DNA from: Lujinxingiaceae bacterium
GTDB lineage: Bacteria; Myxococcota_A; Bradymonadia; Bradymonadales; Bradymonadaceae
Assembly: GCA_013697635.1 (NCBI GenBank)
Contig: JACCWM010000201.1
Coordinates: 62,001-126,000, forward strand
DNA: 64,000 nucleotides
Direction: 5' to 3'
Every line of letters begins with the position of its first letter. Position 1 is the stretch's first letter. Both the position numbers and the translations under genes were made by a program. The notes under the pieces were generated by a model. The model ran no database searches. It saw nothing but the letters and a program-made list of their open reading frames with translations, and was not told the DNA's origin. Of this stretch, positions 1 to 64,000 are shown in pieces.

Positions 1-389
1 AGCGCTATGCGGCGAAGCGGGCCATCGAGCTGGTAGGCCTGGGCCAGGGCCTGGTCGAAGGCCTGGTCGTCGAGCTGATCGAGCTCGTCGGTCGCGGCGG
101 TGTTGGGCGCCGAGCTCTGCTTTGTGGGGTCGGGCACCACGCCCGAGGGGGTATGCACGACGCTGGAGGCCTCGCTGGCGCGCTCGATCGAGCGGGGCCG
201 GCGCGTGCGGTGCTTGAGATGGTCGTCGTCGTCGATCATCAGCGTATCGCGCATCAAATTGCTCGCCCGGCGCACCTCGCGCAGGCCCTTGCCCACCCAG
301 CGTGCGACTTCGGGCAGCTTCTCCGGGCCGAGAACGACCAGGACAAGCACGAAGATGATGACCAACTCGGGTAAAGAGATTCCAAACAT
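1..389 (-). CDS. TatA/TatB-family Sec-independent translocase subunit (partial, 3' end missing)
   Basis: The reading frame starts at the ATG at 387-389 and stays open to the left window edge (about 129 codons), so the C-terminus is missing. The N-terminus MFGISLPELVVIIFVLVLVV is a short periplasmic start, a single membrane helix, then the hinge GPEKLPEVARWVGKGLRE that begins an amphipathic helix. That order is diagnostic of TatA/TatB. The tail after residue 60 is polar and Asp/Arg-rich and unstructured, which fits TatB better than TatA, but the two cannot be separated safely here. Role: membrane component of the twin-arginine pathway exporting folded proteins. The next gene upstream is on the other strand. 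Confidence 0.85.
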   Translation of the reverse strand, partial: MFGISLPELVIIFVLVLVVLGPEKLPEVARWVGKGLREVRRASNLMRDTLMIDDDDHLKHRTRRPRSIERASEASSVVHTPSGVVPDPTKQSSAPNTAATDELDQLDDQAFDQALAQAYQLDGPLRRIA

Positions 390-707
390 GGTTAGGCCAC
401 GTAGGTCGGGTTGAGGTGTCGGCAGGTCTTGTGATTTAAGACGTCACAGGTACAACATCGTGACAACTTGTTCCTCAGCCAGTGTTGGCGGCGCGATTTG
501 GATCCCGGCTCTGGAATCGCGCTCATCGGCTCCGTACTATAACACCGCTGCGAACTCTATGATGCCAGACGCGTTTCGTCCAGCCCGCCGGGATGATTTG
601 GGGGATGCTTTGAGAATCTGGACAGGCTATAGCAGGTGCACAGATTCAGCCTTAGACACGCAGCATCGACAATGACACGCCAGAATGATCGCTTTCGAGG
701 AGAAGCC
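390..707. other. Intergenic region without a supported gene
   Basis: This is a 318-base gap between the divergent tat gene and the small plus-strand gene at 708. Only short frames with no homology feel are present. It holds an imperfect TGTGA...TCACA inverted repeat near 431-449, but the spacer is 9 bases, not the 6 of a CRP site. A TATAAC hexamer lies near 538-543 with no convincing -35 box. Promoters for both flanking genes must lie here, but I cannot place them. Confidence 0.5.
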
Positions 708-980
708 ATGGAATCCAACAGTCAACCGTCAGTCGCCGCGGGCCGTTTGAGAATTCAAAGTCCCTATCCAGCGCTGCAGGCGTTGCTGCCTCGCCTCTCC
801 AGTTTGAGCCCCTCGAAGAAGCGCGGGCCGGTGTTTCGCCAGCGCGAGGAGGCCGAGTTCTTCATTCGCAGCCTCACCGACAGCGTCGGCCAGGTGCTCG
901 TGCCGGTGTGGGTGATCGACCACAACGATTTGCAAAACAGCAAGATCTTGAGCTGGTCGATCACCGTCGATCGCTGCTGA
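708..980 (+). CDS. Small protein of unknown function (90 aa)
   Basis: The start ATG at 708 has a GAGGAG Shine-Dalgarno 5 bases upstream, which is the main support for this gene. The product begins MESNSQPSVAAGRLRIQ, has a Leu/Pro-rich middle and a C-terminal stretch that reads like a beta-strand-rich domain (SLTDSVGQVLVPVWVIDHND). I see no signal peptide or membrane helix and recognise no family. Its last 20 bases overlap the 3' end of the convergent M20 peptidase gene, which is unusual but tolerable for convergent genes. It could still be a chance frame. Confidence 0.5.
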   Translation: MESNSQPSVAAGRLRIQSPYPALQALLPRLSSLSPSKKRGPVFRQREEAEFFIRSLTDSVGQVLVPVWVIDHNDLQNSKILSWSITVDRC

Positions 981-1989
981 GCACGGCCAGACCAAGGCGC
1001 TCATAAAGCGCGATGCCCTCGAGCAGCGAGCTCATCGCGATGTGCTCCTGATCGGAGTGGGCATGCTCGATATCGCCCGGACCTACCAGCCAGATCGGGC
1101 CCAGTGGCTGCAGGTAGGTCGCGTCGGTGTTGAAGGGCACCACACAGGTCGCCACGTCGGGCGGCACATCGAAGAAGACCGGGTCGTTGAAGACCGGGAT
1201 TTGTACCTCGGCCAAACCCTCACAAAGCGCTTCGACGCGCTCGAGCAGCTCGCTTGCCGAGCTGACGGCCCGAAAGATCAACTCCGCGCGCGCCGAGGGG
1301 GCAAAGACGTTGGCCGCCACACCGCCGGCGATCACGCCGATGTTGAGCGTGGTCGGCCCGAGCAGCGCGTCGGTGGGCCAGGTGGCCGTGCGAAGCGCTT
1401 GCAGCGCGTCGAGCAGCTTGGTCACGGCCGAGATGCCGCGCTCGGGAAAGGCCGAGTGGCCGGCCACGCCCGTGCTGCTCAGCGCAAATTTGAGCATTCC
1501 CTTTTGGGCGCTGACCACACGGTTGAGCGTGGGCTCACACAAAATGATGCGCTCGGCACGCAGCGCAAGCTCGCTGGCCTTCTTGGCGCCGATGTGATCG
1601 ACCTCCTCGCCAACAACAAACAGATAGCCCAGATCGCGGTGGCCGGCCTCGAGCAGGCGCAGGCCGGCCTGGGCCATGGCGACGATGCCGCCCTTGGTGT
1701 CGCAGGCGCCCCGGCCATAGATGCGCTCACCCTCCTCGCGCGGGGGTAAGTAGGGCGGCACCGTATCGACGTGGGTCGAGTACACCAGGCGCGGCTCGCG
1801 TTCGGTGCGCACCAGTAAGTTCCAACGATTGGCCACCACCGCCTGGCGCTCGCAGCGAAAGCCGTGGCCGATGAAGTAGCGCTCGAGCTCCTCCAAGAAG
1901 GCCGCCTCCTGGCCGCTGGTCGAGTCGATGGCGAGCCAGGAGATCAGTTGTCGGGCGATCGCGTCGGAGGAGGAGGAAGAAGATGGCAT
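961..1989 (-). CDS. M20-family metallopeptidase (ArgE/DapE/ACY1-like)
   Basis: A cytosolic two-zinc hydrolase of 342 aa that probably cleaves an N-acyl group or a dipeptide; the substrate is not predictable. Family motifs appear in order: STHVDTVPP (first zinc His/Asp), GRGACDTKGG (bridging Asp), GEEVDHIGA (catalytic Glu and zinc Glu), IILCEPT (Asp/Glu ligand position) and a C-terminal HSDQEHI with the last zinc His. The lid domain starts with GVAGHSAFPERG. The ATG at 1989 is preferred over an in-frame TTG 12 bases upstream because a GAG lies 5 bases before it and the N-terminus then starts at a normal position. The Ser run just after the start is a low-complexity leader. It is convergent with the 90-aa gene. 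Confidence 0.85.
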   Translation of the reverse strand: MPSSSSSSDAIARQLISWLAIDSTSGQEAAFLEELERYFIGHGFRCERQAVVANRWNLLVRTEREPRLVYSTHVDTVPPYLPPREEGERIYGRGACDTKGGIVAMAQAGLRLLEAGHRDLGYLFVVGEEVDHIGAKKASELALRAERIILCEPTLNRVVSAQKGMLKFALSSTGVAGHSAFPERGISAVTKLLDALQALRTATWPTDALLGPTTLNIGVIAGGVAANVFAPSARAELIFRAVSSASELLERVEALCEGLAEVQIPVFNDPVFFDVPPDVATCVVPFNTDATYLQPLGPIWLVGPGDIEHAHSDQEHIAMSSLLEGIALYERLGLAVLSSDRR

Positions 1990-2094
1990 GAGGACTCGCA
2001 ATGGGCGAAATGACGAAGGAGAGAGGCGCGTCGCGTGAGCACGTCCCAGGTCATAGCAGGATAGGCGCGATCCGAAAAGGAGCCAGTCAGAGCG

Positions 2095-2949
2095 CTACCG
2101 GCGAAGCCTCTGGTAGAGCGCGGTTGCGCCGCGAAGCGCGAAGGCGAAGAACGCCGCGACCAACGTCTGGCAGGCGCCCACCGACCAGTCGGTGACAAAG
2201 GCCAGGATGTAGCCCAGACCGCCCGAGAGCGCGCCCAAAACCGAGGAGACGATAAAGACCCAGCGCAGCCCGACGTTGAGGCTGAGCGCGCCGATCGCGG
2301 GCAAGACGGTCAGCCCGAAGGTGGGCAGCGCGCCCAGCGCGCGGGTGACAAGCCCCGTCATCAAGGCGATCGAGCCAAAGAGCACGGCGTCGAGCAGGCC
2401 CACGGGCAGGCCCTGGGTGCGCGCGACGATCGGGTCGAGGCTGGCGAAGATGAAGCCGCGAAAGGCAAAGAGCTGCACGGCGACGATCAGGGCCGTGGCG
2501 ATCGAGATCGCATAGAGATCGATCTCGCGCACGAGCACGGCCGAGCCGTGCAAAACGGCGGCGACCTCGTGCAGCTCCTGGGTAATGTAGGGGCCGATCA
2601 GCAAGACCAGCGCCGTGGGCAGGATGAAGGCCACGCCCAGCACGGCGTCTCGGCCAAGCGTTGGGCGCTCGCCAATCCAGACGAGCAAGGTGACCACCAG
2701 CGCGCAAAGCGCGATCGCCGAGAGCGGCGGCATCGCGTCTTGGAGCAGGCCGCTGAGGCCGAAGTAGGAGACGAAAAAAAAGCCCAGGGTCACGCCGAGC
2801 GCGGCCGTCTGGCTGAGCGCGGCGCTCACGAAGACGATGCGCCTGGAGACGACGTAGACGCCGAGCAAGCCCAGAGCGGTGCCCGCTATGACGGCGCACA
2901 GAATGGGGTTTCGGTACAGATCTCCGTACTGCAGGAGCAGGTCCAACAT
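2095..2949 (-). CDS. znuB: Metal ABC transporter permease (ZnuB/MntB type)
   Basis: Membrane permease of 284 aa with about eight hydrophobic segments, beginning MLDLLLQYGDLYRNPILCAV. The segment GLLGVYVVSRRIVFVSAALSQ is the typical helix 2 region of the ABC-3 family that imports Zn, Mn or Fe. The C-terminus ends in a short basic tail (LYQRLRR). It lies 19 bases after the ATPase gene on the same strand, third in the order binding protein, ATPase, permease. The metal is inferred from family only; the gene symbol is for the family and could equally be mntB or sitC. Confidence 0.82.
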   Translation of the reverse strand: MLDLLLQYGDLYRNPILCAVIAGTALGLLGVYVVSRRIVFVSAALSQTAALGVTLGFFFVSYFGLSGLLQDAMPPLSAIALCALVVTLLVWIGERPTLGRDAVLGVAFILPTALVLLIGPYITQELHEVAAVLHGSAVLVREIDLYAISIATALIVAVQLFAFRGFIFASLDPIVARTQGLPVGLLDAVLFGSIALMTGLVTRALGALPTFGLTVLPAIGALSLNVGLRWVFIVSSVLGALSGGLGYILAFVTDWSVGACQTLVAAFFAFALRGATALYQRLRR

Positions 2950-2968
2950 CTTTGGAGGGCCTCACAGA

Positions 2969-3712
2969 CTAGTGGGTTTCGCAGGAGGCGCAGCTCGTGG
3001 CGCCGATATGCACCTGGCCGTCGCGATCGAGGGTCATGATCCGGTCGCTGGCCTCGCGGGCAAGCGGTGAGCCGTGAGCGATCATCAGCACGGTCATGGC
3101 GTGCTCGTGTCGAAGCTTTTGGAGCAGCGCGATGGTCTGGGCTTCGCGCTCGGGGTCCATCGAGGCCGACGGCTCGTCGAGCAGCACGATCGCCGGCTCT
3201 CCGAGCAGGGCGCGGGCGAGCAGCACGAGCTGCTTTTGGCCCTCGGAGAGCTCGCGAAAGAGCTTGCGCGAAAACTCGCCCATCTCGACCAGGGCCAGGG
3301 CCCGCTCGATCTGGGCGCCGTCGTCGCGGATGCGAAGCGCGCGCCAGCCGCGGCCGCGGTGCAGGCCCGTGGCGAGCACGTCGTGCACGGTGGCGGGCAA
3401 CATCGGGTCGAGCGTGCGTGTCTGGGGCACGAAGCGCAAATGCTCGCGCTCGACGCCCCAGCTATAGCCGCCCGAAACAGCCGCGAGCAGGCCGATCAAC
3501 GTCTTGACCAGCGTCGACTTTCCGGCGCCGTTGGGCCCCTCGATCAGCAAAAAACAGCCCCGATCGACGGTGAACGAGATCGGGCCAAGCAGCGGGCGAT
3601 TGCCATAGCCACAGACGAGATCGCGCACGATCAGCGCCGGTGGCCCGCTCGGCTCGCGCAGCGCGAAGGGCTTGGCCGAGAGTGGGAATTGGCCAGCCAA
3701 CTCAATGCTCAT
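2969..3712 (-). CDS. znuC: Metal ABC transporter ATP-binding protein (ZnuC/MntA type)
   Basis: ATPase subunit of 247 aa. Walker A GPNGAGKS is at residues 59-66, the signature is LSEGQKQLVLLARALL, and Walker B IVLLDEPSASMD follows. A conserved His is in VLMIAHGS. The C-terminus carries CASCETH, a CxxC plus His that could bind metal; this is an observation, not a known family trait. The start codon overlaps the last 11 bases of the binding-protein gene, so translation is coupled. It supplies ATP hydrolysis for the permease encoded just downstream. Confidence 0.88.
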   Translation of the reverse strand: MSIELAGQFPLSAKPFALREPSGPPALIVRDLVCGYGNRPLLGPISFTVDRGCFLLIEGPNGAGKSTLVKTLIGLLAAVSGGYSWGVEREHLRFVPQTRTLDPMLPATVHDVLATGLHRGRGWRALRIRDDGAQIERALALVEMGEFSRKLFRELSEGQKQLVLLARALLGEPAIVLLDEPSASMDPEREAQTIALLQKLRHEHAMTVLMIAHGSPLAREASDRIMTLDRDGQVHIGATSCASCETH

Positions 3713-4631
3713 GGAGGCCCTCGAAGATCAGTGAGACGACGTGATCGATGTGCTCGACATAGCGCTGGTCTTCGCGCGTCTGGGCGGCGATGACGACGAT
3801 CTTTGCGCCCGTTTGCTGGGCAAGGATATTGGCTGTCGAGAGCGGATAGTATTCGGACTGCAAGATCAGGCGGATCTTCTGGCTCTTGATCGCCTCGACC
3901 ACGCGCGCCACGTGGCGCGGATTGGGCGCGATACCGGGCTTGGGCTCGATGCGGATCACGTCCTCAAGTCCGAGCCAGCTGGCCACGTAGTTGAAGGCCT
4001 CGTGGTAGGAGACGAACTTGCGCGCGTTGGCCGGTAGCTGTGCGAAGTGCTCCTCCCAGCGTTGAGCGGTGCGGATGCAGTCACGGGCAAAATTGCGGGC
4101 GCGCTCGCGGTAGGCCGGGGCGTTGTCGGGATCGATGCGTCCCATCGTCTGGCCAAAGGCCAGCGCCACGCGGGCCATCTGGCGCGGGTCGGTGGTGTAG
4201 TGGGGGTTGCCGCCGGGATGCACGTCACCCATCGAGCGGTCGACGGGGCCGGCTGCGACGCCCTGCAAGACCACGTGGTGCGAGGCATCGAAGTTGCCGG
4301 GCTGGCCGGGCTGAAGCGCGGCGTTGCGTGAGCCAATGAGCAATGTTGGCAACCAGCCAATCTCGAGGTCGACCCCGGTGTAGACGAGGACGTCGGCGCG
4401 CGCGAGCCGGCGCACGTAGCTGGGCTTGGGATCGACGAAGTGGGGGTCTTCGCTCGGGCGCGCCAGCAGATCGACGACCGCGTCGCCACCTGCGACCTCG
4501 CGGGCCATGGCAGCCAGATCCCCAACGGTGGCCACGATGCGCACCTCGGCCAGGCCCGAGGCCGGCAGCACCATGGCCAGCGCAAAGGCCAAGATGATCA
4601 ACAGTTTCATTGTGTTTGGTAAAGACTTCAT
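3702..4631 (-). CDS. znuA: Metal ABC transporter substrate-binding protein (ZnuA/MntC, cluster 9)
   Basis: Exported protein of 309 aa that captures a divalent metal in the periplasm and hands it to the permease. A signal peptide (LLIILAFALAMVLPASGLAE) ends near residue 29. Metal-ligand positions of the family are visible: His in SEDPHFVDPKPS, His in GGNPHYTTDP, His in VSYHEAFNY, and an acidic residue in LILQSEYYPL. There is no long His-rich loop, unlike many Zn-specific ZnuA proteins, so Mn or Fe remains possible. The start ATG at 4631 has a GGAG about 10 bases upstream; a second ATG seven codons in lacks a site. First gene of the three-gene importer. Confidence 0.85.
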   Translation of the reverse strand: MKSLPNTMKLLIILAFALAMVLPASGLAEVRIVATVGDLAAMAREVAGGDAVVDLLARPSEDPHFVDPKPSYVRRLARADVLVYTGVDLEIGWLPTLLIGSRNAALQPGQPGNFDASHHVVLQGVAAGPVDRSMGDVHPGGNPHYTTDPRQMARVALAFGQTMGRIDPDNAPAYRERARNFARDCIRTAQRWEEHFAQLPANARKFVSYHEAFNYVASWLGLEDVIRIEPKPGIAPNPRHVARVVEAIKSQKIRLILQSEYYPLSTANILAQQTGAKIVVIAAQTREDQRYVEHIDHVVSLIFEGLHEH

Positions 4632-4799
4632 CAGGAGCCCACTCCTTGGATCTGATTGCCCACCTTGTGCGCGCGGCCCCGAGACAACGACGGGACCGAG
4701 GCAAACGTGTGCGCTCGAGTCAGAATCACACAGCGAGTCTGACCCGCGATGCGGTGCAGCCTGCGTGATTTGGCGATGACAAAGGGCTAAAAGACGCCC

Positions 4800-5276
4800 T
4801 TAGCTCAGCGCGATCGGCGGCGGGGAGAGGCCGGACGCATGAAAATGAAGGGGAACCGAGCGCTGGGTAGTGCGCTCGTCGATCTGGGCGCGGGCGTGGG
4901 GGGGATCGGTTGCAAAAGCGAAGGCCGGGGCCAGGGCGCCAAGCGCTGGCGTCAGCGGTACGCCCATCGAGAAGATCCAGGCAAGCTCGCCGCAATCAAA
5001 CGGCGACTCCTGGTGGTCGTGGCGCGGCTTGGCCGGCGCGCTGACCATGCCCTCGTGGGCGATCGTGTGTGCGGAGGCGGCATAGCTTGCGTGCACCGCT
5101 TTGACGTGCTCGAGGTCATGGGTGACCTCGCGGTGCTCGGGGCAGTAGGCGTGCTCGACGTGACCGACGTGGACGAGATCGCCGACCAGTGCCTGCAAGA
5201 ACACCAGGCTCATCGCCAGGGCCATCATCCTGCGAAGCAATGTGTTGTGCGTCGTCCGGGCCAAGGTCGGGTCCAA
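4800..5276 (-). CDS. His-rich exported or membrane-anchored protein of unknown function (158 aa)
   Basis: A hydrophobic N-terminal segment (MMALAMSLVFLQALVGDLV) is followed by a stretch unusually rich in histidine: HVGHVEHAYCPEHREVTHD and AHTIAHEGM, with HDHQES later. The end, PLHFHASGLSPPPIAL, resembles tails seen on small proteins next to heavy-metal efflux or uptake genes. About 15 histidines in 158 residues suggest metal binding. It lies 169 bases upstream of the metal importer on the same strand, so a role as metal chaperone or sensor for that system is plausible. An alternative start is the Met at codon 17. No family is recognised. Confidence 0.6.
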   Translation of the reverse strand: MDPTLARTTHNTLLRRMMALAMSLVFLQALVGDLVHVGHVEHAYCPEHREVTHDLEHVKAVHASYAASAHTIAHEGMVSAPAKPRHDHQESPFDCGELAWIFSMGVPLTPALGALAPAFAFATDPPHARAQIDERTTQRSVPLHFHASGLSPPPIALS

Positions 5277-5292
5277 TTACGAGGTCATAGCA

Positions 5293-5318
5293 CTGGCTGC
5301 GCCCTTAAGCGCAGCCAG
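5293..5318. promoter_or_regulatory. Perfect 10-bp inverted repeat upstream of the His-rich gene
   Basis: The arms ctggctgcgc and gcgcagccag are separated by ccttaa. The repeat lies 17-42 bases upstream of the start of the His-rich protein gene. It has no T-tract, so it is a poor terminator; a leader hairpin or regulator operator is more likely. It is not AT-rich like known Zur or Fur sites. Confidence 0.35.
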
Positions 5319-5342
5319 CGATGACACTAATCGGCGAGCCGG

Positions 5343-5367
5343 CAAAATGCAACTGTGTTGCAAAAAG
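5343..5367 (-). terminator. Possible weak intrinsic terminator after the Cys-rich lipoprotein gene
   Basis: Four bases past the stop codon, on the minus strand, tgcaac and gttgca form a 6-bp stem around a 3-base loop, followed by TTTT. The stem is short, so the call is tentative. Confidence 0.3.
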
Positions 5368-5370
5368 GCA

Positions 5371-7827
5371 TCAGGGCTTTGCGCAGGCCGAGATGTTGGC
5401 CTCGCCGCCGTTGGGGCGCGGGAAGGTGATGTTCGAGGAACAGGCCGTCAGCGGATTGTTCGCCACGCCGCCGGTGCAGTCGGCGTTGCCGTTGTTCGGA
5501 TCGCAGACGTAGGTGCAGTGCTTCTCGGTCTCGACCAGCGCACATTGCTTGCCGGTGGTGCAGCCCGGATTGTTCAGTGGGCACTGGCAGCTGCTGTGTG
5601 AGGCCGGGCAGTTGGCGTTGGTGGTGCACGCGGTGCCGTTGTAGGTGTGCAGCGTGCTGGTCAGGCACAGGCCGCCCGCACAGTTGTTGGTCGTCGAGCA
5701 ATCTGCGCCGAGCAAGTCCGTGCCGACGTTTTGCAGGCAGACGTAGTCGATGTCGTTGGTGCGATCGTTGCCGTTGACGTTGCAACTCTGGCCCGCATCG
5801 CAGCCGGCGTTGTTGGTGCACGTGGCGATGCAAAGGCCCAGGTCGGGGCCAAAGGTCGTGCAGATCTGGCCGGCGGCCGTGTTGCAATCGCGCGCGCTGA
5901 TCTCACAGGCCACCGAGCACTCGTTGGAGAGGCTGAGCGGGGCCAGACACAGCATGTCGCGGCACTGATTGTGCGCCGTGCAGGTCTCGCCCAGGGCCAG
6001 GCCGCTGCTGTTCGGGAAGGTGCAGTAGGTCTTGAGCACGCCGCCCTCGAAGCGAAGCGCGCCGCAAACGCGCACGCCGTCGGTGCAGCCCGCGGTCGCG
6101 TTACACTCGACGTCGGGCAGGGTCTCGCAGACGTTGAAGGTGCCGCTGAGCCCGCTCTTTTGCACGTTGTTGCTGCGACAGACCTGAGCCGCTCCGCACT
6201 GGGCGCGGTCGGTGCAGGGCACCGAGCAGTTGCCGTTGAGGCAGACGCGCCCGCGGCACTGCGTGTCTTGCGTGCAGGTCGCGCCGGCGGCGCTGCCGCC
6301 GGGAGCCGGGATGCACACCGACTCGAGGCCGGTGTTAGTTGTGTTGGCCACGATCGCGCACTGGGTGCCCGTGGCGCAGTCAAGCTGTGAGCTGCACGCC
6401 GGCGGTGCCGCAGCCACGCAGACCTTGGCCGTATCGCTGCCGCCACCGCTGAGCGTAAAGCTCACTTCCTGGCACTCGTAGGTCACCACGCCGGCGACCT
6501 GGCAGTCGCTGTTGTTGACGCATGCCGGCGAGCAGTACTTGTTGAAGCGGCCCTGGAAGCAAAGGTTGGAGGCGCAGTTGGCGTCGGTCGTGCAGCTGGT
6601 GCCGAGCGCGCCGCCGCCGGTATTGCCCGCGCGGCAGAAGGTCCTGAGCTCGTCGCTGGCTTTGCGGATGTAGCAGACCTGATCGACGGTGCACTGGTTG
6701 TTGTTGGCGCAGAGCTTGGGCGGCTGACAGACGCTGAGATCAGCCGTGTCACCGTCGCGCTCGATCTGGGTGACCTTGCAGCTAAAGTCGTTGGCGACAT
6801 CGCAGTTGGCGTTGGCGCCGCAGGGGTTTGCACACACGTTGTTGTGGCACAGGTTTTGGGCGCAGCCGGTATCATCGCTGCAGTTTGCGCCGCCCTCGCC
6901 GCCGCCGGCGTTGGGCTCGCCGCAGACGAACATCAAGCCGGTGTCCGTGCTGCGTGCAACGCAGCGCTCGGGGCCAACGCAGTTTGCGTCGGTGATGCAG
7001 ACCTGGGCGGGCTTGGGCGTGCAGGCCGTAACGATGCGCGTCTGACCGCTGTTGGATGCGAGCTCCTGGGAGGTGCAGATGAAGCTGCCGTCGTCGGAGC
7101 AATCGCTGGGGCTCTCGCAGGGCTTGGAGCAGACGCCGTTGAGGCACAGATTCGAGGCGCACGCGCTGTCGTCGGTGCAGGTGTCGCCGACCTTGCCACT
7201 CGCGCTGGGCTCGAGGCAGATGACGCGCACGAGCTCGCCGCTGCGATCGACGGTGCAGGTTTCCGGTGGGGTGCATTGCTGGTCGGAGGCGCAAGGCGTC
7301 GGATCGACGCACAGATCGCGGGTGATCGAGCCCAACGTGATCGATTTGCAGATGCGTCCCTCGGTGCAGTCTTCGCTCGAGTCACAGGTCTGGGCGCAGC
7401 GCCCATTGCGACAAATACCGGAGGCGCACGTGCTCGAATCCAGGCAGATGCCGTCGGCGCCGGTGTTGCCGGCGCGCGCACCGCAGACGCCCTCGCCAGT
7501 GGTGGCGTCGATGATGCAGATCTCGGGCGCGACGCAGTCCGCGGACTCCGTGCAGCTTAGGGGGAGGGGATCGGCGTCGGGTCCGGTGTCGGCGCTGATG
7601 TCGGGCTCGGTTGTTGTGTCCGGCTGAGGACTTGCGTCCGCGTCGGGAAGCGGATCGACGCTCGTATCGTCGACCGAGACCGTGTCCTCGATCAGGTCGG
7701 CATCGGCATGCTGGTGAACGTCGGGTTTTTCTTTGTCTATCGTGCGCACAGGGGCGGTGTCGCCGGCACAAGCAATCACAAACACGAAAACAACCAACAG
7801 GCACAAACGCAGCATGGCAGGCATCAC
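5371..7827 (-). CDS. Large Cys-rich repeat lipoprotein (818 aa)
   Basis: The N-terminus is a lipoprotein signal with lipobox VIACAGD (Cys near residue 20). It is followed by an Asp/Pro/Thr-rich linker to about residue 90, then a long array of short disulfide-type modules to the end. Two module types alternate: A, with Cys spaced about x5-x4-x18, and B, with Cys spaced x5-x4-x4-x3-x5. Roughly six A+B pairs of about 100 residues each are seen, many with an (S/T)DSxCA-type core. Such Dickkopf-like or myxobacterial Cys-rich repeats are common in secreted proteins of Myxococcota; no enzymatic domain is visible. It lies 122 bases after tonB and may be co-transcribed with the Fur-controlled exb-ton genes. 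Confidence 0.8.
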   Translation of the reverse strand: MMPAMLRLCLLVVFVFVIACAGDTAPVRTIDKEKPDVHQHADADLIEDTVSVDDTSVDPLPDADASPQPDTTTEPDISADTGPDADPLPLSCTESADCVAPEICIIDATTGEGVCGARAGNTGADGICLDSSTCASGICRNGRCAQTCDSSEDCTEGRICKSITLGSITRDLCVDPTPCASDQQCTPPETCTVDRSGELVRVICLEPSASGKVGDTCTDDSACASNLCLNGVCSKPCESPSDCSDDGSFICTSQELASNSGQTRIVTACTPKPAQVCITDANCVGPERCVARSTDTGLMFVCGEPNAGGGEGGANCSDDTGCAQNLCHNNVCANPCGANANCDVANDFSCKVTQIERDGDTADLSVCQPPKLCANNNQCTVDQVCYIRKASDELRTFCRAGNTGGGALGTSCTTDANCASNLCFQGRFNKYCSPACVNNSDCQVAGVVTYECQEVSFTLSGGGSDTAKVCVAAAPPACSSQLDCATGTQCAIVANTTNTGLESVCIPAPGGSAAGATCTQDTQCRGRVCLNGNCSVPCTDRAQCGAAQVCRSNNVQKSGLSGTFNVCETLPDVECNATAGCTDGVRVCGALRFEGGVLKTYCTFPNSSGLALGETCTAHNQCRDMLCLAPLSLSNECSVACEISARDCNTAAGQICTTFGPDLGLCIATCTNNAGCDAGQSCNVNGNDRTNDIDYVCLQNVGTDLLGADCSTTNNCAGGLCLTSTLHTYNGTACTTNANCPASHSSCQCPLNNPGCTTGKQCALVETEKHCTYVCDPNNGNADCTGGVANNPLTACSSNITFPRPNGGEANISACAKP

Positions 7828-7949
7828 TGATCCTTCAAAAAGTCGGTCACAAGAATTGGGCGCGCCTCACACACGCACAGAACAGCCGATGATAACGGAA
7901 AGCCTCGTCAACGCAAGCCTTTCGGTCTGCGCGGCGCGGTTCAAGCGGT

Positions 7950-8696
7950 TCAAGACGGGGGTGTGTATGAAGAGCGGGCCAGTCGAAAGCGGATCGGCAC
8001 GACGAACTCGGCGACCTGCTCGTTGAAGCCGGCCGGCAGGCGCTGAAAGGGCGCGGCGACCTCGACCATGCGCAACACCTCGCGATCGAGGAGCTCATGG
8101 TTGGTCGAGGTGACGATCTGGGGCCGCTCGGCCAGGGTGCCGTCGCGGTTGATGCGGATGCGCACCATGGCCGTGCCTTCGAGGCGAAAGCGCGTCGCGG
8201 CGCGTGGATACTGCTGCTCGGCGTTGACCGCTGAGAAGACGCCCATGCCATAGCCGCGCATGTCGATCTCTTCGACCGGCTCGATCGAGGCCATCTGACG
8301 GGCGGGCTCGGGCGCCTGGGCCTCCTCGACGGGGCGCTCGGCAAGCTCAGCGAGCGCCTCGGCCGGTGCAGGCTCGGCGGCCTCGGCCGCGGCGATCGCG
8401 GTGTTCTCGCGCGTGGGCTCCTGAGCCACTTCGGCGGGCCTTGCGCGCCGGGGCCGGGCCTTGGGAGACGTGGCGACCGTCTCGGCCACGGTCTCTTCGA
8501 GCGCTGGCTGCTCGGGCACAAGCGGCTCAGGCGCCGGCGGCTCGGGCATTGGGTTGACCAGCGCGATCTGAATTGACTTTGGCGTCGTGCCTGGCCCGCC
8601 GGAGAACTCGACGGGCACCAGGCCAAGGCCCAGGTGCAGGGCCACGCCGATCGTCAGTGGCAGGGCCCAACCCGATGTCCAGGTGGCGAGCTTCAC
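7950..8696 (-). CDS. tonB: TonB-type energy transducer
   Basis: TonB-like protein of 248 aa that couples the inner-membrane proton gradient to outer-membrane receptors. It has an N-terminal membrane anchor at residues 9-28 (PLTIGVALHLGLGLV), a Pro/Glu/Ala-rich periplasm-spanning segment at about 47-140, and a C-terminal domain with AMVRIRINRDGTLAERP and the final FVVPIRFRL strand, as in the TonB C-terminal fold. The GTG start overlaps the ExbD stop (GTGA). It completes an exbB-exbD-tonB unit preceded by a Fur box. Confidence 0.85.
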   Translation of the reverse strand: MKLATWTSGWALPLTIGVALHLGLGLVPVEFSGGPGTTPKSIQIALVNPMPEPPAPEPLVPEQPALEETVAETVATSPKARPRRARPAEVAQEPTRENTAIAAAEAAEPAPAEALAELAERPVEEAQAPEPARQMASIEPVEEIDMRGYGMGVFSAVNAEQQYPRAATRFRLEGTAMVRIRINRDGTLAERPQIVTSTNHELLDREVLRMVEVAAPFQRLPAGFNEQVAEFVVPIRFRLARSSYTPPS

Positions 8697-9091
8697 GGCG
8701 CACCTCGCTGGGTTGCGATCGAGACGCTGGTGAAACCTGCCGAGGCGGCTTCGTCAAAAATCTGCACGGCGCGATCAAGGGGCACGCGGCCATCGGAGAC
8801 CAGCAGCAGTCCCTCGTATTGGCTGCGAAGCGTCGTCAGTCGGCCCTCGAGTGCTTCGGGGGCGACGGCCTCGTCGAAGATGCGCATCGAGCCGTCGGCC
8901 AAGACGGTGATCACCACGGCGTCCGGGCGAGGCTCGCGGCTGTTGTCGGCCGATGGCAAGACCATGTTCATCTCGCGGATGCGATCGAAGTTTGCAGCGA
9001 GCACGACAAAAATCAGCAAGATGAAGACGACGTCGATCAGCGCCGAGACGTTGATCGTGGGCATCTCGCGCCGGTAGCTCTCAAATTGCAT
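8693..9091 (-). CDS. exbD: ExbD-type biopolymer transport protein
   Basis: Membrane protein of 132 aa with a single N-terminal helix (NVSALIDVVFILLIFVVLAA); the helix Asp at residue 20 is the proton-path residue of the family. The periplasmic domain is beta-alpha (AVVITVLADGSMRIFDEA, then LLLVSDGRVPLDRAVQIFD). Start chosen at the ATG at 9089-9091, which overlaps the exbB stop by 11 bases; a longer upstream frame would add a non-family Pro/Arg leader. Acts with ExbB to energise TonB. Confidence 0.88.
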   Translation of the reverse strand: MQFESYRREMPTINVSALIDVVFILLIFVVLAANFDRIREMNMVLPSADNSREPRPDAVVITVLADGSMRIFDEAVAPEALEGRLTTLRSQYEGLLLVSDGRVPLDRAVQIFDEAASAGFTSVSIATQRGAP

Positions 9092-9758
9092 CGGCGGCCT
9101 CACGTACGAGCGTGGGCACGGCTGGCTGGCCGGGGCGCGTTGCGGGTTGGGCGGGAAGCGCCGTGAGAACGCGGGCGATGCTGTCGGAGAGCGCAAGACG
9201 GAAGCGATCCGTGCGGCTGTTCAAGAACACGTAGCCGGCCAGCGCGGGAACGGCCACCATCAGGCCGGCCGCCGTGGTCAAAAGCGCCTTCCAGATGCCC
9301 GAGGAGAGCTGGGTGGCGTCGACGTTGCCGATGCCGCTCGTGCCCAGACCCATGAACAGCTCGACCATGCCGATGACCGTGCCCAAGAGGCCCAACAAGG
9401 GCGCGGCCTGCGCAATAAAGGAGAGCACGCCGACATTTTTCTCGAGTCGTTGAAGCGTCAGGCTTCCCACGCGCGCGGCCTCGGCCTCGACCCGATCGGG
9501 TCGGCGCAAAAAAGTCTCCAACATGGCGGCCACTACGGCGCTGACCGGGTGAGCACTCTGGGCGCAGGCGTCGCTGGCGCGCTCGAACTCACCCTCCTCG
9601 ATGTGCTCCAAAACCGGCTCGATCCAGGTCGACTCACCAAGGCGGGAGATTCTGAATTCGTTGATTTTCTTGATGAAGATGACGACGGCAAGCAGTGAGC
9701 ACAAATAGATTGGGTACATTGCCCAACCCCCATTCGTGACCAACTCGGCCAACGTCAT
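9081..9758 (-). CDS. exbB: ExbB-type MotA/TolQ/ExbB proton channel
   Basis: Membrane protein of 225 aa with three helices, at about 13-30, 110-134 and 151-177. The MotA/TolQ/ExbB core is clear: PLLGLLGTVIGMVELF and GIWKALLTTAAGLMVAVPAL. A GGAG lies 7 bases before the ATG. First gene of exbB-exbD-tonB, with a Fur site 62-80 bases upstream, so it is probably induced by iron starvation. No TonB-dependent receptor gene is in the window, so the substrate cannot be assigned here. Confidence 0.9.
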   Translation of the reverse strand: MTLAELVTNGGWAMYPIYLCSLLAVVIFIKKINEFRISRLGESTWIEPVLEHIEEGEFERASDACAQSAHPVSAVVAAMLETFLRRPDRVEAEAARVGSLTLQRLEKNVGVLSFIAQAAPLLGLLGTVIGMVELFMGLGTSGIGNVDATQLSSGIWKALLTTAAGLMVAVPALAGYVFLNSRTDRFRLALSDSIARVLTALPAQPATRPGQPAVPTLVREAADAI

Positions 9759-9819
9759 CGTACATCTCCAAATTTAAGCCAACGTCCAGTGATCAGACAT
9801 AGCTTAAACGCGCAGGTGT

Positions 9820-9838
9820 AACAATGAAAATCATTATC
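9820..9838. promoter_or_regulatory. Fur box upstream of exbB
   Basis: The 19 bases aacaatgaaaatcattatc match the classical Fur consensus gataatgataatcattatc at 16 of 19 positions. The site lies between the divergent exbB and acyltransferase genes, 62 bases from the exbB start and about 115 from the other. Repression by Fe-Fur of exbB-exbD-tonB is the obvious reading. Confidence 0.8.
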
Positions 9839-9953
9839 AAAATCAACGCGGCAGAAAGTGCCCACATTGGTGATTGCTGATTGAGGGTTGCTTTGTCTAA
9901 GATGCGCGCCATCCGCTTTGTTGTCCCAGGATCTCTCACGTCGAGGATATTCG

Positions 9954-11615
9954 ATGAGTTCTGAAGCACCGCTTTTTCGGTTCAAGGCCGAGCGTCCGCA
10001 GTTGGTCTCCGAGGTTTGCCGACGCTCGTTCAACGACTTTGTGGCGATGTCGCAAAAGGGCGACACCCAGGGCCTGGAGTACGCGCTCAACGAGGCGGCA
10101 TTCATGGAGATCGAGCGCATGCAGCGCGGTGCTGGCGAGGGCGACGAGATCCGCTCGATCGCCTGGTGGCGCGCGATGTCCAAGCGGCTGACGGTGATGT
10201 CCGAGCCTGAGAAGCGCGAGCTGCTCTGGTCGCTCACCCAGAGCTATTCGGAGGACATCGCTGGCAAGTTCAACCCGATGGTCTACAAGATGGCCACGGG
10301 GGCGCTGCCGATCGGGCTGAGCTTTTTGTTCAAGACCCAAGATATCAAGGACATGCCGCTGCCGACCAACCTCAAGCACGTGCAGACCACGATGAAGCAC
10401 ATCCGCGATCTGAGCGAGCGTGTGCAAATCCAGGGCGAGACCGAAACGCTCAAGAGCTTGGCCCGAAAGGGCACGCTGGTGTTCGTGCCCACGCACAGCT
10501 CGAACATGGATTCGATCCTGCTCGGCTGGTCGATGCACTCGGCGGGGCTTCCGCCGGTGACCTACGGTGCGGGCAAGAATCTGTTTACCAATCCGCTCAC
10601 CGGCTTTTTCATGCACAACCTGGGCGCCTACAAGGTCGACCGGCGCGTGCAGCACAAGCTCTACAAAGAGATTTTGAAGACTTACTCGCAGGTGTTGCTC
10701 GAGCGCGGCTACCACAGCCTGTTCTTTCCGGGCGGCACGCGCTGTCGCTCGAACATCGTCGAGACCCACCTCAAGCTCGGCCTGCTCGGCACGGCGATCT
10801 CGGGCTACGTGCACAAGCTGCTCCAAGATCCGCTGGCGAGCCCACTGTACATCTGCCCGATCACGATCAACTACAATTTGATCCTCGAGGCCGACAGCCT
10901 GATCCACGACCACCTTCGTGCCGAGGGCCGCGGCCGCTATTTTTTGGAGAACGACGAGTTCAACCAGCTCTCGACGGTTGCGCGCTTCGTGATGAACACG
11001 GTGCGCATGGACTCGACGACCGTGATTCGCTTCGGTCAGCCGATGGATCCCTTTGGCAACCGCGTCGAGGCCGACGGCATGAGCTACGACTCGCACGGGC
11101 GCATCATCGATCCGCGCAGCTACGTGCGCTCGGCGCGCACCGGCGAGATTGGCTACGACGCCTCGCGCGATCGCCAGTACACGCGCTACACCGGCACCCA
11201 GATCTCCGACGCATTTTTGAGCAACACCGTGATCATGCCCACGCAGCTCGTCAGCTACGTGCTCTTCGACATCTTAGAGAAGCGCTATCCGCGTTGGGAC
11301 GTCTTTCGCTTGCTGCGCTTTGGCACCGACGAGATGATCGCCTGGGAGGAGCTCCACCGCGGCGTCGACGCGGTACTTTCCAGGCTCAAAGAGCTCGCCA
11401 ACAACGGCGGCCCCAAGCTCTCACCGATGCTGCTCGAAGAAAAGGCCGACAGCATCGTCTACGCCGGCCTCGATTATCTGCGCATGTACCACATTCCTGT
11501 AGCCGTCGAGCGCTATACCGACGGCGTCATGCTCAACCGCCTCGAGCTGATCTATTTTTACGGAAACCGGCTGCGCACCTATGAGGCGCTGCTGCGTGAG
11601 AAGGTGGCGGCCTAG
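9954..11615 (+). CDS. Glycerol-3-phosphate/lysophosphatidate-type acyltransferase (PlsB-like)
   Basis: Acyltransferase of 553 aa, likely membrane-associated and acting in phospholipid synthesis. The four PlsB/PlsC blocks are in order: VPTHSSNMDS (HX4D catalytic), FFMHNLGAYKVDRR, FFPGGTRCRS (glycerol-phosphate binding) and ICPITINYN. The domain is set between N- and C-terminal extensions as in GPAT-type enzymes, not in the short PlsC. In block 3 the usual Glu is Gly (PGGTR), a common variant. The start ATG at 9954 gives MSSEAPLFRF. It is monocistronic and divergent from exbB. Confidence 0.8.
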   Translation: MSSEAPLFRFKAERPQLVSEVCRRSFNDFVAMSQKGDTQGLEYALNEAAFMEIERMQRGAGEGDEIRSIAWWRAMSKRLTVMSEPEKRELLWSLTQSYSEDIAGKFNPMVYKMATGALPIGLSFLFKTQDIKDMPLPTNLKHVQTTMKHIRDLSERVQIQGETETLKSLARKGTLVFVPTHSSNMDSILLGWSMHSAGLPPVTYGAGKNLFTNPLTGFFMHNLGAYKVDRRVQHKLYKEILKTYSQVLLERGYHSLFFPGGTRCRSNIVETHLKLGLLGTAISGYVHKLLQDPLASPLYICPITINYNLILEADSLIHDHLRAEGRGRYFLENDEFNQLSTVARFVMNTVRMDSTTVIRFGQPMDPFGNRVEADGMSYDSHGRIIDPRSYVRSARTGEIGYDASRDRQYTRYTGTQISDAFLSNTVIMPTQLVSYVLFDILEKRYPRWDVFRLLRFGTDEMIAWEELHRGVDAVLSRLKELANNGGPKLSPMLLEEKADSIVYAGLDYLRMYHIPVAVERYTDGVMLNRLELIYFYGNRLRTYEALLREKVAA

Positions 11616-11717
11616 TGTGGCGAGCGGTTTGAACAAAAGGCTGGCGCTCGATTTTGCGATGTGAATAATGGCGGGTGTGATTGCCAGCTCATCTTCCTCC
11701 CTGCTTTCTGACTCAAA

Positions 11718-13340
11718 ATGAAGTGTGCCATGCCTTTTGACTCTCGATCGACCCTCTCTTCTATTGGGCCTACACGTTGGGCATGGCTCGTCGGCGGCGC
11801 GCTGCTGGTGTGTGCACCGGCCGGTGCCTGGGCGGGCGTCAAGATCGAGGTGCAGGAGGTGCGCAGCTTTGCGCTGCCTGAAGACCTCAACGTGGGCCGC
11901 ATTCAGGTGGAGACGAACAATCCGGCCATGACGGTGTTGCATGGGCCCGGTGGCAGCGAGGAGGAGCCAAGCTGCGTGATCGTAGCGGCCGAAGGCGATT
12001 CGGCGGTGACTCATACCTACCAATACGCGAGTCTGCCGACGCTGTGCATGAGTGTATTGCCCAAGCCGGGCGGCGGATTTTTCGTGCGCGGAATCGCAAG
12101 TGACGACCCAGAGGCGCTCGTGATCGGGTTTACGGCTTTTCTCGACGCGACGGGCACCCAGGTGTGGGCGGTCCACGATCAGGCCCTGCTCGACGCCGAG
12201 TCGCGCGCCGACGGTGGCACGGGCACGTTTTTGGGCGCCTATTTGCAACCCCACAACGTGTTGGCCTACAGCGCGCGCTTCGATCGCCTGATGGCTTTTA
12301 CCGTAGGCGAGTTGAACATTGGCCCACAGCCGCGCCCGATCACCCAGGCCCATGTGATGAACGGCACGAGCGGGCGTATACGGATCAGCGGCCAGACCTT
12401 CGGCCAAAGCGGTGTTGGCTACGTGGCCGATGCCCGCGCGCGTGAATCGGACGGCTATTTTTTGCTCTACGTCTATCACTTTGGCAGCGAGGGCGCCTAC
12501 TTCTTCACCTACAATGGCGACGAGGCCGTCAAGGCCTACAAGCCTCGCGACGAGGATTGGAGCAAGCGCTTCGTGCTGCCTCCCGTGCAATTTGGTGCCG
12601 ACTCCAATGTGCACCTGCTCTGGACGCCGCCGACGAGCGAGTCGTCCACGGCGACCAACGTCACCGTGGTCAACACCGAGGCCGCCGAGGTCTACTCGTC
12701 TGTGTGGCCGTCGCGCGCACGCCTGGTAGAAGACCTCGTGGTGGGCCCGGATTTTGTTCCGATCGCCAAGGGCAGCGACATCGAGCTTGGCCCGGCGCAG
12801 GCGCTGATCGTCGGCCAGGAACACTCCGTGCTCGTCTATCGGGCGAGCCATGCCGGCTCCGAGCCCGAAGCCGAGCCAGAGATTGCGCCCTTTGGCTACT
12901 TGATGTTGCGCGTGATCGAGACGGCCACAGGCCGAGCCGTGGGCCTTGCACCAATCGGCGGGCTGACCGAGCACACCTTCAAGATTATTCGCGGCCAGGA
13001 CGGGGCGCTCAACTTGTTGGTGATCGACAACGAGTTCAAGATCCATGAATACGAGCTTCGCTTCACGGACACCGGTCCCGACGACGAGGGGCCGATGACG
13101 GGCGATGATGTCGGAGCAGGAAGCGACGTCGGAGTGGGTGTGGATATTGGTGTTGGTGTCGATGTTGGTGTGGGCTCAGACACGACCTCAGACGGCGAAG
13201 ACGACCAGAGCGCACGCGGGCGCTCCAACAGTGGGGGCTGCGCCTGCAGCAATGTCGATGGCCCGTCGCAGAGCGCGCCGCTGCTCGCCATGATCCTCGG
13301 CGCGCTGCTGTTCGCCAGCAGGCGTCGCGCACGGCGTTGA
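11718..13340 (+). CDS. Secreted protein with MYXO-CTERM-like sorting signal (540 aa)
   Basis: A signal peptide (AWLVGGALLVCAPAGAWAG) leads a roughly 430-residue domain that I do not recognise; its spaced aromatic and Gly motifs suggest beta-propeller or other all-beta structure. Near residue 460 comes a low-complexity Asp/Gly/Val linker (repeats of DVGVGV type). The end is tripartite: GGCACS, a hydrophobic segment LLAMILGALLFA, and a basic tail SRRRARR. This matches the MYXO-CTERM arrangement, in which the Cys-bearing tail is processed for surface display. The start could be the ATG at 11718 or the one at 11730, which has a GAAG 6 bases upstream; both keep the signal peptide. Confidence 0.75.
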   Translation: MKCAMPFDSRSTLSSIGPTRWAWLVGGALLVCAPAGAWAGVKIEVQEVRSFALPEDLNVGRIQVETNNPAMTVLHGPGGSEEEPSCVIVAAEGDSAVTHTYQYASLPTLCMSVLPKPGGGFFVRGIASDDPEALVIGFTAFLDATGTQVWAVHDQALLDAESRADGGTGTFLGAYLQPHNVLAYSARFDRLMAFTVGELNIGPQPRPITQAHVMNGTSGRIRISGQTFGQSGVGYVADARARESDGYFLLYVYHFGSEGAYFFTYNGDEAVKAYKPRDEDWSKRFVLPPVQFGADSNVHLLWTPPTSESSTATNVTVVNTEAAEVYSSVWPSRARLVEDLVVGPDFVPIAKGSDIELGPAQALIVGQEHSVLVYRASHAGSEPEAEPEIAPFGYLMLRVIETATGRAVGLAPIGGLTEHTFKIIRGQDGALNLLVIDNEFKIHEYELRFTDTGPDDEGPMTGDDVGAGSDVGVGVDIGVGVDVGVGSDTTSDGEDDQSARGRSNSGGCACSNVDGPSQSAPLLAMILGALLFASRRRARR

Positions 13341-13460
13341 AGTTGGCGCAAGCGCCTTGTTGGCGAACAGCAGCGCGTTGCCAAACCCTGGTAAGGCGTC
13401 TACTCTTACTGCGAGCGGCCCGAAGTCTTCCATGAAGCAACCCCACAGCGGATCTCCGGT

Positions 13461-14609
13461 ATGTCAGTAGAATTTGAGCGCAAACCGCTCGATATCGCTG
13501 CCTTTGCAGCCAACCTTCAGCGCCACATCGATCCGGCAGCTCCACCGCCGCTCAAGATGATGGCCGCGCGCGGCATGGTTCCGGCGCCGCCCGATCAGCA
13601 GCTCAAGGTGCTCTATCAGCTTCACTTTGATGAGGCCGTCTCGGTCGAGGTGCTCAAGGCCTTGCACGCGATGCCGGAGAATATCTTGCTGCCGGCCGTG
13701 CAGGGCGATCAGCCTGCCAGTGTGCTCGACTGGGTGGCCAGCGAGCGTGACGGCGCGGTGGTCGATGCGGTCGTGCTGCACAAGAATACCGACGATCGCA
13801 CGATCGCGCACCTCGCCAAGACGGCCGACGCCAATCTCTGCGATCTGATCAGCAACAACCAGGTCCGGGTGCTGCGCTACCCGACGATCATCGAGCATCT
13901 CTACAAGAACACCAGTGCGCGCATGGCCACGGTCGACAAGCTCGTCGATCTGGCCAAGCGAAATGACGTCGAGATCCCCAACCTGGCCGGGCTCAAGAGC
14001 GTGCTCGAGAGCGAGGAGGACCTCAGCGAAGGCCTGCTCGACGACGATGAATTTGCCGCGCTGCTCAAGGAGGAGGCCGCCAAGGTCAAGAGCGAGGACG
14101 CCCAGAGCTCCTCGATGGAGGAGCTCACCCGCGGCGAGCGCGAGCGGCTTCGCGAGCAACTCGACCAGGAAGACGAGGAGAAGGTCACCAAGGGCGGTGG
14201 CACGCTGCACAGCAAGATTTTGCAGATGAGCATCGCCCAGAAGGTGCGCCTGTCCACGGTGGGCAGCAAGGAGGCGATCAACATCTTGGTGCGCGACAGC
14301 AACAAGCTCATCCACATGGCGGCGATTCGCTCGCCACGACTCAACGCACCCGACGTCAAGAAGCTGGCTGGCAACAAGTCGATGCCCGAGGGCGTGGTTC
14401 GCTACATCGCCAACAACCGCGACTGGACGCGCCACTATGAGGTGATGGTCCTGCTCGTGAGCAATCCCAAGACGCCTTTGCCCGACGTGATGGGTTTCTT
14501 GAACCATCTGCGCTCCAAGGAGCTGCGCGACCTCTCACGCAGCAAGAACGTCCCCCAACAAGTCTCCCGCATGGCCAAAACACTGGCCACCAAGCGCTCC
14601 GGCGGCTGA
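13461..14609 (+). CDS. Conserved protein of unknown function with helical repeats (382 aa)
   Basis: A soluble protein with two helical, leucine-rich halves joined by an acidic segment at about residues 185-245 (SEEDLSEGLLDDDEFAALLK and a run of Glu/Asp/Arg). Recurrent units such as IHMAAIRSPRLNAPDVKKLA and TPLPDVMGFLNHL have the look of HEAT/ARM-like repeats. Similar helical-repeat proteins of unknown function occur in Myxococcota. No signal peptide, membrane helix or catalytic motif is seen. It is followed 27 bases later by a 155-aa protein gene on the same strand. Confidence 0.7.
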   Translation: MSVEFERKPLDIAAFAANLQRHIDPAAPPPLKMMAARGMVPAPPDQQLKVLYQLHFDEAVSVEVLKALHAMPENILLPAVQGDQPASVLDWVASERDGAVVDAVVLHKNTDDRTIAHLAKTADANLCDLISNNQVRVLRYPTIIEHLYKNTSARMATVDKLVDLAKRNDVEIPNLAGLKSVLESEEDLSEGLLDDDEFAALLKEEAAKVKSEDAQSSSMEELTRGERERLREQLDQEDEEKVTKGGGTLHSKILQMSIAQKVRLSTVGSKEAINILVRDSNKLIHMAAIRSPRLNAPDVKKLAGNKSMPEGVVRYIANNRDWTRHYEVMVLLVSNPKTPLPDVMGFLNHLRSKELRDLSRSKNVPQQVSRMAKTLATKRSGG

Positions 14610-14636
14610 TCGACGACCTGACGAGACGACACCATC

Positions 14637-15104
14637 ATGCAGGAAAAGCTTCCGCCGTGTGGACTCTACAAGACCACCGAGCCGCTGCCCGGAAAAGAGC
14701 AGTGGGTCCGTGAGAACTTGCTCGTCTACTTCCACAACCATTCTCAGCAGGGTCCGCCGCTGATCTTGTTGCCGGCAGCGAACAACGAGAACCGCTGGTC
14801 TTTCCATGAGAAGGGCTACCTGATCCGCGACATGAACTACGTTGCGGCGCTCGCCCCGCTCAAAGCCGAGGGCCTCTACGTGCTCTCCGAGCCGATTTAC
14901 CTCTCGCGCGACGAGTTCATCCCCGAGCAGACCCTGGTGCAACTTGGCTATACGCGCTCGGCCGATCCGATCTTGTTTTTGGCCAAGTTCACCGACAACG
15001 TGGTCTCGTTTCCCGCCAGCGGGCTCAAATGCACGATGGAAATCTTCACGCTGCTCGAAGACGTCAATTTCCGGGTGCCCGAATACCAAGACGCGATGCA
15101 CTAG
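14637..15104 (+). CDS. Conserved protein of unknown function (155 aa)
   Basis: Compact, soluble-looking protein with no signal peptide or repeats, starting MQEKLPPCGLYKTTEPLPGK. Short conserved-looking blocks are ENLLVYFHNHSQQGPPLI and LVQLGYTRSADPILFL. I recognise no family. It lies 27 bases after the helical-repeat gene and is probably in the same operon. A symmetric hairpin follows it. Confidence 0.65.
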   Translation: MQEKLPPCGLYKTTEPLPGKEQWVRENLLVYFHNHSQQGPPLILLPAANNENRWSFHEKGYLIRDMNYVAALAPLKAEGLYVLSEPIYLSRDEFIPEQTLVQLGYTRSADPILFLAKFTDNVVSFPASGLKCTMEIFTLLEDVNFRVPEYQDAMH

Positions 15105-15121
15105 CTTCCCAGGCTTTTTCA

Positions 15122-15141
15122 CCAGCGACCGAGGTCGCTGG
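15122..15141. terminator. Hairpin between convergent genes
   Basis: The 8-bp arms ccagcgac and gtcgctgg flank a 4-base loop, 17 bases past the plus-strand stop and 26 bases from the minus-strand stop. There is no downstream T-run on the plus strand, so it is only a possible shared terminator. Confidence 0.35.
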
Positions 15142-15166
15142 GGTCTGAGCGGAAACGACAGTGAGG

Positions 15167-16000
15167 CTATTTCTGGCCGTAGGTGGGGTCGAAGAGTGCG
15201 ATCGAGAGTGGCAGCGGCTCGGTGCCTTCGACCAGCGCGTACTGACCGAAGTCGGTGACGCCCTGCTCGCGCAAAAGCTGCTCGTCCAAGAAGGCATTTG
15301 CGGTGCAGTCACTGGGCTTCTGGGTGACGATGGCGAGCACGGTATCGACCAGGATCTGGGGCGTTCGCCACATCTCTTCGGTGCCCATGCCGAAGTGGCG
15401 CGTGGCCTGAGAGTCGACGGCGGTAACCGGCCAGAAGGCGTTGACGCCGATGTTGTGCTCGCGCACTTCCTCAGCGAGCGACTGGGCGATGAAGGTCATT
15501 CCCAGCTTGGAGAGGGCGTAGGCTGCCTTGTGGGGGGCGCGGTCGATGCTGATCGGCGGTGAGGCCATCAGGATGTGACCGTATTGTTGTTTGATCATGT
15601 GAGGCAGGGCGTAGAAGCTGCAGACGTAGGCTGCGCGCGCGTTGATCCCCATCATCAAATCGAAGCGCTTGGGCGGTGTGTCGAGCACGGAGGCCATGTG
15701 GATCGCGCCGGCATTGTTGATCAGGATGTCGAGGCGGCCCCAGGTTTCGATCGTGAGGTTGATCGCGGCCTCGATCTGCTCGTCGTAGCGAACGTCGAGC
15801 TGAATGGCCAGCGCCTGGCCGCCGCGCGCTTCGATCTCGGCGACCGTCTCGTGGATGGTGCCGGGAAGCACGCCATGGGGATCGGAGGTTTTGGCGGTGA
15901 CGACGACCTTGCAGCCTTCTTTGGCCAGGCCGATGGCGATTTCTTTGCCAATTCCGCGGCTTGCGCCCGTGATAAACGCGACTTGTCCTTGCAGCCTCAT
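15167..16000 (-). CDS. SDR-family oxidoreductase, HSDL2-like
   Basis: NAD(P)-dependent short-chain dehydrogenase of 277 aa. TGASRGIGKEIA is the cofactor loop, NNAGAIH the structural Asn motif, and YALSK carries the catalytic Tyr and Lys. The segments TAKTSDPHGVLPGTI, SVLDTPPKRFDLMMGINAR and VNAFWPVTAVDS match the mammalian HSDL2 type more than FabG-type enzymes; HSDL2 is linked to lipid metabolism, but its substrate is poorly defined. The C-terminal sterol-carrier domain of HSDL2 is absent. The start ATG at 16000 has GGAG 6 bases upstream. Divergent from the kinase-domain gene. Confidence 0.82.
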   Translation of the reverse strand: MRLQGQVAFITGASRGIGKEIAIGLAKEGCKVVVTAKTSDPHGVLPGTIHETVAEIEARGGQALAIQLDVRYDEQIEAAINLTIETWGRLDILINNAGAIHMASVLDTPPKRFDLMMGINARAAYVCSFYALPHMIKQQYGHILMASPPISIDRAPHKAAYALSKLGMTFIAQSLAEEVREHNIGVNAFWPVTAVDSQATRHFGMGTEEMWRTPQILVDTVLAIVTQKPSDCTANAFLDEQLLREQGVTDFGQYALVEGTEPLPLSIALFDPTYGQK

Positions 16001-16099
16001 CAAAGTCTCCATTTCCGTGTATAGTTTGGTCCTCGAAAGCGGCAACGTTATCTGCAACGACCCAGTGAAGCAAGCGCGGCCAAAGCCCGGAGTTGCACC

Positions 16100-16606
16100 A
16101 TGAAGATTGTGATCGCCGAGTTTTCGCTCGTCGTGCTCATTGGCCCGTCAGGCTGCGGAAAATCGAGCTTTGCCAGACGTCATTTCCTGGCGACCGAGAT
16201 CGTCTCCTCGGACGGGTGTCGGGCACTGGTCTGCGACGACGAGAGCAACCAGAGAGCGAGCGCGGATGGCTTCGAGTTGCTGAACTTCATTGCGAACAAG
16301 AGGCTGGCGCGCGGGCGTTTGACAGTGATCGATGCGACCAGCGTTCAAAAGCGCGCGCGCAGGGAACTGCTCGAGCTGGCGCGCACCCATGGTTGCCCGG
16401 CGGTGGCGATCGTCTTCGATTTGCCCCAGGAGCTGTGCGTGGCGCGAGACGCCGCGCGCGTTGGTCGAAACGTCGGCCCCGAGATCGTCCAGAAGCAACG
16501 CCTGCACCTCGATCAGGCGCTCGGCGAGCTGGCCGACGAGGGTTTTGAGCAGGTCGTGGTGCTCACCACGGCCGAACAGGTCGATGCGGCCAGCATCGAG
16601 CGATGA
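16100..16606 (+). CDS. Stand-alone PNKP-type polynucleotide 5'-kinase domain (168 aa)
   Basis: P-loop kinase with Walker A GPSGCGKS at residues 15-22, then the EIVSSDGCR block, the DDESNQ segment, the lid-type helix FELLNFIANKRLARGRLTVI and DATSVQKRARRELL. This order closely matches the N-terminal kinase domain of bacterial Pnkp, the RNA-repair enzyme that normally continues into phosphatase and ligase domains (over 800 aa). Here the protein stops just after VDAASIER, the domain boundary. No hen1, phosphatase or ligase gene is adjacent. A nucleic-acid or nucleotide kinase role is likely, RNA repair less certain. Confidence 0.75.
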   Translation: MKIVIAEFSLVVLIGPSGCGKSSFARRHFLATEIVSSDGCRALVCDDESNQRASADGFELLNFIANKRLARGRLTVIDATSVQKRARRELLELARTHGCPAVAIVFDLPQELCVARDAARVGRNVGPEIVQKQRLHLDQALGELADEGFEQVVVLTTAEQVDAASIER

Positions 16607-16610
16607 AAAG

Positions 16611-18782
16611 TCACTCGGCAACAACTCCAAAGGTTGGCACTTCGAGTCGATTCAAGATGAAGGCCTGGCTGAGCGCGATCTCGCGGTAGGCGTTGTAGCG
16701 ACCGGAGGCTCCGCCGTGGCCAGCGCCCATGTTGGTCTTGAGCAGCAGCAGGTTGTCGTCGGTCTTCTTGGCACGCAGCTTGGCCGCCCACTTGGCGGGC
16801 TCCCAGTAGGCTACGCGCGAGTCGTTGAGCCCGGCCGTGATCAACATGGCCGGGTAGTCCTGAGCCACGACGTTCTCGTAGGGCGCGTAGCTTCGCATGT
16901 AGTCGAAGTAGTCACGCTCGTTGGGGTTACCCCACTCCTTGTACTCGATCACGGTGAGCGGGATGCTCGGATCGAGCATGGTGTTGATCACGTCGACAAA
17001 GGGCACGTCGGCGATCACGGCGCCGAAGAGCTCGGGGCGCAGGTTGATCACGGCGCCCATGAGCAGGCCGCCGGCGCTGCCGCCCTGGATGGCCAGGCGC
17101 TCGGGGCGCGTGTAGCCCTGGGCGATCAGATGCTCGGCGCTGGCGATGAAGTCGGTGAAGGTGTTGCGCTTGTTCATCAGCTTTCCGGCCTCATACCAGG
17201 GCCTGCCAAGCTCGCCGCCGCCGCGGATATGGGCCAGGGCATAGATCACGTTGCGCTCGAGCAGCGAGACGCGCGACGAGGAGAAGTAGGGGTCGTAGGG
17301 ATAGCCGTAGGAGCCGTAGCCCACGAGCAGCACCGGGTTGTTCGAGTCGAGCGCGATGCCCTTTTTGTGCACGATCGAGATCGGGATCTGGGTGCCGTCG
17401 GCGGCCGTGGCAAAGACACGTTTGGTCTCATAGAGTGTGCGGTCGTATTGCTTGACGACCTGCTCCTTTTTGAGCTCGAGCTTTTGGGCCGCCAGGTCGT
17501 AGTCAAACACCGATTCGGGGGTGACCAGCGAGCTGTAGCCGATGCGAAAGCTCGAGGCATCAAAGACCAGGTTCTCGCCAGCCCACAAGGCATAGACCGA
17601 CTCGGGCATTTTGATGTGGTGCTCCTCGCCGCTGGCCAGGTGGCGAACCCGAAGCTGAGCCAGGCCGCGCTCGCGCTCATGGATGATCAACCAATCTTTG
17701 AGGGCGCTGACGCCAGCCAACATGACCTCGGGGCGGTGGGCGATCAGCTCCTCCCAGGTGGCGCGCGCCGGGTTGGCCGTCGCCGCGCGCATCAGTCGAA
17801 AGTTTTGCGCGTCTTCGTTGGTCATGATCAGAAAGTGGTCGCCCTGGTGCTCGACATAGTACTCGACGCCGGGCTGGCGCTCGGCGATGAGCGCGAATGC
17901 GGCGTCGGGCTGGTCAGCCGCCAGATAGCGCACCTCGGACTGAGCGATGCTGCCCAGGGTGAGGATCAGAAACTTGCCGCTTCGCGTCTTGGAGATGCCC
18001 GCATAAAAGCCCTCGTCGGCCTCGTGGTAGACGAGCACGTCTTCGGAGCTCGGTGTGCCAAGCGTGTGGCGCAGCAGCTTGTCAGGGCGGTTGGTCTCGT
18101 CGAGCGTGGTGTAGAAGACGCTCTTCGCGTCGCTTGCCCAGGCCACGGCGCCGACATTGGCGATGCGCTCGCCCCAGTGCTCGCCGGTGGTCAAATCCTT
18201 GAAGCGCAAGGTGGCGCGCTCGTTTCCGACCGTGTCGATCAGGTAGGCCAGGATGCGGTGGTCGTCGCTGAGCGCGTAGCCATTGAGCGAGAAGAAGTCG
18301 TGACCCTCGGCCATGGCGTTCTGGTCGAGCAGCACTTGTTCATCACCCTCGAGGTCGTGGGGCTTGCGGCACAAGATCGGATAATTCTTTCCCTGCTCGG
18401 TGCGTGAGTAATAGACGTAGTCGCCGTGGCGAACCGGCACCGAGAGGTCGGTCTCCTCGATGCGCGCGATCATCTCCTCGTAGAGCGTGTTTTGCAGTTC
18501 TTCGGTCGTGGCCATGGCGGTGGCCGCATAAGCGTTCTCGGCCTCGAGGTAGGCTATTGTCTCGGGGTTGGCCCGATCGCGCAGCCAGAAATAGGAGTCG
18601 ACCAGCGTGAGGCCGTGGACCTCGGTGATGTGCTCGACGCGCTTTGCCACCGGCGGCACATGGCCAGGCGCCTGAACAGGCACATCTTTGGCCGGTTGCG
18701 ACGTGCTGGTGCCGGCACAGCCGGCGATGAGCAACAAGAGCGTGCAGACGGCGATCGAGCGGTGGATCAATGCCAGGTTCAT
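16611..18782 (-). CDS. Lipoprotein S9A oligopeptidase (prolyl oligopeptidase/oligopeptidase B family)
   Basis: Serine peptidase of 723 aa, predicted to be a lipoprotein (lipobox LLIAGCAG). The N-terminal half is the beta-propeller, with FWLRDRANPETIAYLEAENAY typical of oligopeptidase B. The C-terminal alpha/beta-hydrolase domain holds the triad Ser569 (QGGSAGGL), Asp654 (LNDSRV) and His689 (AGHGG). The YGYPYDPYFSSSR block precedes it. It would hydrolyse short peptides outside the cytoplasm, perhaps after basic residues, useful for a protein-degrading predator. It ends 4 bases from the convergent kinase gene. Confidence 0.88.
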   Translation of the reverse strand: MNLALIHRSIAVCTLLLLIAGCAGTSTSQPAKDVPVQAPGHVPPVAKRVEHITEVHGLTLVDSYFWLRDRANPETIAYLEAENAYAATAMATTEELQNTLYEEMIARIEETDLSVPVRHGDYVYYSRTEQGKNYPILCRKPHDLEGDEQVLLDQNAMAEGHDFFSLNGYALSDDHRILAYLIDTVGNERATLRFKDLTTGEHWGERIANVGAVAWASDAKSVFYTTLDETNRPDKLLRHTLGTPSSEDVLVYHEADEGFYAGISKTRSGKFLILTLGSIAQSEVRYLAADQPDAAFALIAERQPGVEYYVEHQGDHFLIMTNEDAQNFRLMRAATANPARATWEELIAHRPEVMLAGVSALKDWLIIHERERGLAQLRVRHLASGEEHHIKMPESVYALWAGENLVFDASSFRIGYSSLVTPESVFDYDLAAQKLELKKEQVVKQYDRTLYETKRVFATAADGTQIPISIVHKKGIALDSNNPVLLVGYGSYGYPYDPYFSSSRVSLLERNVIYALAHIRGGGELGRPWYEAGKLMNKRNTFTDFIASAEHLIAQGYTRPERLAIQGGSAGGLLMGAVINLRPELFGAVIADVPFVDVINTMLDPSIPLTVIEYKEWGNPNERDYFDYMRSYAPYENVVAQDYPAMLITAGLNDSRVAYWEPAKWAAKLRAKKTDDNLLLLKTNMGAGHGGASGRYNAYREIALSQAFILNRLEVPTFGVVAE

Positions 18783-18956
18783 GAGGATGTTGCCTTAGGT
18801 CAGGTCAGGTCAAAATAACGCCAGCGCGCTTCTACCGCTTTGGCGCTGTGGGGTAAAGTCGGCGAACCGAAGGTTCATGACCCCGTTGACGAAGTTGGAC
18901 GTGGCGGGCATGCTGATGGGCGCATCACATCGCTGATTTTTGACCTCGAGAAGTGC

Positions 18957-19775
18957 ATGAATAACAAACGATGGGCTTGTTACTTCGCCACAATTTTGTC
19001 GCTGGCCTGCATTGGTGCACCGGCCGAGGCGGGCTGGACCCAGCCCGAAGGCGAGGGCTATCTCAAGCTCTGGGGTCACTTTTTGACGGGTTCGAAGGCC
19101 TTCGACGCGTCCGGCGCGATTATCGACGTCGAGTCGTACGCGATCGGCAGCGCGAACATCTACGGCGAGCTCGGCATCACTGATGCCTGGACGGCGGTGG
19201 CGCAGCTTCGCCCCTATGGACGCGCGAGCTACGGCGGACGTTCGACGAACTTCGTCGGCCCGCTCGAGCTTGGAATTCGGCGTGCGCTGCTCACCGACGC
19301 GCTGCGCCTTGCGGTCGAGGCGCGCTACGGTTTTGCGCCGCCGATTGGCGATGGAAACCTGGCCGGCGCCGACGAAGCAGTTCGCTTTCAACCGACGGTC
19401 TCGACCCAAATGGGCAGCGCCGAGTTGCAGATGGGCTACGGCTTCTCGCCGGCCTGGGTGCGCACCTCGGCCGGCGCTCGCTGGTATTCGTCGGACCAGA
19501 TCGATCTGGCGATCTTTGGTGGTTTTCAGGTTGGCGTCTCGCTGCCCCATGGCTTTGTCGCCGACGTGCACTTCTTGCTCAATCGGCCCATCGGCGAGGT
19601 CACGGTGACCAACGTCGCTGGCGCCGGCCAGAGCTCCTATCTTGGCATCGGAGCTGCGGTGAGCTGGTGGTTCTTGCCGCGCTGGGGCGTGACGCTTGGG
19701 GCAGACAGCGCCGCCTTTGCGCGCTCCAATGCCGGCGCGCTCGTCGTCGGTCTCGGCATCGAGCACCGGATCTGA
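18957..19775 (+). CDS. Outer-membrane beta-barrel protein of unknown function (272 aa)
   Basis: A signal peptide (ACYFATILSLACIGAPAEA) is followed by alternating short amphipathic strands with aromatic girdles (YLKLWGHFLTG, VAVEARYGFAPP-like segments, VSWWFLPRWGVTLGADS), giving perhaps 10-12 strands. The C-terminus GLGIEHRI lacks a terminal Phe but is strand-like. No family is recognised. The start ATG at 18957 gives MNNKRWACYF; an in-frame ATG upstream adds an uncharacteristic leader. It is convergent with the carbonic anhydrase, 28 bases away. Confidence 0.7.
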   Translation: MNNKRWACYFATILSLACIGAPAEAGWTQPEGEGYLKLWGHFLTGSKAFDASGAIIDVESYAIGSANIYGELGITDAWTAVAQLRPYGRASYGGRSTNFVGPLELGIRRALLTDALRLAVEARYGFAPPIGDGNLAGADEAVRFQPTVSTQMGSAELQMGYGFSPAWVRTSAGARWYSSDQIDLAIFGGFQVGVSLPHGFVADVHFLLNRPIGEVTVTNVAGAGQSSYLGIGAAVSWWFLPRWGVTLGADSAAFARSNAGALVVGLGIEHRI

Positions 19776-19803
19776 CATCGCAGCCTGCGCGCCACTTTGA
19801 ACA

Positions 19804-20454
19804 TTATTCGTCGGCGGCGTCGAGGCGGTAGATCTCCTGGATCGAGGCCAGCGTCTGCTCGAAGGGGATCTCCAAGTCTTTGATTATGCCGTTGCGAAGG
19901 TCGTAGACCCAGCCGTGCACGACCGGGCGGTGGTGACGAAGGTAGTGCTTTTGCACGACGGCGGTCTTGATCACGTTGGCGCACTGCTCGCTGACGTTGA
20001 GCTCGATGAGGCGTCGGTAGCGCGCATCGGTGTCGGCGATGGCGTTGAGCTCGTCTTTGTGCAGGCGATAGACGTCGCGCACCTCGCGCAGCCATCCATT
20101 GAGAATGCCCATGTCGGCCGCCTGCATGGCTGCGGCGACGCCGCCGCAGCCATAGTGGCCGCAGACGACGATGTGGCGAACGCGCAGATGTTCAACGGCG
20201 TATTGAATCACCGACTGGCAGTTGATGTCGGTGTTGACGACCAGGTTGGCGATGTTGCGATGCACGAACACTTCGCCGGGCTCGAGTCCCATGATCTCGT
20301 TGGCCGGGACACGACTATCGGAGCAGCCGATGTAGAGAAAGTCCGGCGTCTGGTCGGCCGACAGGCGCACGAAGTAGCCGGGATCTTGGGCGTTGCGCGT
20401 GGCCACCCAGCGACGGTTGTTTTCCAAGACTTTCTGATAGCGGTCGTCGTCCAA
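19804..20454 (-). CDS. can: Beta-class carbonic anhydrase
   Basis: Cytosolic enzyme of 216 aa that interconverts CO2 and bicarbonate. Zinc ligands are visible as Cys44 (in CSDSR, with Asp46 and Arg48), His100 and Cys103 (HYGCGG). Length and spacing match the Can/CynT type. The start is a TTG at 20454 with GGAG 6-7 bases upstream; no in-frame ATG gives a better N-terminus. The membrane protein gene upstream is on the same strand, 43 bases away, so the two may be co-transcribed. Confidence 0.93.
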   Translation of the reverse strand: MDDDRYQKVLENNRRWVATRNAQDPGYFVRLSADQTPDFLYIGCSDSRVPANEIMGLEPGEVFVHRNIANLVVNTDINCQSVIQYAVEHLRVRHIVVCGHYGCGGVAAAMQAADMGILNGWLREVRDVYRLHKDELNAIADTDARYRRLIELNVSEQCANVIKTAVVQKHYLRHHRPVVHGWVYDLRNGIIKDLEIPFEQTLASIQEIYRLDAADE

Positions 20455-20497
20455 GGCAACTCCAGGATAAGTGCCCGCACCTGGCGAGCAGTTTCGA

Positions 20498-21175
20498 TCA
20501 AAAGTGAAAGCCCAAGCTCAGGCCAGGATTGAAGGTGGTCGACGATGCATTCCACGTAGCCGGCGGCGAATGCGTCAACTCAAAGGTCACGGCCGTGCCC
20601 AGCACATGGACGAAGGGTATCAAGATAAGCGTCGTCACCGCGCCCAAGGTGCCGTAGAGATTGCTGACGACAATGAGCGCGCCCAGGCCGACCAAGCCCG
20701 AGATTAGCATGTCGCCAAAGCGGCCATAACGATTGCCGACGTTCTCGACGACCATTGGCACGATCACAAGCGTTGCGACGAAGAGCGTGCCCGCCCCGAG
20801 CAGAAACAAATAAAACCCTGCGGAGGGATGTCGGTCATCGGGGCGGCCCGGTGAGAAGTGGCGTGCGGCCAACAGCATCAAGCCACCCACGCTGATCGCA
20901 CCAGCCCAGACTCCAAGCCCTGCTCCGGTCTCGAGCGCGACGCGCGTAAACGGCGAGCTGCTCGCATCGGGCGCGTCCTGGTATTGAGGATCGCTCGGCA
21001 CATTGAGTTGAAAAACCCCTGCACTGGCACATAACCTACAATCGAGCGTCGGCACTCCCAGTAAAGCCTCGCCCTGGCTCGCTACAGCCTGCTGCCCGAT
21101 CAACTGGAAGCTCAAAGCCAGCGCAATGACGACCACCCACCGAGCGAGGCCTCGGACTGCAAAATACTCTGACAT
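20498..21175 (-). CDS. Membrane protein of unknown function (225 aa)
   Basis: A cleavable signal or first helix (WVVVIALALSFQLIGQQAVA) is followed by CRLCASAG and four hydrophobic segments, among them FYLFLLGAGTLFVATLVIV and LGAVTTLILIPFVHVLGTA. The C-terminus (NPGLSLGFHF) is strand-like and ends in Phe, a feature of outer-membrane proteins, which sits oddly with the helices. The start at 21175 has a GGAGG about 5 bases upstream. No family recognised. A role tied to the downstream carbonic anhydrase is possible by position only. Confidence 0.6.
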   Translation of the reverse strand: MSEYFAVRGLARWVVVIALALSFQLIGQQAVASQGEALLGVPTLDCRLCASAGVFQLNVPSDPQYQDAPDASSSPFTRVALETGAGLGVWAGAISVGGLMLLAARHFSPGRPDDRHPSAGFYLFLLGAGTLFVATLVIVPMVVENVGNRYGRFGDMLISGLVGLGALIVVSNLYGTLGAVTTLILIPFVHVLGTAVTFELTHSPPATWNASSTTFNPGLSLGFHF

Positions 21176-21358
21176 ACATCCTCCGTGCGACACCGATTTG
21201 AACCAAGAGCCTGGGCCCAAGAGTATCACGGCTTCATGGTCCACGGCCACTTCCGACGCTCGCCGACGGCGATTTGGGCTGAGCAAGCGTTTTGGTAACG
21301 TTCATAAGGGTTTACATTCATTTCTGCATGCGGCTGACAGCAGTCTGGCCGCAAGAAA

Positions 21359-21379
21359 CCGCCCCGTTTGCTGGGGCGG
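21359..21379. promoter_or_regulatory. GC-rich hairpin in the leader of the Gln-rich protein gene
   Basis: The arms ccgcccc and ggggcgg enclose a 7-base loop, 40 bases before the start of the Gln-rich gene. There is no T-run on the plus strand. It may be a 5' UTR structure or a site used from the other strand. Confidence 0.3.
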
Positions 21380-21418
21380 GGCTCGGTAACACGTGTCTTA
21401 ATCAGTAGGGAGTGAAGC

Positions 21419-22876
21419 ATGAGATATACCAGAGAAGGCAAGACTCGGCGCATTGGTGGTGGCCTGTTGGCGTCCGCCGCAGCGGCGATGCTTTTGCTCG
21501 GTGGCTCGGTGGCGGGAGCCAACACCGGCGAGCAGACGCAACAACAACCTCGACAACAGCAAGATGGTACGCAGGTCACCGACCTCGACCAGTTGGAGGC
21601 GGCCGAATTCGAGGAAGGTCCGCTCGGCGGCGGACCGGTTGGACCCGAAGAGGTCCAGAACTTTGTCGAATTCATTCAAAATCAGTCCGTAGAGTACACG
21701 AGCAACGGCCTCGAGCAGTTCAACCAGGCACTCGGCGCCTTCATCCAGGAGGATGTGGAGGGCCAAGAGCAGTTGCAGCAGCGCCACCAGGCGCTCCAAG
21801 AGCGCATTGGCCAGATCAGCAACGCTGAGCAACCTCAGCAGCAAGCGCAGCTTGCCACGCAGGCCATTCAAGAGGGCTCGCAGCTTCTCGTGACCATCCA
21901 GGAGCAGCGCTTTCCGCAAGCAGGCCAGCTCGTTCAGCCCGTTCAACAGGCTGCCCAGCAGATCGAAGCCAACAAGAGCCTCGACCAGCAGTTGGACAAC
22001 GTCCATGCGTTCTTCTTGGAGTCCGGCCAGGCCTTCCGCCAGATGGCTCAAGCTCAAGAGCAAGAGGAGCAAGCAGGCATTGAGGACGAACAAGACCCGA
22101 TCGGCGGTGGACCGGCCGAAGGTGAAGAGTACGAGCAACAAGAGCAAGACGAGCAGATGATGGAAGAGGACGAGCAGCTGATGGAAGAGGAAGATCCCAT
22201 CGGTGGTGGTCCGGCCATGCAGGACAACGAGGTGCGCCACTTCACCCAGTTTATCCAGAGCTATCAGCAGCAGCCCATGGAGAGCCATGAGCTCTTTGCC
22301 TACGTCGGTTTTGACCGTCTGGCCCGAGCCATCGGTGAAGTCGCCAAGGATGACCAAGAGGTCGGACAGCAGCAGCAAGTCCAGCCCGGCCAGCAGCAGC
22401 AGCAGCCTGGTCAAGCTCAGCAGCAGCAGCCTGGTCAAGCTCAGCAGCCCCGTCAGCAACAAGCCCAAGGTCAACAGCAGATACAGCAACAGCACCAGCA
22501 GCTGACCCAGCAGATCCAGCAGCTCGTTCAGGTTCGCCAGCCCGAGCAGCAGGCTCGCCTGGTGCGCCAACTCGCCATGCAAAGTGCTCAGCTGCTGAAT
22601 TTGGCTGCCCAGGAGGCGCCGCAGCAGGTTCGTCAGCAAGCCCAGCAGCTTCAGCAGACGGCTCAGCAGATTCAGCCCGAAGCCGGCCTCGAGGAGCAGC
22701 AGCAGCAGATCCAGCAGTTCTTCCAGCAGTCCGCCCAGGTCCTCCAGCAAATAGAGCAGGTCGGCGTTGGCGGCGGCCCTGAGGAGCACGAGCAGCACGA
22801 GCAACACGAGCAGCTCGAGCAACAAGAGCAACAAGAGCAACAAGAGCAGCTTCAGCAGCAGGAACAGGACGAATAA
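21419..22876 (+). CDS. Exported Gln-rich protein with an internal duplication (485 aa)
   Basis: A signal peptide (LLASAAAAMLLLGGSVAGA) is followed by a protein in which Gln and Glu dominate. Two long halves share the same order: a GGGP motif (EGPLGGGPVGPEE and DPIGGGPAMQDNE), a helix with NFVEFIQNQ or HFTQFIQSY, a Gln-rich spacer, then a long helical unit (QPQQQAQLATQAIQ... and QPEQQARLVRQLAM...). A third GGGP comes near the C-terminus, before a Glu/Gln/His tail. The unit is helical and probably coiled-coil. No family recognised. The gene is preceded by AGTAGGGAGTGAAGC-like bases and followed by a strong terminator. It is next to, but not transcribed with, the ole genes. Confidence 0.75.
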   Translation: MRYTREGKTRRIGGGLLASAAAAMLLLGGSVAGANTGEQTQQQPRQQQDGTQVTDLDQLEAAEFEEGPLGGGPVGPEEVQNFVEFIQNQSVEYTSNGLEQFNQALGAFIQEDVEGQEQLQQRHQALQERIGQISNAEQPQQQAQLATQAIQEGSQLLVTIQEQRFPQAGQLVQPVQQAAQQIEANKSLDQQLDNVHAFFLESGQAFRQMAQAQEQEEQAGIEDEQDPIGGGPAEGEEYEQQEQDEQMMEEDEQLMEEEDPIGGGPAMQDNEVRHFTQFIQSYQQQPMESHELFAYVGFDRLARAIGEVAKDDQEVGQQQQVQPGQQQQQPGQAQQQQPGQAQQPRQQQAQGQQQIQQQHQQLTQQIQQLVQVRQPEQQARLVRQLAMQSAQLLNLAAQEAPQQVRQQAQQLQQTAQQIQPEAGLEEQQQQIQQFFQQSAQVLQQIEQVGVGGGPEEHEQHEQHEQLEQQEQQEQQEQLQQQEQDE

Positions 22877-22902
22877 GACCACGAAGCTGACAAAAACATC
22901 GG

Positions 22903-22936
22903 GGCCGAGGGCGAGATAATCGCTCTCGGCCTTTTT
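22903..22936 (+). terminator. Intrinsic terminator after the Gln-rich protein gene
   Basis: A 12-bp stem (ggccgagggcga paired with tcgctctcggcc, one G-T wobble) with a 5-base loop is followed directly by TTTTT. It separates the Gln-rich gene from oleA. Confidence 0.85.
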
Positions 22937-23023
22937 GCGTGGCGGTGAAAGGGCTTGATGGGGGGCAGGGAGCGGGGCATACTCCGCAGCGAAGGCGATC
23001 CAGCTTTTGTGTAAGGACCGACG

Positions 23024-24040
23024 ATGCGTTTTGGCAACGTGATGGTAGCGGGGCTGGGCTACGTGGATGCCCCGCACGTGGTGCGCTCCGAGCAGCTCGA
23101 GGAGCAACTCGGCGACGTGCTCGTGCGCGCCGGCCTGCACAAGGGCCTGCTCTACGCGCTGACGGGCATCGCCGAGCGCCGCTTCTGGGACGTGGGTGCC
23201 CAGGTCAGCGCGGTCGCAGCGCGCGCCGGCGCGCTCGCGCTTGACGACGCGGCCATTGGCCCCGAGCAGGTCGGCGTTTTGGTGAGCACCTCGGTATGCA
23301 AGGACTTTGTCGAGCCTTCGGTCGCCTCGGCGGCCCACGGGCTGCTCGGCCTCTCGAGCGATTGCCTCAACTTCGACGTCGGTAACGCCTGCCTGGGTTT
23401 TTTGAACGGCATGCAGGTCGTTGGCGACATGATCGAGCGCGGCCACATCGACTACGGTCTGATCGTCGACGGCGAGGGCAGCCGCCCGGTGGTCGAAGCC
23501 ACGATTGCGCGCATGCTGCAGCCCGGTGTGAACCCCGAGGCGCTTCGCAACCAGCTCGCCACCTTCACGCTGGGCTCAGGCGCTGCCGCGATAGTGCTCG
23601 CCCGGCGCGAGCTCGCCCCCAACGGCCACAGGCTCGTCGGCGCTGTCAACAAGGCCGCCACCCAGTACAACGATCTGTGCCGCGGCCAGGTCGATTCGAT
23701 GGAGACCGATGCCGGCAACTTGCTCGTGCGCGGCATCGAGCTTGCCGCCGACACCTTCGCGCTGGCCCGCGAGCAGCTCGGCTGGCATCCTGACGTGCTC
23801 GACGAGCTCGTCGTGCACCAGGTCAGCGCGGTTCACACCGCAAAGTTCGCCGAGCGCCTCTCGCTCGATTCCAAAAAGATCTTCAAGCTCTACCCCACCC
23901 ACGGCAATATCGGGCCGGCGTCGATTCCGATCGCGCTTTGCAAGGCTCGCGAGGCTGGACGGCTCTTCGACGGCGCGCGCGTCGCTCTGATGGGCATTGG
24001 TAGTGGGCTCAACTGCTCGATGATGGAGGTACTATGGTGA
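23024..24040 (+). CDS. oleA: OleA, acyl-CoA head-to-head condensing enzyme
   Basis: Thiolase-fold enzyme of 338 aa, first step of long-chain olefin synthesis: it joins two fatty acyl-CoAs to a 2-alkyl-3-ketoacid. The KAS III-like triad is Cys123 (GNACLGF), His265 (VHQVSAVH) and Asn295 (THGNIGPAS). The Glu in DFVEPS fits the OleA-specific glutamate from the partner subunit rather than FabH. AAGGA lies 6 bases before the ATG. It overlaps oleB by 7 bases. Context with oleB, oleC and oleD makes the assignment firm. Confidence 0.92.
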   Translation: MRFGNVMVAGLGYVDAPHVVRSEQLEEQLGDVLVRAGLHKGLLYALTGIAERRFWDVGAQVSAVAARAGALALDDAAIGPEQVGVLVSTSVCKDFVEPSVASAAHGLLGLSSDCLNFDVGNACLGFLNGMQVVGDMIERGHIDYGLIVDGEGSRPVVEATIARMLQPGVNPEALRNQLATFTLGSGAAAIVLARRELAPNGHRLVGAVNKAATQYNDLCRGQVDSMETDAGNLLVRGIELAADTFALAREQLGWHPDVLDELVVHQVSAVHTAKFAERLSLDSKKIFKLYPTHGNIGPASIPIALCKAREAGRLFDGARVALMGIGSGLNCSMMEVLW

Positions 24041-24951
24041 TCATGACGACCCAAAAACCCCAGGGCGCGTCCTCGCTCGGCATTTCGCATGCGCTCTATC
24101 CCTTTGGTGCTCACTACCACGAGATCGCCGCCGATGTGCGCATGCACTATATCGACGAGGGCCAGGGAGATCCGGTCGTCATGGTCCATGGCAACCCGTC
24201 CTGGTCGTTTTACTACCGCAATCTGGTCAACGCGCTCTCGCCCACGCACCGCACGATCGTGCCCGACCATATCGGCTGCGGGCTCTCCGACAAGCCCGAC
24301 GACGCTCACTACAACTACACGCTCTCCCAGCGCGTCGAAGACCTCGAGAGTCTGCTCGAGTCGTTGGGCATCCGTGAGAACATCACGCTGATCGTGCACG
24401 ATTGGGGTGGCATGATCGGTATGACCTACGCCACGCACTATCCCGAGCGCATCAAGCGCCTGGTGATTATGAACACGGCGGCCTTTCATCTGCCCTCGGC
24501 CAAGTCCTTTCCCCTGCCGCTTCGCCTGGCTCGCGACAGCAGCGTCGGCTCGCTGCTGATCAGCCACTTCAATGCCTTCAGCCGAAGCGCCGCCAAGGTC
24601 TGCGTCTCCGAGCCGATGCCGCCCGAGGTCGCCCACGCCTACACCGCGCCCTACAACAGCCCCGAGAATCGCATCGCGACCTTGCGCTTCGTGCAGGACA
24701 TCCCGCTCCAGCCCAGCGACCGCGCCTACGCGCTGGTCAGCGAGACCGAGCAGAAGCTGCCCACGCTCGCGCACCTGCCGATCCTGATCTGCTGGGGCGG
24801 CAAGGATTTTGTCTTCGATCGCCATTTTCTCGCGCGCTGGCGCGAGATTTATCCACTGGCCAAGGTCGTCGAGTTCGACGAGGCCGGCCACTACGTGCTC
24901 GAGGACCGCGCCGAGGAGATCGAGGCGCTGGTCAAAGAATTTCTGGGCTGA
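24034..24951 (+). CDS. oleB: OleB, beta-lactone decarboxylase (alpha/beta hydrolase)
   Basis: Haloalkane-dehalogenase-type alpha/beta hydrolase of 305 aa; in the ole pathway it decarboxylates the beta-lactone to the cis-olefin. Seen are HGNPSWSFYY with His52, the nucleophile Asp123 in HDWGG, and the base His286 in EAGHYVLED. The ATG at 24034 follows GGAGG by 5 bases and overlaps the oleA stop. Some bacteria fuse OleB to OleC; here they are separate with a 29-base gap. Confidence 0.9.
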   Translation: MVIMTTQKPQGASSLGISHALYPFGAHYHEIAADVRMHYIDEGQGDPVVMVHGNPSWSFYYRNLVNALSPTHRTIVPDHIGCGLSDKPDDAHYNYTLSQRVEDLESLLESLGIRENITLIVHDWGGMIGMTYATHYPERIKRLVIMNTAAFHLPSAKSFPLPLRLARDSSVGSLLISHFNAFSRSAAKVCVSEPMPPEVAHAYTAPYNSPENRIATLRFVQDIPLQPSDRAYALVSETEQKLPTLAHLPILICWGGKDFVFDRHFLARWREIYPLAKVVEFDEAGHYVLEDRAEEIEALVKEFLG

Positions 24952-24980
24952 AGAGCCCCCACCGGCGTACGGAGCGACAC

Positions 24981-26651
24981 GTGGAGCCAAAACCCAGCGT
25001 CAACATCGCCTCGGCGCTCACGCGCATGGCCCTCAAGATGCCCGAGGCGCCGGCCATCTTGTTTCCGCTTGGCCGAGACGCCAGCGGCAAGCAGCGCTAC
25101 GAGACGACGAGCTACAAGGCGCTCGACGAGGAGAGCGATTGCATCGCCGCCGGGCTGATCGCCTCGGGTATCGGGCCGGGCACGCGCGCGACACTGATGG
25201 TCAAGCCGAGCACGGAGTTCTTTGCGTTGACCTTTGCGCTCTTCAAGGCGGGCATCGTGCCCGTGCTCGTCGATCCGGGCATCGGGATCAAGAGCCTCAA
25301 CGTGTGTTTGGACGAGGCCGAGCCGCAGGCGTTCATCGGGATCACCTCGGCCCACGTTGCGCGCAGCGTGCTGGGCTGGGGCAAGCGCAGCATTCGCACC
25401 AACGTGACGGTGGGCCGCCGGCTGTTCTGGGGCGGGCTGACGCTGGAGGCCGTCAAGCAGGCCGGGCGCGAGGTCAAGGACTTTCAGGCGCCGGGCGTGC
25501 AGGCCGACGATATCGCCGCGATCATCTTTACCAGCGGGAGCACGGGCGTTCCCAAGGGCGCGATCTACACCCACGGCAACTTCATGGCTCAGGTCGAGTT
25601 CATCGGGCGCACCTACGCCATTGAGCCTGGCGAGGTCGATCTGCCGACCTTCCCCCTCTTTGCGCTCTTCGATCCGGCGCTGGGCATGACGACCATCATC
25701 CCCGAGATGGACGCCACGCGCCCGGCCAACGTCGAGCCGCGCAACATCATCGAGCCCATCCTCGAGTTCGGCGTCACGAACATGTTCGGATCGCCGGCGC
25801 TGTTAAACCGTGTCAGCCGCTACGGTGTCGAGCACGGCGTCAAGCTGCCCACGCTTCGGCGCGTGATCTCGGCCGGCGCGCCCGTGCCGGCCGCCGTGCT
25901 CGAGCGATTTACGGCGATGCTGCCCGAAGACGCGCAGGTCTTCACACCTTATGGCGCCACCGAGTCGCTGCCCGTGGCCTCGATCGGCAGCAACGAGATC
26001 TTGGAGGAGACTCGCCATGCCACGGATCTTGGCAAGGGCGTCTGTATTGGCCGCCCGGTCGAGGGCGTGCGCGTCGAGGTGATCGGCATCGACGACGAGG
26101 CGATCGACGCCTGGTCGGACGCGCTGCGCGTCGAGGTGGGTGTGGTCGGCGAGTTTGTCGTGATGGGCCCGCAGGTCACGACCTCCTATCACAATCGCGA
26201 CGCCTCGACGCGGCTGGCCAAGATCAAGGGCCCCGATGGCCAGACCATGCACCGCATGGGCGATGTGGGCTATTTCGACGAGGCCGGGCGCATGTGGTTT
26301 TGCGGTCGAAAGACCCACCGCGTGATCACGGCCCAGGAGACCATGTTCACGATCCCCTGCGAGGCGATCTTCAACACCCACAAGGCCGTCTACCGCACGG
26401 CGCTCGTCGGCGTCAGCCGGGGCGGCCAGATCAAGCCCGTGCTCTGCGTCGAGCGCGAGGCGACAACCGACGGCCCCGCACCCGGCGACGCCGCGCTTCG
26501 CGCCGAGCTGCTCGCCCTGGGCGCAGCGCATGCGCACACGGCGAGCATCGCCGACGTCTTGTTTCACAAGGCGTTTCCTGTCGATATCCGCCACAACTCG
26601 AAGATATTCAGGGAGAAGTTGGCCGTCTGGGCCGACAAGAAATTGCCATGA
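24981..26651 (+). CDS. oleC: OleC, beta-lactone synthetase (AMP-dependent ligase fold)
   Basis: Adenylate-forming enzyme of 556 aa that turns the beta-hydroxyacid from OleD into a beta-lactone. The AMP-binding P-loop IIFTSGSTGVPKG lies near residues 180-192; TPYGATESLP is the A5 motif and MHRMGDVGYFDEAGRMWF the A7 region. The catalytic hinge is followed by FCGRKTHRV; HNSKIFREKLA near the end is A10-like with its Lys. The start is the GTG at 24981 with GGAG 6 bases upstream; the frame is open further upstream but only as an artefact inside oleB. The stop overlaps oleD (ATGA). Confidence 0.92.
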   Translation: MEPKPSVNIASALTRMALKMPEAPAILFPLGRDASGKQRYETTSYKALDEESDCIAAGLIASGIGPGTRATLMVKPSTEFFALTFALFKAGIVPVLVDPGIGIKSLNVCLDEAEPQAFIGITSAHVARSVLGWGKRSIRTNVTVGRRLFWGGLTLEAVKQAGREVKDFQAPGVQADDIAAIIFTSGSTGVPKGAIYTHGNFMAQVEFIGRTYAIEPGEVDLPTFPLFALFDPALGMTTIIPEMDATRPANVEPRNIIEPILEFGVTNMFGSPALLNRVSRYGVEHGVKLPTLRRVISAGAPVPAAVLERFTAMLPEDAQVFTPYGATESLPVASIGSNEILEETRHATDLGKGVCIGRPVEGVRVEVIGIDDEAIDAWSDALRVEVGVVGEFVVMGPQVTTSYHNRDASTRLAKIKGPDGQTMHRMGDVGYFDEAGRMWFCGRKTHRVITAQETMFTIPCEAIFNTHKAVYRTALVGVSRGGQIKPVLCVEREATTDGPAPGDAALRAELLALGAAHAHTASIADVLFHKAFPVDIRHNSKIFREKLAVWADKKLP

Positions 26652-27643
26652 GAGCTCTGGTCACCGGCGGCGGCGGATTTTTGGGCAAGGCGATCGCAGC
26701 CCAGCTGCTCGCCCGCGGCGACGAGGTGCGTGTCTTCGCCCGCGCCGACTACCCCGAGCTTCGCGAGATGGGCGCCGAGACCGTGCGCGGCGACATCGCC
26801 AACGCCACCGAAGTGGCCGCGGCCGCAGCCGGCTGCGACGTGGTCTTTCACGTCGCGGCCAAGGCCGGCGTCTGGGGCCCCTACGAGGATTTTTACCGCA
26901 CCAACGTCGAGGGCACCCGCGCGGTGATCGCCGCCTGCCTCGAGCACGGCGTCAAACGCCTGGTCTACACCAGCTCGCCAAGCGTCGTCTCCGGCGACCA
27001 CGACCTGCTCGGCGTCGATGAATCGGTGCCCTATCCCACGCACTATATCGCCCACTATCCCAAGACCAAGGCCGAGGCCGAGCGCCTCGTTCGCGCCGCT
27101 AACGGCCCCACGCTCTCCACCGTCTCGCTTCGCCCCCACCTGATCTGGGGCCCCGGCGACAATCACCTCGTGCCCCGCATCGTCGCCCGCGCCCGAAGCG
27201 GCAAGCTGCGAAAGATCGGCGACGGCCGCTACCTCGTCGACTCGGTCTACATCGATAACGCCGCCTTGGCCCACCTGCTCGCTGCCGAGCACCTCACCCC
27301 CGACTCCCCCGTCGCCGGCAAGGTCTATTTCATCTCCCAGGACGAACCCGTCGACGTCGGCGAGCTCATGGACCGCATCATCGCCGCCGCCGGCCTCCCC
27401 CCCGTCACCCGCAGCGTACCCCCCAAGCTCGCCTACTTCGCCGGCTGGCTCAGCGAGAAGCTCTACACAGCCCTCGGCAAGAAAGAAGAGCCCCTGATGA
27501 CCCGCTTCGTCGCCAAGCAGCTCTCCACGGCCCACTATTTCGACATCTCGGCAGCCAAGGCCGACTTCGGCTACGCGCCCACCGTCTCAATCGACGAGGG
27601 CATGGAGCGCCTCGCCGTCTGGCTGCGCACCGCAGCGCCGTAG
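26648..27643 (+). CDS. oleD: OleD, 2-alkyl-3-ketoacid reductase (extended SDR)
   Basis: NAD(P)H-dependent reductase of 331 aa in the 3-beta-HSD/epimerase family that reduces the OleA product. TGGGGFLGKAIA is the cofactor loop, YTSSPSVV gives the catalytic Ser region, and YPKTKAEAE carries the Tyr-x3-Lys pair. Start ATG overlaps the oleC stop by 4 bases, so the pair is translationally coupled. Last gene of the ole operon. Confidence 0.92.
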   Translation: MRALVTGGGGFLGKAIAAQLLARGDEVRVFARADYPELREMGAETVRGDIANATEVAAAAAGCDVVFHVAAKAGVWGPYEDFYRTNVEGTRAVIAACLEHGVKRLVYTSSPSVVSGDHDLLGVDESVPYPTHYIAHYPKTKAEAERLVRAANGPTLSTVSLRPHLIWGPGDNHLVPRIVARARSGKLRKIGDGRYLVDSVYIDNAALAHLLAAEHLTPDSPVAGKVYFISQDEPVDVGELMDRIIAAAGLPPVTRSVPPKLAYFAGWLSEKLYTALGKKEEPLMTRFVAKQLSTAHYFDISAAKADFGYAPTVSIDEGMERLAVWLRTAAP

Positions 27644-27855
27644 GCTCCGCGAGCTCGTCGGCTACGCCGCCTCGAACCGCTTCACCTACGGCTACCAAGG
27701 AAACAAACCACCTCTCTATCGGGAGGCTCTTAACGTATTTGCATGATTTGGCGGATGGGCACCACGAGCCGCGCAAAGCGCGGTGGTTTTCTTCTGTGGT
27801 AGCCGTCGGTGAAGCCGAGCGAGGCGGCGTCAGCCGACGAGGAGGCGGAGCCTAC
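27640..27855. repeat. Long imperfect inverted repeat (about 58-59 bp arms) after the ole operon
   Basis: The left arm at 27640-27697 begins gtaggctccgcgagctcgtc and the right arm at 27797-27855 is its reverse complement at roughly 50 of 58 positions with one indel. The left arm begins one base before the oleD stop codon. About 99 bases lie between the arms and include a terminator. No transposase remains. It resembles a paired extragenic palindromic element. Confidence 0.75.
27769..27793 (+). terminator. Intrinsic terminator after the ole operon
   Basis: The stem ccgcgc-aaa-gcgcgg is followed by tgg and TTTTCTT. It lies between the arms of the long inverted repeat and probably ends ole transcription. 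Confidence 0.6.
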
Positions 27856-27871
27856 GGCGGACGCCGCGCAT

Positions 27872-28228
27872 TTAGAGGATCATCGAGACCAGAAACTGGC
27901 CGGCGGTGCCGATCACGGACATCATCAGGGCGCCGATGAGCGCCCAGCTGAAGCCGTCGATTGAGAGGTGGTCGGTCATCGCGTCGGTGAACTTGAGCAG
28001 GATCGCGTTGATGATCCAGCGCGTGATGAAGGCAAAGAGCCAGGCCAGGCCGAGCGTGGCGATCGTGAAGACGGCGAAGAACAGCCAGCCCAAAAGGAAG
28101 TTCAAGATCCCGAAGACCGCGGCCACCAAAACGGCGCTGCCAAAGTTCTTGACGTGGAAGCCGGGCAAAATGGTCGCGGTCAACCAGACGGCGAACGAGA
28201 GGACGAGCCAGGAGATAAGAAAACTCAT
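27872..28228 (-). CDS. YvlD-like membrane protein (phage holin 4_2 superfamily)
   Basis: Small membrane protein of 118 aa with four helices. FLISWLVLSFAVWLTATILPGFHV, the LGILNFLLGW-like second helix and NAILLKFTD are typical of the YvlD/phage_holin_4_2 family. Most members are chromosomal envelope proteins of unknown role, not holins. The right arm of the ole inverted repeat lies 17 bases beyond its stop codon. Confidence 0.8.
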   Translation of the reverse strand: MSFLISWLVLSFAVWLTATILPGFHVKNFGSAVLVAAVFGILNFLLGWLFFAVFTIATLGLAWLFAFITRWIINAILLKFTDAMTDHLSIDGFSWALIGALMMSVIGTAGQFLVSMIL

Positions 28229-28339
28229 GATACATCTCTCTTGCTTAAGTACTGTTTACGAAAGAATCGATATCGATGAGGCACTGAACAATTGCCCCGT
28301 GCAAGTTAGGGCGGCCTGAGGCATCGTCAAGGCCTTAAC

Positions 28340-28735
28340 TCAGCTCGCCGCGTGCTGCTCGAGGCGGCGGCCGCGCCGGGGTCCGGCCTCGGCCGGCGTG
28401 AGCTGGGTGGTCAGCCCCAGACCAATGAGCGCAAGGCCGACGATCAAGTGGGGAACCCAGACCACGGCGCTAAAGGCGAACAGCCACGGCGAGACGGCGA
28501 GCACGATGCCGAGCACGACGTCGAGGCCAAGATGGCCTTGCATGGGCATCTTGCGCACCACGCCCAGCTCGAAGTCGGTGAACAAGGCCGAGATGATGAT
28601 CGCCGCGCCGATCAGGATCGGCGTCCACTGCGCGGCGCCCCCCGTAGCAAAGCCAAAGATAAACGGCGCTAAGATGAGCACGGCACCGACGAGATAGTCG
28701 AGGATGCCGTGGATACGGGTTGGGATAAAGCGCAT
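28340..28735 (-). CDS. SPW-repeat membrane protein (131 aa)
   Basis: Four hydrophobic segments in two halves: GILDYLVGAVLILAPFIFGF and DVVLGIVLAVSPWLFAF. SPWLFAF carries the Ser-Pro-Trp signature of the SPW family; in the first half the motif is degenerate (APFIFGF). The C-terminus is basic and soluble. Function is unknown. AGGAG lies 7 bases before the ATG. It is 111 bases upstream of the yvlD-like gene on the same strand. Confidence 0.8.
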   Translation of the reverse strand: MRFIPTRIHGILDYLVGAVLILAPFIFGFATGGAAQWTPILIGAAIIISALFTDFELGVVRKMPMQGHLGLDVVLGIVLAVSPWLFAFSAVVWVPHLIVGLALIGLGLTTQLTPAEAGPRRGRRLEQHAAS

Positions 28736-28840
28736 GACGGTACTCCTGACTGCGGTTTCCGAAGCAGCCGACAGCCCTCGCTGGCAGGTGAGAAACTGGC
28801 GACTGCTTTGAAACTAGCGCTGCTCAGGCGTTTGGCAATC

Positions 28841-29479
28841 TCAATACAGCCCCGGACACTGGTCGCCGAGCGAGGCGCAAGCGGCGGGTTCTTCGGTTTC
28901 TTCAAAGAGCACGGCGATCTTTTCGAAGCCCTCCTCGGTGGTCAGGCTCGCGCAGCTCTCGGAGTTGAAGCCAGCCAACTGCGCGCGGTCGAAACTGATC
29001 CGGGCCTCACGGCAGGCGGTCAGCTCGTTGACCGTCGCCGCACAGCTCTCCTGGGCCTCCACGCTGAAGCAATCGTCGGAGACCAGTGGATCTTCGTCGT
29101 CGGCCATGCAGTCGTCGAAGTATCCCTGGCAGGCGGCCGCCTTGCTCGCATCGGTGTCTTCGTCCTCAGCGTCAAACACCGCATTCAAGGCGGCGCTGAC
29201 CAGGCAACTGCTGCGCCCGGAGGGGGTGCTCACATCATAGAGGGCGTCAAATGCAGCGCCGTCGGCGTGGCAAACCGCCGTGGTCTGGGCTTCGCTCAGA
29301 TCTTTGATTAGCATCTCGCCGGTGAACGCGGCGTTGTTGGAGTTGTTGGTGTTGTTGGAGTTGTTGGTGTTGTTGGCCGTCCTGTTGTTCGATCGCACGG
29401 TCGAACCTTCACCACAACCGAAGGCTGAACCCAGCGAGATCACCAGCAAAACGGTCAAGACTCTCTCAAAACCTTTCAT
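28841..29479 (-). CDS. Asn-linker lipoprotein of unknown function (212 aa), copy 1
   Basis: Lipoprotein signal ends at FGCGEG, followed by a linker almost entirely of Asn with Thr/Ser (NNTNNSNN units), then a domain of about 150 residues with six or more Cys: AVCHADG, SSCLV, ACQGYFDDCMAD, DDCFS, QESCAA, TACREA, ending CASLGDQCPGLY. The start is the ATG at 29479 with GGAG 6 bases upstream (the longer form adds MEQE). Paralogue of the gene at 29536-30180, which it follows by 56 bases. Asn linkers of this kind are common in lipoproteins of this bacterial group. Function unknown. Confidence 0.75.
   Translation of the reverse strand: MKGFERVLTVLLVISLGSAFGCGEGSTVRSNNRTANNTNNSNNTNNSNNAAFTGEMLIKDLSEAQTTAVCHADGAAFDALYDVSTPSGRSSCLVSAALNAVFDAEDEDTDASKAAACQGYFDDCMADDEDPLVSDDCFSVEAQESCAATVNELTACREARISFDRAQLAGFNSESCASLTTEEGFEKIAVLFEETEEPAACASLGDQCPGLY
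29333..29376. repeat. 9-bp microsatellite encoding the Asn linker (copy 1)
   Basis: On the plus strand gttgttgga and gttgttggt alternate 4.9 times, an 18-bp period. Read from the minus strand this gives Asn-Asn-Ser/Thr. Such repeats can change copy number by slippage without breaking the frame, so linker length may vary between strains. Confidence 0.85.
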
Positions 29480-29535
29480 TTCCTGCTCCATGTTCACTAC
29501 AAGAAAAAGGCCGGCGTTGCGGCCTTCGCGGGCAC

Positions 29536-30180
29536 TCAATACAGGTCTGGGCACTTTTCGTAGAGCGTCTCGCAGGCGGCGATTTCGTCGCCCTCGTCGA
29601 AGTTCTCGTCGAACTCCAGGTAGCCGTCGGCCGTGGTATCGTCGACGCAGCTCGCGCTGTCGTAGGCGGCCCATCGCGCGCGCTCAGCGCTGATATCGGC
29701 CACGGCGCAAGCCTCGAACTCGGCGATGGTCGCCTCACAGGCAGCCTGGCCCACCGGATCAAAGCAAAACTCCAGGTCTTCGGCTTCATCGGCCACGCAG
29801 TCGTCGTAGATCTCCTGGCAGACGGCCGCTATGGAAGCTTCGTCGTCCTCGACGCCGGCACCAAGCACGGCGTCATAGATGCCGCTGACCTTGCAATAGC
29901 CGCGACCGGCAGGCGTACTTGGGTCGTAGATCGAGGCATAGGCGGCGTTGTCCGCGTCGCAAAGTGCCTGGACCTGAGCCGCGCTCAAATTCTTGATCAA
30001 AGTAGCGCCGGTAACCGGGGTTTCGTTGTTGGTGTTGTTTGCGTTGTTGGTGTTGTTTGAGTTGTTGGCGTTGTTTGAGTTGTTGGCGTTGTTCGCCTTC
30101 GAGCCGTCGTCTCCGCAGCCCACCATCGCTCCCAGCGAAACGACCAGCAATACGGCCAAAACTCTCTTCAAACCTTTCAT
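29536..30180 (-). CDS. Asn-linker lipoprotein of unknown function (214 aa), copy 2
   Basis: Same plan as its downstream neighbour: signal LAVLLVVSLGAMVGC, an Asn-rich linker of about 30 residues with Ala, Ser and Thr, then an acidic Cys-containing domain. Shared blocks are the LSxAQ start (NLSAAQVQALCDADNAA), STPAGRGYC, YDDCVADEAED and the end CETLYEKCPDLY. The start ATG at 30180 has GGAG 6 bases upstream, identical in spacing to copy 1. A tandem duplication is the simplest origin. Function unknown. Confidence 0.75.
   Translation of the reverse strand: MKGLKRVLAVLLVVSLGAMVGCGDDGSKANNANNSNNANNSNNTNNANNTNNETPVTGATLIKNLSAAQVQALCDADNAAYASIYDPSTPAGRGYCKVSGIYDAVLGAGVEDDEASIAAVCQEIYDDCVADEAEDLEFCFDPVGQAACEATIAEFEACAVADISAERARWAAYDSASCVDDTTADGYLEFDENFDEGDEIAACETLYEKCPDLY
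30025..30093. repeat. 9-bp microsatellite encoding the Asn linker (copy 2)
   Basis: About 7.5 units of gttgtt plus a variable triplet (ggt, tgc, tga, ggc). It is more degenerate than in copy 1 but has the same period. Confidence 0.8.
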
Positions 30181-30219
30181 CTCTAGCTCCATGTTCAACG
30201 TTGATTAATGCAATCAGGG

Positions 30220-30276
30220 TCTGGCAATCGGCACCTCGCGCGCAAATCCTAGCGGAGCACGCAGTCGATTGCCAGA
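30220..30276. repeat. 11-bp inverted repeat flanking a 35-base spacer
   Basis: tctggcaatcg at 30220-30230 and its perfect reverse complement at 30266-30276 lie in the 111-base gap after the metallohydrolase gene. A long-armed terminator or RNA structure is possible; there is no T-run. Confidence 0.5.
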
Positions 30277-30291
30277 ACTTGGCTCAAAACC

Positions 30292-33200
30292 TCAGTGGCC
30301 GCCGCATTGCAGGCCGTGCATGATGCGCCCAACCTCCTGGCGCGTCAGCTCGCGATGCTCGATCGGGCTCGCCACCTCGCGCTGGGGCGCCTGGCGCTGG
30401 GGCGGTGGCGTCTGGGATTGGGCCAACAGATGGGGGTTGTTGTAGCCGCCGCCATCGGCGTCGAGATAGACCGGGTTGGAGAAGGCAAACGGGCGAGCCG
30501 CGCGCACCGGCAAGATTGGATACATTGTAGGAGCCTGGGTGCCGCGCACCAAAAATACCGCGTAGGCATCGACCGCGCTCTCCAGCGTTACCGTCAGCGT
30601 CTTGTGGTAGCGACGATGGGTAAGCGAGCCCGTGGCGACCTCGACCAGGTCGTCGGGGCCAAGCTCGAAGCTCCAAGACTCGGTGGGCGCGAGCGGGTCG
30701 GTCTTGTAGACGCCTGGTGCGGTGACGACGTCCTCGGCGTTCATGTAGAGATCGAGGCGGTCGACCTTCATCCATTCGGGCACCTGGATCTCGATCTCGA
30801 ACTGCACGGGCGCGCTGTTGGTGGCGATCGTGTCGCCGATGTGGGCGCGTTCGTTGGCGTCATTGATCGCGACAACGCGAAAAAACGGGCCGTTGGTGCC
30901 AATCGCGCGGTTTTGATTGATCGCCTCGACAAAGGCCGCCGTCTCAAAACTCGCGATCGTGTCTTTGCCCTCGGGCAAGAAGACGAAGGTGCGCGGCACG
31001 CCGCCCATGACATCGCCGTAGTGGCGATGGGTGTCGGTGACGGCCGTACCCGTGGGCGTCATGCCGCGCCCGATCAAGGTCAGCCACCAGCGGCCCACGG
31101 CCCAGAAGCGCTCCAGGCCGTGGCCGTTGAGCAGCTCCATGGCCGTGAAGTCGTCCGACCACAGGCCGGTCTCGCCGGTGTCAGGATCAGCCTCGGCGGC
31201 CACGCGCATGCGCACCGGATCGCCGTAGGTGAGGCCGCGCAGCACGTCGCCCTGGCGCATGAAACTCGAGTCCGGGTGATTGATCTGCACGACCTGCTCG
31301 CCGGGATGGGCGCGCACCCAGTCAAAAATCTGCGACGGTGTCACCGAGGCCTCGGCGCCGTTGCCCCAGTCCAAAGCGCCGCCGCGAAGCGCGCCGGCGT
31401 CGCGCACGACCGGAAAGCCGTTGAAGTGGCCCATATCGCTGGTGGTGATCTCGTTGCCGACGATCGTCACGATCTCGGCGCTTGCGCCAAGCTCGATGAC
31501 GGCCGGGCCGAAGTCGGCGATCACGTCGTGGTCGGTGCTGACGACGACGTCGACGCCCTCGGTCAAGAAAGTGAGGATGCGGTTGGTCTCGGCCACGGCG
31601 CTGTCCGGCGAGGCGATCGCGTGCACGTGGAAGTCGCCGCTGAGCGCGCCGTTGGTGTCGAGCACGCGGGCGATCTCGGCTACGACGTTTGCCGTCGCGC
31701 CTGCGGCGACGGTGATCAGCTGGCCGCCCTCGCTGAGCGCCTGCGGCGGCCAGACCGACCACTCGAGGCCGCGGCTGACCACGATGCGGTAGGTGCCGGC
31801 CGGCAGATCAAAGCTGTGATCGCCGCTCACACCGACCCACTCGATCATCGCGAAGCCCTCGGGCAGGCGGTGAAAGGTCACCTCTTCTTCGCGCGCGGTG
31901 GGCTTGCTCGGGCAGGGGCCCTCGCAGATCACCGAGACGCGCGCCGGCGTCGGATCGCCCGTGGGGGTGCGCACGGAGACGCTGATCGTCGCTGCCTGCA
32001 CGATCGTGAGGTCGGCCACGCTCGTGGTCTGGTCGGCCACCACGGTGGCCTGGGGCGGTGTGCTCGTCGGGCGGCCGACGAGCCTCGCTGATACGGTGTA
32101 GGTATTGGCCGGAACCCGCATGGAGTAGCGGCCATCGGCGCCGCTAATTGCCTGGTTCATCGTGCGGCCCTTGGCGTCGACGGCCGAGACGCGCGCGCCT
32201 TCGACAGCCTGGCCCTGACCATCGCGCACGATGCCCTCAAGCTCGCCCGTGGCCACGCCCTGCACGCCGTAGATCGTGTCGAGCATGGTGGAGAGCGCGC
32301 CGCTGCCGGCGAACACCCAGTGCTCGATCGCGTCGGACTGTCCGGGCTCGAGGTGATAGAGGCCCGGCATACTGGCGAAGCGATTTTTGGGCGAGAGCAG
32401 GGTTTGCACGATGTCGATGCGGCCCAGAAGCGAGGCCGCCACACCGTGCAGGGTCAAATAGGCGCCGGCAATGGGTAGATCGGCCTGCAGGTGGTCAAAG
32501 GGCTTGGGTACATAGGCAAAGCTCGATTCCTCGCCGCGAAACACCAGATACGGCAGCAGATCGGGGTCGGGGTTGGCCAGGCCTTTGTCCTCATAACCAA
32601 AGCCTTTCAGGCTGTTCAGCGGGTTGAAGTAGCCGCCCGTGCCACCGGAGACCACGATGTGGCTTGCGGCGATGTCGAGGCGCTCCTCGCCGTCGTTTCG
32701 CATCGCCGAGAGCACACGCACGCCGGTGTCTCCCGGGCGAAGCACGTAGTAGAGCGTCATGGTCAGGGGCATCAGCGCGTTGGGGCGGATATTGAACTGG
32801 GCGACCAGCGCCGGGTCGATCGCCGCGATCATGGTCGACAGGTTGAGGAAATCCAAAATTTCGGTGCGCCCGGTCACAGCGAGCACCGCGTGGCCCTGGC
32901 TGCCGTCGTGCACCACCTCGAAGCGCTCGGGCTTGAAGGTCTGGTCGGCATTGAGAAAGAGGCAGATCTCCTCCAAAATATCGCCGGCGTTGGCCGCCCC
33001 AAGGTACTGGGCGTCGATCACGTTGCCACCCCACGGACACGCGCTCATCGCACGCCGGTCGGCCTGGATCACAAAGCGCGCGTGCTCGTTTTCGATGATG
33101 TAATCGCCCACGAGGCCTTCGGCACCGGTTCCCGACAGCAAATCCGCCGCATCCGTGACCTGGTAGAGCCGAACGCTGCTGCCCGGATCCGGTGCGCCCT

Positions 33201-33447
33201 CGAGAAAGGGCCCCAGATCAAGGGCTACTGGCGAGCCTGGCACGGGTGGCAATCCAACGTCGCTGACGTCGTCTGGGGTGCCGGTATCGATATCGGGCTC
33301 GTCGACCAGGTCAGGGGCCAGGTCGTCGACCAAAGGTGTATCGTGGCCGACATCGAGCGTGGGCTTGATGGTCGGCTCTGGATCGTCGGAGCAAGCAGGC
33401 GCTAGCAGGCTGATTAAAAGAGCAGCGAGCAGGAGGCGGCGATTCAT
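30292..33447 (-). CDS. Secreted CehA/McbA-type (PHP) metallohydrolase lipoprotein (1051 aa), paralogue 1
   Basis: The lipoprotein signal LLISLLAPACSDD is followed by an Asp/Pro linker. The first half (to about 420) is beta-rich and unassigned. A carboxypeptidase-regulatory-like beta-sandwich follows (LEGIVRDGQGQAVEGARVSA ... SGADGRYSM). The PHP-type domain begins near residue 600: SGDFHVHAI (HxH), VVSTDHDVI, SDMGHFNGF and QINHPDSSF are metal-ligand segments. A C-terminal beta domain ends MHGLQCGGH. Family members (CehA, McbA) hydrolyse phosphoesters or carbamates, but many have unknown substrates. The start at 33447 has GGAG 8 bases upstream. Confidence 0.78.
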   Translation of the reverse strand: MNRRLLLAALLISLLAPACSDDPEPTIKPTLDVGHDTPLVDDLAPDLVDEPDIDTGTPDDVSDVGLPPVPGSPVALDLGPFLEGAPDPGSSVRLYQVTDAADLLSGTGAEGLVGDYIIENEHARFVIQADRRAMSACPWGGNVIDAQYLGAANAGDILEEICLFLNADQTFKPERFEVVHDGSQGHAVLAVTGRTEILDFLNLSTMIAAIDPALVAQFNIRPNALMPLTMTLYYVLRPGDTGVRVLSAMRNDGEERLDIAASHIVVSGGTGGYFNPLNSLKGFGYEDKGLANPDPDLLPYLVFRGEESSFAYVPKPFDHLQADLPIAGAYLTLHGVAASLLGRIDIVQTLLSPKNRFASMPGLYHLEPGQSDAIEHWVFAGSGALSTMLDTIYGVQGVATGELEGIVRDGQGQAVEGARVSAVDAKGRTMNQAISGADGRYSMRVPANTYTVSARLVGRPTSTPPQATVVADQTTSVADLTIVQAATISVSVRTPTGDPTPARVSVICEGPCPSKPTAREEEVTFHRLPEGFAMIEWVGVSGDHSFDLPAGTYRIVVSRGLEWSVWPPQALSEGGQLITVAAGATANVVAEIARVLDTNGALSGDFHVHAIASPDSAVAETNRILTFLTEGVDVVVSTDHDVIADFGPAVIELGASAEIVTIVGNEITTSDMGHFNGFPVVRDAGALRGGALDWGNGAEASVTPSQIFDWVRAHPGEQVVQINHPDSSFMRQGDVLRGLTYGDPVRMRVAAEADPDTGETGLWSDDFTAMELLNGHGLERFWAVGRWWLTLIGRGMTPTGTAVTDTHRHYGDVMGGVPRTFVFLPEGKDTIASFETAAFVEAINQNRAIGTNGPFFRVVAINDANERAHIGDTIATNSAPVQFEIEIQVPEWMKVDRLDLYMNAEDVVTAPGVYKTDPLAPTESWSFELGPDDLVEVATGSLTHRRYHKTLTVTLESAVDAYAVFLVRGTQAPTMYPILPVRAARPFAFSNPVYLDADGGGYNNPHLLAQSQTPPPQRQAPQREVASPIEHRELTRQEVGRIMHGLQCGGH

Positions 33448-33534
33448 CAGATGGGCTCCGAGGATAAGGTTAAAGTCGACGTGGCATCGCATTATCGCGG
33501 TCAAGGCGCCGCGATGCAAGGCGGCGGCCGTTGC

Positions 33535-36300
33535 CTAGCGCAACCAGGCCTCGAGATCGTTGACCAGCCCCGGGCCAGGCTTGCCCTCGAGGGCGCCAAA
33601 GACAGCCTTTGCTTCGTCGAGACGCTCGGCGCGCACCAGCAAGATGGTGCGCAGCTCCAGGGCGCGCCTTGCATAGGCCGAGCCTGCGCCGACTCTTTGC
33701 AACGCCTCCTGGCACTGCTCGCTGGCCAGGCGCTCATACACACAGCGTACGCCCTGATGGTACCAGTCTTCGTCGGTCCACTCGGCTTTGCCGAGCGTCG
33801 TGGATTCGAGGGCGCGCACAAAGTCCGCATCGCTGTCGAGCATCCAGAGCAGGAAGTGGCGGCCGAACGCGTGGTCCATCGCCGCAAAGATGTGCTCGAC
33901 CTTGAGCGGGTGGTCGATGTCGAACTGGGCAAACGAGCCCTGGTTGAGCGCGAGCAGGGCAAGATGTTGGAAGTCAAACCACGTGCTCACGGCCTCGCGA
34001 ACGCTCTCGGCCATCCAGCGCTCGATGAGCGTGCTTTGAGCAAAGCGTTGTTTTACGTCAGGGCCCGGCACGGTCCAGTCCTCGTAGATCGAGCGCCAGG
34101 TCTCGTAGGCAAGGCCCGAGCGCAGGATCTTGTGTGGATCGTCGTCGATGACGGCCGCCACGTCCTTGAGCTGGGGGTGGAGATAGTCGTAGTCGGCGAC
34201 AAAGAGCGCGAGCACCTGCTCGGGGGTCTCGAATCCCAGGTTGCGAAGCTCCGCGAGATCGCCAAGCTGCAGCCAGCGCGCGGCGAGCGCGGCGCCACTG
34301 AGCTTTTCATTGAAGCCGCGGCTGCCCACGGCCATCAAATCCGTGCCGGCGCCGCTCCAAAGCGAGCAGTCCTCGAAGACGTCACAAAAGGCGCGCATCA
34401 CGGTCGCGCCCGAGCCGCCGACCAGCCCGTGCAGGGGCAGCCAATAGGTGACCATGCCGCCAGGCTTGAGCCGCGAGTGGATAAGCTCGAAGTACTCGCG
34501 AGTGTACAGGCTGACGATGCCAGCATTGGACGGCGGCGGCGGCTCACTGGTGATCAGATCGTAGCGCTGGGCCGTGGTCTCGAGGTAGTGGCGCCCGTCT
34601 TCGACGTGCAGCGAGACGCGCGGGCTGCGCAGCGGATTTTGCGTCGGATCGGGGTAGACCTCGTCGCTGAGCGTGAAGATATCCTTGGAGATGTCGACGA
34701 CATCGATGTGGCCTGTGGCCGGCGAATCGGTGAGCGCCTTGGCCGTCTGCCCGACGCCAAAGCTTATCAGCAGCGTGTGCTCCATCTCGCCTTTGAGCAG
34801 CACGGGCAAATAGACGTAGATCTTCATGTAGCGGCGCGCGTGCACGTTCGATGCGCTCATCGAATAGCCGTTGGTCACCAGGCGAATCGAGTGTCGCTGG
34901 CCGGCCACCTGGCGCTCGATCAAGACGCCGGTCTCGGTCAGCCCCTCGTGAACGGCCAAGATCACGCCGTTGTCGACGCGGCTGGCCAGATTGTCGTAGT
35001 GCGGCGCCATGGCGTTTTGCCATGGGAAGACCACCACGATCACGACAAAGGCGCCCAGCGCCAGACGACCGGTCTTTTGCTGCCAGTAGCCTCGCTGCCA
35101 TGCGATCAGGGCGCCGAGCGCGTACAGACAGGCCAACGCCCCGACGCTGGCACCGGCGCCGACCATGGGCAACAGCACAAAGGCGGCGAGCAGCGCACCG
35201 AGCGCTGCGCCAAAGGTGTTGGCCACCGTCAGCCAACCGGTGGCCTTGCTGGCCTCGCCAAGCTTCTCGCGAATCGAGACGCCGAGCAGCGTAAAGAGCA
35301 CCCCGGAGATGGTCGAGACGGGCAGCATCAGGGTCGCCGCGTACAAAAAGATCCGATAGGCCGAGCCGGTCGTCGTCGCGTGATGAAAGAGAAAGGAGAA
35401 CATGGTCATGAACGCCGCGCAGAGCATCAGCGGCGCGATCAGGCTCGAGGCGCTCTTGTTGGAGGCGTCGAGCTTGCCACCCAAAATGCCGCCGATGCCG
35501 ATGCCCAGCAGCACCACGGCCAGCATGATCGAGAAGACCAGCGACGAGTTGGGCAAAAACAGCGCGAGGTAGCGAAACCACACCACCTCGAGCGCCAACA
35601 GCACAAAACCACAGATCGCGGCCAGCGCGACCTCGGCCGACACGCCTTTGACCGGAGTTGGCGCGTGGTCGACAGGCTCGGGCTCGACCTGAAAGCGCGG
35701 CGAGAGGCCCAGCGCGACGGCTGCCGCGACCAAGTTGACGCCGCCGGCGACCAGCGCGCTGCCAAAGATGCCAAACGAGCCGATCAACCAGAAGTCAACG
35801 AGCAGCGCTCCGGCGACGGCTCCCAGCGTATTGGCTCCGTAGAGCATGCCCAGCACGTCGCCAAAGTCCTCGCGGCTGCGGCTTAGCCCGCGCGCCATCA
35901 AGGGCAAGGTGGCGCCCATGCAGCAGGCCGGCACCAGAAACAGGGCAAAGGCGCTGACAAGGCGCAAGCTCTGCGCCGGTGCGCTCGAGCTGCCCATCGC
36001 AGCGATCAGTGAAACCAACCAGCTCTGAATCTCCGGGATCCACCAGAGCAGGGCAACGCCAGAGAGCGCGATCGCGATCTCGAGCAGGCCGTAGGCTCGA
36101 AGCGGCGCCCGAACTCGAATGCCAAAGCGCGCCGTGATGGCGTTGCCCAGGCCCAGGCCGGTCATGAAGGCGGCCAGGGTCAGGCTCGAGGCCCAGACGC
36201 TGTTGCCGACGACAAGCCCGAGTCGGTAGAACCACAGGGTTTGGAAGACCAGCGCGGAGAAGCCGGAGAGAAACAAAATGGGGAAAAGCAGGCGCTTCAT
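33535..36300 (-). CDS. Membrane protein fused to a spermidine-synthase-like domain (921 aa)
   Basis: Residues 1-430 form 12 or more helices, starting MKRLLFPILFLSGFSALVFQ, the hallmark of the fused transporter/spermidine-synthase group. A Rossmann methyltransferase-like domain follows at about 450-660: LLISFGVGQTAKAL (motif I, normally Gly-Gly-Gly-Asp-Gly), IDVVDISKDI, VEDGRHYLETT and ITSEPPPPSNAGIVSLYT. The catalytic Asp-Ser-x-Asp-Pro of true spermidine synthases is Ser-Glu-Pro here, so aminopropyl transfer is doubtful. The final 200 residues are a helical, TPR-like tail. It sits between the two metallohydrolases. Start ATG at 36300 removes nine codons of poor leader. Confidence 0.8.
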   Translation of the reverse strand: MKRLLFPILFLSGFSALVFQTLWFYRLGLVVGNSVWASSLTLAAFMTGLGLGNAITARFGIRVRAPLRAYGLLEIAIALSGVALLWWIPEIQSWLVSLIAAMGSSSAPAQSLRLVSAFALFLVPACCMGATLPLMARGLSRSREDFGDVLGMLYGANTLGAVAGALLVDFWLIGSFGIFGSALVAGGVNLVAAAVALGLSPRFQVEPEPVDHAPTPVKGVSAEVALAAICGFVLLALEVVWFRYLALFLPNSSLVFSIMLAVVLLGIGIGGILGGKLDASNKSASSLIAPLMLCAAFMTMFSFLFHHATTTGSAYRIFLYAATLMLPVSTISGVLFTLLGVSIREKLGEASKATGWLTVANTFGAALGALLAAFVLLPMVGAGASVGALACLYALGALIAWQRGYWQQKTGRLALGAFVVIVVVFPWQNAMAPHYDNLASRVDNGVILAVHEGLTETGVLIERQVAGQRHSIRLVTNGYSMSASNVHARRYMKIYVYLPVLLKGEMEHTLLISFGVGQTAKALTDSPATGHIDVVDISKDIFTLSDEVYPDPTQNPLRSPRVSLHVEDGRHYLETTAQRYDLITSEPPPPSNAGIVSLYTREYFELIHSRLKPGGMVTYWLPLHGLVGGSGATVMRAFCDVFEDCSLWSGAGTDLMAVGSRGFNEKLSGAALAARWLQLGDLAELRNLGFETPEQVLALFVADYDYLHPQLKDVAAVIDDDPHKILRSGLAYETWRSIYEDWTVPGPDVKQRFAQSTLIERWMAESVREAVSTWFDFQHLALLALNQGSFAQFDIDHPLKVEHIFAAMDHAFGRHFLLWMLDSDADFVRALESTTLGKAEWTDEDWYHQGVRCVYERLASEQCQEALQRVGAGSAYARRALELRTILLVRAERLDEAKAVFGALEGKPGPGLVNDLEAWLR

Positions 36301-36352
36301 CAAGATCCTGGCTGGAGCGGAGGCCATCGGTGAGGGCTATGGTCCCGAGCGG

Positions 36353-39300
36353 TCAATGCCCTCCGCACTGCAGGCTATGCATGACCTGCCTGATCTCGCG
36401 CGGCGTCAACTCGCGATCGACGCTGGCATCGGTCGGCGCGGCGCGCAGCTTCGCGATCAGGGGCGCCGGCGTTTGAGCGAGCGCGGCCAGATGCGGGTTG
36501 TTGTATCCGCCGCCATCGGCGTCGAGATAGATCGGGTTGGAGAAGGCGAACGGGCGCACACCGCGCGACGGCAACACCGGGAACATCGTTGGGCCCTGGG
36601 CGCCTTGCAAAACGAAGACGGCATAGGCATCGACGGCGGTGTCGAGGGTGACGGTGACGACCTTCTCATAGCGGCGATGCACGCTTGTGCCGGTGGCGAC
36701 CTCGACGAGGTCGTCGGGGCCAAGCGCGATCGAGAAGCTCTGGGTCGGCGTGACGGGGCTTGCGTCGTAGGCGCCGGGCGCGGTGACAACGCCGTCGGCG
36801 TTCATGAACAAGTCGAGGCGGTCGACCTTCATCCACTCCGGGACTTCGATGTGGACGTCGACGGTGACCGGCTCGCCGTTGGTGGCAAGCGTGTCGCCGA
36901 TGAGGGCGGTTTGCTCGGTGCTGTTGGTGGCGAGCAGGCGAAAGAAGGGGCCGTTGGTGCCGATGGCTCGGCCCTGGTTGATCGCGGCGATGAAGCTCGG
37001 GCTGTCAAAGCTTGTGGCCGTGTCATGGGCTTCGGGCACGAAGACAAACGTGCGCGGCACGCCGCCCATGGTGCTGCCGTAGAGATTGTGGGTGTCGGTG
37101 ACGGCCGTGGCCGTGACGTGCATTCCGCGCCCGAGCAGGGTGAACCACCAGCGGCCCACGCCCCAGAAGCGCTCGGTGCTGTGGCCGTTGAGCAGCTCCA
37201 TGGCGGTGAAGTCGTCGGACCACATGCCGGTCTCGCCTGTGTCGGGGTCGGCCGTGGCCTGGACGCGCATCTGGACGGGGTCGCCGTAGGTGAGGCCGCG
37301 CAGCACGTCGGCCTGGGCCAAAAAGCTCGAGTTGGGGTGGTTGATCTGGACGACCTGCTCGCCGTCGTGGGCCCGAACCCAGGCGAAGAGATCGGCGGGG
37401 GCGACGGCCGGCTCGGCGCCGTTGCCCCAGTCAAAGGCGCCGCCGCGAAGCGCGTCCGGGTCGTGTACGACCGGAAAGCCGTTGAAATGGCCGATGTCGC
37501 TGGTCGTGATCTCGGTGCCGACGACCGTGACGATCTCGGCCTGGGCGCCGATCGCGGCCACGGCCGGTGCAAAGTCGGTGATCACGTCGTGGTCGGTGCT
37601 GACGACCACGTCGACGCCCTCGACCAAAAAGGTGAGGATGCGGTCGATGTTGGCCACGGAGCTGTCGGGAGAGGCGATCGCGTGCACGTGAAAATCCGCG
37701 CTCAGCGCGCCTCTGGTGTCGAGCACGCGGGCGATCTCGGCCTCGAGCGAGACCGCCTCGCCGGCTGCAATCGTGAGCAGGTGGCCGCCGGCGCTCAGGG
37801 CGTCGTAGGGCCAGACCGACCACTCCATGCCGCGGCTGACCACGACGCGGTAGGTTCCGGCGGGCAAGTCGAAGCTGTGGTCGCCGCTGACGCCGATCCA
37901 CTCGATCAAGGCAAAGTCGGCAGGCAGCTTGTGAAAGTTCACTTCTTTCTCGCGCGAGGTGGGCTTATTGGGGCAGGGGCCCTCGCACAAGACCGAGACG
38001 CGCGCCGGGGTTGGCTGCCCGTCGGGAGTGCGCACCGAGACGGTGATCGTGGCCGGCAACTCGAGCACGATCGCGCTCACGTCGGTGGTCTGCGCGTTGA
38101 GCACGCTGGCCGCCGCTGGTGCAAGGGTTGGGCGGCCTACAAGGCGCGCGCTGACCGTGTAGTCGCCCACCGGCGCGCGCATGCTGTAGCGGCCATCGGC
38201 GCCGCTGAGCGCCTGGTTCATCGTGCGATTCTTGGCGTCGGTGGCCGAGACGCGCGCGCCTTCGACCCCCAAACCCTCGCCGTCGACGACGATGCCCGCG
38301 AGCACGCCGGTATCCACGCCTTGGAGGGGATAGACGGTGTCGAGCACTGTGGAGAGCGCGCCGTCACCGGCAAAGATCCAGTGTTCGGCGGCGCTTACGT
38401 CGCCGGCCTTGAGATGGTGCAAGCCCTCGAGTAGCGGCAGGCGCGAGGGATGGGTGAGCAACAACTGAATGATGTCGGTGCGGCCCAGCACCGAGGCCGC
38501 AACACCGGCGATCGTCAGATAGCCGCCGGCGATGGGCAGGTCGGCCTCGAGGTGATCGAAGGGCTTGGGCACGTAGGCAAAGCTCGACTTCTCGCTTTGA
38601 AACATCAAAAAGGGCAGCACGTCGGGGTTGGGGTTGGCCAGGCCGAGGTCGCCGTAACCAAAGCCGCCCAGGCTGCCCAGCGGATTGAAGTAGCCGCCGG
38701 TGCCATGCGAGACGATCAGGTGGCTGACGGCGATGTCCAGCTGACTGTCGCCGTCGTTTCGCATCGCCGTGAGCACGCGCACGCCGTCGTCACCGGGGCG
38801 AAGCACATAGTAGACGGTCACGGTCATCGGCAACAGGCCATCGGGGCGCAAACGAAACTGGGAAGCGAGCTGCGGGCTGACCTGGGCGACCATCGAGGCC
38901 AGGTTTAAGAAGTCGAGCAATTCGGTTCGCCCGGTGACAGCGAGCACGGCATAACCCTCGCTGCCGTCGTGCAAGATCTCGAAGCGCTCGGGCTTGAGCG
39001 TCTGGTCGGCATTGAGAAACAAGCAAATCTCGCCGAGCACGTCCTCGGTGTCCGGTGCGCCCAGATACTGGGCATCGATCACATTACCACCCCACGGACA
39101 CGGACTCATCGCGCGCCGGTCGTTTTGCACCAAAAAGCGCGCGCCGTCGTTCTCCAAGACGAAGTCGCCCAGCCCACCGGCCGCCCCCTCGCCGTCAAGC
39201 AGCTCGCTGGCGTTGGTGACCTGGTAGAGGCGCACGGTGCCGGTCGGATTCGGTGCATCGGCGACAAATGCCCCAAGGTCGAAGTCTACCGGCGTGCCCG

Positions 39301-39514
39301 GCAGGGGCCGCGGGCCGGCGTCGATGCCGCTGTCCGCATCCGTGCTCGCGTCCGGTGTATGGGTCGCATCGATGTCGGATTGCTCGCCCAGATCGTCGTT
39401 TTGGGCGTCCAGTGAGGCGTCCGGTGTCTGGGGCGTCGGATCGGGATCGTCGGAGCAGGCCAGCGGGAGCAAACTTGCGAGGAGAAGCGCTGCGAGGAGG
39501 GAGTGGCGGGTCAT
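36353..39514 (-). CDS. Secreted CehA/McbA-type (PHP) metallohydrolase lipoprotein (1053 aa), paralogue 2
   Basis: Close paralogue of the protein at 30292-33447 along its whole length: lipobox LLPLACSDD, Asp-rich linker, the same first domain, a carboxypeptidase-regulatory-like module (LAGIVVDGEGLGVEGARVSA), then a PHP domain near residue 605 with SADFHVHAI, STDHDVITDF, SDIGHFNGF and QINHPNSSF. The end MHSLQCGGH matches the end of paralogue 1. All metal-ligand motifs are intact in both copies, so both are likely active. GGAG lies 7 bases before the ATG. First gene of the leftward group; 52 bases separate it from the fusion gene. Confidence 0.78.
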   Translation of the reverse strand: MTRHSLLAALLLASLLPLACSDDPDPTPQTPDASLDAQNDDLGEQSDIDATHTPDASTDADSGIDAGPRPLPGTPVDFDLGAFVADAPNPTGTVRLYQVTNASELLDGEGAAGGLGDFVLENDGARFLVQNDRRAMSPCPWGGNVIDAQYLGAPDTEDVLGEICLFLNADQTLKPERFEILHDGSEGYAVLAVTGRTELLDFLNLASMVAQVSPQLASQFRLRPDGLLPMTVTVYYVLRPGDDGVRVLTAMRNDGDSQLDIAVSHLIVSHGTGGYFNPLGSLGGFGYGDLGLANPNPDVLPFLMFQSEKSSFAYVPKPFDHLEADLPIAGGYLTIAGVAASVLGRTDIIQLLLTHPSRLPLLEGLHHLKAGDVSAAEHWIFAGDGALSTVLDTVYPLQGVDTGVLAGIVVDGEGLGVEGARVSATDAKNRTMNQALSGADGRYSMRAPVGDYTVSARLVGRPTLAPAAASVLNAQTTDVSAIVLELPATITVSVRTPDGQPTPARVSVLCEGPCPNKPTSREKEVNFHKLPADFALIEWIGVSGDHSFDLPAGTYRVVVSRGMEWSVWPYDALSAGGHLLTIAAGEAVSLEAEIARVLDTRGALSADFHVHAIASPDSSVANIDRILTFLVEGVDVVVSTDHDVITDFAPAVAAIGAQAEIVTVVGTEITTSDIGHFNGFPVVHDPDALRGGAFDWGNGAEPAVAPADLFAWVRAHDGEQVVQINHPNSSFLAQADVLRGLTYGDPVQMRVQATADPDTGETGMWSDDFTAMELLNGHSTERFWGVGRWWFTLLGRGMHVTATAVTDTHNLYGSTMGGVPRTFVFVPEAHDTATSFDSPSFIAAINQGRAIGTNGPFFRLLATNSTEQTALIGDTLATNGEPVTVDVHIEVPEWMKVDRLDLFMNADGVVTAPGAYDASPVTPTQSFSIALGPDDLVEVATGTSVHRRYEKVVTVTLDTAVDAYAVFVLQGAQGPTMFPVLPSRGVRPFAFSNPIYLDADGGGYNNPHLAALAQTPAPLIAKLRAAPTDASVDRELTPREIRQVMHSLQCGGH

Positions 39515-39701
39515 GGTGTTGCTCCATTGGGGCGTTGGCGAGTACCTGGGTCGCCATTATTGCCAAAATCGGGGTGCTTGTACAAGTGGGGCGCTCATTG
39601 CGGGCAAATAACGGCGTTGAATATCTGGTCATTGGCCGCTGTTCGGGGTATGAAGAGTGCCCTTTGCGAGTTCAAGAAAACGAGTTGCTGACGAAATCAT
39701 C

Positions 39702-40448
39702 ATGTCCATGACCGAGGAAGACCTCAACGCTTTCAAGCGAATTGGCCGCATTGTCGGGCTGACCATCCAGGAGATGGCCCACCATCTCGAGCCGGGGATT
39801 ACCACCCTCGAGCTCGACGTGATCGGCCGCGCCTTTTTGGACAAGCACGGCGCCCGCTCGGCGCCCGAGCTGGTCTACCGCTTCCCGGGCGCGACCTGCA
39901 TCAGCGTCAACGACGAGGCCGCCCACGGCGTGCCGGGCCCACGCGTCGTGCAACGCGGCGACCTGGTGAACATCGACGTCTCGGCCGAGCTCGACGGCTA
40001 CTACGCAGACTCCGGCGCCTCCTTTGGCGTGCCGCCCGTGGCGATCGAGGCCCAGCAACTGCTCGACGCCACGCGCGAGGCGCTGCAAAAGGCGCTCGGT
40101 GTGGCGCGCGCGGGCTTGCCCATTCAGATGGTCGGGCGCGTCGTCGAAAACTTTGCGCGCGACCGCGGCTACACGATCATTCGCAACCTGGGCGGCCACG
40201 GCATCGGGCGAAAGCTGCACCAGGAGCCCAACTTCATACCGCACCACTACGATCGAACCGAAAAACGCCGCTTTGTCGAGGGCACGGTCTTGACGCTCGA
40301 GCCGTTTTTGTCGACCGGCGCGATCGACGTCACCGAGCAGTCCGACGGCTGGACGCTCAAGACGCCCAACGGCGAGTTGAGCGCGCAGTTCGAGCACACG
40401 ATGATCATCACCCGTGGCAAGCCTATCTTGCTGACCGAAGTCGTCTGA
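39702..40448 (+). CDS. map: Type I methionine aminopeptidase
   Basis: Cytosolic enzyme of 248 aa that removes the initiator Met from new proteins. The pita-bread fold motifs are present: HGVPGPRVVQRGDLVNID (His), DGYYADSGASF (two Asp ligands), LGGHGIGRKLHQEP (His), VLTLEPFLS (Glu) and AQFEHTMIIT (Glu). The start at the ATG of MSMTEEDLN is chosen because upstream residues are not family-like; a second ATG two codons on is possible. No clear Shine-Dalgarno is seen. The stop codon lies in the first unit of a 41-bp tandem repeat. Confidence 0.92.
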   Translation: MSMTEEDLNAFKRIGRIVGLTIQEMAHHLEPGITTLELDVIGRAFLDKHGARSAPELVYRFPGATCISVNDEAAHGVPGPRVVQRGDLVNIDVSAELDGYYADSGASFGVPPVAIEAQQLLDATREALQKALGVARAGLPIQMVGRVVENFARDRGYTIIRNLGGHGIGRKLHQEPNFIPHHYDRTEKRRFVEGTVLTLEPFLSTGAIDVTEQSDGWTLKTPNGELSAQFEHTMIITRGKPILLTEVV

Positions 40449-40586
40449 GCGACGCAGCTCGCCTCAAACGCTTGCGAAACACCTTCTGAGCGACTCAGCT
40501 CGCCACAAAGGCGTGCGAAACACCTTCTGAGCGACTCAGCTCGCCTCAAACGTTTACAAGACACCTTCTGAGCGACTCAGCTCGCG
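40445..40586 (+). repeat. 41-bp tandem repeat, about 3.5 copies, at the 3' end of map
   Basis: Units start at 40445, 40486, 40527 and 40568 (partial), each with tctgagcgac, cagctcgcc and gaaacacct or gacacct. The period is exactly 41. The first unit contains the map stop codon (tga at 40446-40448). Each unit includes gagc-gactca-gctc, a small dyad. Role unknown. Confidence 0.9.
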
Positions 40587-40618
40587 ATCCGCACGATTGG
40601 GCCGTGGTGAGCGGCCGC

Positions 40619-40649
40619 AAAAACCCTTCGCCGCGCAGCGCGGGGAGGG
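40619..40649 (-). terminator. Intrinsic terminator after lpdA
   Basis: On the minus strand a GC-rich stem (ccgcgc-t-gcgcgg with flanking ccct/aggg pairing) is followed by TTTTT. It lies 16 bases beyond the lpdA stop and ends the sucA-sucB-lpdA group. Confidence 0.8.
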
Positions 40650-40664
40650 TCAGCTGAGAATTTT

Positions 40665-42068
40665 TTAGAGATTGAGCGTGCGCCCGTCGACGGCCAGCGC
40701 GGCTTCTTTGACGGCCTCAGCGAGCGTGGGGTGGGCATGCGAGGAGCGGGCGATGTCCTCGGCGCTTGCGCCAAACTCGACGGCGACGGCCAGCTCGGCG
40801 ATCAGATCGCCGGCGCGCGGGCCGATGATGTGGGCGCCCAGGATGCGGTCGGTCTTCTCGTGGGCCAAGATTTTGACGAAGCCGTCCATGTCACCAAGCG
40901 CGCGTGCGCGGCCGTTGGCGCGAAACGGAAACTTGCCGACCTTGAAGGCGACGCCGCCCTCTTTGAGCTGGGTCTCGGTCTTGCCGACCGTGGCGATCTC
41001 GGGGTGGGTGTAGACGACGTCGGGGATCGCGTCGTAGTTGACGTGGCCGGCGATGCCGTTGATGCGCTCGACGCAGGCAACGCCTTCGTGCTCGGCCAGG
41101 TGGGCGAGCATCGGGCCGGGGATGACGTCGCCAATGGCGTAGACGCCTTTGACCGCGGTTTCGTAGTGGGCGTCGACCGGGATAAAGCCCCACTTGTTGG
41201 TCTCGAGGCCGATGTTCTCCAGGCCGAGCTTGTCGGTATAAGGCTTTCGGCCCACGCCAACGAGCAGGCGATCGCTCTCGATCGTGTGCTCCTTGCCGTC
41301 TTGCTCGTAGGTCGTGGTGACCTTGCCGTCCTTGACGCTTGCGCCGGTAACCCGCGCCTTGAACACAAATTCGATGCCCTGCTTCTCAAAGATCTTGCGC
41401 GCCGTGCGCATGAGCTCCTCGTCCATGCGCGCGCCAAAGATCTCGTGCATGTACTCAACGACGGTGACCTTGGCGCCAAGACGCGCCCAGACCGAGCCCA
41501 GCTCGAGGCCGATCACGCCGGCGCCGATCACGACCAGGTGCTCGGGCACAGCCTGAAACTCCAGCGCGCCGGTCGAGTCGACGATGTACTCCTTGTCGAG
41601 CGCGATGCCGGAGAGCTGAATCGGCTTGGAGCCGGTGGCGATCAGAATGCGCTTGGTGCTGAGCTCGCTGGTCTTTCCATCGTCGCCGGCAATCGAGACG
41701 GTGTTGACGTCCTTGATCGTCGCGTGGCCATGGAAGCCATCGATCTTGTTCTTCTTGAACAGGTAGGCCACGCCTGCAGCCGACGCATCGACGACCTCTT
41801 TTTTGCGTGCCAGCATACGCTCGAGGTTGAGCCCAACCGAGCCGATCTCGACGCCGTGCTGGGCAAAGTCGTGGCTGGCCGCCGCAAAGCGCTCGCTCGA
41901 CTCAAGCATCGCCTTGCTCGGAATGCAGCCGACGTTGAGACACGTGCCCCCGTAGGTCGCATAGCGCTCCACGCAGGCCACCTTCATCCCAAGCTGTGCT
42001 GCGCGAATCGAGGCAATATAGCCGCCAGGGCCCGAACCGATGACGACGAGATCGTAGGTATCACTCAT
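40665..42068 (-). CDS. lpdA: Dihydrolipoyl dehydrogenase (E3)
   Basis: FAD enzyme of 467 aa that reoxidises the lipoyl groups of 2-oxo acid dehydrogenases using NAD+. The FAD site is GSGPGGY, the redox disulfide is Cys43-Cys48 (GGTCLNVGCIPSK), the NAD domain is VIGAGVIGLELGSVW, and the active-site His446-Glu451 pair is in HAHPTLAEA. The ATG at 42068 is preferred to the TTG three codons upstream. It follows sucB after 90 bases that hold a strong hairpin, which may lower its expression relative to sucAB. Confidence 0.95.
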   Translation of the reverse strand: MSDTYDLVVIGSGPGGYIASIRAAQLGMKVACVERYATYGGTCLNVGCIPSKAMLESSERFAAASHDFAQHGVEIGSVGLNLERMLARKKEVVDASAAGVAYLFKKNKIDGFHGHATIKDVNTVSIAGDDGKTSELSTKRILIATGSKPIQLSGIALDKEYIVDSTGALEFQAVPEHLVVIGAGVIGLELGSVWARLGAKVTVVEYMHEIFGARMDEELMRTARKIFEKQGIEFVFKARVTGASVKDGKVTTTYEQDGKEHTIESDRLLVGVGRKPYTDKLGLENIGLETNKWGFIPVDAHYETAVKGVYAIGDVIPGPMLAHLAEHEGVACVERINGIAGHVNYDAIPDVVYTHPEIATVGKTETQLKEGGVAFKVGKFPFRANGRARALGDMDGFVKILAHEKTDRILGAHIIGPRAGDLIAELAVAVEFGASAEDIARSSHAHPTLAEAVKEAALAVDGRTLNL

Positions 42069-42089
42069 AAACTTCAACTCAAATGAATT

Positions 42090-42148
42090 CGGCGGCGGGC
42101 CGCCAGGGTCGGGTCCCCTGAGGGGCCGGCGCTGACGGCCCGCCGCCG
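42090..42148. repeat. Hairpin with 13-bp perfect arms between sucB and lpdA
   Basis: cggcggcgggccg at 42090-42102 and cggcccgccgccg at 42136-42148 are perfect reverse complements; an inner cccc/gggg stem lies in the loop. There is no T-run, so an mRNA stability or processing structure, or an extragenic palindrome, is more likely than a terminator. Confidence 0.75.
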
Positions 42149-42158
42149 AGGTGCTTGC

Positions 42159-43394
42159 TTAGACTTCGAGCAACATGCGCTCGGGGGTCTCGAGGACCTC
42201 CTTCATGCGCACGAGAAAGGAGACGGCTTCGCGGCCGTCGATCAGGCGGTGGTCGTAGCTCAGTGCCAGGTACATGATCGGGCGAATCTCGACCTTGCCG
42301 GCGATCGCTACGGGGCGCTCGACGATGTTGTGCATGCCCAAGATGCCGCTTTGCGGGGCGTTGAGAATGGGCGTGGAGAGCATCGAGCCGTAGATGCCGC
42401 CGTTGCTGATCGTGAAGGTGCCGCCCTGCATGTCGGCCAGGGTGAGCTTGTTGTTGACGGCCTTGTCGACGAGCTTGGAGAGCTCGATCTCGGTATGGGC
42501 GAAGCTGTAGCGGTCGGCATTCTTGAGCACGGGCACGACCAGGCCGCGGCCGCCGCCGACGGCCACGCCGATGTTGAAGTAGTTCTTGTAGACGATCGTG
42601 TCGCCGTCGATCTCGGCGTTGACCGCCGGATAGGCCTTGAGCCCCTCGATCGCCGCCTTGATGAAGAAGGACATGAAGCCGAGCTTGACGCCGTACTTTT
42701 TGACGAAGTGGTCACGGTAGCGCGTTCTCAGCTCCATGACGGCCGACATGTCGACCTCGTTGAAGGTGGTGAGCATGGCGGCGTTGTGCTGGGCTTCGAC
42801 GAGGCGGCGCGCCACGGTCTGGCGCAGCTTGTTCATCGGCACGCGCTCTTCGAGCTGGCTGCTGTGCTGCTCGGGAGCAGGAGCGGGGGCCTCGGTGCGG
42901 GCCTGCGCGGGCGCGGGCTTGGCGGCCGGGCGCGCTTCGACATGCTCGAGCACGTCGCCCTTGAGGATGCGACCGCCGGGGCCGGTGCCTTCGATGTCAG
43001 CCGACTTGAGGTTGTGCTCCTCGACGAGGCGCGCAACGGCCGGCGAGAGTGCCTGCTCGTTGCCGTTTTTGGCGGGCGCGCCGTCGGCTTTGGGTGCGGG
43101 CGCTGATTCCTTGGCCGCTGCAGCGGGTGCAGCCTCTTCGGTGGCCTCCGCGCGCTTGCCCGGCTCGATCTCGGCGATGACATCGCCGGGATTGACCGGA
43201 TCGTCGACGGCAAACTTGAGCGCGAGCAGTATTCCGGCCACCGGAGCCGGCACCTCGACCGAGATCTTGTCGGTCTCGAGCTCGGCGATGATCTCGTCCT
43301 CTTCGACGTAATCGCCCACCTTCTTGAGCCATTCGGCGATGATCGCTTCTGTTACGGACTCGCCGAGGGCAGGAACCTCAACCGGTACACTCAT
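42159..43394 (-). CDS. sucB: Dihydrolipoyllysine-residue succinyltransferase (E2 of 2-oxoglutarate dehydrogenase)
   Basis: Core E2 of 411 aa. The N-terminal lipoyl domain has the modified Lys43 in ETDKIS. An Ala/Pro-rich linker follows, then a peripheral subunit-binding domain ([20 protein letters not shown]), a second Ala/Pro linker and the catalytic domain from about 185, ending with the active-site His382 in [12 protein letters not shown]. Residues such as NNGG-type [14 protein letters not shown] fit the succinyl type. AGAGG lies 7 bases before the ATG. 130 bases downstream of sucA. Confidence 0.95.
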
Positions 43395-43524
43395 GGTGGT
43401 GCCTCTTCAGCTCAAAGGGTAAAAAATCATCCCGTACATCCAAATATCATTGTGCCCGCGCACTGCGCTTGAAGTGGGTATCAGACTTGGCTGTCAAAAC
43501 CAAGTCGCGCCCGCGTTTGAGCGC

Positions 43525-46431
<2,907 letters not shown>

Positions 46432-46554
46432 GGTCTTTTGACTTCTGATGAAGGTGTGATGCGCTCCGTTTTCGACGACGGGTAAAACGCTTCACTAAGT
46501 TGGTTATTTCAATTGGATTATCGCCCCGTAGTCGGCGCGCAAGGGGTTGAACGA

Positions 46555-46571
46555 GGGGCCTTTTGGGCCCC
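46555..46571. promoter_or_regulatory. GC-rich hairpin in the sucA leader region
   Basis: ggggcc and ggcccc with a 5-base loop lie 124 bases upstream of sucA. The 259-base gap between acnA and sucA holds this hairpin and the acnA terminator; the sucA promoter should also be here but cannot be placed with confidence. Confidence 0.35.
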
Positions 46572-46657
46572 TTCAAGTCGCCTCCCTACAATAGTGAAGC
46601 GCCAAAGCCGGTCAAGAAGATAATGGCGCCGAGGCTGACGATTTTTACCGGGCCGAC

Positions 46658-46683
46658 GCCCACCCCGATGCTTCGGGGTGGGC
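46658..46683 (-). terminator. Hairpin terminator after acnA
   Basis: An 11-bp perfect stem (gcccaccccga with tcggggtgggc, 4-base loop) begins 8 bases past the acnA stop. There is no close T-run on the minus strand; on the plus strand TTTTT follows after 4 bases. It separates acnA from sucA. Confidence 0.6.
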
Positions 46684-46690
46684 GATGTTT

Positions 46691-49441
<2,751 letters not shown>

Positions 49442-49531
49442 GTTCTCTCTCCTGTTAGAGCCTTGCCATCAATAAAATCATCGTTTGCCAGTGCAATATA
49501 GGAAGCAGCGATTCATAATGGAAATTGATTC

Positions 49532-49552
49532 AATCTATGTTTTCGATAGATT
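49532..49552. promoter_or_regulatory. Candidate LysR-type operator between acnA and the lysR gene
   Basis: aatctat and atagatt are perfect 7-bp arms with a 7-base spacer, an AT-rich dyad of the size bound by LysR-type regulators. It lies 91 bases from acnA and 22 bases from the regulator start. Confidence 0.6.
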
Positions 49553-49573
49553 TTGGTTATCACAAGGCTCACC

Positions 49574-50494
49574 GTGGATTTAACCCAACTTTACACATTC
49601 ACCGTGCTCGCCAAAGAGGGGCACATGACGCGGGCGGCAGCCAAGCTGCATCTGACCCAGCCGGCGGTGAGCACGCAGCTTGCGCGTCTCGAGGAGGATC
49701 TGGGCCAGGTGCTCTTTGATCGCACGCCCAAGGGCATGGTCTTGACCGAGGCCGGCCACCGGCTTTTGCCCTATGCCGAGGAGGTGTTGAGCCGCCTTGA
49801 CGATGCGCGCAGCGCGCTCGAGGAGATGGCCGGTTTGCATCAGGGCTCGCTGTCGATAGGCGGCGGCGCGACGGCGACGACTTATTTGCTGCCCCCCTTA
49901 TTGGGCAAGTTTCACGAGGGACATCCGGCGATACGCTTTTTCGTGCGCGAGCAACCCAGCCAGAGCGTGGTCGATGATGTCTATATGGGAAAGCTCGATC
50001 TGGGGATCGTGACGCTTCCGATTCGGCCGCCCTCGGGGGTGAGTTCGCTGTCGGGCAAGATCGAGATCGAGCACTGGGTCGAGGATGAGCTGCGCTTGCT
50101 CGTGCCCGAGCACCACCGGCTGGCCGGCTGCGCGAGCTTTAGCTGGCCACAACTCGACGGCGAGGCGCTCGTGCTCTTTGAGGCCGGCTCGGCGGTGCGT
50201 GCGCTGATCGATTATCAGATTGCCCAGGCCCAGATCGACGTGGACATCGTCATGGAGCTTCGCTCGATTGAGTCGATCAAGCAGATGGTTGCCCAGGGAA
50301 TTGGCGCGGCCTTTGTCAGTCAATATGCGCTCGGCCACCCCGAGCAGGGGATCCGCTGTCAGGATGCGCCGCTTCGCCGCCAGCTCGCGGTGATCTACCG
50401 AAGCGATCGCACCCAGAGCGTTGCAGCGCGTGCATTCTTGGAGATGATGCGAAGCTTGGGCGCGCCACTTTCGCCGCCCGGCACTTTGGCATAG
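49574..50494 (+). CDS. LysR-family transcriptional regulator
   Basis: DNA-binding regulator of 306 aa. The N-terminal winged helix-turn-helix is at about 3-60 (LYTFTVLAKEGHMTRAAAKL, then LTQPAVSTQLARLEEDLGQV); the effector domain follows from about 90, with GGGATATTYLLPP at its start. The start is the GTG at 49574 with AAGG 6 bases upstream; a TTG seven codons earlier is less likely. Divergent from acnA, with a dyad between them, so it may regulate acnA and itself. The ligand is unknown. Confidence 0.88.
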   Translation: MDLTQLYTFTVLAKEGHMTRAAAKLHLTQPAVSTQLARLEEDLGQVLFDRTPKGMVLTEAGHRLLPYAEEVLSRLDDARSALEEMAGLHQGSLSIGGGATATTYLLPPLLGKFHEGHPAIRFFVREQPSQSVVDDVYMGKLDLGIVTLPIRPPSGVSSLSGKIEIEHWVEDELRLLVPEHHRLAGCASFSWPQLDGEALVLFEAGSAVRALIDYQIAQAQIDVDIVMELRSIESIKQMVAQGIGAAFVSQYALGHPEQGIRCQDAPLRRQLAVIYRSDRTQSVAARAFLEMMRSLGAPLSPPGTLA

Positions 50495-50535
50495 AGTGGC
50501 GGCGCTGACACCCGGTCTCGTGCGGAGTAGAGAGG

Positions 50536-51162
50536 ATGCGAAAGACAACACAAGTCACCCTGGTCGCCCTGGTTGTGCTGGCCATTGGCGGCTACATATT
50601 TTTGGCCCAGCCCTTCAACTCGGATCGGCGCATGGTCGAAGAGCTGAGCAAGCGTTTCGTCGAAGATCTGCAGTTCAAGGACTTTCGTTCCTCCTCGCTT
50701 TATCACCATCGCCTCGAGCAGAGCCGCGTCGACATCGGTCGCGCGCTCGAGCGCCTGTTCATGGTCAAGCCGGAGATGCTCGATATCATCGACTACCGCG
50801 TGGTGCGCGCCGAGATCGATTCGACCGACAACCGCGCGCGTGTGCTGGTCAACGCGCGCTTTCGCCGGCTCAACATGAAGGATGAGGCCGAAGAGGCCGA
50901 TCTGATGCTCTACTGGGTCAGGCGCCACCCGCACTGCCCAATAGGCGCGCGCTGCAACGCCAGCGGCCAGTGCCACAACGAGTACGACGAGGTGCTCAAA
51001 AAGCCCAAGGATGACAAGAAACCCCAGGGACGTGAGGCCGAGTTGGCGGATCCGAGCGAGCTCGCGCTATCCGAGCTCAATTACGCTTGCGATGCGAGCG
51101 CGCCGCTGCAGTGGTTCATGAACCTCGACTCGACGCTCAAAGAGAAGATCTACAATCACTGA
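50536..51162 (+). CDS. Membrane-anchored protein of unknown function (208 aa)
   Basis: A single N-terminal helix (TLVALVVLAIGGYIFLA) anchors a soluble domain predicted to be alpha/beta (RRMVEELSKRFVEDLQFKDF, then VRAEIDSTDNRARVLVNARF). Four Cys lie in HPHCPIGARCNASGQCHNEY and LNYACDAS, which suggests two disulfides outside the cytoplasm. The fold looks like a cystatin/NTF2-type ligand-binding domain, but this is a guess. It follows the lysR gene by 41 bases and overlaps the convergent OmpA-like gene by 7 bases. Confidence 0.7.
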   Translation: MRKTTQVTLVALVVLAIGGYIFLAQPFNSDRRMVEELSKRFVEDLQFKDFRSSSLYHHRLEQSRVDIGRALERLFMVKPEMLDIIDYRVVRAEIDSTDNRARVLVNARFRRLNMKDEAEEADLMLYWVRRHPHCPIGARCNASGQCHNEYDEVLKKPKDDKKPQGREAELADPSELALSELNYACDASAPLQWFMNLDSTLKEKIYNH

Positions 51163-52853
51163 GGATCGTTCGTCTCGACTTCCAGCTCCAGGGTGACCGT
51201 TTCCTGCTCGAGAATGCGAAACTCGACGCGGCGGTTTCGCGCCATCGCCGCTTCGGTCTTGGCCGACTCCAATGGCGCGTCGAAGCCGTAGCCCTTGGCC
51301 GTCAGGCGCTCGGGCGCGATCCGGCTGCGCTCGATGATGAAGTCGCGCACGGCCTTGGCGCGCTCCTCGGAGAGCGCGCGGTTGTGGTCGGCCTTGCCGC
51401 GGTGATCGGTGTGGCCGGCGATCTCGACGAGCTTGATGTCGGCATTGGTGCGAAGCAGCAGGCCGACCTGCTCGAGCAGGTTAAAGGATTCGGGCAAGAT
51501 GATCGCCTTGTCGGTTTCGAAGAAAACCTTCTCGGTGATCCGAATCTGGTCCTTTTCGCGAATGACCACCTGGACCGGTGCCGGGCAGCCGTCGTGGGCG
51601 GCCAGGCCGGGCTCATCGGGGCAGTGGTCATCGATGTCGGCGATGCCGTCGTTGTCGTTGTCGTACTCCGGGCAGCCGCTGCCGTCCTCCATACCGTCAA
51701 AGTCTTCGGGCTCGAGCGGACAAACGTCGTCGGCGTCGAGCACGCCGTCGCCGTCGCTGTCGAGCAGCGGGCAGCCGTGCACGTCGACGGCGCCCTGGTA
51801 ATCGGCCGAGAGGTTGGAGCAATCGAGCACGAGCTCAACCGGGCAGCCGTCCTCGTCGACCGGGCCATCGTAGTCGGCCGGCGCGTCAGGACACGGCGAG
51901 AGCTCGACGGGCTCATCCTCGACGATCTCGGCGATCGGCTGGGCGTAGGAGAGGCCAACGAAGGCACGAAAATCCGGGGTGCCATAGCCGCCGATCAACC
52001 CGCCGCCGCTGCCGGCCAGGATCGTAAAGCCGTCGCCTGTGTGAATCTTGGCGCCAAGCACGCCCTCGAGCGGGCTCGCTGCCGCCGTGGCAAAGAAGTT
52101 GTTGAACTGGCTGCCGCCATAGATCTCGGCGCCCAACGAGAGCAAGTCGTCGATGATCGCCACCTCGGCTCCAAGGCCAAAGGTGAGCTGCGAGCCGACG
52201 CTCGCTGCGTGCACCGTGCTCTCGGAGAGCAACTGGGCGCCGACATTGGCCGTCAGCTTGGTCGCACCCATCGGCGTCGAAAAGCGCGTGTCGGCAATGA
52301 GCATCGGCGTGATGCTCGGGCCGGCGGCGCCAACAAAGGCCGAACGGTCGCCGGTGGGCACGCTCACATTAAGCATCGCGCCCAGGCCGATCGGGCCGTC
52401 GAGGCTCGACAAAAAGCCCACCTTGGTGCGAAGCATCAGATCGCCAACAGTCGCGCCGCGAATGTCCTGGCCGCCAAAGGCGCCGTCGTTGACCAGATAA
52501 ATCGGCATCGCCAGGTCGACCTGAAGCATGTCGAAAAGACCCAGGCCCATGAGCAGGTGGGCAGCGAGTTGCTGATCGATCACGGCGCGCTGGCTGTCAT
52601 CGGCGAAGCGCAATACAAGCGGCTGGCTGGCGTAGTCGATGATCACGCCGCCGGCGACCTGCAGATGCTCGAGCGTATCGGCGGCCTCGGTGACGAAGAC
52701 CTGGTGGGGTCCGGCACCGGGGCGAAAGTTGCGCGCATCAAATCCGGCATCTTGTGCCCAGGCCGGCGTCGGCGACAGGCTCGTCGCAACCAGCGCCGCG
52801 GCACCTAGCATCAAGAGGCCGTTGTTGAAGCGTCGCGTGCTCGTATACTGCAT
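51156..52853 (-). CDS. OmpA-family outer-membrane protein with thrombospondin type 3 repeats (565 aa)
   Basis: A signal peptide ends near AWAQDAG. Residues 40-310 form an outer-membrane-type barrel. A central Asp/Cys-rich, Ca-binding TSP3-like region follows (DSDGDGVLDADDVCPLEPED, DNDNDGIADIDDHCPDEPG). The C-terminal OmpA peptidoglycan-binding domain spans about 430-550: ETDKAIILPESFNLLEQV, AGHTDHRGKADHNRALSEER and NRRVEFRIL. It tethers the outer membrane to peptidoglycan. AGGAG lies 8-9 bases before the ATG. Architecture is common in Myxococcota and Bacteroidota. Confidence 0.88.
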   Translation of the reverse strand: MQYTSTRRFNNGLLMLGAAALVATSLSPTPAWAQDAGFDARNFRPGAGPHQVFVTEAADTLEHLQVAGGVIIDYASQPLVLRFADDSQRAVIDQQLAAHLLMGLGLFDMLQVDLAMPIYLVNDGAFGGQDIRGATVGDLMLRTKVGFLSSLDGPIGLGAMLNVSVPTGDRSAFVGAAGPSITPMLIADTRFSTPMGATKLTANVGAQLLSESTVHAASVGSQLTFGLGAEVAIIDDLLSLGAEIYGGSQFNNFFATAAASPLEGVLGAKIHTGDGFTILAGSGGGLIGGYGTPDFRAFVGLSYAQPIAEIVEDEPVELSPCPDAPADYDGPVDEDGCPVELVLDCSNLSADYQGAVDVHGCPLLDSDGDGVLDADDVCPLEPEDFDGMEDGSGCPEYDNDNDGIADIDDHCPDEPGLAAHDGCPAPVQVVIREKDQIRITEKVFFETDKAIILPESFNLLEQVGLLLRTNADIKLVEIAGHTDHRGKADHNRALSEERAKAVRDFIIERSRIAPERLTAKGYGFDAPLESAKTEAAMARNRRVEFRILEQETVTLELEVETNDPQ

Positions 52854-53006
52854 CCATGAACTCCTAATTTACGTCTCGATTTCACTCGCTGAGCGAATGC
52901 ACACTATTTTGCTGACCGGAAGCTATAGCAAATTTTTGTACCCAACGCACTCTCGTTGAACACGCCTGCAGACAGGGAATGCACGCCCGCGACAAGCGGT
53001 TTTTGC

Positions 53007-53036
53007 TTGACGTACGCGCCCGAGTTGGCGTATTTA
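53007..53036 (+). promoter_or_regulatory. Candidate sigma70 promoter for the tRNA gene
   Basis: TTGACG at 53007-53012 and TATTTA at 53031-53036 are 18 bases apart, and the tRNA starts 18 bases later. The -35 is good, the -10 matches only half of the consensus. The -10 lies in the loop of a small ggcgta/tacgcc hairpin. Confidence 0.4.
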
Positions 53037-53054
53037 CGCCACGCTTTTGGTACT

Positions 53055-53127
53055 GCCAATGTAGCTCAGTTGGTAGAGCAGCTCACTCGTAATGAGCAGG
53101 TCACCGGTTCGAATCCGGTCATTGGCT
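53055..53127 (+). tRNA. tRNA-Thr (anticodon CGT)
   Basis: A 73-base cloverleaf: 7-bp acceptor (gccaatg/cattggc), D-arm gctc/gagc, anticodon arm gctca/tgagc with loop ctcgtaa (anticodon CGT, reading ACG), variable loop aggtc, and T-arm accgg-ttcgaat-ccggt. The discriminator is T and CCA is not encoded. A perfect hairpin terminator follows. Confidence 0.95.
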
Positions 53128-53128
53128 T

Positions 53129-53178
53129 CAAGAAAAGAAAAAGCGCGGCGTATCTACGCCGCGCTTTTTCTTTTCTTG
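53129..53178. terminator. Perfect 24-bp inverted repeat, intrinsic terminator after tRNA-Thr
   Basis: The arms start caagaaaagaaaaagcgcgg and mirror exactly around a 2-base loop; the GC core is flanked by an A-rich left side and a TTTTTCTTTTCTT right side. It works as a terminator in both directions. Confidence 0.9.
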
Positions 53179-53194
53179 TTGTTTGGGGCGCGGA

Positions 53195-53222
53195 TTGACC
53201 GGTCGAGTTCTGTATGTAATAT
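53195..53222 (+). promoter_or_regulatory. Candidate promoter of the toxin-antitoxin cassette
   Basis: TTGACC at 53195-53200, a 16-base spacer and TAATAT at 53217-53222. It lies 35 bases before the toxin start and overlaps the dyad listed next. Confidence 0.55.
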
Positions 53223-53229
53223 TTTACAT
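53214..53229. promoter_or_regulatory. Candidate autoregulatory operator of the toxin-antitoxin cassette
   Basis: atgtaa and ttacat are perfect arms around tatt, and the dyad covers the -10 box. This is the expected place for an antitoxin-bound operator, so the XRE antitoxin would repress its own operon. Confidence 0.6.
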
Positions 53230-53256
53230 GCAAGATGCGTTGTATGGGAGATGGAG

Positions 53257-53590
53257 ATGTCGCAAGAAGATAGACCACTCATCTGGCTCAGCTCAGAAAT
53301 CAAAACACCTCCATTTTCGGATAACGCGCGCCGAGAGGCTGGATTCTATCTGCGTTTGCTACAAGCAAGGAGAGAGCTTGAGCATGCCGATTTCGAGACC
53401 CATGCCAGGTATTGGTTCACATTGCCGTGAACTGCGTATTGTCGATGAAAAGCTGACGTGGCGCATTGTCTACCGCATCGACGACGATGCAATCGTCGTC
53501 GCCGATGTCTTCGCAAAGAAAACTCAACAGACATCGAAACAAGTTATTGAAACTTGTAAGCGCCGGCTGAGTTACTACGACAGCATCTAA
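53257..53590 (+). pseudogene. RelE/ParE-family toxin gene with a one-base frameshift
   Basis: The first 37 codons (53257-53367, starting MSQEDRPLIWLSSEIKTPPF) and the rest (from 53369, GESLSMPISRPMPGIG ... FAKKTQQTSKQVIETC ... YYDSI) are in different frames but join into a full 110-aa RelE/HigB-type toxin. One extra A in gcaagg (53367-53368) explains the break. Typical family parts are the SRPMPxIG block, ELRIVD, WRIVYRID and FAKKT. GGGAG lies 6 bases before the start. Either a real mutation that disarms the toxin, a sequencing error, or a +1 frameshift at the AGG-AGA codons just after the site. The XRE antitoxin gene follows. Confidence 0.75.
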
Positions 53591-53601
53591 ATGGAGGATC
53601 T

Positions 53602-53916
53602 ATGAAGCAGGAGAAGCGCGAACGTCTTGAGAAAGCAGGATGGAAAGTCGGAACGGCCACGGAGTTTCTCGGACTGACGCCGGCCGACGAAGCCCTTATT
53701 GAGCTACGTCTTGCGCTGGCACATGACATTCGCAAGCGGCGCCAAGAACTAGGGGTGACTCAAGCTGAATTTGCCTCGCGCGTTGGCAGCGACCAGTCGC
53801 GCATTTCCCGCATTGAGCGCAATGACGCCACCGTCTCGCTTGATATCCTGCTGGAATCGCTATTGGCTCTCGGGGCGACCAAGCAAGACATCGGAAGCAT
53901 TATTGCCCAGTCGTAA
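53602..53916 (+). CDS. XRE-family antitoxin (HigA/RelB-type partner)
   Basis: DNA-binding antitoxin of 104 aa. A cro/C1-type helix-turn-helix spans about 42-96 (IRKRRQELGVTQAEFASRVG, then SDQSRISRIERNDATVSL). The N-terminal helix region (KRERLEKAGWKVGTATEFLG) is typical of antitoxins next to RelE-type toxins. GGAGG lies 4 bases before the ATG and the gene is 11 bases after the toxin. Base composition is lower in GC than the flanks, suggesting transfer. Confidence 0.88.
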   Translation: MKQEKRERLEKAGWKVGTATEFLGLTPADEALIELRLALAHDIRKRRQELGVTQAEFASRVGSDQSRISRIERNDATVSLDILLESLLALGATKQDIGSIIAQS

Positions 53917-53938
53917 AAATCGGCCGTAACAGCTTAGC

Positions 53939-55114
53939 TCACGACGTTGTCTGGCCGCGTTTGGTGCGGTAGACCTCGAGCATGAGCTCGTAGATCGTCT
54001 CGTCGGTGGGCACCTGGCCGATCTTGGCCGAGGCCTCGCGGCGAAAGCCCTCGACGATGTCACGAAGCGGCTTTCGAAACTCCTCGTCGACGGTCCAGAA
54101 CAGCGCCGTCAAGCGCGAGACGTCGCCATGGGTCTGCAGGGTGTAGCTGACCACCTTGTCGAGATCGGAGCCGCGACCGATCCGGTCGAGCGTGTCGATC
54201 ATCGCGACGAGGCGGTCGCGCATCTGGCGCACGACCTCGTGGTCGCCGTGCTCCCAGGCTGGTGCCTCGGTCTCGGCCAGGGCCCGGCCGCTAAAGCGTG
54301 TGGTTGAGAGGCCCTCGCCGATCTTGTATCGAATGTTGATGCTCACCGGCTGGCCTGCCTGGGCGGCGACGTCCTCGCGAAGCGGCACGATGATCGATTG
54401 CACGCCCGACTGGCTGGTGACCTGCATGACGCCTTCGGCGAGCTCGACGAGGGTGACCAGTCGCAGGGCGCTGATCGTGCCCGAGACCAGCGGCTTGACG
54501 ATGATGTTGTCGTCGATTTCGGTGGGCAAGGCCTCCTGTAGGGTCAGATCGGTGGTCATGAAGTGCTTGGATTCGCTCAACACCGGTACCGGCTCGCCGG
54601 GGCGGCTAAAGCGTGGCACGCGCACCGAAATCGCGCCGATCTCGGTGGGCGGTGAGCCCAGCTCAAAGAGGTGAACCAGGCGGCGCGGGATCGTCACGCC
54701 CTGTTTCTTGATGATGTGGCTTCGGGCGTTGGCCAGGATCGCGGCGTCGGCGCCCTCCATGAACCAGGTCGAGGTCGCTGTGCACACGGCCAGGTCGACG
54801 CGTTGGTCCAGGCGCGCCGTGCTCGGATCTTCGTGGAGCAAGGTGACCTTCGTGCCAAAATTGTGGGCGACGATGCCGCGCTGCACGTTCTCGAGCAGCT
54901 CCTCATCAGGCTCGATGATCACGATGCGCCCGGCGCGCTCGTAGATCGTGTCGATAAGTGTGGCCGCCTGCCAGCCCAAAAAGGCGATGCTCGGGCGCTC
55001 GCCAAGCTCGGCCAGCACGCTGTCGAGCGCGCGCTGCATTGAGCGGCGCCGGTGAGGATCCAGGACGGCCGAAAACTCGAAGCCGGGAATGAAGGTATCC
55101 GATCGCTTGCTCAT
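53939..55114 (-). CDS. PRMT-like Rossmann-fold protein, SAM motif degenerate (391 aa)
   Basis: Residues about 40-150 follow the layout of protein arginine methyltransferases: SIAFLGWQAATLIDTIYERA (motif I place), RIVIIEPDEELLENVQRGI, TKVTLLHED, RVDLAVCTATSTWFME (place of the double-E loop) and ARSHIIKKQGVTIPRRLVHL. But the Gly-rich loop and the catalytic Glu pair of true PRMTs are missing. The C-terminal half is beta-rich, then helical. It may bind SAM weakly or have another role. Start with GAGGAAGCT before the ATG. Convergent with the antitoxin gene. Confidence 0.6.
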   Translation of the reverse strand: MSKRSDTFIPGFEFSAVLDPHRRRSMQRALDSVLAELGERPSIAFLGWQAATLIDTIYERAGRIVIIEPDEELLENVQRGIVAHNFGTKVTLLHEDPSTARLDQRVDLAVCTATSTWFMEGADAAILANARSHIIKKQGVTIPRRLVHLFELGSPPTEIGAISVRVPRFSRPGEPVPVLSESKHFMTTDLTLQEALPTEIDDNIIVKPLVSGTISALRLVTLVELAEGVMQVTSQSGVQSIIVPLREDVAAQAGQPVSINIRYKIGEGLSTTRFSGRALAETEAPAWEHGDHEVVRQMRDRLVAMIDTLDRIGRGSDLDKVVSYTLQTHGDVSRLTALFWTVDEEFRKPLRDIVEGFRREASAKIGQVPTDETIYELMLEVYRTKRGQTTS

Positions 55115-55246
55115 AGCTTCCTCGCGTGAAATACATCTTGATTACAGGCCCTTTTATTAGCACCCTGACTAGACCCTGTAAACAGCCTCGCGCCCCTGCT
55201 GTTGTGGCATCAGTGGCCAGAAACCACTCCATTTGGAAAGAAGATC

Positions 55247-55765
55247 ATGAGCAACGACGAACAAAACCATCGAAAGCGCGGTGGCAGCTACTATACCGAG
55301 GGCGAGCGCAAGACCAAGGGCAAGCCGCAAAGTCAGTCCGATAAGCGAAGTTCGGCCTCCTACAAGTCCGATTTGGAGCGGCTCTTCGACACCGGCGGCG
55401 ACGTGCCCGAGCGCTTTCAGGGCATGATCGACGGGCTCAAGCCCAAGGCCGGCACGCCCGAGGCCGATCGCCTCGAGGCGATCGAGCAGATGAAGAAGAC
55501 CGAGAGCTTTCGGGAGTTTGTCGAGGCGATCAACGCCTTTCGCCTGAAGGGCTATGGCATGCCCGACGACGAAGACCTGCTCGCCCGCATGCTCGATCAT
55601 CCCAGTGAGCGCGTTGCCATCGAGGTGCTTCGCCACCTGCTCGATCTCAATGGGCGGCGCAAGCTGCAGCGGCTTACGCCGATCAAGAGCCGGCTGCCAA
55701 CCTTGCGCTCGATGAGCGACGACCCAGCGATCCATGCGCTGATCGCTACCTTGGAAAAGCTCTAA
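55247..55765 (+). CDS. Conserved small protein of unknown function (172 aa)
   Basis: The first 45 residues are polar, basic and disordered (NHRKRGGSYYTEGERKTKG). A helical domain follows with FQGMIDGLKPKAGTPEADRLE, AINAFRLKGYGMPDDEDLLARM and VAIEVLRHLLDLNGRRKL, which reads like a HEAT-type helical pair. The start ATG at 55247 has AAGAAG 5 bases upstream. Soluble and cytosolic; no family recognised. Divergent from the PRMT-like gene by 132 bases. A strong terminator follows. Confidence 0.7.
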   Translation: MSNDEQNHRKRGGSYYTEGERKTKGKPQSQSDKRSSASYKSDLERLFDTGGDVPERFQGMIDGLKPKAGTPEADRLEAIEQMKKTESFREFVEAINAFRLKGYGMPDDEDLLARMLDHPSERVAIEVLRHLLDLNGRRKLQRLTPIKSRLPTLRSMSDDPAIHALIATLEKL

Positions 55766-55770
55766 AAAGA

Positions 55771-55809
55771 AAACGGGCGACTCCCCCGAAAAGGGAATCG
55801 CCCGTTTTT
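55771..55809. terminator. Bidirectional intrinsic terminator
   Basis: A 14-15-bp stem (aaacgggcgactccc with gggaatcgcccgttt, one mismatch) is followed by T-runs on the plus strand, and mirrored on the minus strand. It serves the small plus-strand gene and the convergent Cys-rich lipoprotein gene. Confidence 0.85.
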
Positions 55810-55831
55810 CATGCGGTCGCGGTTGATGCGC

Positions 55832-56479
55832 TCAGGGAGCGTAGTCGAGCGCCGGCGTGAGATTGAAGACGCTGTTGAGGCAGGTGAAGATCTCGCTGCA
55901 TACGCCATCGACGACGCGCGCGGCGCAGGCGTCGGTGTTTTTCCACAGCTCGTCGGTGCGCGTGCGGGCGATGAGCCGGCAGCTGTTGCGAAGCGCGATC
56001 GTCGAGGCGCTCGCGTCGCAGCTCTTGACCGCGTCGATGAACGAGCCACAACGCGCATCGCGCTCTGCCGACAGGGGTACGCGCTCATAGCAGACCTGGG
56101 GGGCGTATTCGGTGCGCATCTCCTCGCAGCTCAAGCCGGTCAGGATGCACTCGCCAAAGGACTCGAAGGCTTGCTCGCTCCAGCCTTGCACGGTGTTGCG
56201 GCAGGCCTCGGCGCAGCGCTCCTGAGGCGCTTCACAAGCGTCCATGCGCGCGCACAGGGTGTCGCAGCTCAACGCGCCAATCTCGAGCGTGCTGCAGACC
56301 GAGAATTCATTGCACATGAAGCCCTGGCGGCAGTCACTGCTCGCAAAGCACAGCTCACCTTCATAGCCCTGCTTTACCTCTTCATCGGCGCGACAGCCCA
56401 CGGTGGTCAAAGCTGTCATGCAGCAAAAAAGCGCGCCGACAACGATCATCCACCGACGCATTTTCTTTTCATCCATCAC
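55832..56479 (-). CDS. Cys-rich lipoprotein of unknown function (215 aa)
   Basis: A lipoprotein signal ends at LTTVGC (Cys near residue 29). The rest has about 20 Cys: CFASSDCRQGFMC is a short Cys-rich repeat of the type found in the 818-aa protein at 5371-7827; further on the Cys are spaced for several disulfides (LSCDTLCARMDAC, ERCAEACRNT). The start is a GTG at 56479, with AAGGAG 6 bases upstream; an ATG follows directly. No enzyme motif is seen. Possibly surface-exposed and disulfide-stabilised. Confidence 0.7.
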   Translation of the reverse strand: MMDEKKMRRWMIVVGALFCCMTALTTVGCRADEEVKQGYEGELCFASSDCRQGFMCNEFSVCSTLEIGALSCDTLCARMDACEAPQERCAEACRNTVQGWSEQAFESFGECILTGLSCEEMRTEYAPQVCYERVPLSAERDARCGSFIDAVKSCDASASTIALRNSCRLIARTRTDELWKNTDACAARVVDGVCSEIFTCLNSVFNLTPALDYAP

Positions 56480-56592
56480 CAGTGACTCCTTGCACGGTTA
56501 CTTGAGCACAGCGGGCACAGCGGGCACAAACAGCGTCGCTGTTCAGAGCAAAATTCTCCTCGCAAGTATCACATCAAACGGGTCTTTACAAC

Positions 56593-57267
56593 TTAACAGC
56601 TCACATCCAGCGCTCCTAATCGGGGTTGATCTGGCGGGCTCTCGCGGCGCGCCAGCTTGAAAGCGATGCCGCGACCGAGGCCGCTGACCATCGCAAGATG
56701 GATCCAGAGCACGGCCAGATTCTCCAGCAACGCCGCGTTTCGCAGGCCGCCGGCGCGCACCGGGTTAAAGCCGGCGCGCGCGGCAATCGTCGCAACGGTG
56801 TCGAGCGCCTCGGCATGGTCAGAGGCGATCTGCACGTCGATCGGGCCAAAAGCGGTGTCAGGATCGGCGTGGTACTCGGCGCCAAAGGTGTTGAACGCCT
56901 TGACCACGCGGGCGTTGGTCGCCGCCGCCAGCGCCGCTGCGTTCGAGCCCTGGCTGGGCGGGTTCCACACCGGGCCCTGGTCCCACCGGATCGGATTGGT
57001 GCAGTCGACGAGGATCTTGCCCTCGAAGTCGAGCCCGGCGACGGCCTCGAGAGCGACGTTTCCGGGCACGGCGAGAAACACCACGTCGGACGCGGCCACG
57101 GCCTCGGCCACCATCGCCAGGCCGGCCGGCCCCTCAATACTCTCGAGCAGCGGTGCGGCTTTCCTCAGGTCGCGCACCCCGAAGGTCACCTCGTAGCCAT
57201 GCATTGAGAGCCTTCTGCCCAGGTTTGCGCCCACGTTTCCGGCGCCGATGATCGCAAGTGTTGTCAC
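56593..57267 (-). CDS. NADPH-dependent F420-reductase-like oxidoreductase (COG2085)
   Basis: Cytosolic NAD(P)-binding protein of 224 aa. TLAIIGAGNVGANLGRRL is the nucleotide-binding loop at the N-terminus, followed by VTFGVRD and the DVVFLAVPGN strand; VVKAFNTFGAEY is the FNO-type substrate region. This family (fno/NpdG-like) includes true F420 reductases and uncharacterised relatives; the lack of F420 genes here makes the substrate open. The start is the GTG at 57267 with GGAGG 7 bases upstream. It shares the strand with the GFA-fold gene, 37 bases apart. Confidence 0.8.
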   Translation of the reverse strand: MTTLAIIGAGNVGANLGRRLSMHGYEVTFGVRDLRKAAPLLESIEGPAGLAMVAEAVAASDVVFLAVPGNVALEAVAGLDFEGKILVDCTNPIRWDQGPVWNPPSQGSNAAALAAATNARVVKAFNTFGAEYHADPDTAFGPIDVQIASDHAEALDTVATIAARAGFNPVRAGGLRNAALLENLAVLWIHLAMVSGLGRGIAFKLARRESPPDQPRLGALDVSC

Positions 57268-57304
57268 GGCATAACCTCCATGTGTTCGGATAATGTCTTG
57301 CCCA

Positions 57305-57640
57305 TCAGTCTTGGGGTCTGCGCAGATACTCGTGTAGGTATTGTCGCCCGTCAAGGGTGCCGACTGCGATGAGCAGCTTGTTCGAGTGGTTTGGGTAACG
57401 GAAGAGCCGCGCGTTGCAGCGTCGGCACACGCCCTGGCGGCCTTCACTTGAGACGTCTTCCCAGCACAGCGCCTCCTCGCTGTTGACGCTCAGGTGCTCT
57501 CGCTCGACGGCGAGCATCGGGTGTTCGTGGGTCTTCTCGCCATCGGTCCTGCGATAGTCGATGACGCCGATTGCCGCTGCCTGCACCGTATAGGAGACCG
57601 CCCCGCAGGCGCACTTTCCACTGTAAGTTGGTTTCTTCAT
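57305..57640 (-). CDS. GFA-fold (CENP-V-like) protein with reduced zinc sites (111 aa)
   Basis: The N-terminal SGKCACGAVSYTV and C-terminal GVCRRCNARLF pairs match the first and last Cys pairs of the glutathione-dependent formaldehyde-activating (GFA) family. The middle CxCxxC segment is absent; residues 28-50 hold DYRRTDGEKTHEHPMLAV instead. So only one of the two zinc sites is complete, as seen in some shorter relatives. Catalysis is doubtful. First gene of the leftward pair with the COG2085 oxidoreductase. Confidence 0.7.
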   Translation of the reverse strand: MKKPTYSGKCACGAVSYTVQAAAIGVIDYRRTDGEKTHEHPMLAVEREHLSVNSEEALCWEDVSSEGRQGVCRRCNARLFRYPNHSNKLLIAVGTLDGRQYLHEYLRRPQD

Positions 57641-57702
57641 CAGGGCGTTCTTGTGTTGGACACCGCTGGTCGGTCACAAGTGTCAGTATTGAGGTTATGC
57701 TC

Positions 57703-57757
57703 CGCTCACGGTTTTATGAAGTGCATTGCGCTCACGGTTAAACTGCATATCATGCAG
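57703..57757. promoter_or_regulatory. Direct repeats and dyad before the lysR gene at 57760
   Basis: cgctcacggtt occurs at 57703-57713 and 57729-57739 (26-base period), and a perfect dyad ctgcat-atc-atgcag lies at 57743-57757, just before the start codon. This 119-base gap is between the LysR gene and the divergent GFA/COG2085 pair, so these are candidate regulator sites. Confidence 0.5.
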
Positions 57758-57759
57758 GT

Positions 57760-58692
57760 ATGCGCCTCTCCGAGCTCGACCTCAACTTGCTGCCGTATCT
57801 CGACGCTGTGCTTCAAATGGCGAGCGTCACGCGTGCCGCCGAGCGGGTGGGTTTGAGCGCGCCGGCGATGAGCCATGCCCTGGCCCGCTTGCGCGAGATG
57901 CTCGACGACGAGCTATTGGTGCGCTCGGGGCGCTCGATGGTGCTGACCGAACGCGCAGAGGCTCTTCGGCCCAGGGTGCGCGCGCTCATCGAGGAGATTC
58001 GCTCGACCATTGGGCCGACTGGACCGCTCGATCTCGAGCACCTCGAGCGCCTCTTTCAGGTGCGGGCGACGGACTATGTCATCGATTTGATGTTGCCGAC
58101 GATTGAAGAGCTCATCGGTGAGCGCGCGCCTCGCATGACGCTGCAATTTTTGCCCAACCGCTCCGACGACGCCGAGGCGTTGCACAACGCGCAATTCGAT
58201 CTGGGTGTCGGGGTTTATGGGGATTTACCGGCGACGCTGCGCATCCGAAAGCTCGTCGACGACGGCTTCGTATGCGTTGTGCGCCGAGGCCACCCGCTGG
58301 TAGGCAAGCCGCTCACGTTAGAGCGCTACGTGGCCTGCGATCACGTGCAGGTCGCCCCGCGCGGGCGCGCGGGTGGCCGCCTCGACGATCATCTCTTCGC
58401 GCTGGGTTACAAGCGCCACATCGCGCGCGCCGTGCCCTATTTTCGCAGCGCCCTGGAGATGACCGCAAAGAGCGATTATCTGCTGACGGTCTCAGCGCGC
58501 CTGGCTTATCGCTATGCGACCGAGCTCGATCTGGTGATCTTTGAGCTGCCCTTTGAGATGACCGGCTTTACTCTGTCGATGCTCTGGCACGCGCGCCACC
58601 AGTCCGATCCGGCTCACGCCTGGCTTCGTGGGCTCTTCGCAAGCGCTGCGAGCTCGCTTGAGGCTTTGGAGAGTCTGTCGCTCGAGCGCTGA
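57760..58692 (+). CDS. LysR-family transcriptional regulator
   Basis: Regulator of 310 aa with the N-terminal helix-turn-helix at about 8-65 (LLPYLDAVLQMASVTRAAER, then LSAPAMSHALARLREMLDDE). The LDLNLLPYLDAVL start is typical of the NodD/PcpR-like branch. The effector domain begins near residue 95. The product should control the divergent GFA/COG2085 pair and itself, as is common for divergent LysR genes; no ligand can be predicted. Confidence 0.88.
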   Translation: MRLSELDLNLLPYLDAVLQMASVTRAAERVGLSAPAMSHALARLREMLDDELLVRSGRSMVLTERAEALRPRVRALIEEIRSTIGPTGPLDLEHLERLFQVRATDYVIDLMLPTIEELIGERAPRMTLQFLPNRSDDAEALHNAQFDLGVGVYGDLPATLRIRKLVDDGFVCVVRRGHPLVGKPLTLERYVACDHVQVAPRGRAGGRLDDHLFALGYKRHIARAVPYFRSALEMTAKSDYLLTVSARLAYRYATELDLVIFELPFEMTGFTLSMLWHARHQSDPAHAWLRGLFASAASSLEALESLSLER

Positions 58693-58754
58693 TGTTTTTC
58701 CACAGATATCTTGCTTGCTCTGGGGGGCGCGATGATGACCTCGGTGCCGTTGAA

Positions 58755-59700
58755 CTAAGCGGCCTTGTTTACACCGAGTACGCCGGCTTTGTAGCAGAGC
58801 TTGTGGTCGATGCCGCCGTCGGCTCGCAAAAAGATGAGCCCTTGAGCGGCGATGGTGTACTTGCCAACGGGGAGTGGGCGCTTAAGGGTGGCGTAGGTTA
58901 TGCGCGCTGTCCTTGATCGTGTGCAGCATTCCGTGGTGGAAGAACAACGTGGAGCCAATGGCGAGCGTTCCCAGGCCGGGCAGCTCGAGGGGGGCGCTGA
59001 TCTCGACCTTGTGCAAAATGTCTGGGCGGCGCGGGTCCATCCAGGCTGTGGTTGGATCGTTCAAGGCGGCGTTGAACTCGAACTTGCTGGCGGGTGGGAT
59101 GGCGATGCCGCCGGGGCAGCTCTCGGCGATGGAGTGAATTTCGCGGATGCGCGTGCCGGCCCACACCGACGTGCTCAGATCGAAGGCTTGGTCGGTCCAG
59201 ATGAGCTCATGGCGAGTCTCTTGGTGGTCGGTGACGGTCTTTCGAACCTGGGTCAGGGCGCGGTTGATCGAGTCGAGGAGCAGGTCAAGCGCGGGTGAGG
59301 CGCCGGATTCGAAGCAGGCGTCGCGCTCGCTGTCCTCGTAGTCGGCGATGACGAGGCCCTCGGGTTTATCGCTTTCCAGGGGCCATTGATGCTCGATGCG
59401 GGCGTCGAGCAAGAATGCGACGCGCTTGCGAGCAAAGATCCAGAAGCGCCAGCGGTAGAGGGTGACGCCGTCAAGCGCGATGCGAAGCTTGTAGCGGGCG
59501 CCAAAGGAGAGCGCGACGAGTACGACGCCTGCAAGCAATAGCCCGTCGTTCATGTGGCCGTAGATCCAGATCAAGGCGCCGCTGAAGAGTACGAAGCAAA
59601 GGGTGGTGACCGAGTCGATCTGCATCTCGGTGCGGTCCATTCCGGAGAAAATATACTCGGAGTTCGATTTGATCTCGGGGTCGGATTTTGAGTCGGACAT
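58755..59700 (-). pseudogene. Membrane protein gene split by a frameshift
   Basis: The start at 59700 (MSDSKSDPEIKSNSEYIF) opens a protein with two helices near residues 35-65 (TLCFVLFSGALIWIY and LLLAGVVLVALSFGARY) and a soluble domain. That frame ends at 58882 after HTIKDSAHNLRHP. A second frame from about 58904 continues with RITYATLKRPLPVGKYTIAA and stops at 58755 with a well-formed end (KAGVLGVNKAA). Joining them needs one base skipped in a gcgcgc run at 58902-58907. So this is a frameshifted gene or a sequencing error. Function unknown. Confidence 0.6.
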
Positions 59701-59749
59701 GAAGCTCGCTCGCAATAGGGCCTGTTCGGAGGCGCGCACGTGCTGAGCA

Positions 59750-61282
59750 CTACCACGCGGCAAGCGCGAGCGCGAGCAGTCCGCCCAGCGTGGCATAGAG
59801 CGCGCAGACGCCAAGGGTGCGGCGCAAAATGGTGCCTTCCTGGCCGGTGATCCCGACCGTTGCGCAGCCGGCGATGATGTTGTGCGGGGAGATGATGTTG
59901 CCCACGGCAGCGCCAAATCCCTGGGCTCCAAGGATTTGCAGTGGAGGCAGCTCGAGGCGCGTGGCGGTGCTGTGTTGGAAGTCGGTGAACAAGATGTTCG
60001 AGGCCGTGGCCGAGCCGGTGACAAAGGAGCCGAGTACGCCGATGAAGGGAGCAAAGAGCGGCCAGCTGCGCCCGGCAAGGCTTGCCGCGGCCTCCGCGAG
60101 CACGGCGATCATCGAGGCGTGGACCATCAGGCGGCTGATTGCGAGCATGGCGACGAGCGCGATGGCGACCAGGCCGAGCTGGCCAAGCGCTGTGCGCATG
60201 GCGTGGCCAAGGTCGGCCAGCGTCGCGCGTTGCAGCCAGCCGCCGATGACAAAGCCCAAAAAGAGCACGGTGCCGGGGTGGTAGAGCGGTTGAAAGGTGC
60301 CGCTGAAGCGGCCGTGCAGGCGCCAGGTGATCGCGAACTCGGTGAGGGCGGCCTGGATCGGGGGCACCAGGCGCGTAACAAGGATCAGGGCGATGACGAT
60401 CAGGTAGGGCGAGGAGGCGCGCAAAAGCTCGAGCCAGGGGTGAGCCTCGTCCTCGGTGTCCGAAGCGCCCTGTCGTCGTTGTATCCAGGCCAGCGCGACG
60501 ATGAAGAGCGCAGCGCCGATCAGGGCGCCGCCCATGGTCGGAAGCTCGGGGCCGACCCAGCGGGAGATGGCGAACATCGGCACCAAAAATGTGGCAGCGC
60601 CAAGGCCAACCCAGGGCCAGATGTTACTCTCTGGCGCGCCGGCTTCGTCTTTGAGGCCGCGCCTAGCGAGGTAGACGACGATCAGGAGCATGATCCAGCC
60701 AAGCAGCGCGTGGTAGATGCCGGTGGCGCGGCTCAGCTCGAGGCCGGAGTACGTCGTGACCGCGATCATCGGTAAGATCGGGGTTCCGACGGCGCCAAAG
60801 GAGACGCCGGCGCAGTGGCCGATCAGGGCCATGCTGACGGCCTGGGCCGGGCGAAAACCGAAGCTGACGAGAAAGGGCGCAGCCAGGGCGATGGGCGTTC
60901 CAAAGCCGGCGGCGCCTTCTAAAAAGAGCGCGAAGAACCAGGCGATGAGCACAGCGAGCAAGCGCGGATCGTCGGTCAGCCGGGCAGCGGAGCTGCGGAT
61001 CGTGTCGATCGCCGAGGTTCGCACCTGCAGGTGGTGCAAACACAGGGCGCCAAAGATGATCCAGAGGATCGTCGCTGCGGTGAAGGCGGCCTCTAAGAGC
61101 GAGCCTGCCACGCCCCAGATGCGGGCATCGTGGTCGGCAATCGGCTCAAACTCGAAGACCACTGTGGCGAGCACGAGCGTGGTGGCCAGGCCGACGAGGC
61201 CGGCGACGGCGGCAGATCTGCGGGCGAGGACCATCAACACGATAATCGTCAGGATGGGGATCGTGGCGAGTAGCGCCGTCAT
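59750..61282 (-). CDS. lctP: L-lactate permease family transporter
   Basis: Inner-membrane transporter of 510 aa with 12 or more helices. LFLEGAAGFGTPIALAAPFL is the family signature, HCAGVSFGAVGTPIL and GNIISPHNIIAGCATVGITG are the other conserved parts. It takes up lactate (and often glycolate) with protons. It lies 12 bases after the D-lactate dehydrogenase gene, so the two are one operon. Overall length matches the LctP/LldP family (about 500-550 aa). Confidence 0.9.
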   Translation of the reverse strand: MTALLATIPILTIIVLMVLARRSAAVAGLVGLATTLVLATVVFEFEPIADHDARIWGVAGSLLEAAFTAATILWIIFGALCLHHLQVRTSAIDTIRSSAARLTDDPRLLAVLIAWFFALFLEGAAGFGTPIALAAPFLVSFGFRPAQAVSMALIGHCAGVSFGAVGTPILPMIAVTTYSGLELSRATGIYHALLGWIMLLIVVYLARRGLKDEAGAPESNIWPWVGLGAATFLVPMFAISRWVGPELPTMGGALIGAALFIVALAWIQRRQGASDTEDEAHPWLELLRASSPYLIVIALILVTRLVPPIQAALTEFAITWRLHGRFSGTFQPLYHPGTVLFLGFVIGGWLQRATLADLGHAMRTALGQLGLVAIALVAMLAISRLMVHASMIAVLAEAAASLAGRSWPLFAPFIGVLGSFVTGSATASNILFTDFQHSTATRLELPPLQILGAQGFGAAVGNIISPHNIIAGCATVGITGQEGTILRRTLGVCALYATLGGLLALALAAW

Positions 61283-61294
61283 GGAGCTCCGGTC

Positions 61295-62293
61295 CTAGAG
61301 AGTGACTTCGTGAAAGGTGCCGGTGCCGGTGGCAAAAGCCGTGGCGTTCTCGAGCGTGGTCTGGGCGATGTTGCCCAGCGCCTCACGGGTGAAGAAGCCC
61401 TGGTGGCCGGTGATCACGACGTTGGAGAAGGTCAAAAGCCTTGCAAAGACGTCGTCTTGGAGCACGTGGCCCGACAGATCTTCGAAGAAGAGCTCTTCTT
61501 CCTCTTCGTAGACGTCGAGGCCGAGATAGCCGATGCGCCCGGACTTGAGGCCATGGATCACGGCGCGTGTGTCAATGATCGCGCCGCGGCTGGTGTTGAT
61601 GAGCATCACGCCGGGCTTCATCGCTTGCAGGGCCGCCTTGTCGATCAAGTGATGGGTGTGGGCGTTGAGTGGGCAGTGCAAGCTGATGATGTCGCTTTCA
61701 GCGAGCAGCTCCTCGAAGCTCACGTATTCGATGCCCAGGCGCAGGGATTCCTCGTTGGGCTGGGGGTCAAAGGCGATGACCCGACAGCCCAGGCCGATCA
61801 TGATGCCGGCAAAGACGCGCCCGATCTTGCCGGTGCCCACGATGCCCACCGTTTTCTTGTACAGATCGAAGCCAAGCAGGCCCTCGAGTGAGAAATTGCC
61901 CTCGCGAACGCGGGCATAGGCGCGGTGGGTTTTGCGATTGAGCGCCATGATCAGTGCAAGCGTGTGCTCGGCGACGGCGTATGGCGAGTAGGCCGGCACG
62001 CGGGCCACACGCAGCCCGAGGTCGGCCGCGGCGCGCAAATCGACGTGGTTAAAGCCGGCCGAGCGAAGCACGATCAGTTGCACGCCCTGGGCGGCTAAAA
62101 TCTCGAGCACCTTGCGGTTGAGGCGGTCGTTGACGAAGGCGCACACGGCCTCAAAGCCGGCGGCCAGCGGGGCGGTCTCGGGTCCGAGGCGCGCCTCCAA
62201 GAAGACCAGCTCGTGGTTGTGGCCGCCCTGGGCGTTGGCATCGTTTAGAAATTGGCGATCGTACTGTTTGGTGCTGAAGATGGCGATGCGCAT
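61295..62293 (-). CDS. ldhA: D-lactate dehydrogenase (D-2-hydroxyacid dehydrogenase)
   Basis: NAD-dependent enzyme of 332 aa, LdhA type. [19 protein letters not shown] binds [14 protein letters not shown] is near the substrate; the catalytic Arg is in [10 protein letters not shown], the Glu in [10 protein letters not shown] and the His in [13 protein letters not shown]. The YEEE and FFTREAL blocks are specific for the LdhA group that reduces pyruvate to D-lactate. With the lactate permease it gives a lactate production, export or uptake unit. Confidence 0.92.
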
Positions 62294-62391
62294 GGCGAGC
62301 CGGCGGCGAAAGGAAGGTTTGCCAGGAAGGTGGCGAGCGGGCCCAACCTAGCACGCCGGGCCAAGACGTCAAACAGGGGCGAACACTAACG

Positions 62392-62420
62392 TGGCCAAGC
62401 GAGGGTCTCGTCATTATAAT
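62392..62420 (+). promoter_or_regulatory. Candidate sigma70 promoter for the Gly-rich protein gene
   Basis: TGGCCA (62392-62397, 4 of 6 matches) and a perfect TATAAT (62415-62420) are 17 bases apart. The gene starts 40 bases after the -10. Confidence 0.65.
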
Positions 62421-62459
62421 GCGCGCCTTGAGGCTCTTGCAGTCCGTGGAGGCGACGCC

Positions 62460-64000
62460 GTGACCAAACAAATCATCTTCGACGCTTCGGGCGAGCAAGG
62501 ACTTTCGAGTCGAAATGGGTCCAACGGCTCGGGTGGCAATACGGGCGGGCGCGGCGGCCAGGGAGGCAACGCCACGCAGCCGACGCCGGGCCAGGCGGCG
62601 GCCAACGTGCACCTGCAGCTTCGCTCGGCAGCGAGCACCGCGGGCATGGCACCCGACGCCGTGGCGATCGTCGGGCGTGCCCGGGGCGCAACGGAGCTTG
62701 TGGTCGGGGCGCCCGAGCTGGGCTCGATTCAGGTCCTGGCCGTCGGCGGCGACGGGGGCAATGGGGGCAACGGCGGACGAGGTGGCGACGGCGGGCGTGG
62801 GCGAGACGGGGCGAGCGCGACGCGCAGCAGCTCGGGCTCCAACGGTGGGCCCGGTGGCGACGGTGGCGATGGCGGCCACGGAAGCTCGGGCGCCGACGGC
62901 GGCGACGGCGGCCAGATCGTCGTCGAGCTCGACGAGCGCGACGCCTATTTGCTGATGGCCGTCGAGGGGTCCGAAGATCCTCAGGCCCTGGTCAAACCGG
63001 GACGGGGCGGGGCGCGCGGCATACATGGCAGCGGCGGCCGAGGCGGCGCGGGCGGGCGCGGGGGCAGCTCGCACTCGTGGACTGAGACCGATCGCAACGG
63101 CAACCAGGTGTCCCGCAGCAACTCAGGCGGCTCCTCGGGCTCGTCGGGGCGAAGCGGCCGATCGTCAAGCTCGCCGCTTGGCCACGGGCGAGACGGGCGC
63201 CCGGGTAACTTCGCGATTCACGTCGCCACAGCCCGCGGGCGCGTGGCCTATTTGCACCGCTACGAGCTGTGTCTGGTGAGCTTTGAGCACGTCGAGGCGC
63301 CCTCGCCAGAGCAGGACGCGATCTACGAGTTTGGCGAGATCGTGCATGTGCAAAAGGTGCGGGTTCGAAACATCGGGGCGATGCCCACGCCGGCCTATCA
63401 ACGTGTGCGGCTGATCCTTGGCAAAGGGGCGTGGGTGCGACCGCTCGACGACGAACTCTTTATCGAGCGCAGCTTGCAGCCTGGCGAGGAGTACACGCTG
63501 GCGGGCGTGTTGCGCTTTCGCATCGCGCGCCCGGGCGCGCCCGAGCCCGGCGCGCCGCTGGTGGTCGAGGAGGCGATCAGGGCCGAGGCCTGGCAGCTCG
63601 GCGTCGAGCTGGCCGGTCGGCCGGCCGCGCAAACGCCCTTTGCGCGGCGCTATGAGAGGGCAAATCTGACGCGCCTGCTGCATGCGCGCTATCCGGTAGA
63701 GAACTCGAGCGATGTCTTGGCGCTTCGCTCGCTGGCGCACGGTGAGCGCACGCGGATGCGCTTTGAGATCTCGAACATCTCGGCTGCGGCGATCGGAGGT
63801 GGCTCGCCGCGCGGGCGCGCGCTGGGATTGCAGATCGCGTGGGTGGGGGGCGATGTGGCCGCCGATGCGTTGGTGTTTTTGGATGTGAGGGGCACAGAAG
63901 TCGCGCTTTCGGGCCAGTGCGAGGGCTTTGAGGGCTACTTTTTGCCGATCGCAAATCTCGAGGCGCGATCGAGCCTGGTCGTCGAGACCCAGGTTGGCTT
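62460..64000 (+). CDS. Gly-rich, collagen-like protein with a C-terminal domain (partial)
   Basis: The frame opens at the GTG at 62460, with GGAGG 7 bases upstream, and is open to the right window edge (513 codons), so the C-terminus is missing. Residues 1-240 alternate Gly-rich blocks (GNGGNGGRGGDGGRGRDG, GGPGGDGGDGGHGSSGADGG) with short strand-like pieces (VHLQLRSAAS, GQIVVELDERDAYLLMAVEG). From about residue 270 the sequence is ordinary and beta-rich (VQKVRVRNIG, EYTLAGVLRFRIARPG, RMRFEISNISAAAIGG), like repeated immunoglobulin-type folds. No signal peptide is seen. Function unknown; possibly a structural or adhesive protein. Confidence 0.75.
   Translation, partial: MTKQIIFDASGEQGLSSRNGSNGSGGNTGGRGGQGGNATQPTPGQAAANVHLQLRSAASTAGMAPDAVAIVGRARGATELVVGAPELGSIQVLAVGGDGGNGGNGGRGGDGGRGRDGASATRSSSGSNGGPGGDGGDGGHGSSGADGGDGGQIVVELDERDAYLLMAVEGSEDPQALVKPGRGGARGIHGSGGRGGAGGRGGSSHSWTETDRNGNQVSRSNSGGSSGSSGRSGRSSSSPLGHGRDGRPGNFAIHVATARGRVAYLHRYELCLVSFEHVEAPSPEQDAIYEFGEIVHVQKVRVRNIGAMPTPAYQRVRLILGKGAWVRPLDDELFIERSLQPGEEYTLAGVLRFRIARPGAPEPGAPLVVEEAIRAEAWQLGVELAGRPAAQTPFARRYERANLTRLLHARYPVENSSDVLALRSLAHGERTRMRFEISNISAAAIGGGSPRGRALGLQIAWVGGDVAADALVFLDVRGTEVALSGQCEGFEGYFLPIANLEARSSLVVETQVG

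Follow-up and report, generated by a model that had tools for sequence, protein, structure and literature searches.

The window analyzed here, a 64,000-nucleotide stretch from a Lujinxingiaceae bacterium, encodes a 168-aa protein that begins at the sole in-frame start codon after the preceding in-frame stop at position 16022 (Table 1). The GC content of the gene by codon position (0.68/0.43/0.79) resembled that of the neighboring genes, and a sigma-70 scan gave no promoter-like site for it. The divergent short-chain dehydrogenase, whose true start is probably an ATG near 16002, occupies the side of the kinase gene where relatives carry hen1. On the other side, the convergent prolyl oligopeptidase gene lies too close to the kinase stop for a remnant of a phosphatase or ligase to fit between them. 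The initial annotation had described a kinase domain with no phosphatase, ligase, or hen1 nearby, and the neighbors bore this out: none of the three was found among them, nor was any debris of them present at the locus.

Table 1. Features of the kinase locus (positions are those of the window)
Feature	Position	Strand	Basis or remark
Short-chain dehydrogenase	15167..16057	-	ORF listing and family match; divergent from the kinase gene
GGAG, ribosome-binding-site-like	16089..16092	+	Read from the sequence; 7 nt upstream of the ATG
Stand-alone Pnkp-type 5'-OH polynucleotide kinase, 168 aa	16100..16606	+	Profile, PDB sequence match, predicted fold; ATG 16100, stop TGA 16604-16606 (ORF listing)
P-loop GPSGCGKSS, residues 15-23 (K21, S22)	16142..16168	+	CthPnkp alignment
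SSDGCR, residues 36-41 (acceptor-site D38 and R41)	16205..16222	+	CthPnkp alignment
Lid segment, residues 116-123 (R116, R120, R123)	16445..16468	+	CthPnkp alignment
Prolyl oligopeptidase	16611..18782	-	Convergent with the kinase gene, with 4 bp between its end and the kinase stop

Orthologues of the prolyl oligopeptidase were present in 8 other genomes of the family. Around its loci in 7 family genomes (14-16 kb each), none of the 12 other window genes used as queries was found nearby. The neighborhood was therefore rejected as a clue to function, being neither conserved in the family nor linking a partner gene to the kinase. A defense context was also rejected, since the PADLOC matches were weak and of the P-loop type (mad8, 2.9e-4; mad3, 5e-4).

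Profile, sequence, and predicted fold agreed that the protein is the N-terminal kinase domain of Pnkp, ending exactly at the domain boundary, as had been proposed from the sequence. Its best NCBIfam match was bacter_Pnkp (TIGR04075; profile positions 1-168 of 851; E 1.4e-61, 208.7 bits), with the second-best family at E 3.9e-5, and its Pfam match was AAA_33 (E 1.6e-27). In a sequence search of solved structures, PDB 4gp6 was matched over residues 1-168 (E 4.7e-45), and the only strong relatives were kinase-domain structures of Clostridium thermocellum Pnkp (CthPnkp; 171 residues), with the whole query aligned. These solved constructs consist of the kinase domain alone (170-171 residues), indicating that the domain folds by itself. 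On the genome, the TIGR04075 alignment extended 6 residues beyond the kinase stop, an overrun that may reflect either noise or a vestige of a linker since lost. The equivalog definition of TIGR04075 calls for more than 750 bits, whereas this protein scored 208.7 and has neither the central phosphatase nor the C-terminal ligase; by that definition it lies outside Pnkp, yet it is a stand-alone member of the Pnkp kinase-domain family. The initial annotation had named zeta toxin and shikimate kinase as examples of families that would overturn its assignment. Neither was among the 15 Pfam families matched at E <= 0.1, and shikimate kinase ranked far below Pnkp in a structural (Foldseek) comparison. 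Two further candidates were discarded: KTI12 (22.1 bits against a cut-off of 22.0) covered residues 10-121 only rather than the whole length, and PSTK reached 19.8 bits against a cut-off of 290.5.

The protein aligned with the CthPnkp kinase domain across 168 columns without gaps, at 46% identity. Nine of ten active-site positions were identical (K21, S22, D38, R41, Q51, T80, R116, R120, and R123), and the tenth, T23, was conservatively replaced by serine. From structural work on CthPnkp, we take the P-loop lysine and serine to be catalytic, D38 to be the general base, R41 to belong to the acceptor site, and R116, R120, and R123 to be the lid arginines. Both D38 and R41 were present in all 45 full-length rows compared. 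We defined a near-invariant column as one in which a single residue occurs in at least 93% of these 45 rows (n = 36 columns). The window kinase keeps 33 of the 36, differing at P6 (A), A57 (G), and N81 (S), and falls within the range of 33 to 36 found in the 28 rows of the FULL set. It had no close relative among the rows compared, its best identity over the full length being 58%. A monomer model predicted from the window protein and 24 related rows had a mean pLDDT of 95.4 and superimposed on 4gp6 with a TM score of 0.98 (Z 31.2; rmsd 0.7 A across 168 residues). The kinase therefore shares fold, length, and active-site residues with the CthPnkp kinase domain (4gp6, 4gp7, 4jst, 4mde); in CthPnkp, however, this domain forms the N terminus of a larger kinase-phosphatase-ligase protein, whereas in the window it is the whole protein. 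The next structural matches of the model were mammalian PNKP (Z 17.7), PSTK (Z 16.9), and T4 polynucleotide kinase (Z 15.9). The T4 and mammalian enzymes share the fold at about 20% identity to the window protein, and each also has a phosphatase domain, though one of a different type.

Kinases encoded alone were also found outside the phylum. A scan of genome contigs gave four loci, of which two were lone kinases in Ktedonobacterales metagenome-assembled genomes; a full Pnkp is present as well in one of these two genomes (G378), and the other (G377) has none. Of 400 Chloroflexota genomes searched, 104 had a match at E <= 1e-12, for a total of 120 matches, 55 in frames of <=260 aa and 36 in frames of >600 aa. 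We fetched 40 of the 55 short-frame loci (the remaining 15 need not all be genuine), and 38 had their own stop and, within the sequence fetched, neither a phosphatase nor a ligase of Pnkp; the exceptions were a frameshifted full-length gene (L093) and a locus that runs off its contig (L077). Among these 38, 20 pairs were at least 75% identical, and the 15 that were computable had dN/dS values of 0.033-0.170, for pairs that are non-independent, include one with saturated dS, omit L077, and come from a phylum other than that of the window gene. These low values indicate that the lone kinases of Chloroflexota are maintained by selection. Their gene contexts differ from that of the window, although they share its single kinase domain and have largely kept the catalytic residues. 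In a set of 37 loci that leaves out L077, L078, and L093, alaS lay near the lone kinase in 18, mostly divergent (e.g., L094 and L111), and a HAD-like hydrolase frame lay within about 5 kb in 16, at variable distance. A HAD phosphatase as a split partner in Ktedonobacteria is no more than a lead, and no such frame was present at the window locus.

On plasmids, 184 records matched the kinase (159 from Streptomyces); matches to phages were weaker (14 records). Two Streptomyces plasmid loci (L059 and L060) encode lone 174-aa kinases annotated "AAA family ATPase," again with largely conserved catalytic residues in a gene context unlike that of the window, and two other plasmid copies have ~160 additional C-terminal residues. 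At L059 and L060 the kinase shares a 4-bp overlap with a 137-aa ORF, whose L059 copy had no Pfam match. Within a partial literature collection, we found no account of stand-alone Pnkp-type kinases. That lone kinases are common in another phylum suggests a job independent of the rest of the repair enzyme.

One alternative to such a job is that this lineage once had a complete hen1-pnkp operon and lost it, the kinase piece being a short-lived, functionless leftover. In a class sample of 57 genomes, Pnkp was over cut-off in 9 and Hen1 in 10, the tenth Hen1-bearing genome (G001) having a Pnkp truncated by a contig end; by coordinates, hen1 lay directly upstream of full Pnkp on the same strand in all nine, a distribution that fits the loss of an operon, as does termination exactly at the kinase boundary. 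Another class genome (G031) has Pnkp in pieces, which is also in keeping with such a loss. The open frame, the ribosome-binding-site-like sequence, the retention of all checked active-site positions and of 33/36 near-invariant columns, the complete predicted fold, and a locus without phosphatase, ligase, or hen1 debris nevertheless argue against a leftover.

In a phylum sample of 377 genomes, 46 kinase matches at E <= 1e-20 occurred in 44 genomes, and three of these matches were in frames of <260 aa: those of the source genome, G035, and G156. The lone kinase of G035, a member of the same class, is 180 aa, and neither G035 nor G156 had another Pnkp piece at E <= 1e-6. In G031 (contig C23, locus L032), a 547-aa kinase-phosphatase frame is followed by a ligase piece in a different frame, and the Hen1-like sequence upstream is no more than a short stretch; this is either a decaying system or the product of assembly errors.

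In two trees, the window kinase was placed beside lone kinases of the Ktedonobacteria type rather than with the full-length Pnkp of its own family. Support for this grouping was modest, at 97/69 in the smaller tree and 90/72, beside a long branch, in the larger tree, which omits L037 and L063 (long branches) and L077 (runs off its contig). AU tests on 168 columns left two alternatives standing: a grouping of the window kinase with four full-length kinases from its own family (P = 0.131), which is compatible with a leftover of local origin, and one clade that holds every one of the 45 lone rows (P = 0.134). The label ALONE changes 4 times in the smaller tree and 5 times in the larger, and the starred branches force 2 changes. 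These counts point to more than one change of the lone state, although one lone clade is not rejected by the AU test. With neither placement rejected, the window copy may have arisen by local loss or by transfer. Its end branch was 0.33 against a median of 0.21 in the larger tree and 0.40 against 0.32 in the smaller, and so not long. Taking these points together, we consider a functionless leftover unlikely.

A second alternative is split repair in trans, with the kinase working alongside unlinked partners such as a separate ligase and phosphatase. The source genome is 99.45% complete (213 contigs), and across it we found no match to PF16542 (Pnkp ligase), no RtcB, and no Hen1 over cut-off (best E 8.4e-4, methyltransferase part only). 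The only TIGR04075 matches were the kinase and one weak metallophosphatase-like stretch on contig C20 (E 1.3e-5), so that a clear Pnkp phosphatase was not found either. The absence of partners that the initial annotation had noted around the gene therefore extends to the entire genome. The candidates for a trans pathway would be the C20 stretch and the one ATP-dependent ligase-like gene, which encodes 494 aa on contig C200, matches PF01068 and PF04679 over cut-off, and belongs to a separate run of three genes. However, nothing connects either to the kinase; the C20 match is weak and general, with two stops inside its aligned part, and the C200 ligase is of the DNA-ligase type (NHEJ-ligase-like), with PF09414 below cut-off. 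With RtcB and an over-cut-off Hen1 missing as well, repair in trans seems quite improbable. The run on C200 (8691-11556, minus strand) ends in the ligase gene, whose product has an extra C-terminal part, and the two proteins encoded upstream of it had no Pfam or NCBIfam match.

It is more improbable still that the fold was retained while the substrate shifted to a small molecule or a special RNA: the same P-loop fold does serve gluconokinases, PSTK, and others, but acceptor-site D38, R41, and Q51 and the lid arginines match full-length Pnkp, and the gapless 46% identity to CthPnkp is far closer than that to any other solved kinase.

Of the three options that the initial annotation had left side by side (a split system, a remnant, or a free kinase), the evidence therefore favors the free kinase, and the other two less so. 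We assign a probability of roughly 0.7 to the gene product being a polynucleotide 5'-kinase of the CthPnkp type that is intact and self-sufficient. The activity, substrate, and role that we infer for it are as follows. Judging from the complete predicted fold and active site, NTP-dependent phosphorylation of 5'-OH ends would probably be its reaction. NTP-Mg would be bound in the P-loop beneath the arginine lid, and the gamma phosphate would be transferred to the 5'-OH ends of RNA, and probably of DNA too, D38 likely serving as general base. The kinase would act without covalently linked phosphatase and ligase, and the resulting 5'-phosphate ends could be passed to enzymes of general function that depend on a 5'-phosphate (nucleases of RNA decay, or a DNA ligase). 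Since the genome is without Hen1 over cut-off, Pnkp ligase, and RtcB, such a hand-over appears likelier than sealing of the Pnkp-Hen1 type. The kinase step would be common to the window protein and the Pnkp-Hen1 RNA repair system, full versions of which occur in the same family; in that system, however, hen1 adjoins pnkp, whereas the window genome lacks a Pnkp ligase, a Hen1 over cut-off, and a clear Pnkp phosphatase. The Pnkp1-Rnl-Hen1 complex (4xrp) contains a 5'-kinase from the same superfamily (Z 14.8) but a different phosphatase and a separate ligase and Hen1 (PMC4411300), of which the window genome showed no sign.

With low confidence, we would rank RNA decay or DNA-end healing above repair in trans as the cellular role. 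Precedents for both have been described: in yeast, cleaved RNA becomes open to decay by Xrn1 through the action of the Trl1 kinase (PMC6456296), and in Deinococcus, a PNKP that phosphorylates DNA at 5'-OH ends reportedly works together with LigA in healing and ligating nicks (PMC1997131). A wider proposal, which we regard as tentative and on balance doubtful, is that single-domain Pnkp-type kinases form a widespread, unrecognized class that phosphorylates the 5'-OH RNA fragments left by ribotoxins or metal-independent RNases for clearance by 5'-phosphate-dependent nucleases. The window gene would be a member, its genome keeping only this step while several relatives keep the whole Pnkp-Hen1 system. 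If true, this would be a bacterial form of kinase-mediated decay, a task other than repair. Pnkp is described as a single heal-and-seal protein, but kinase-only versions occur in many genomes without or beside the full enzyme, and they make a separate bacterial use of the 5' phosphorylation of broken RNA testable. An identity would also be gained for small proteins whose annotation goes no further than AAA-family or ATP-binding, and compact natural 5'-end kinases would become available. The interest is modest for the window gene itself and greater for the lone-kinase class.

Elsewhere in the window, an ole (olefin) cluster (23024-27643, plus strand) comprises genes for an OleA-like 3-oxoacyl synthase, an OleB-like hydrolase, and an OleC-like olefin beta-lactone synthetase, followed by one for an OleD-like reductase, the last recognized by sequence only. 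A repetitive 485-aa ORF rich in glutamine and glutamate lies at 21419-22876 (plus strand), where the reverse frame is also long and open. Two adjacent, similar ORFs at 28841-30198 (minus strand), predicted to be lipoprotein-like and with Asn-rich linkers, are apparently a tandem duplicate.
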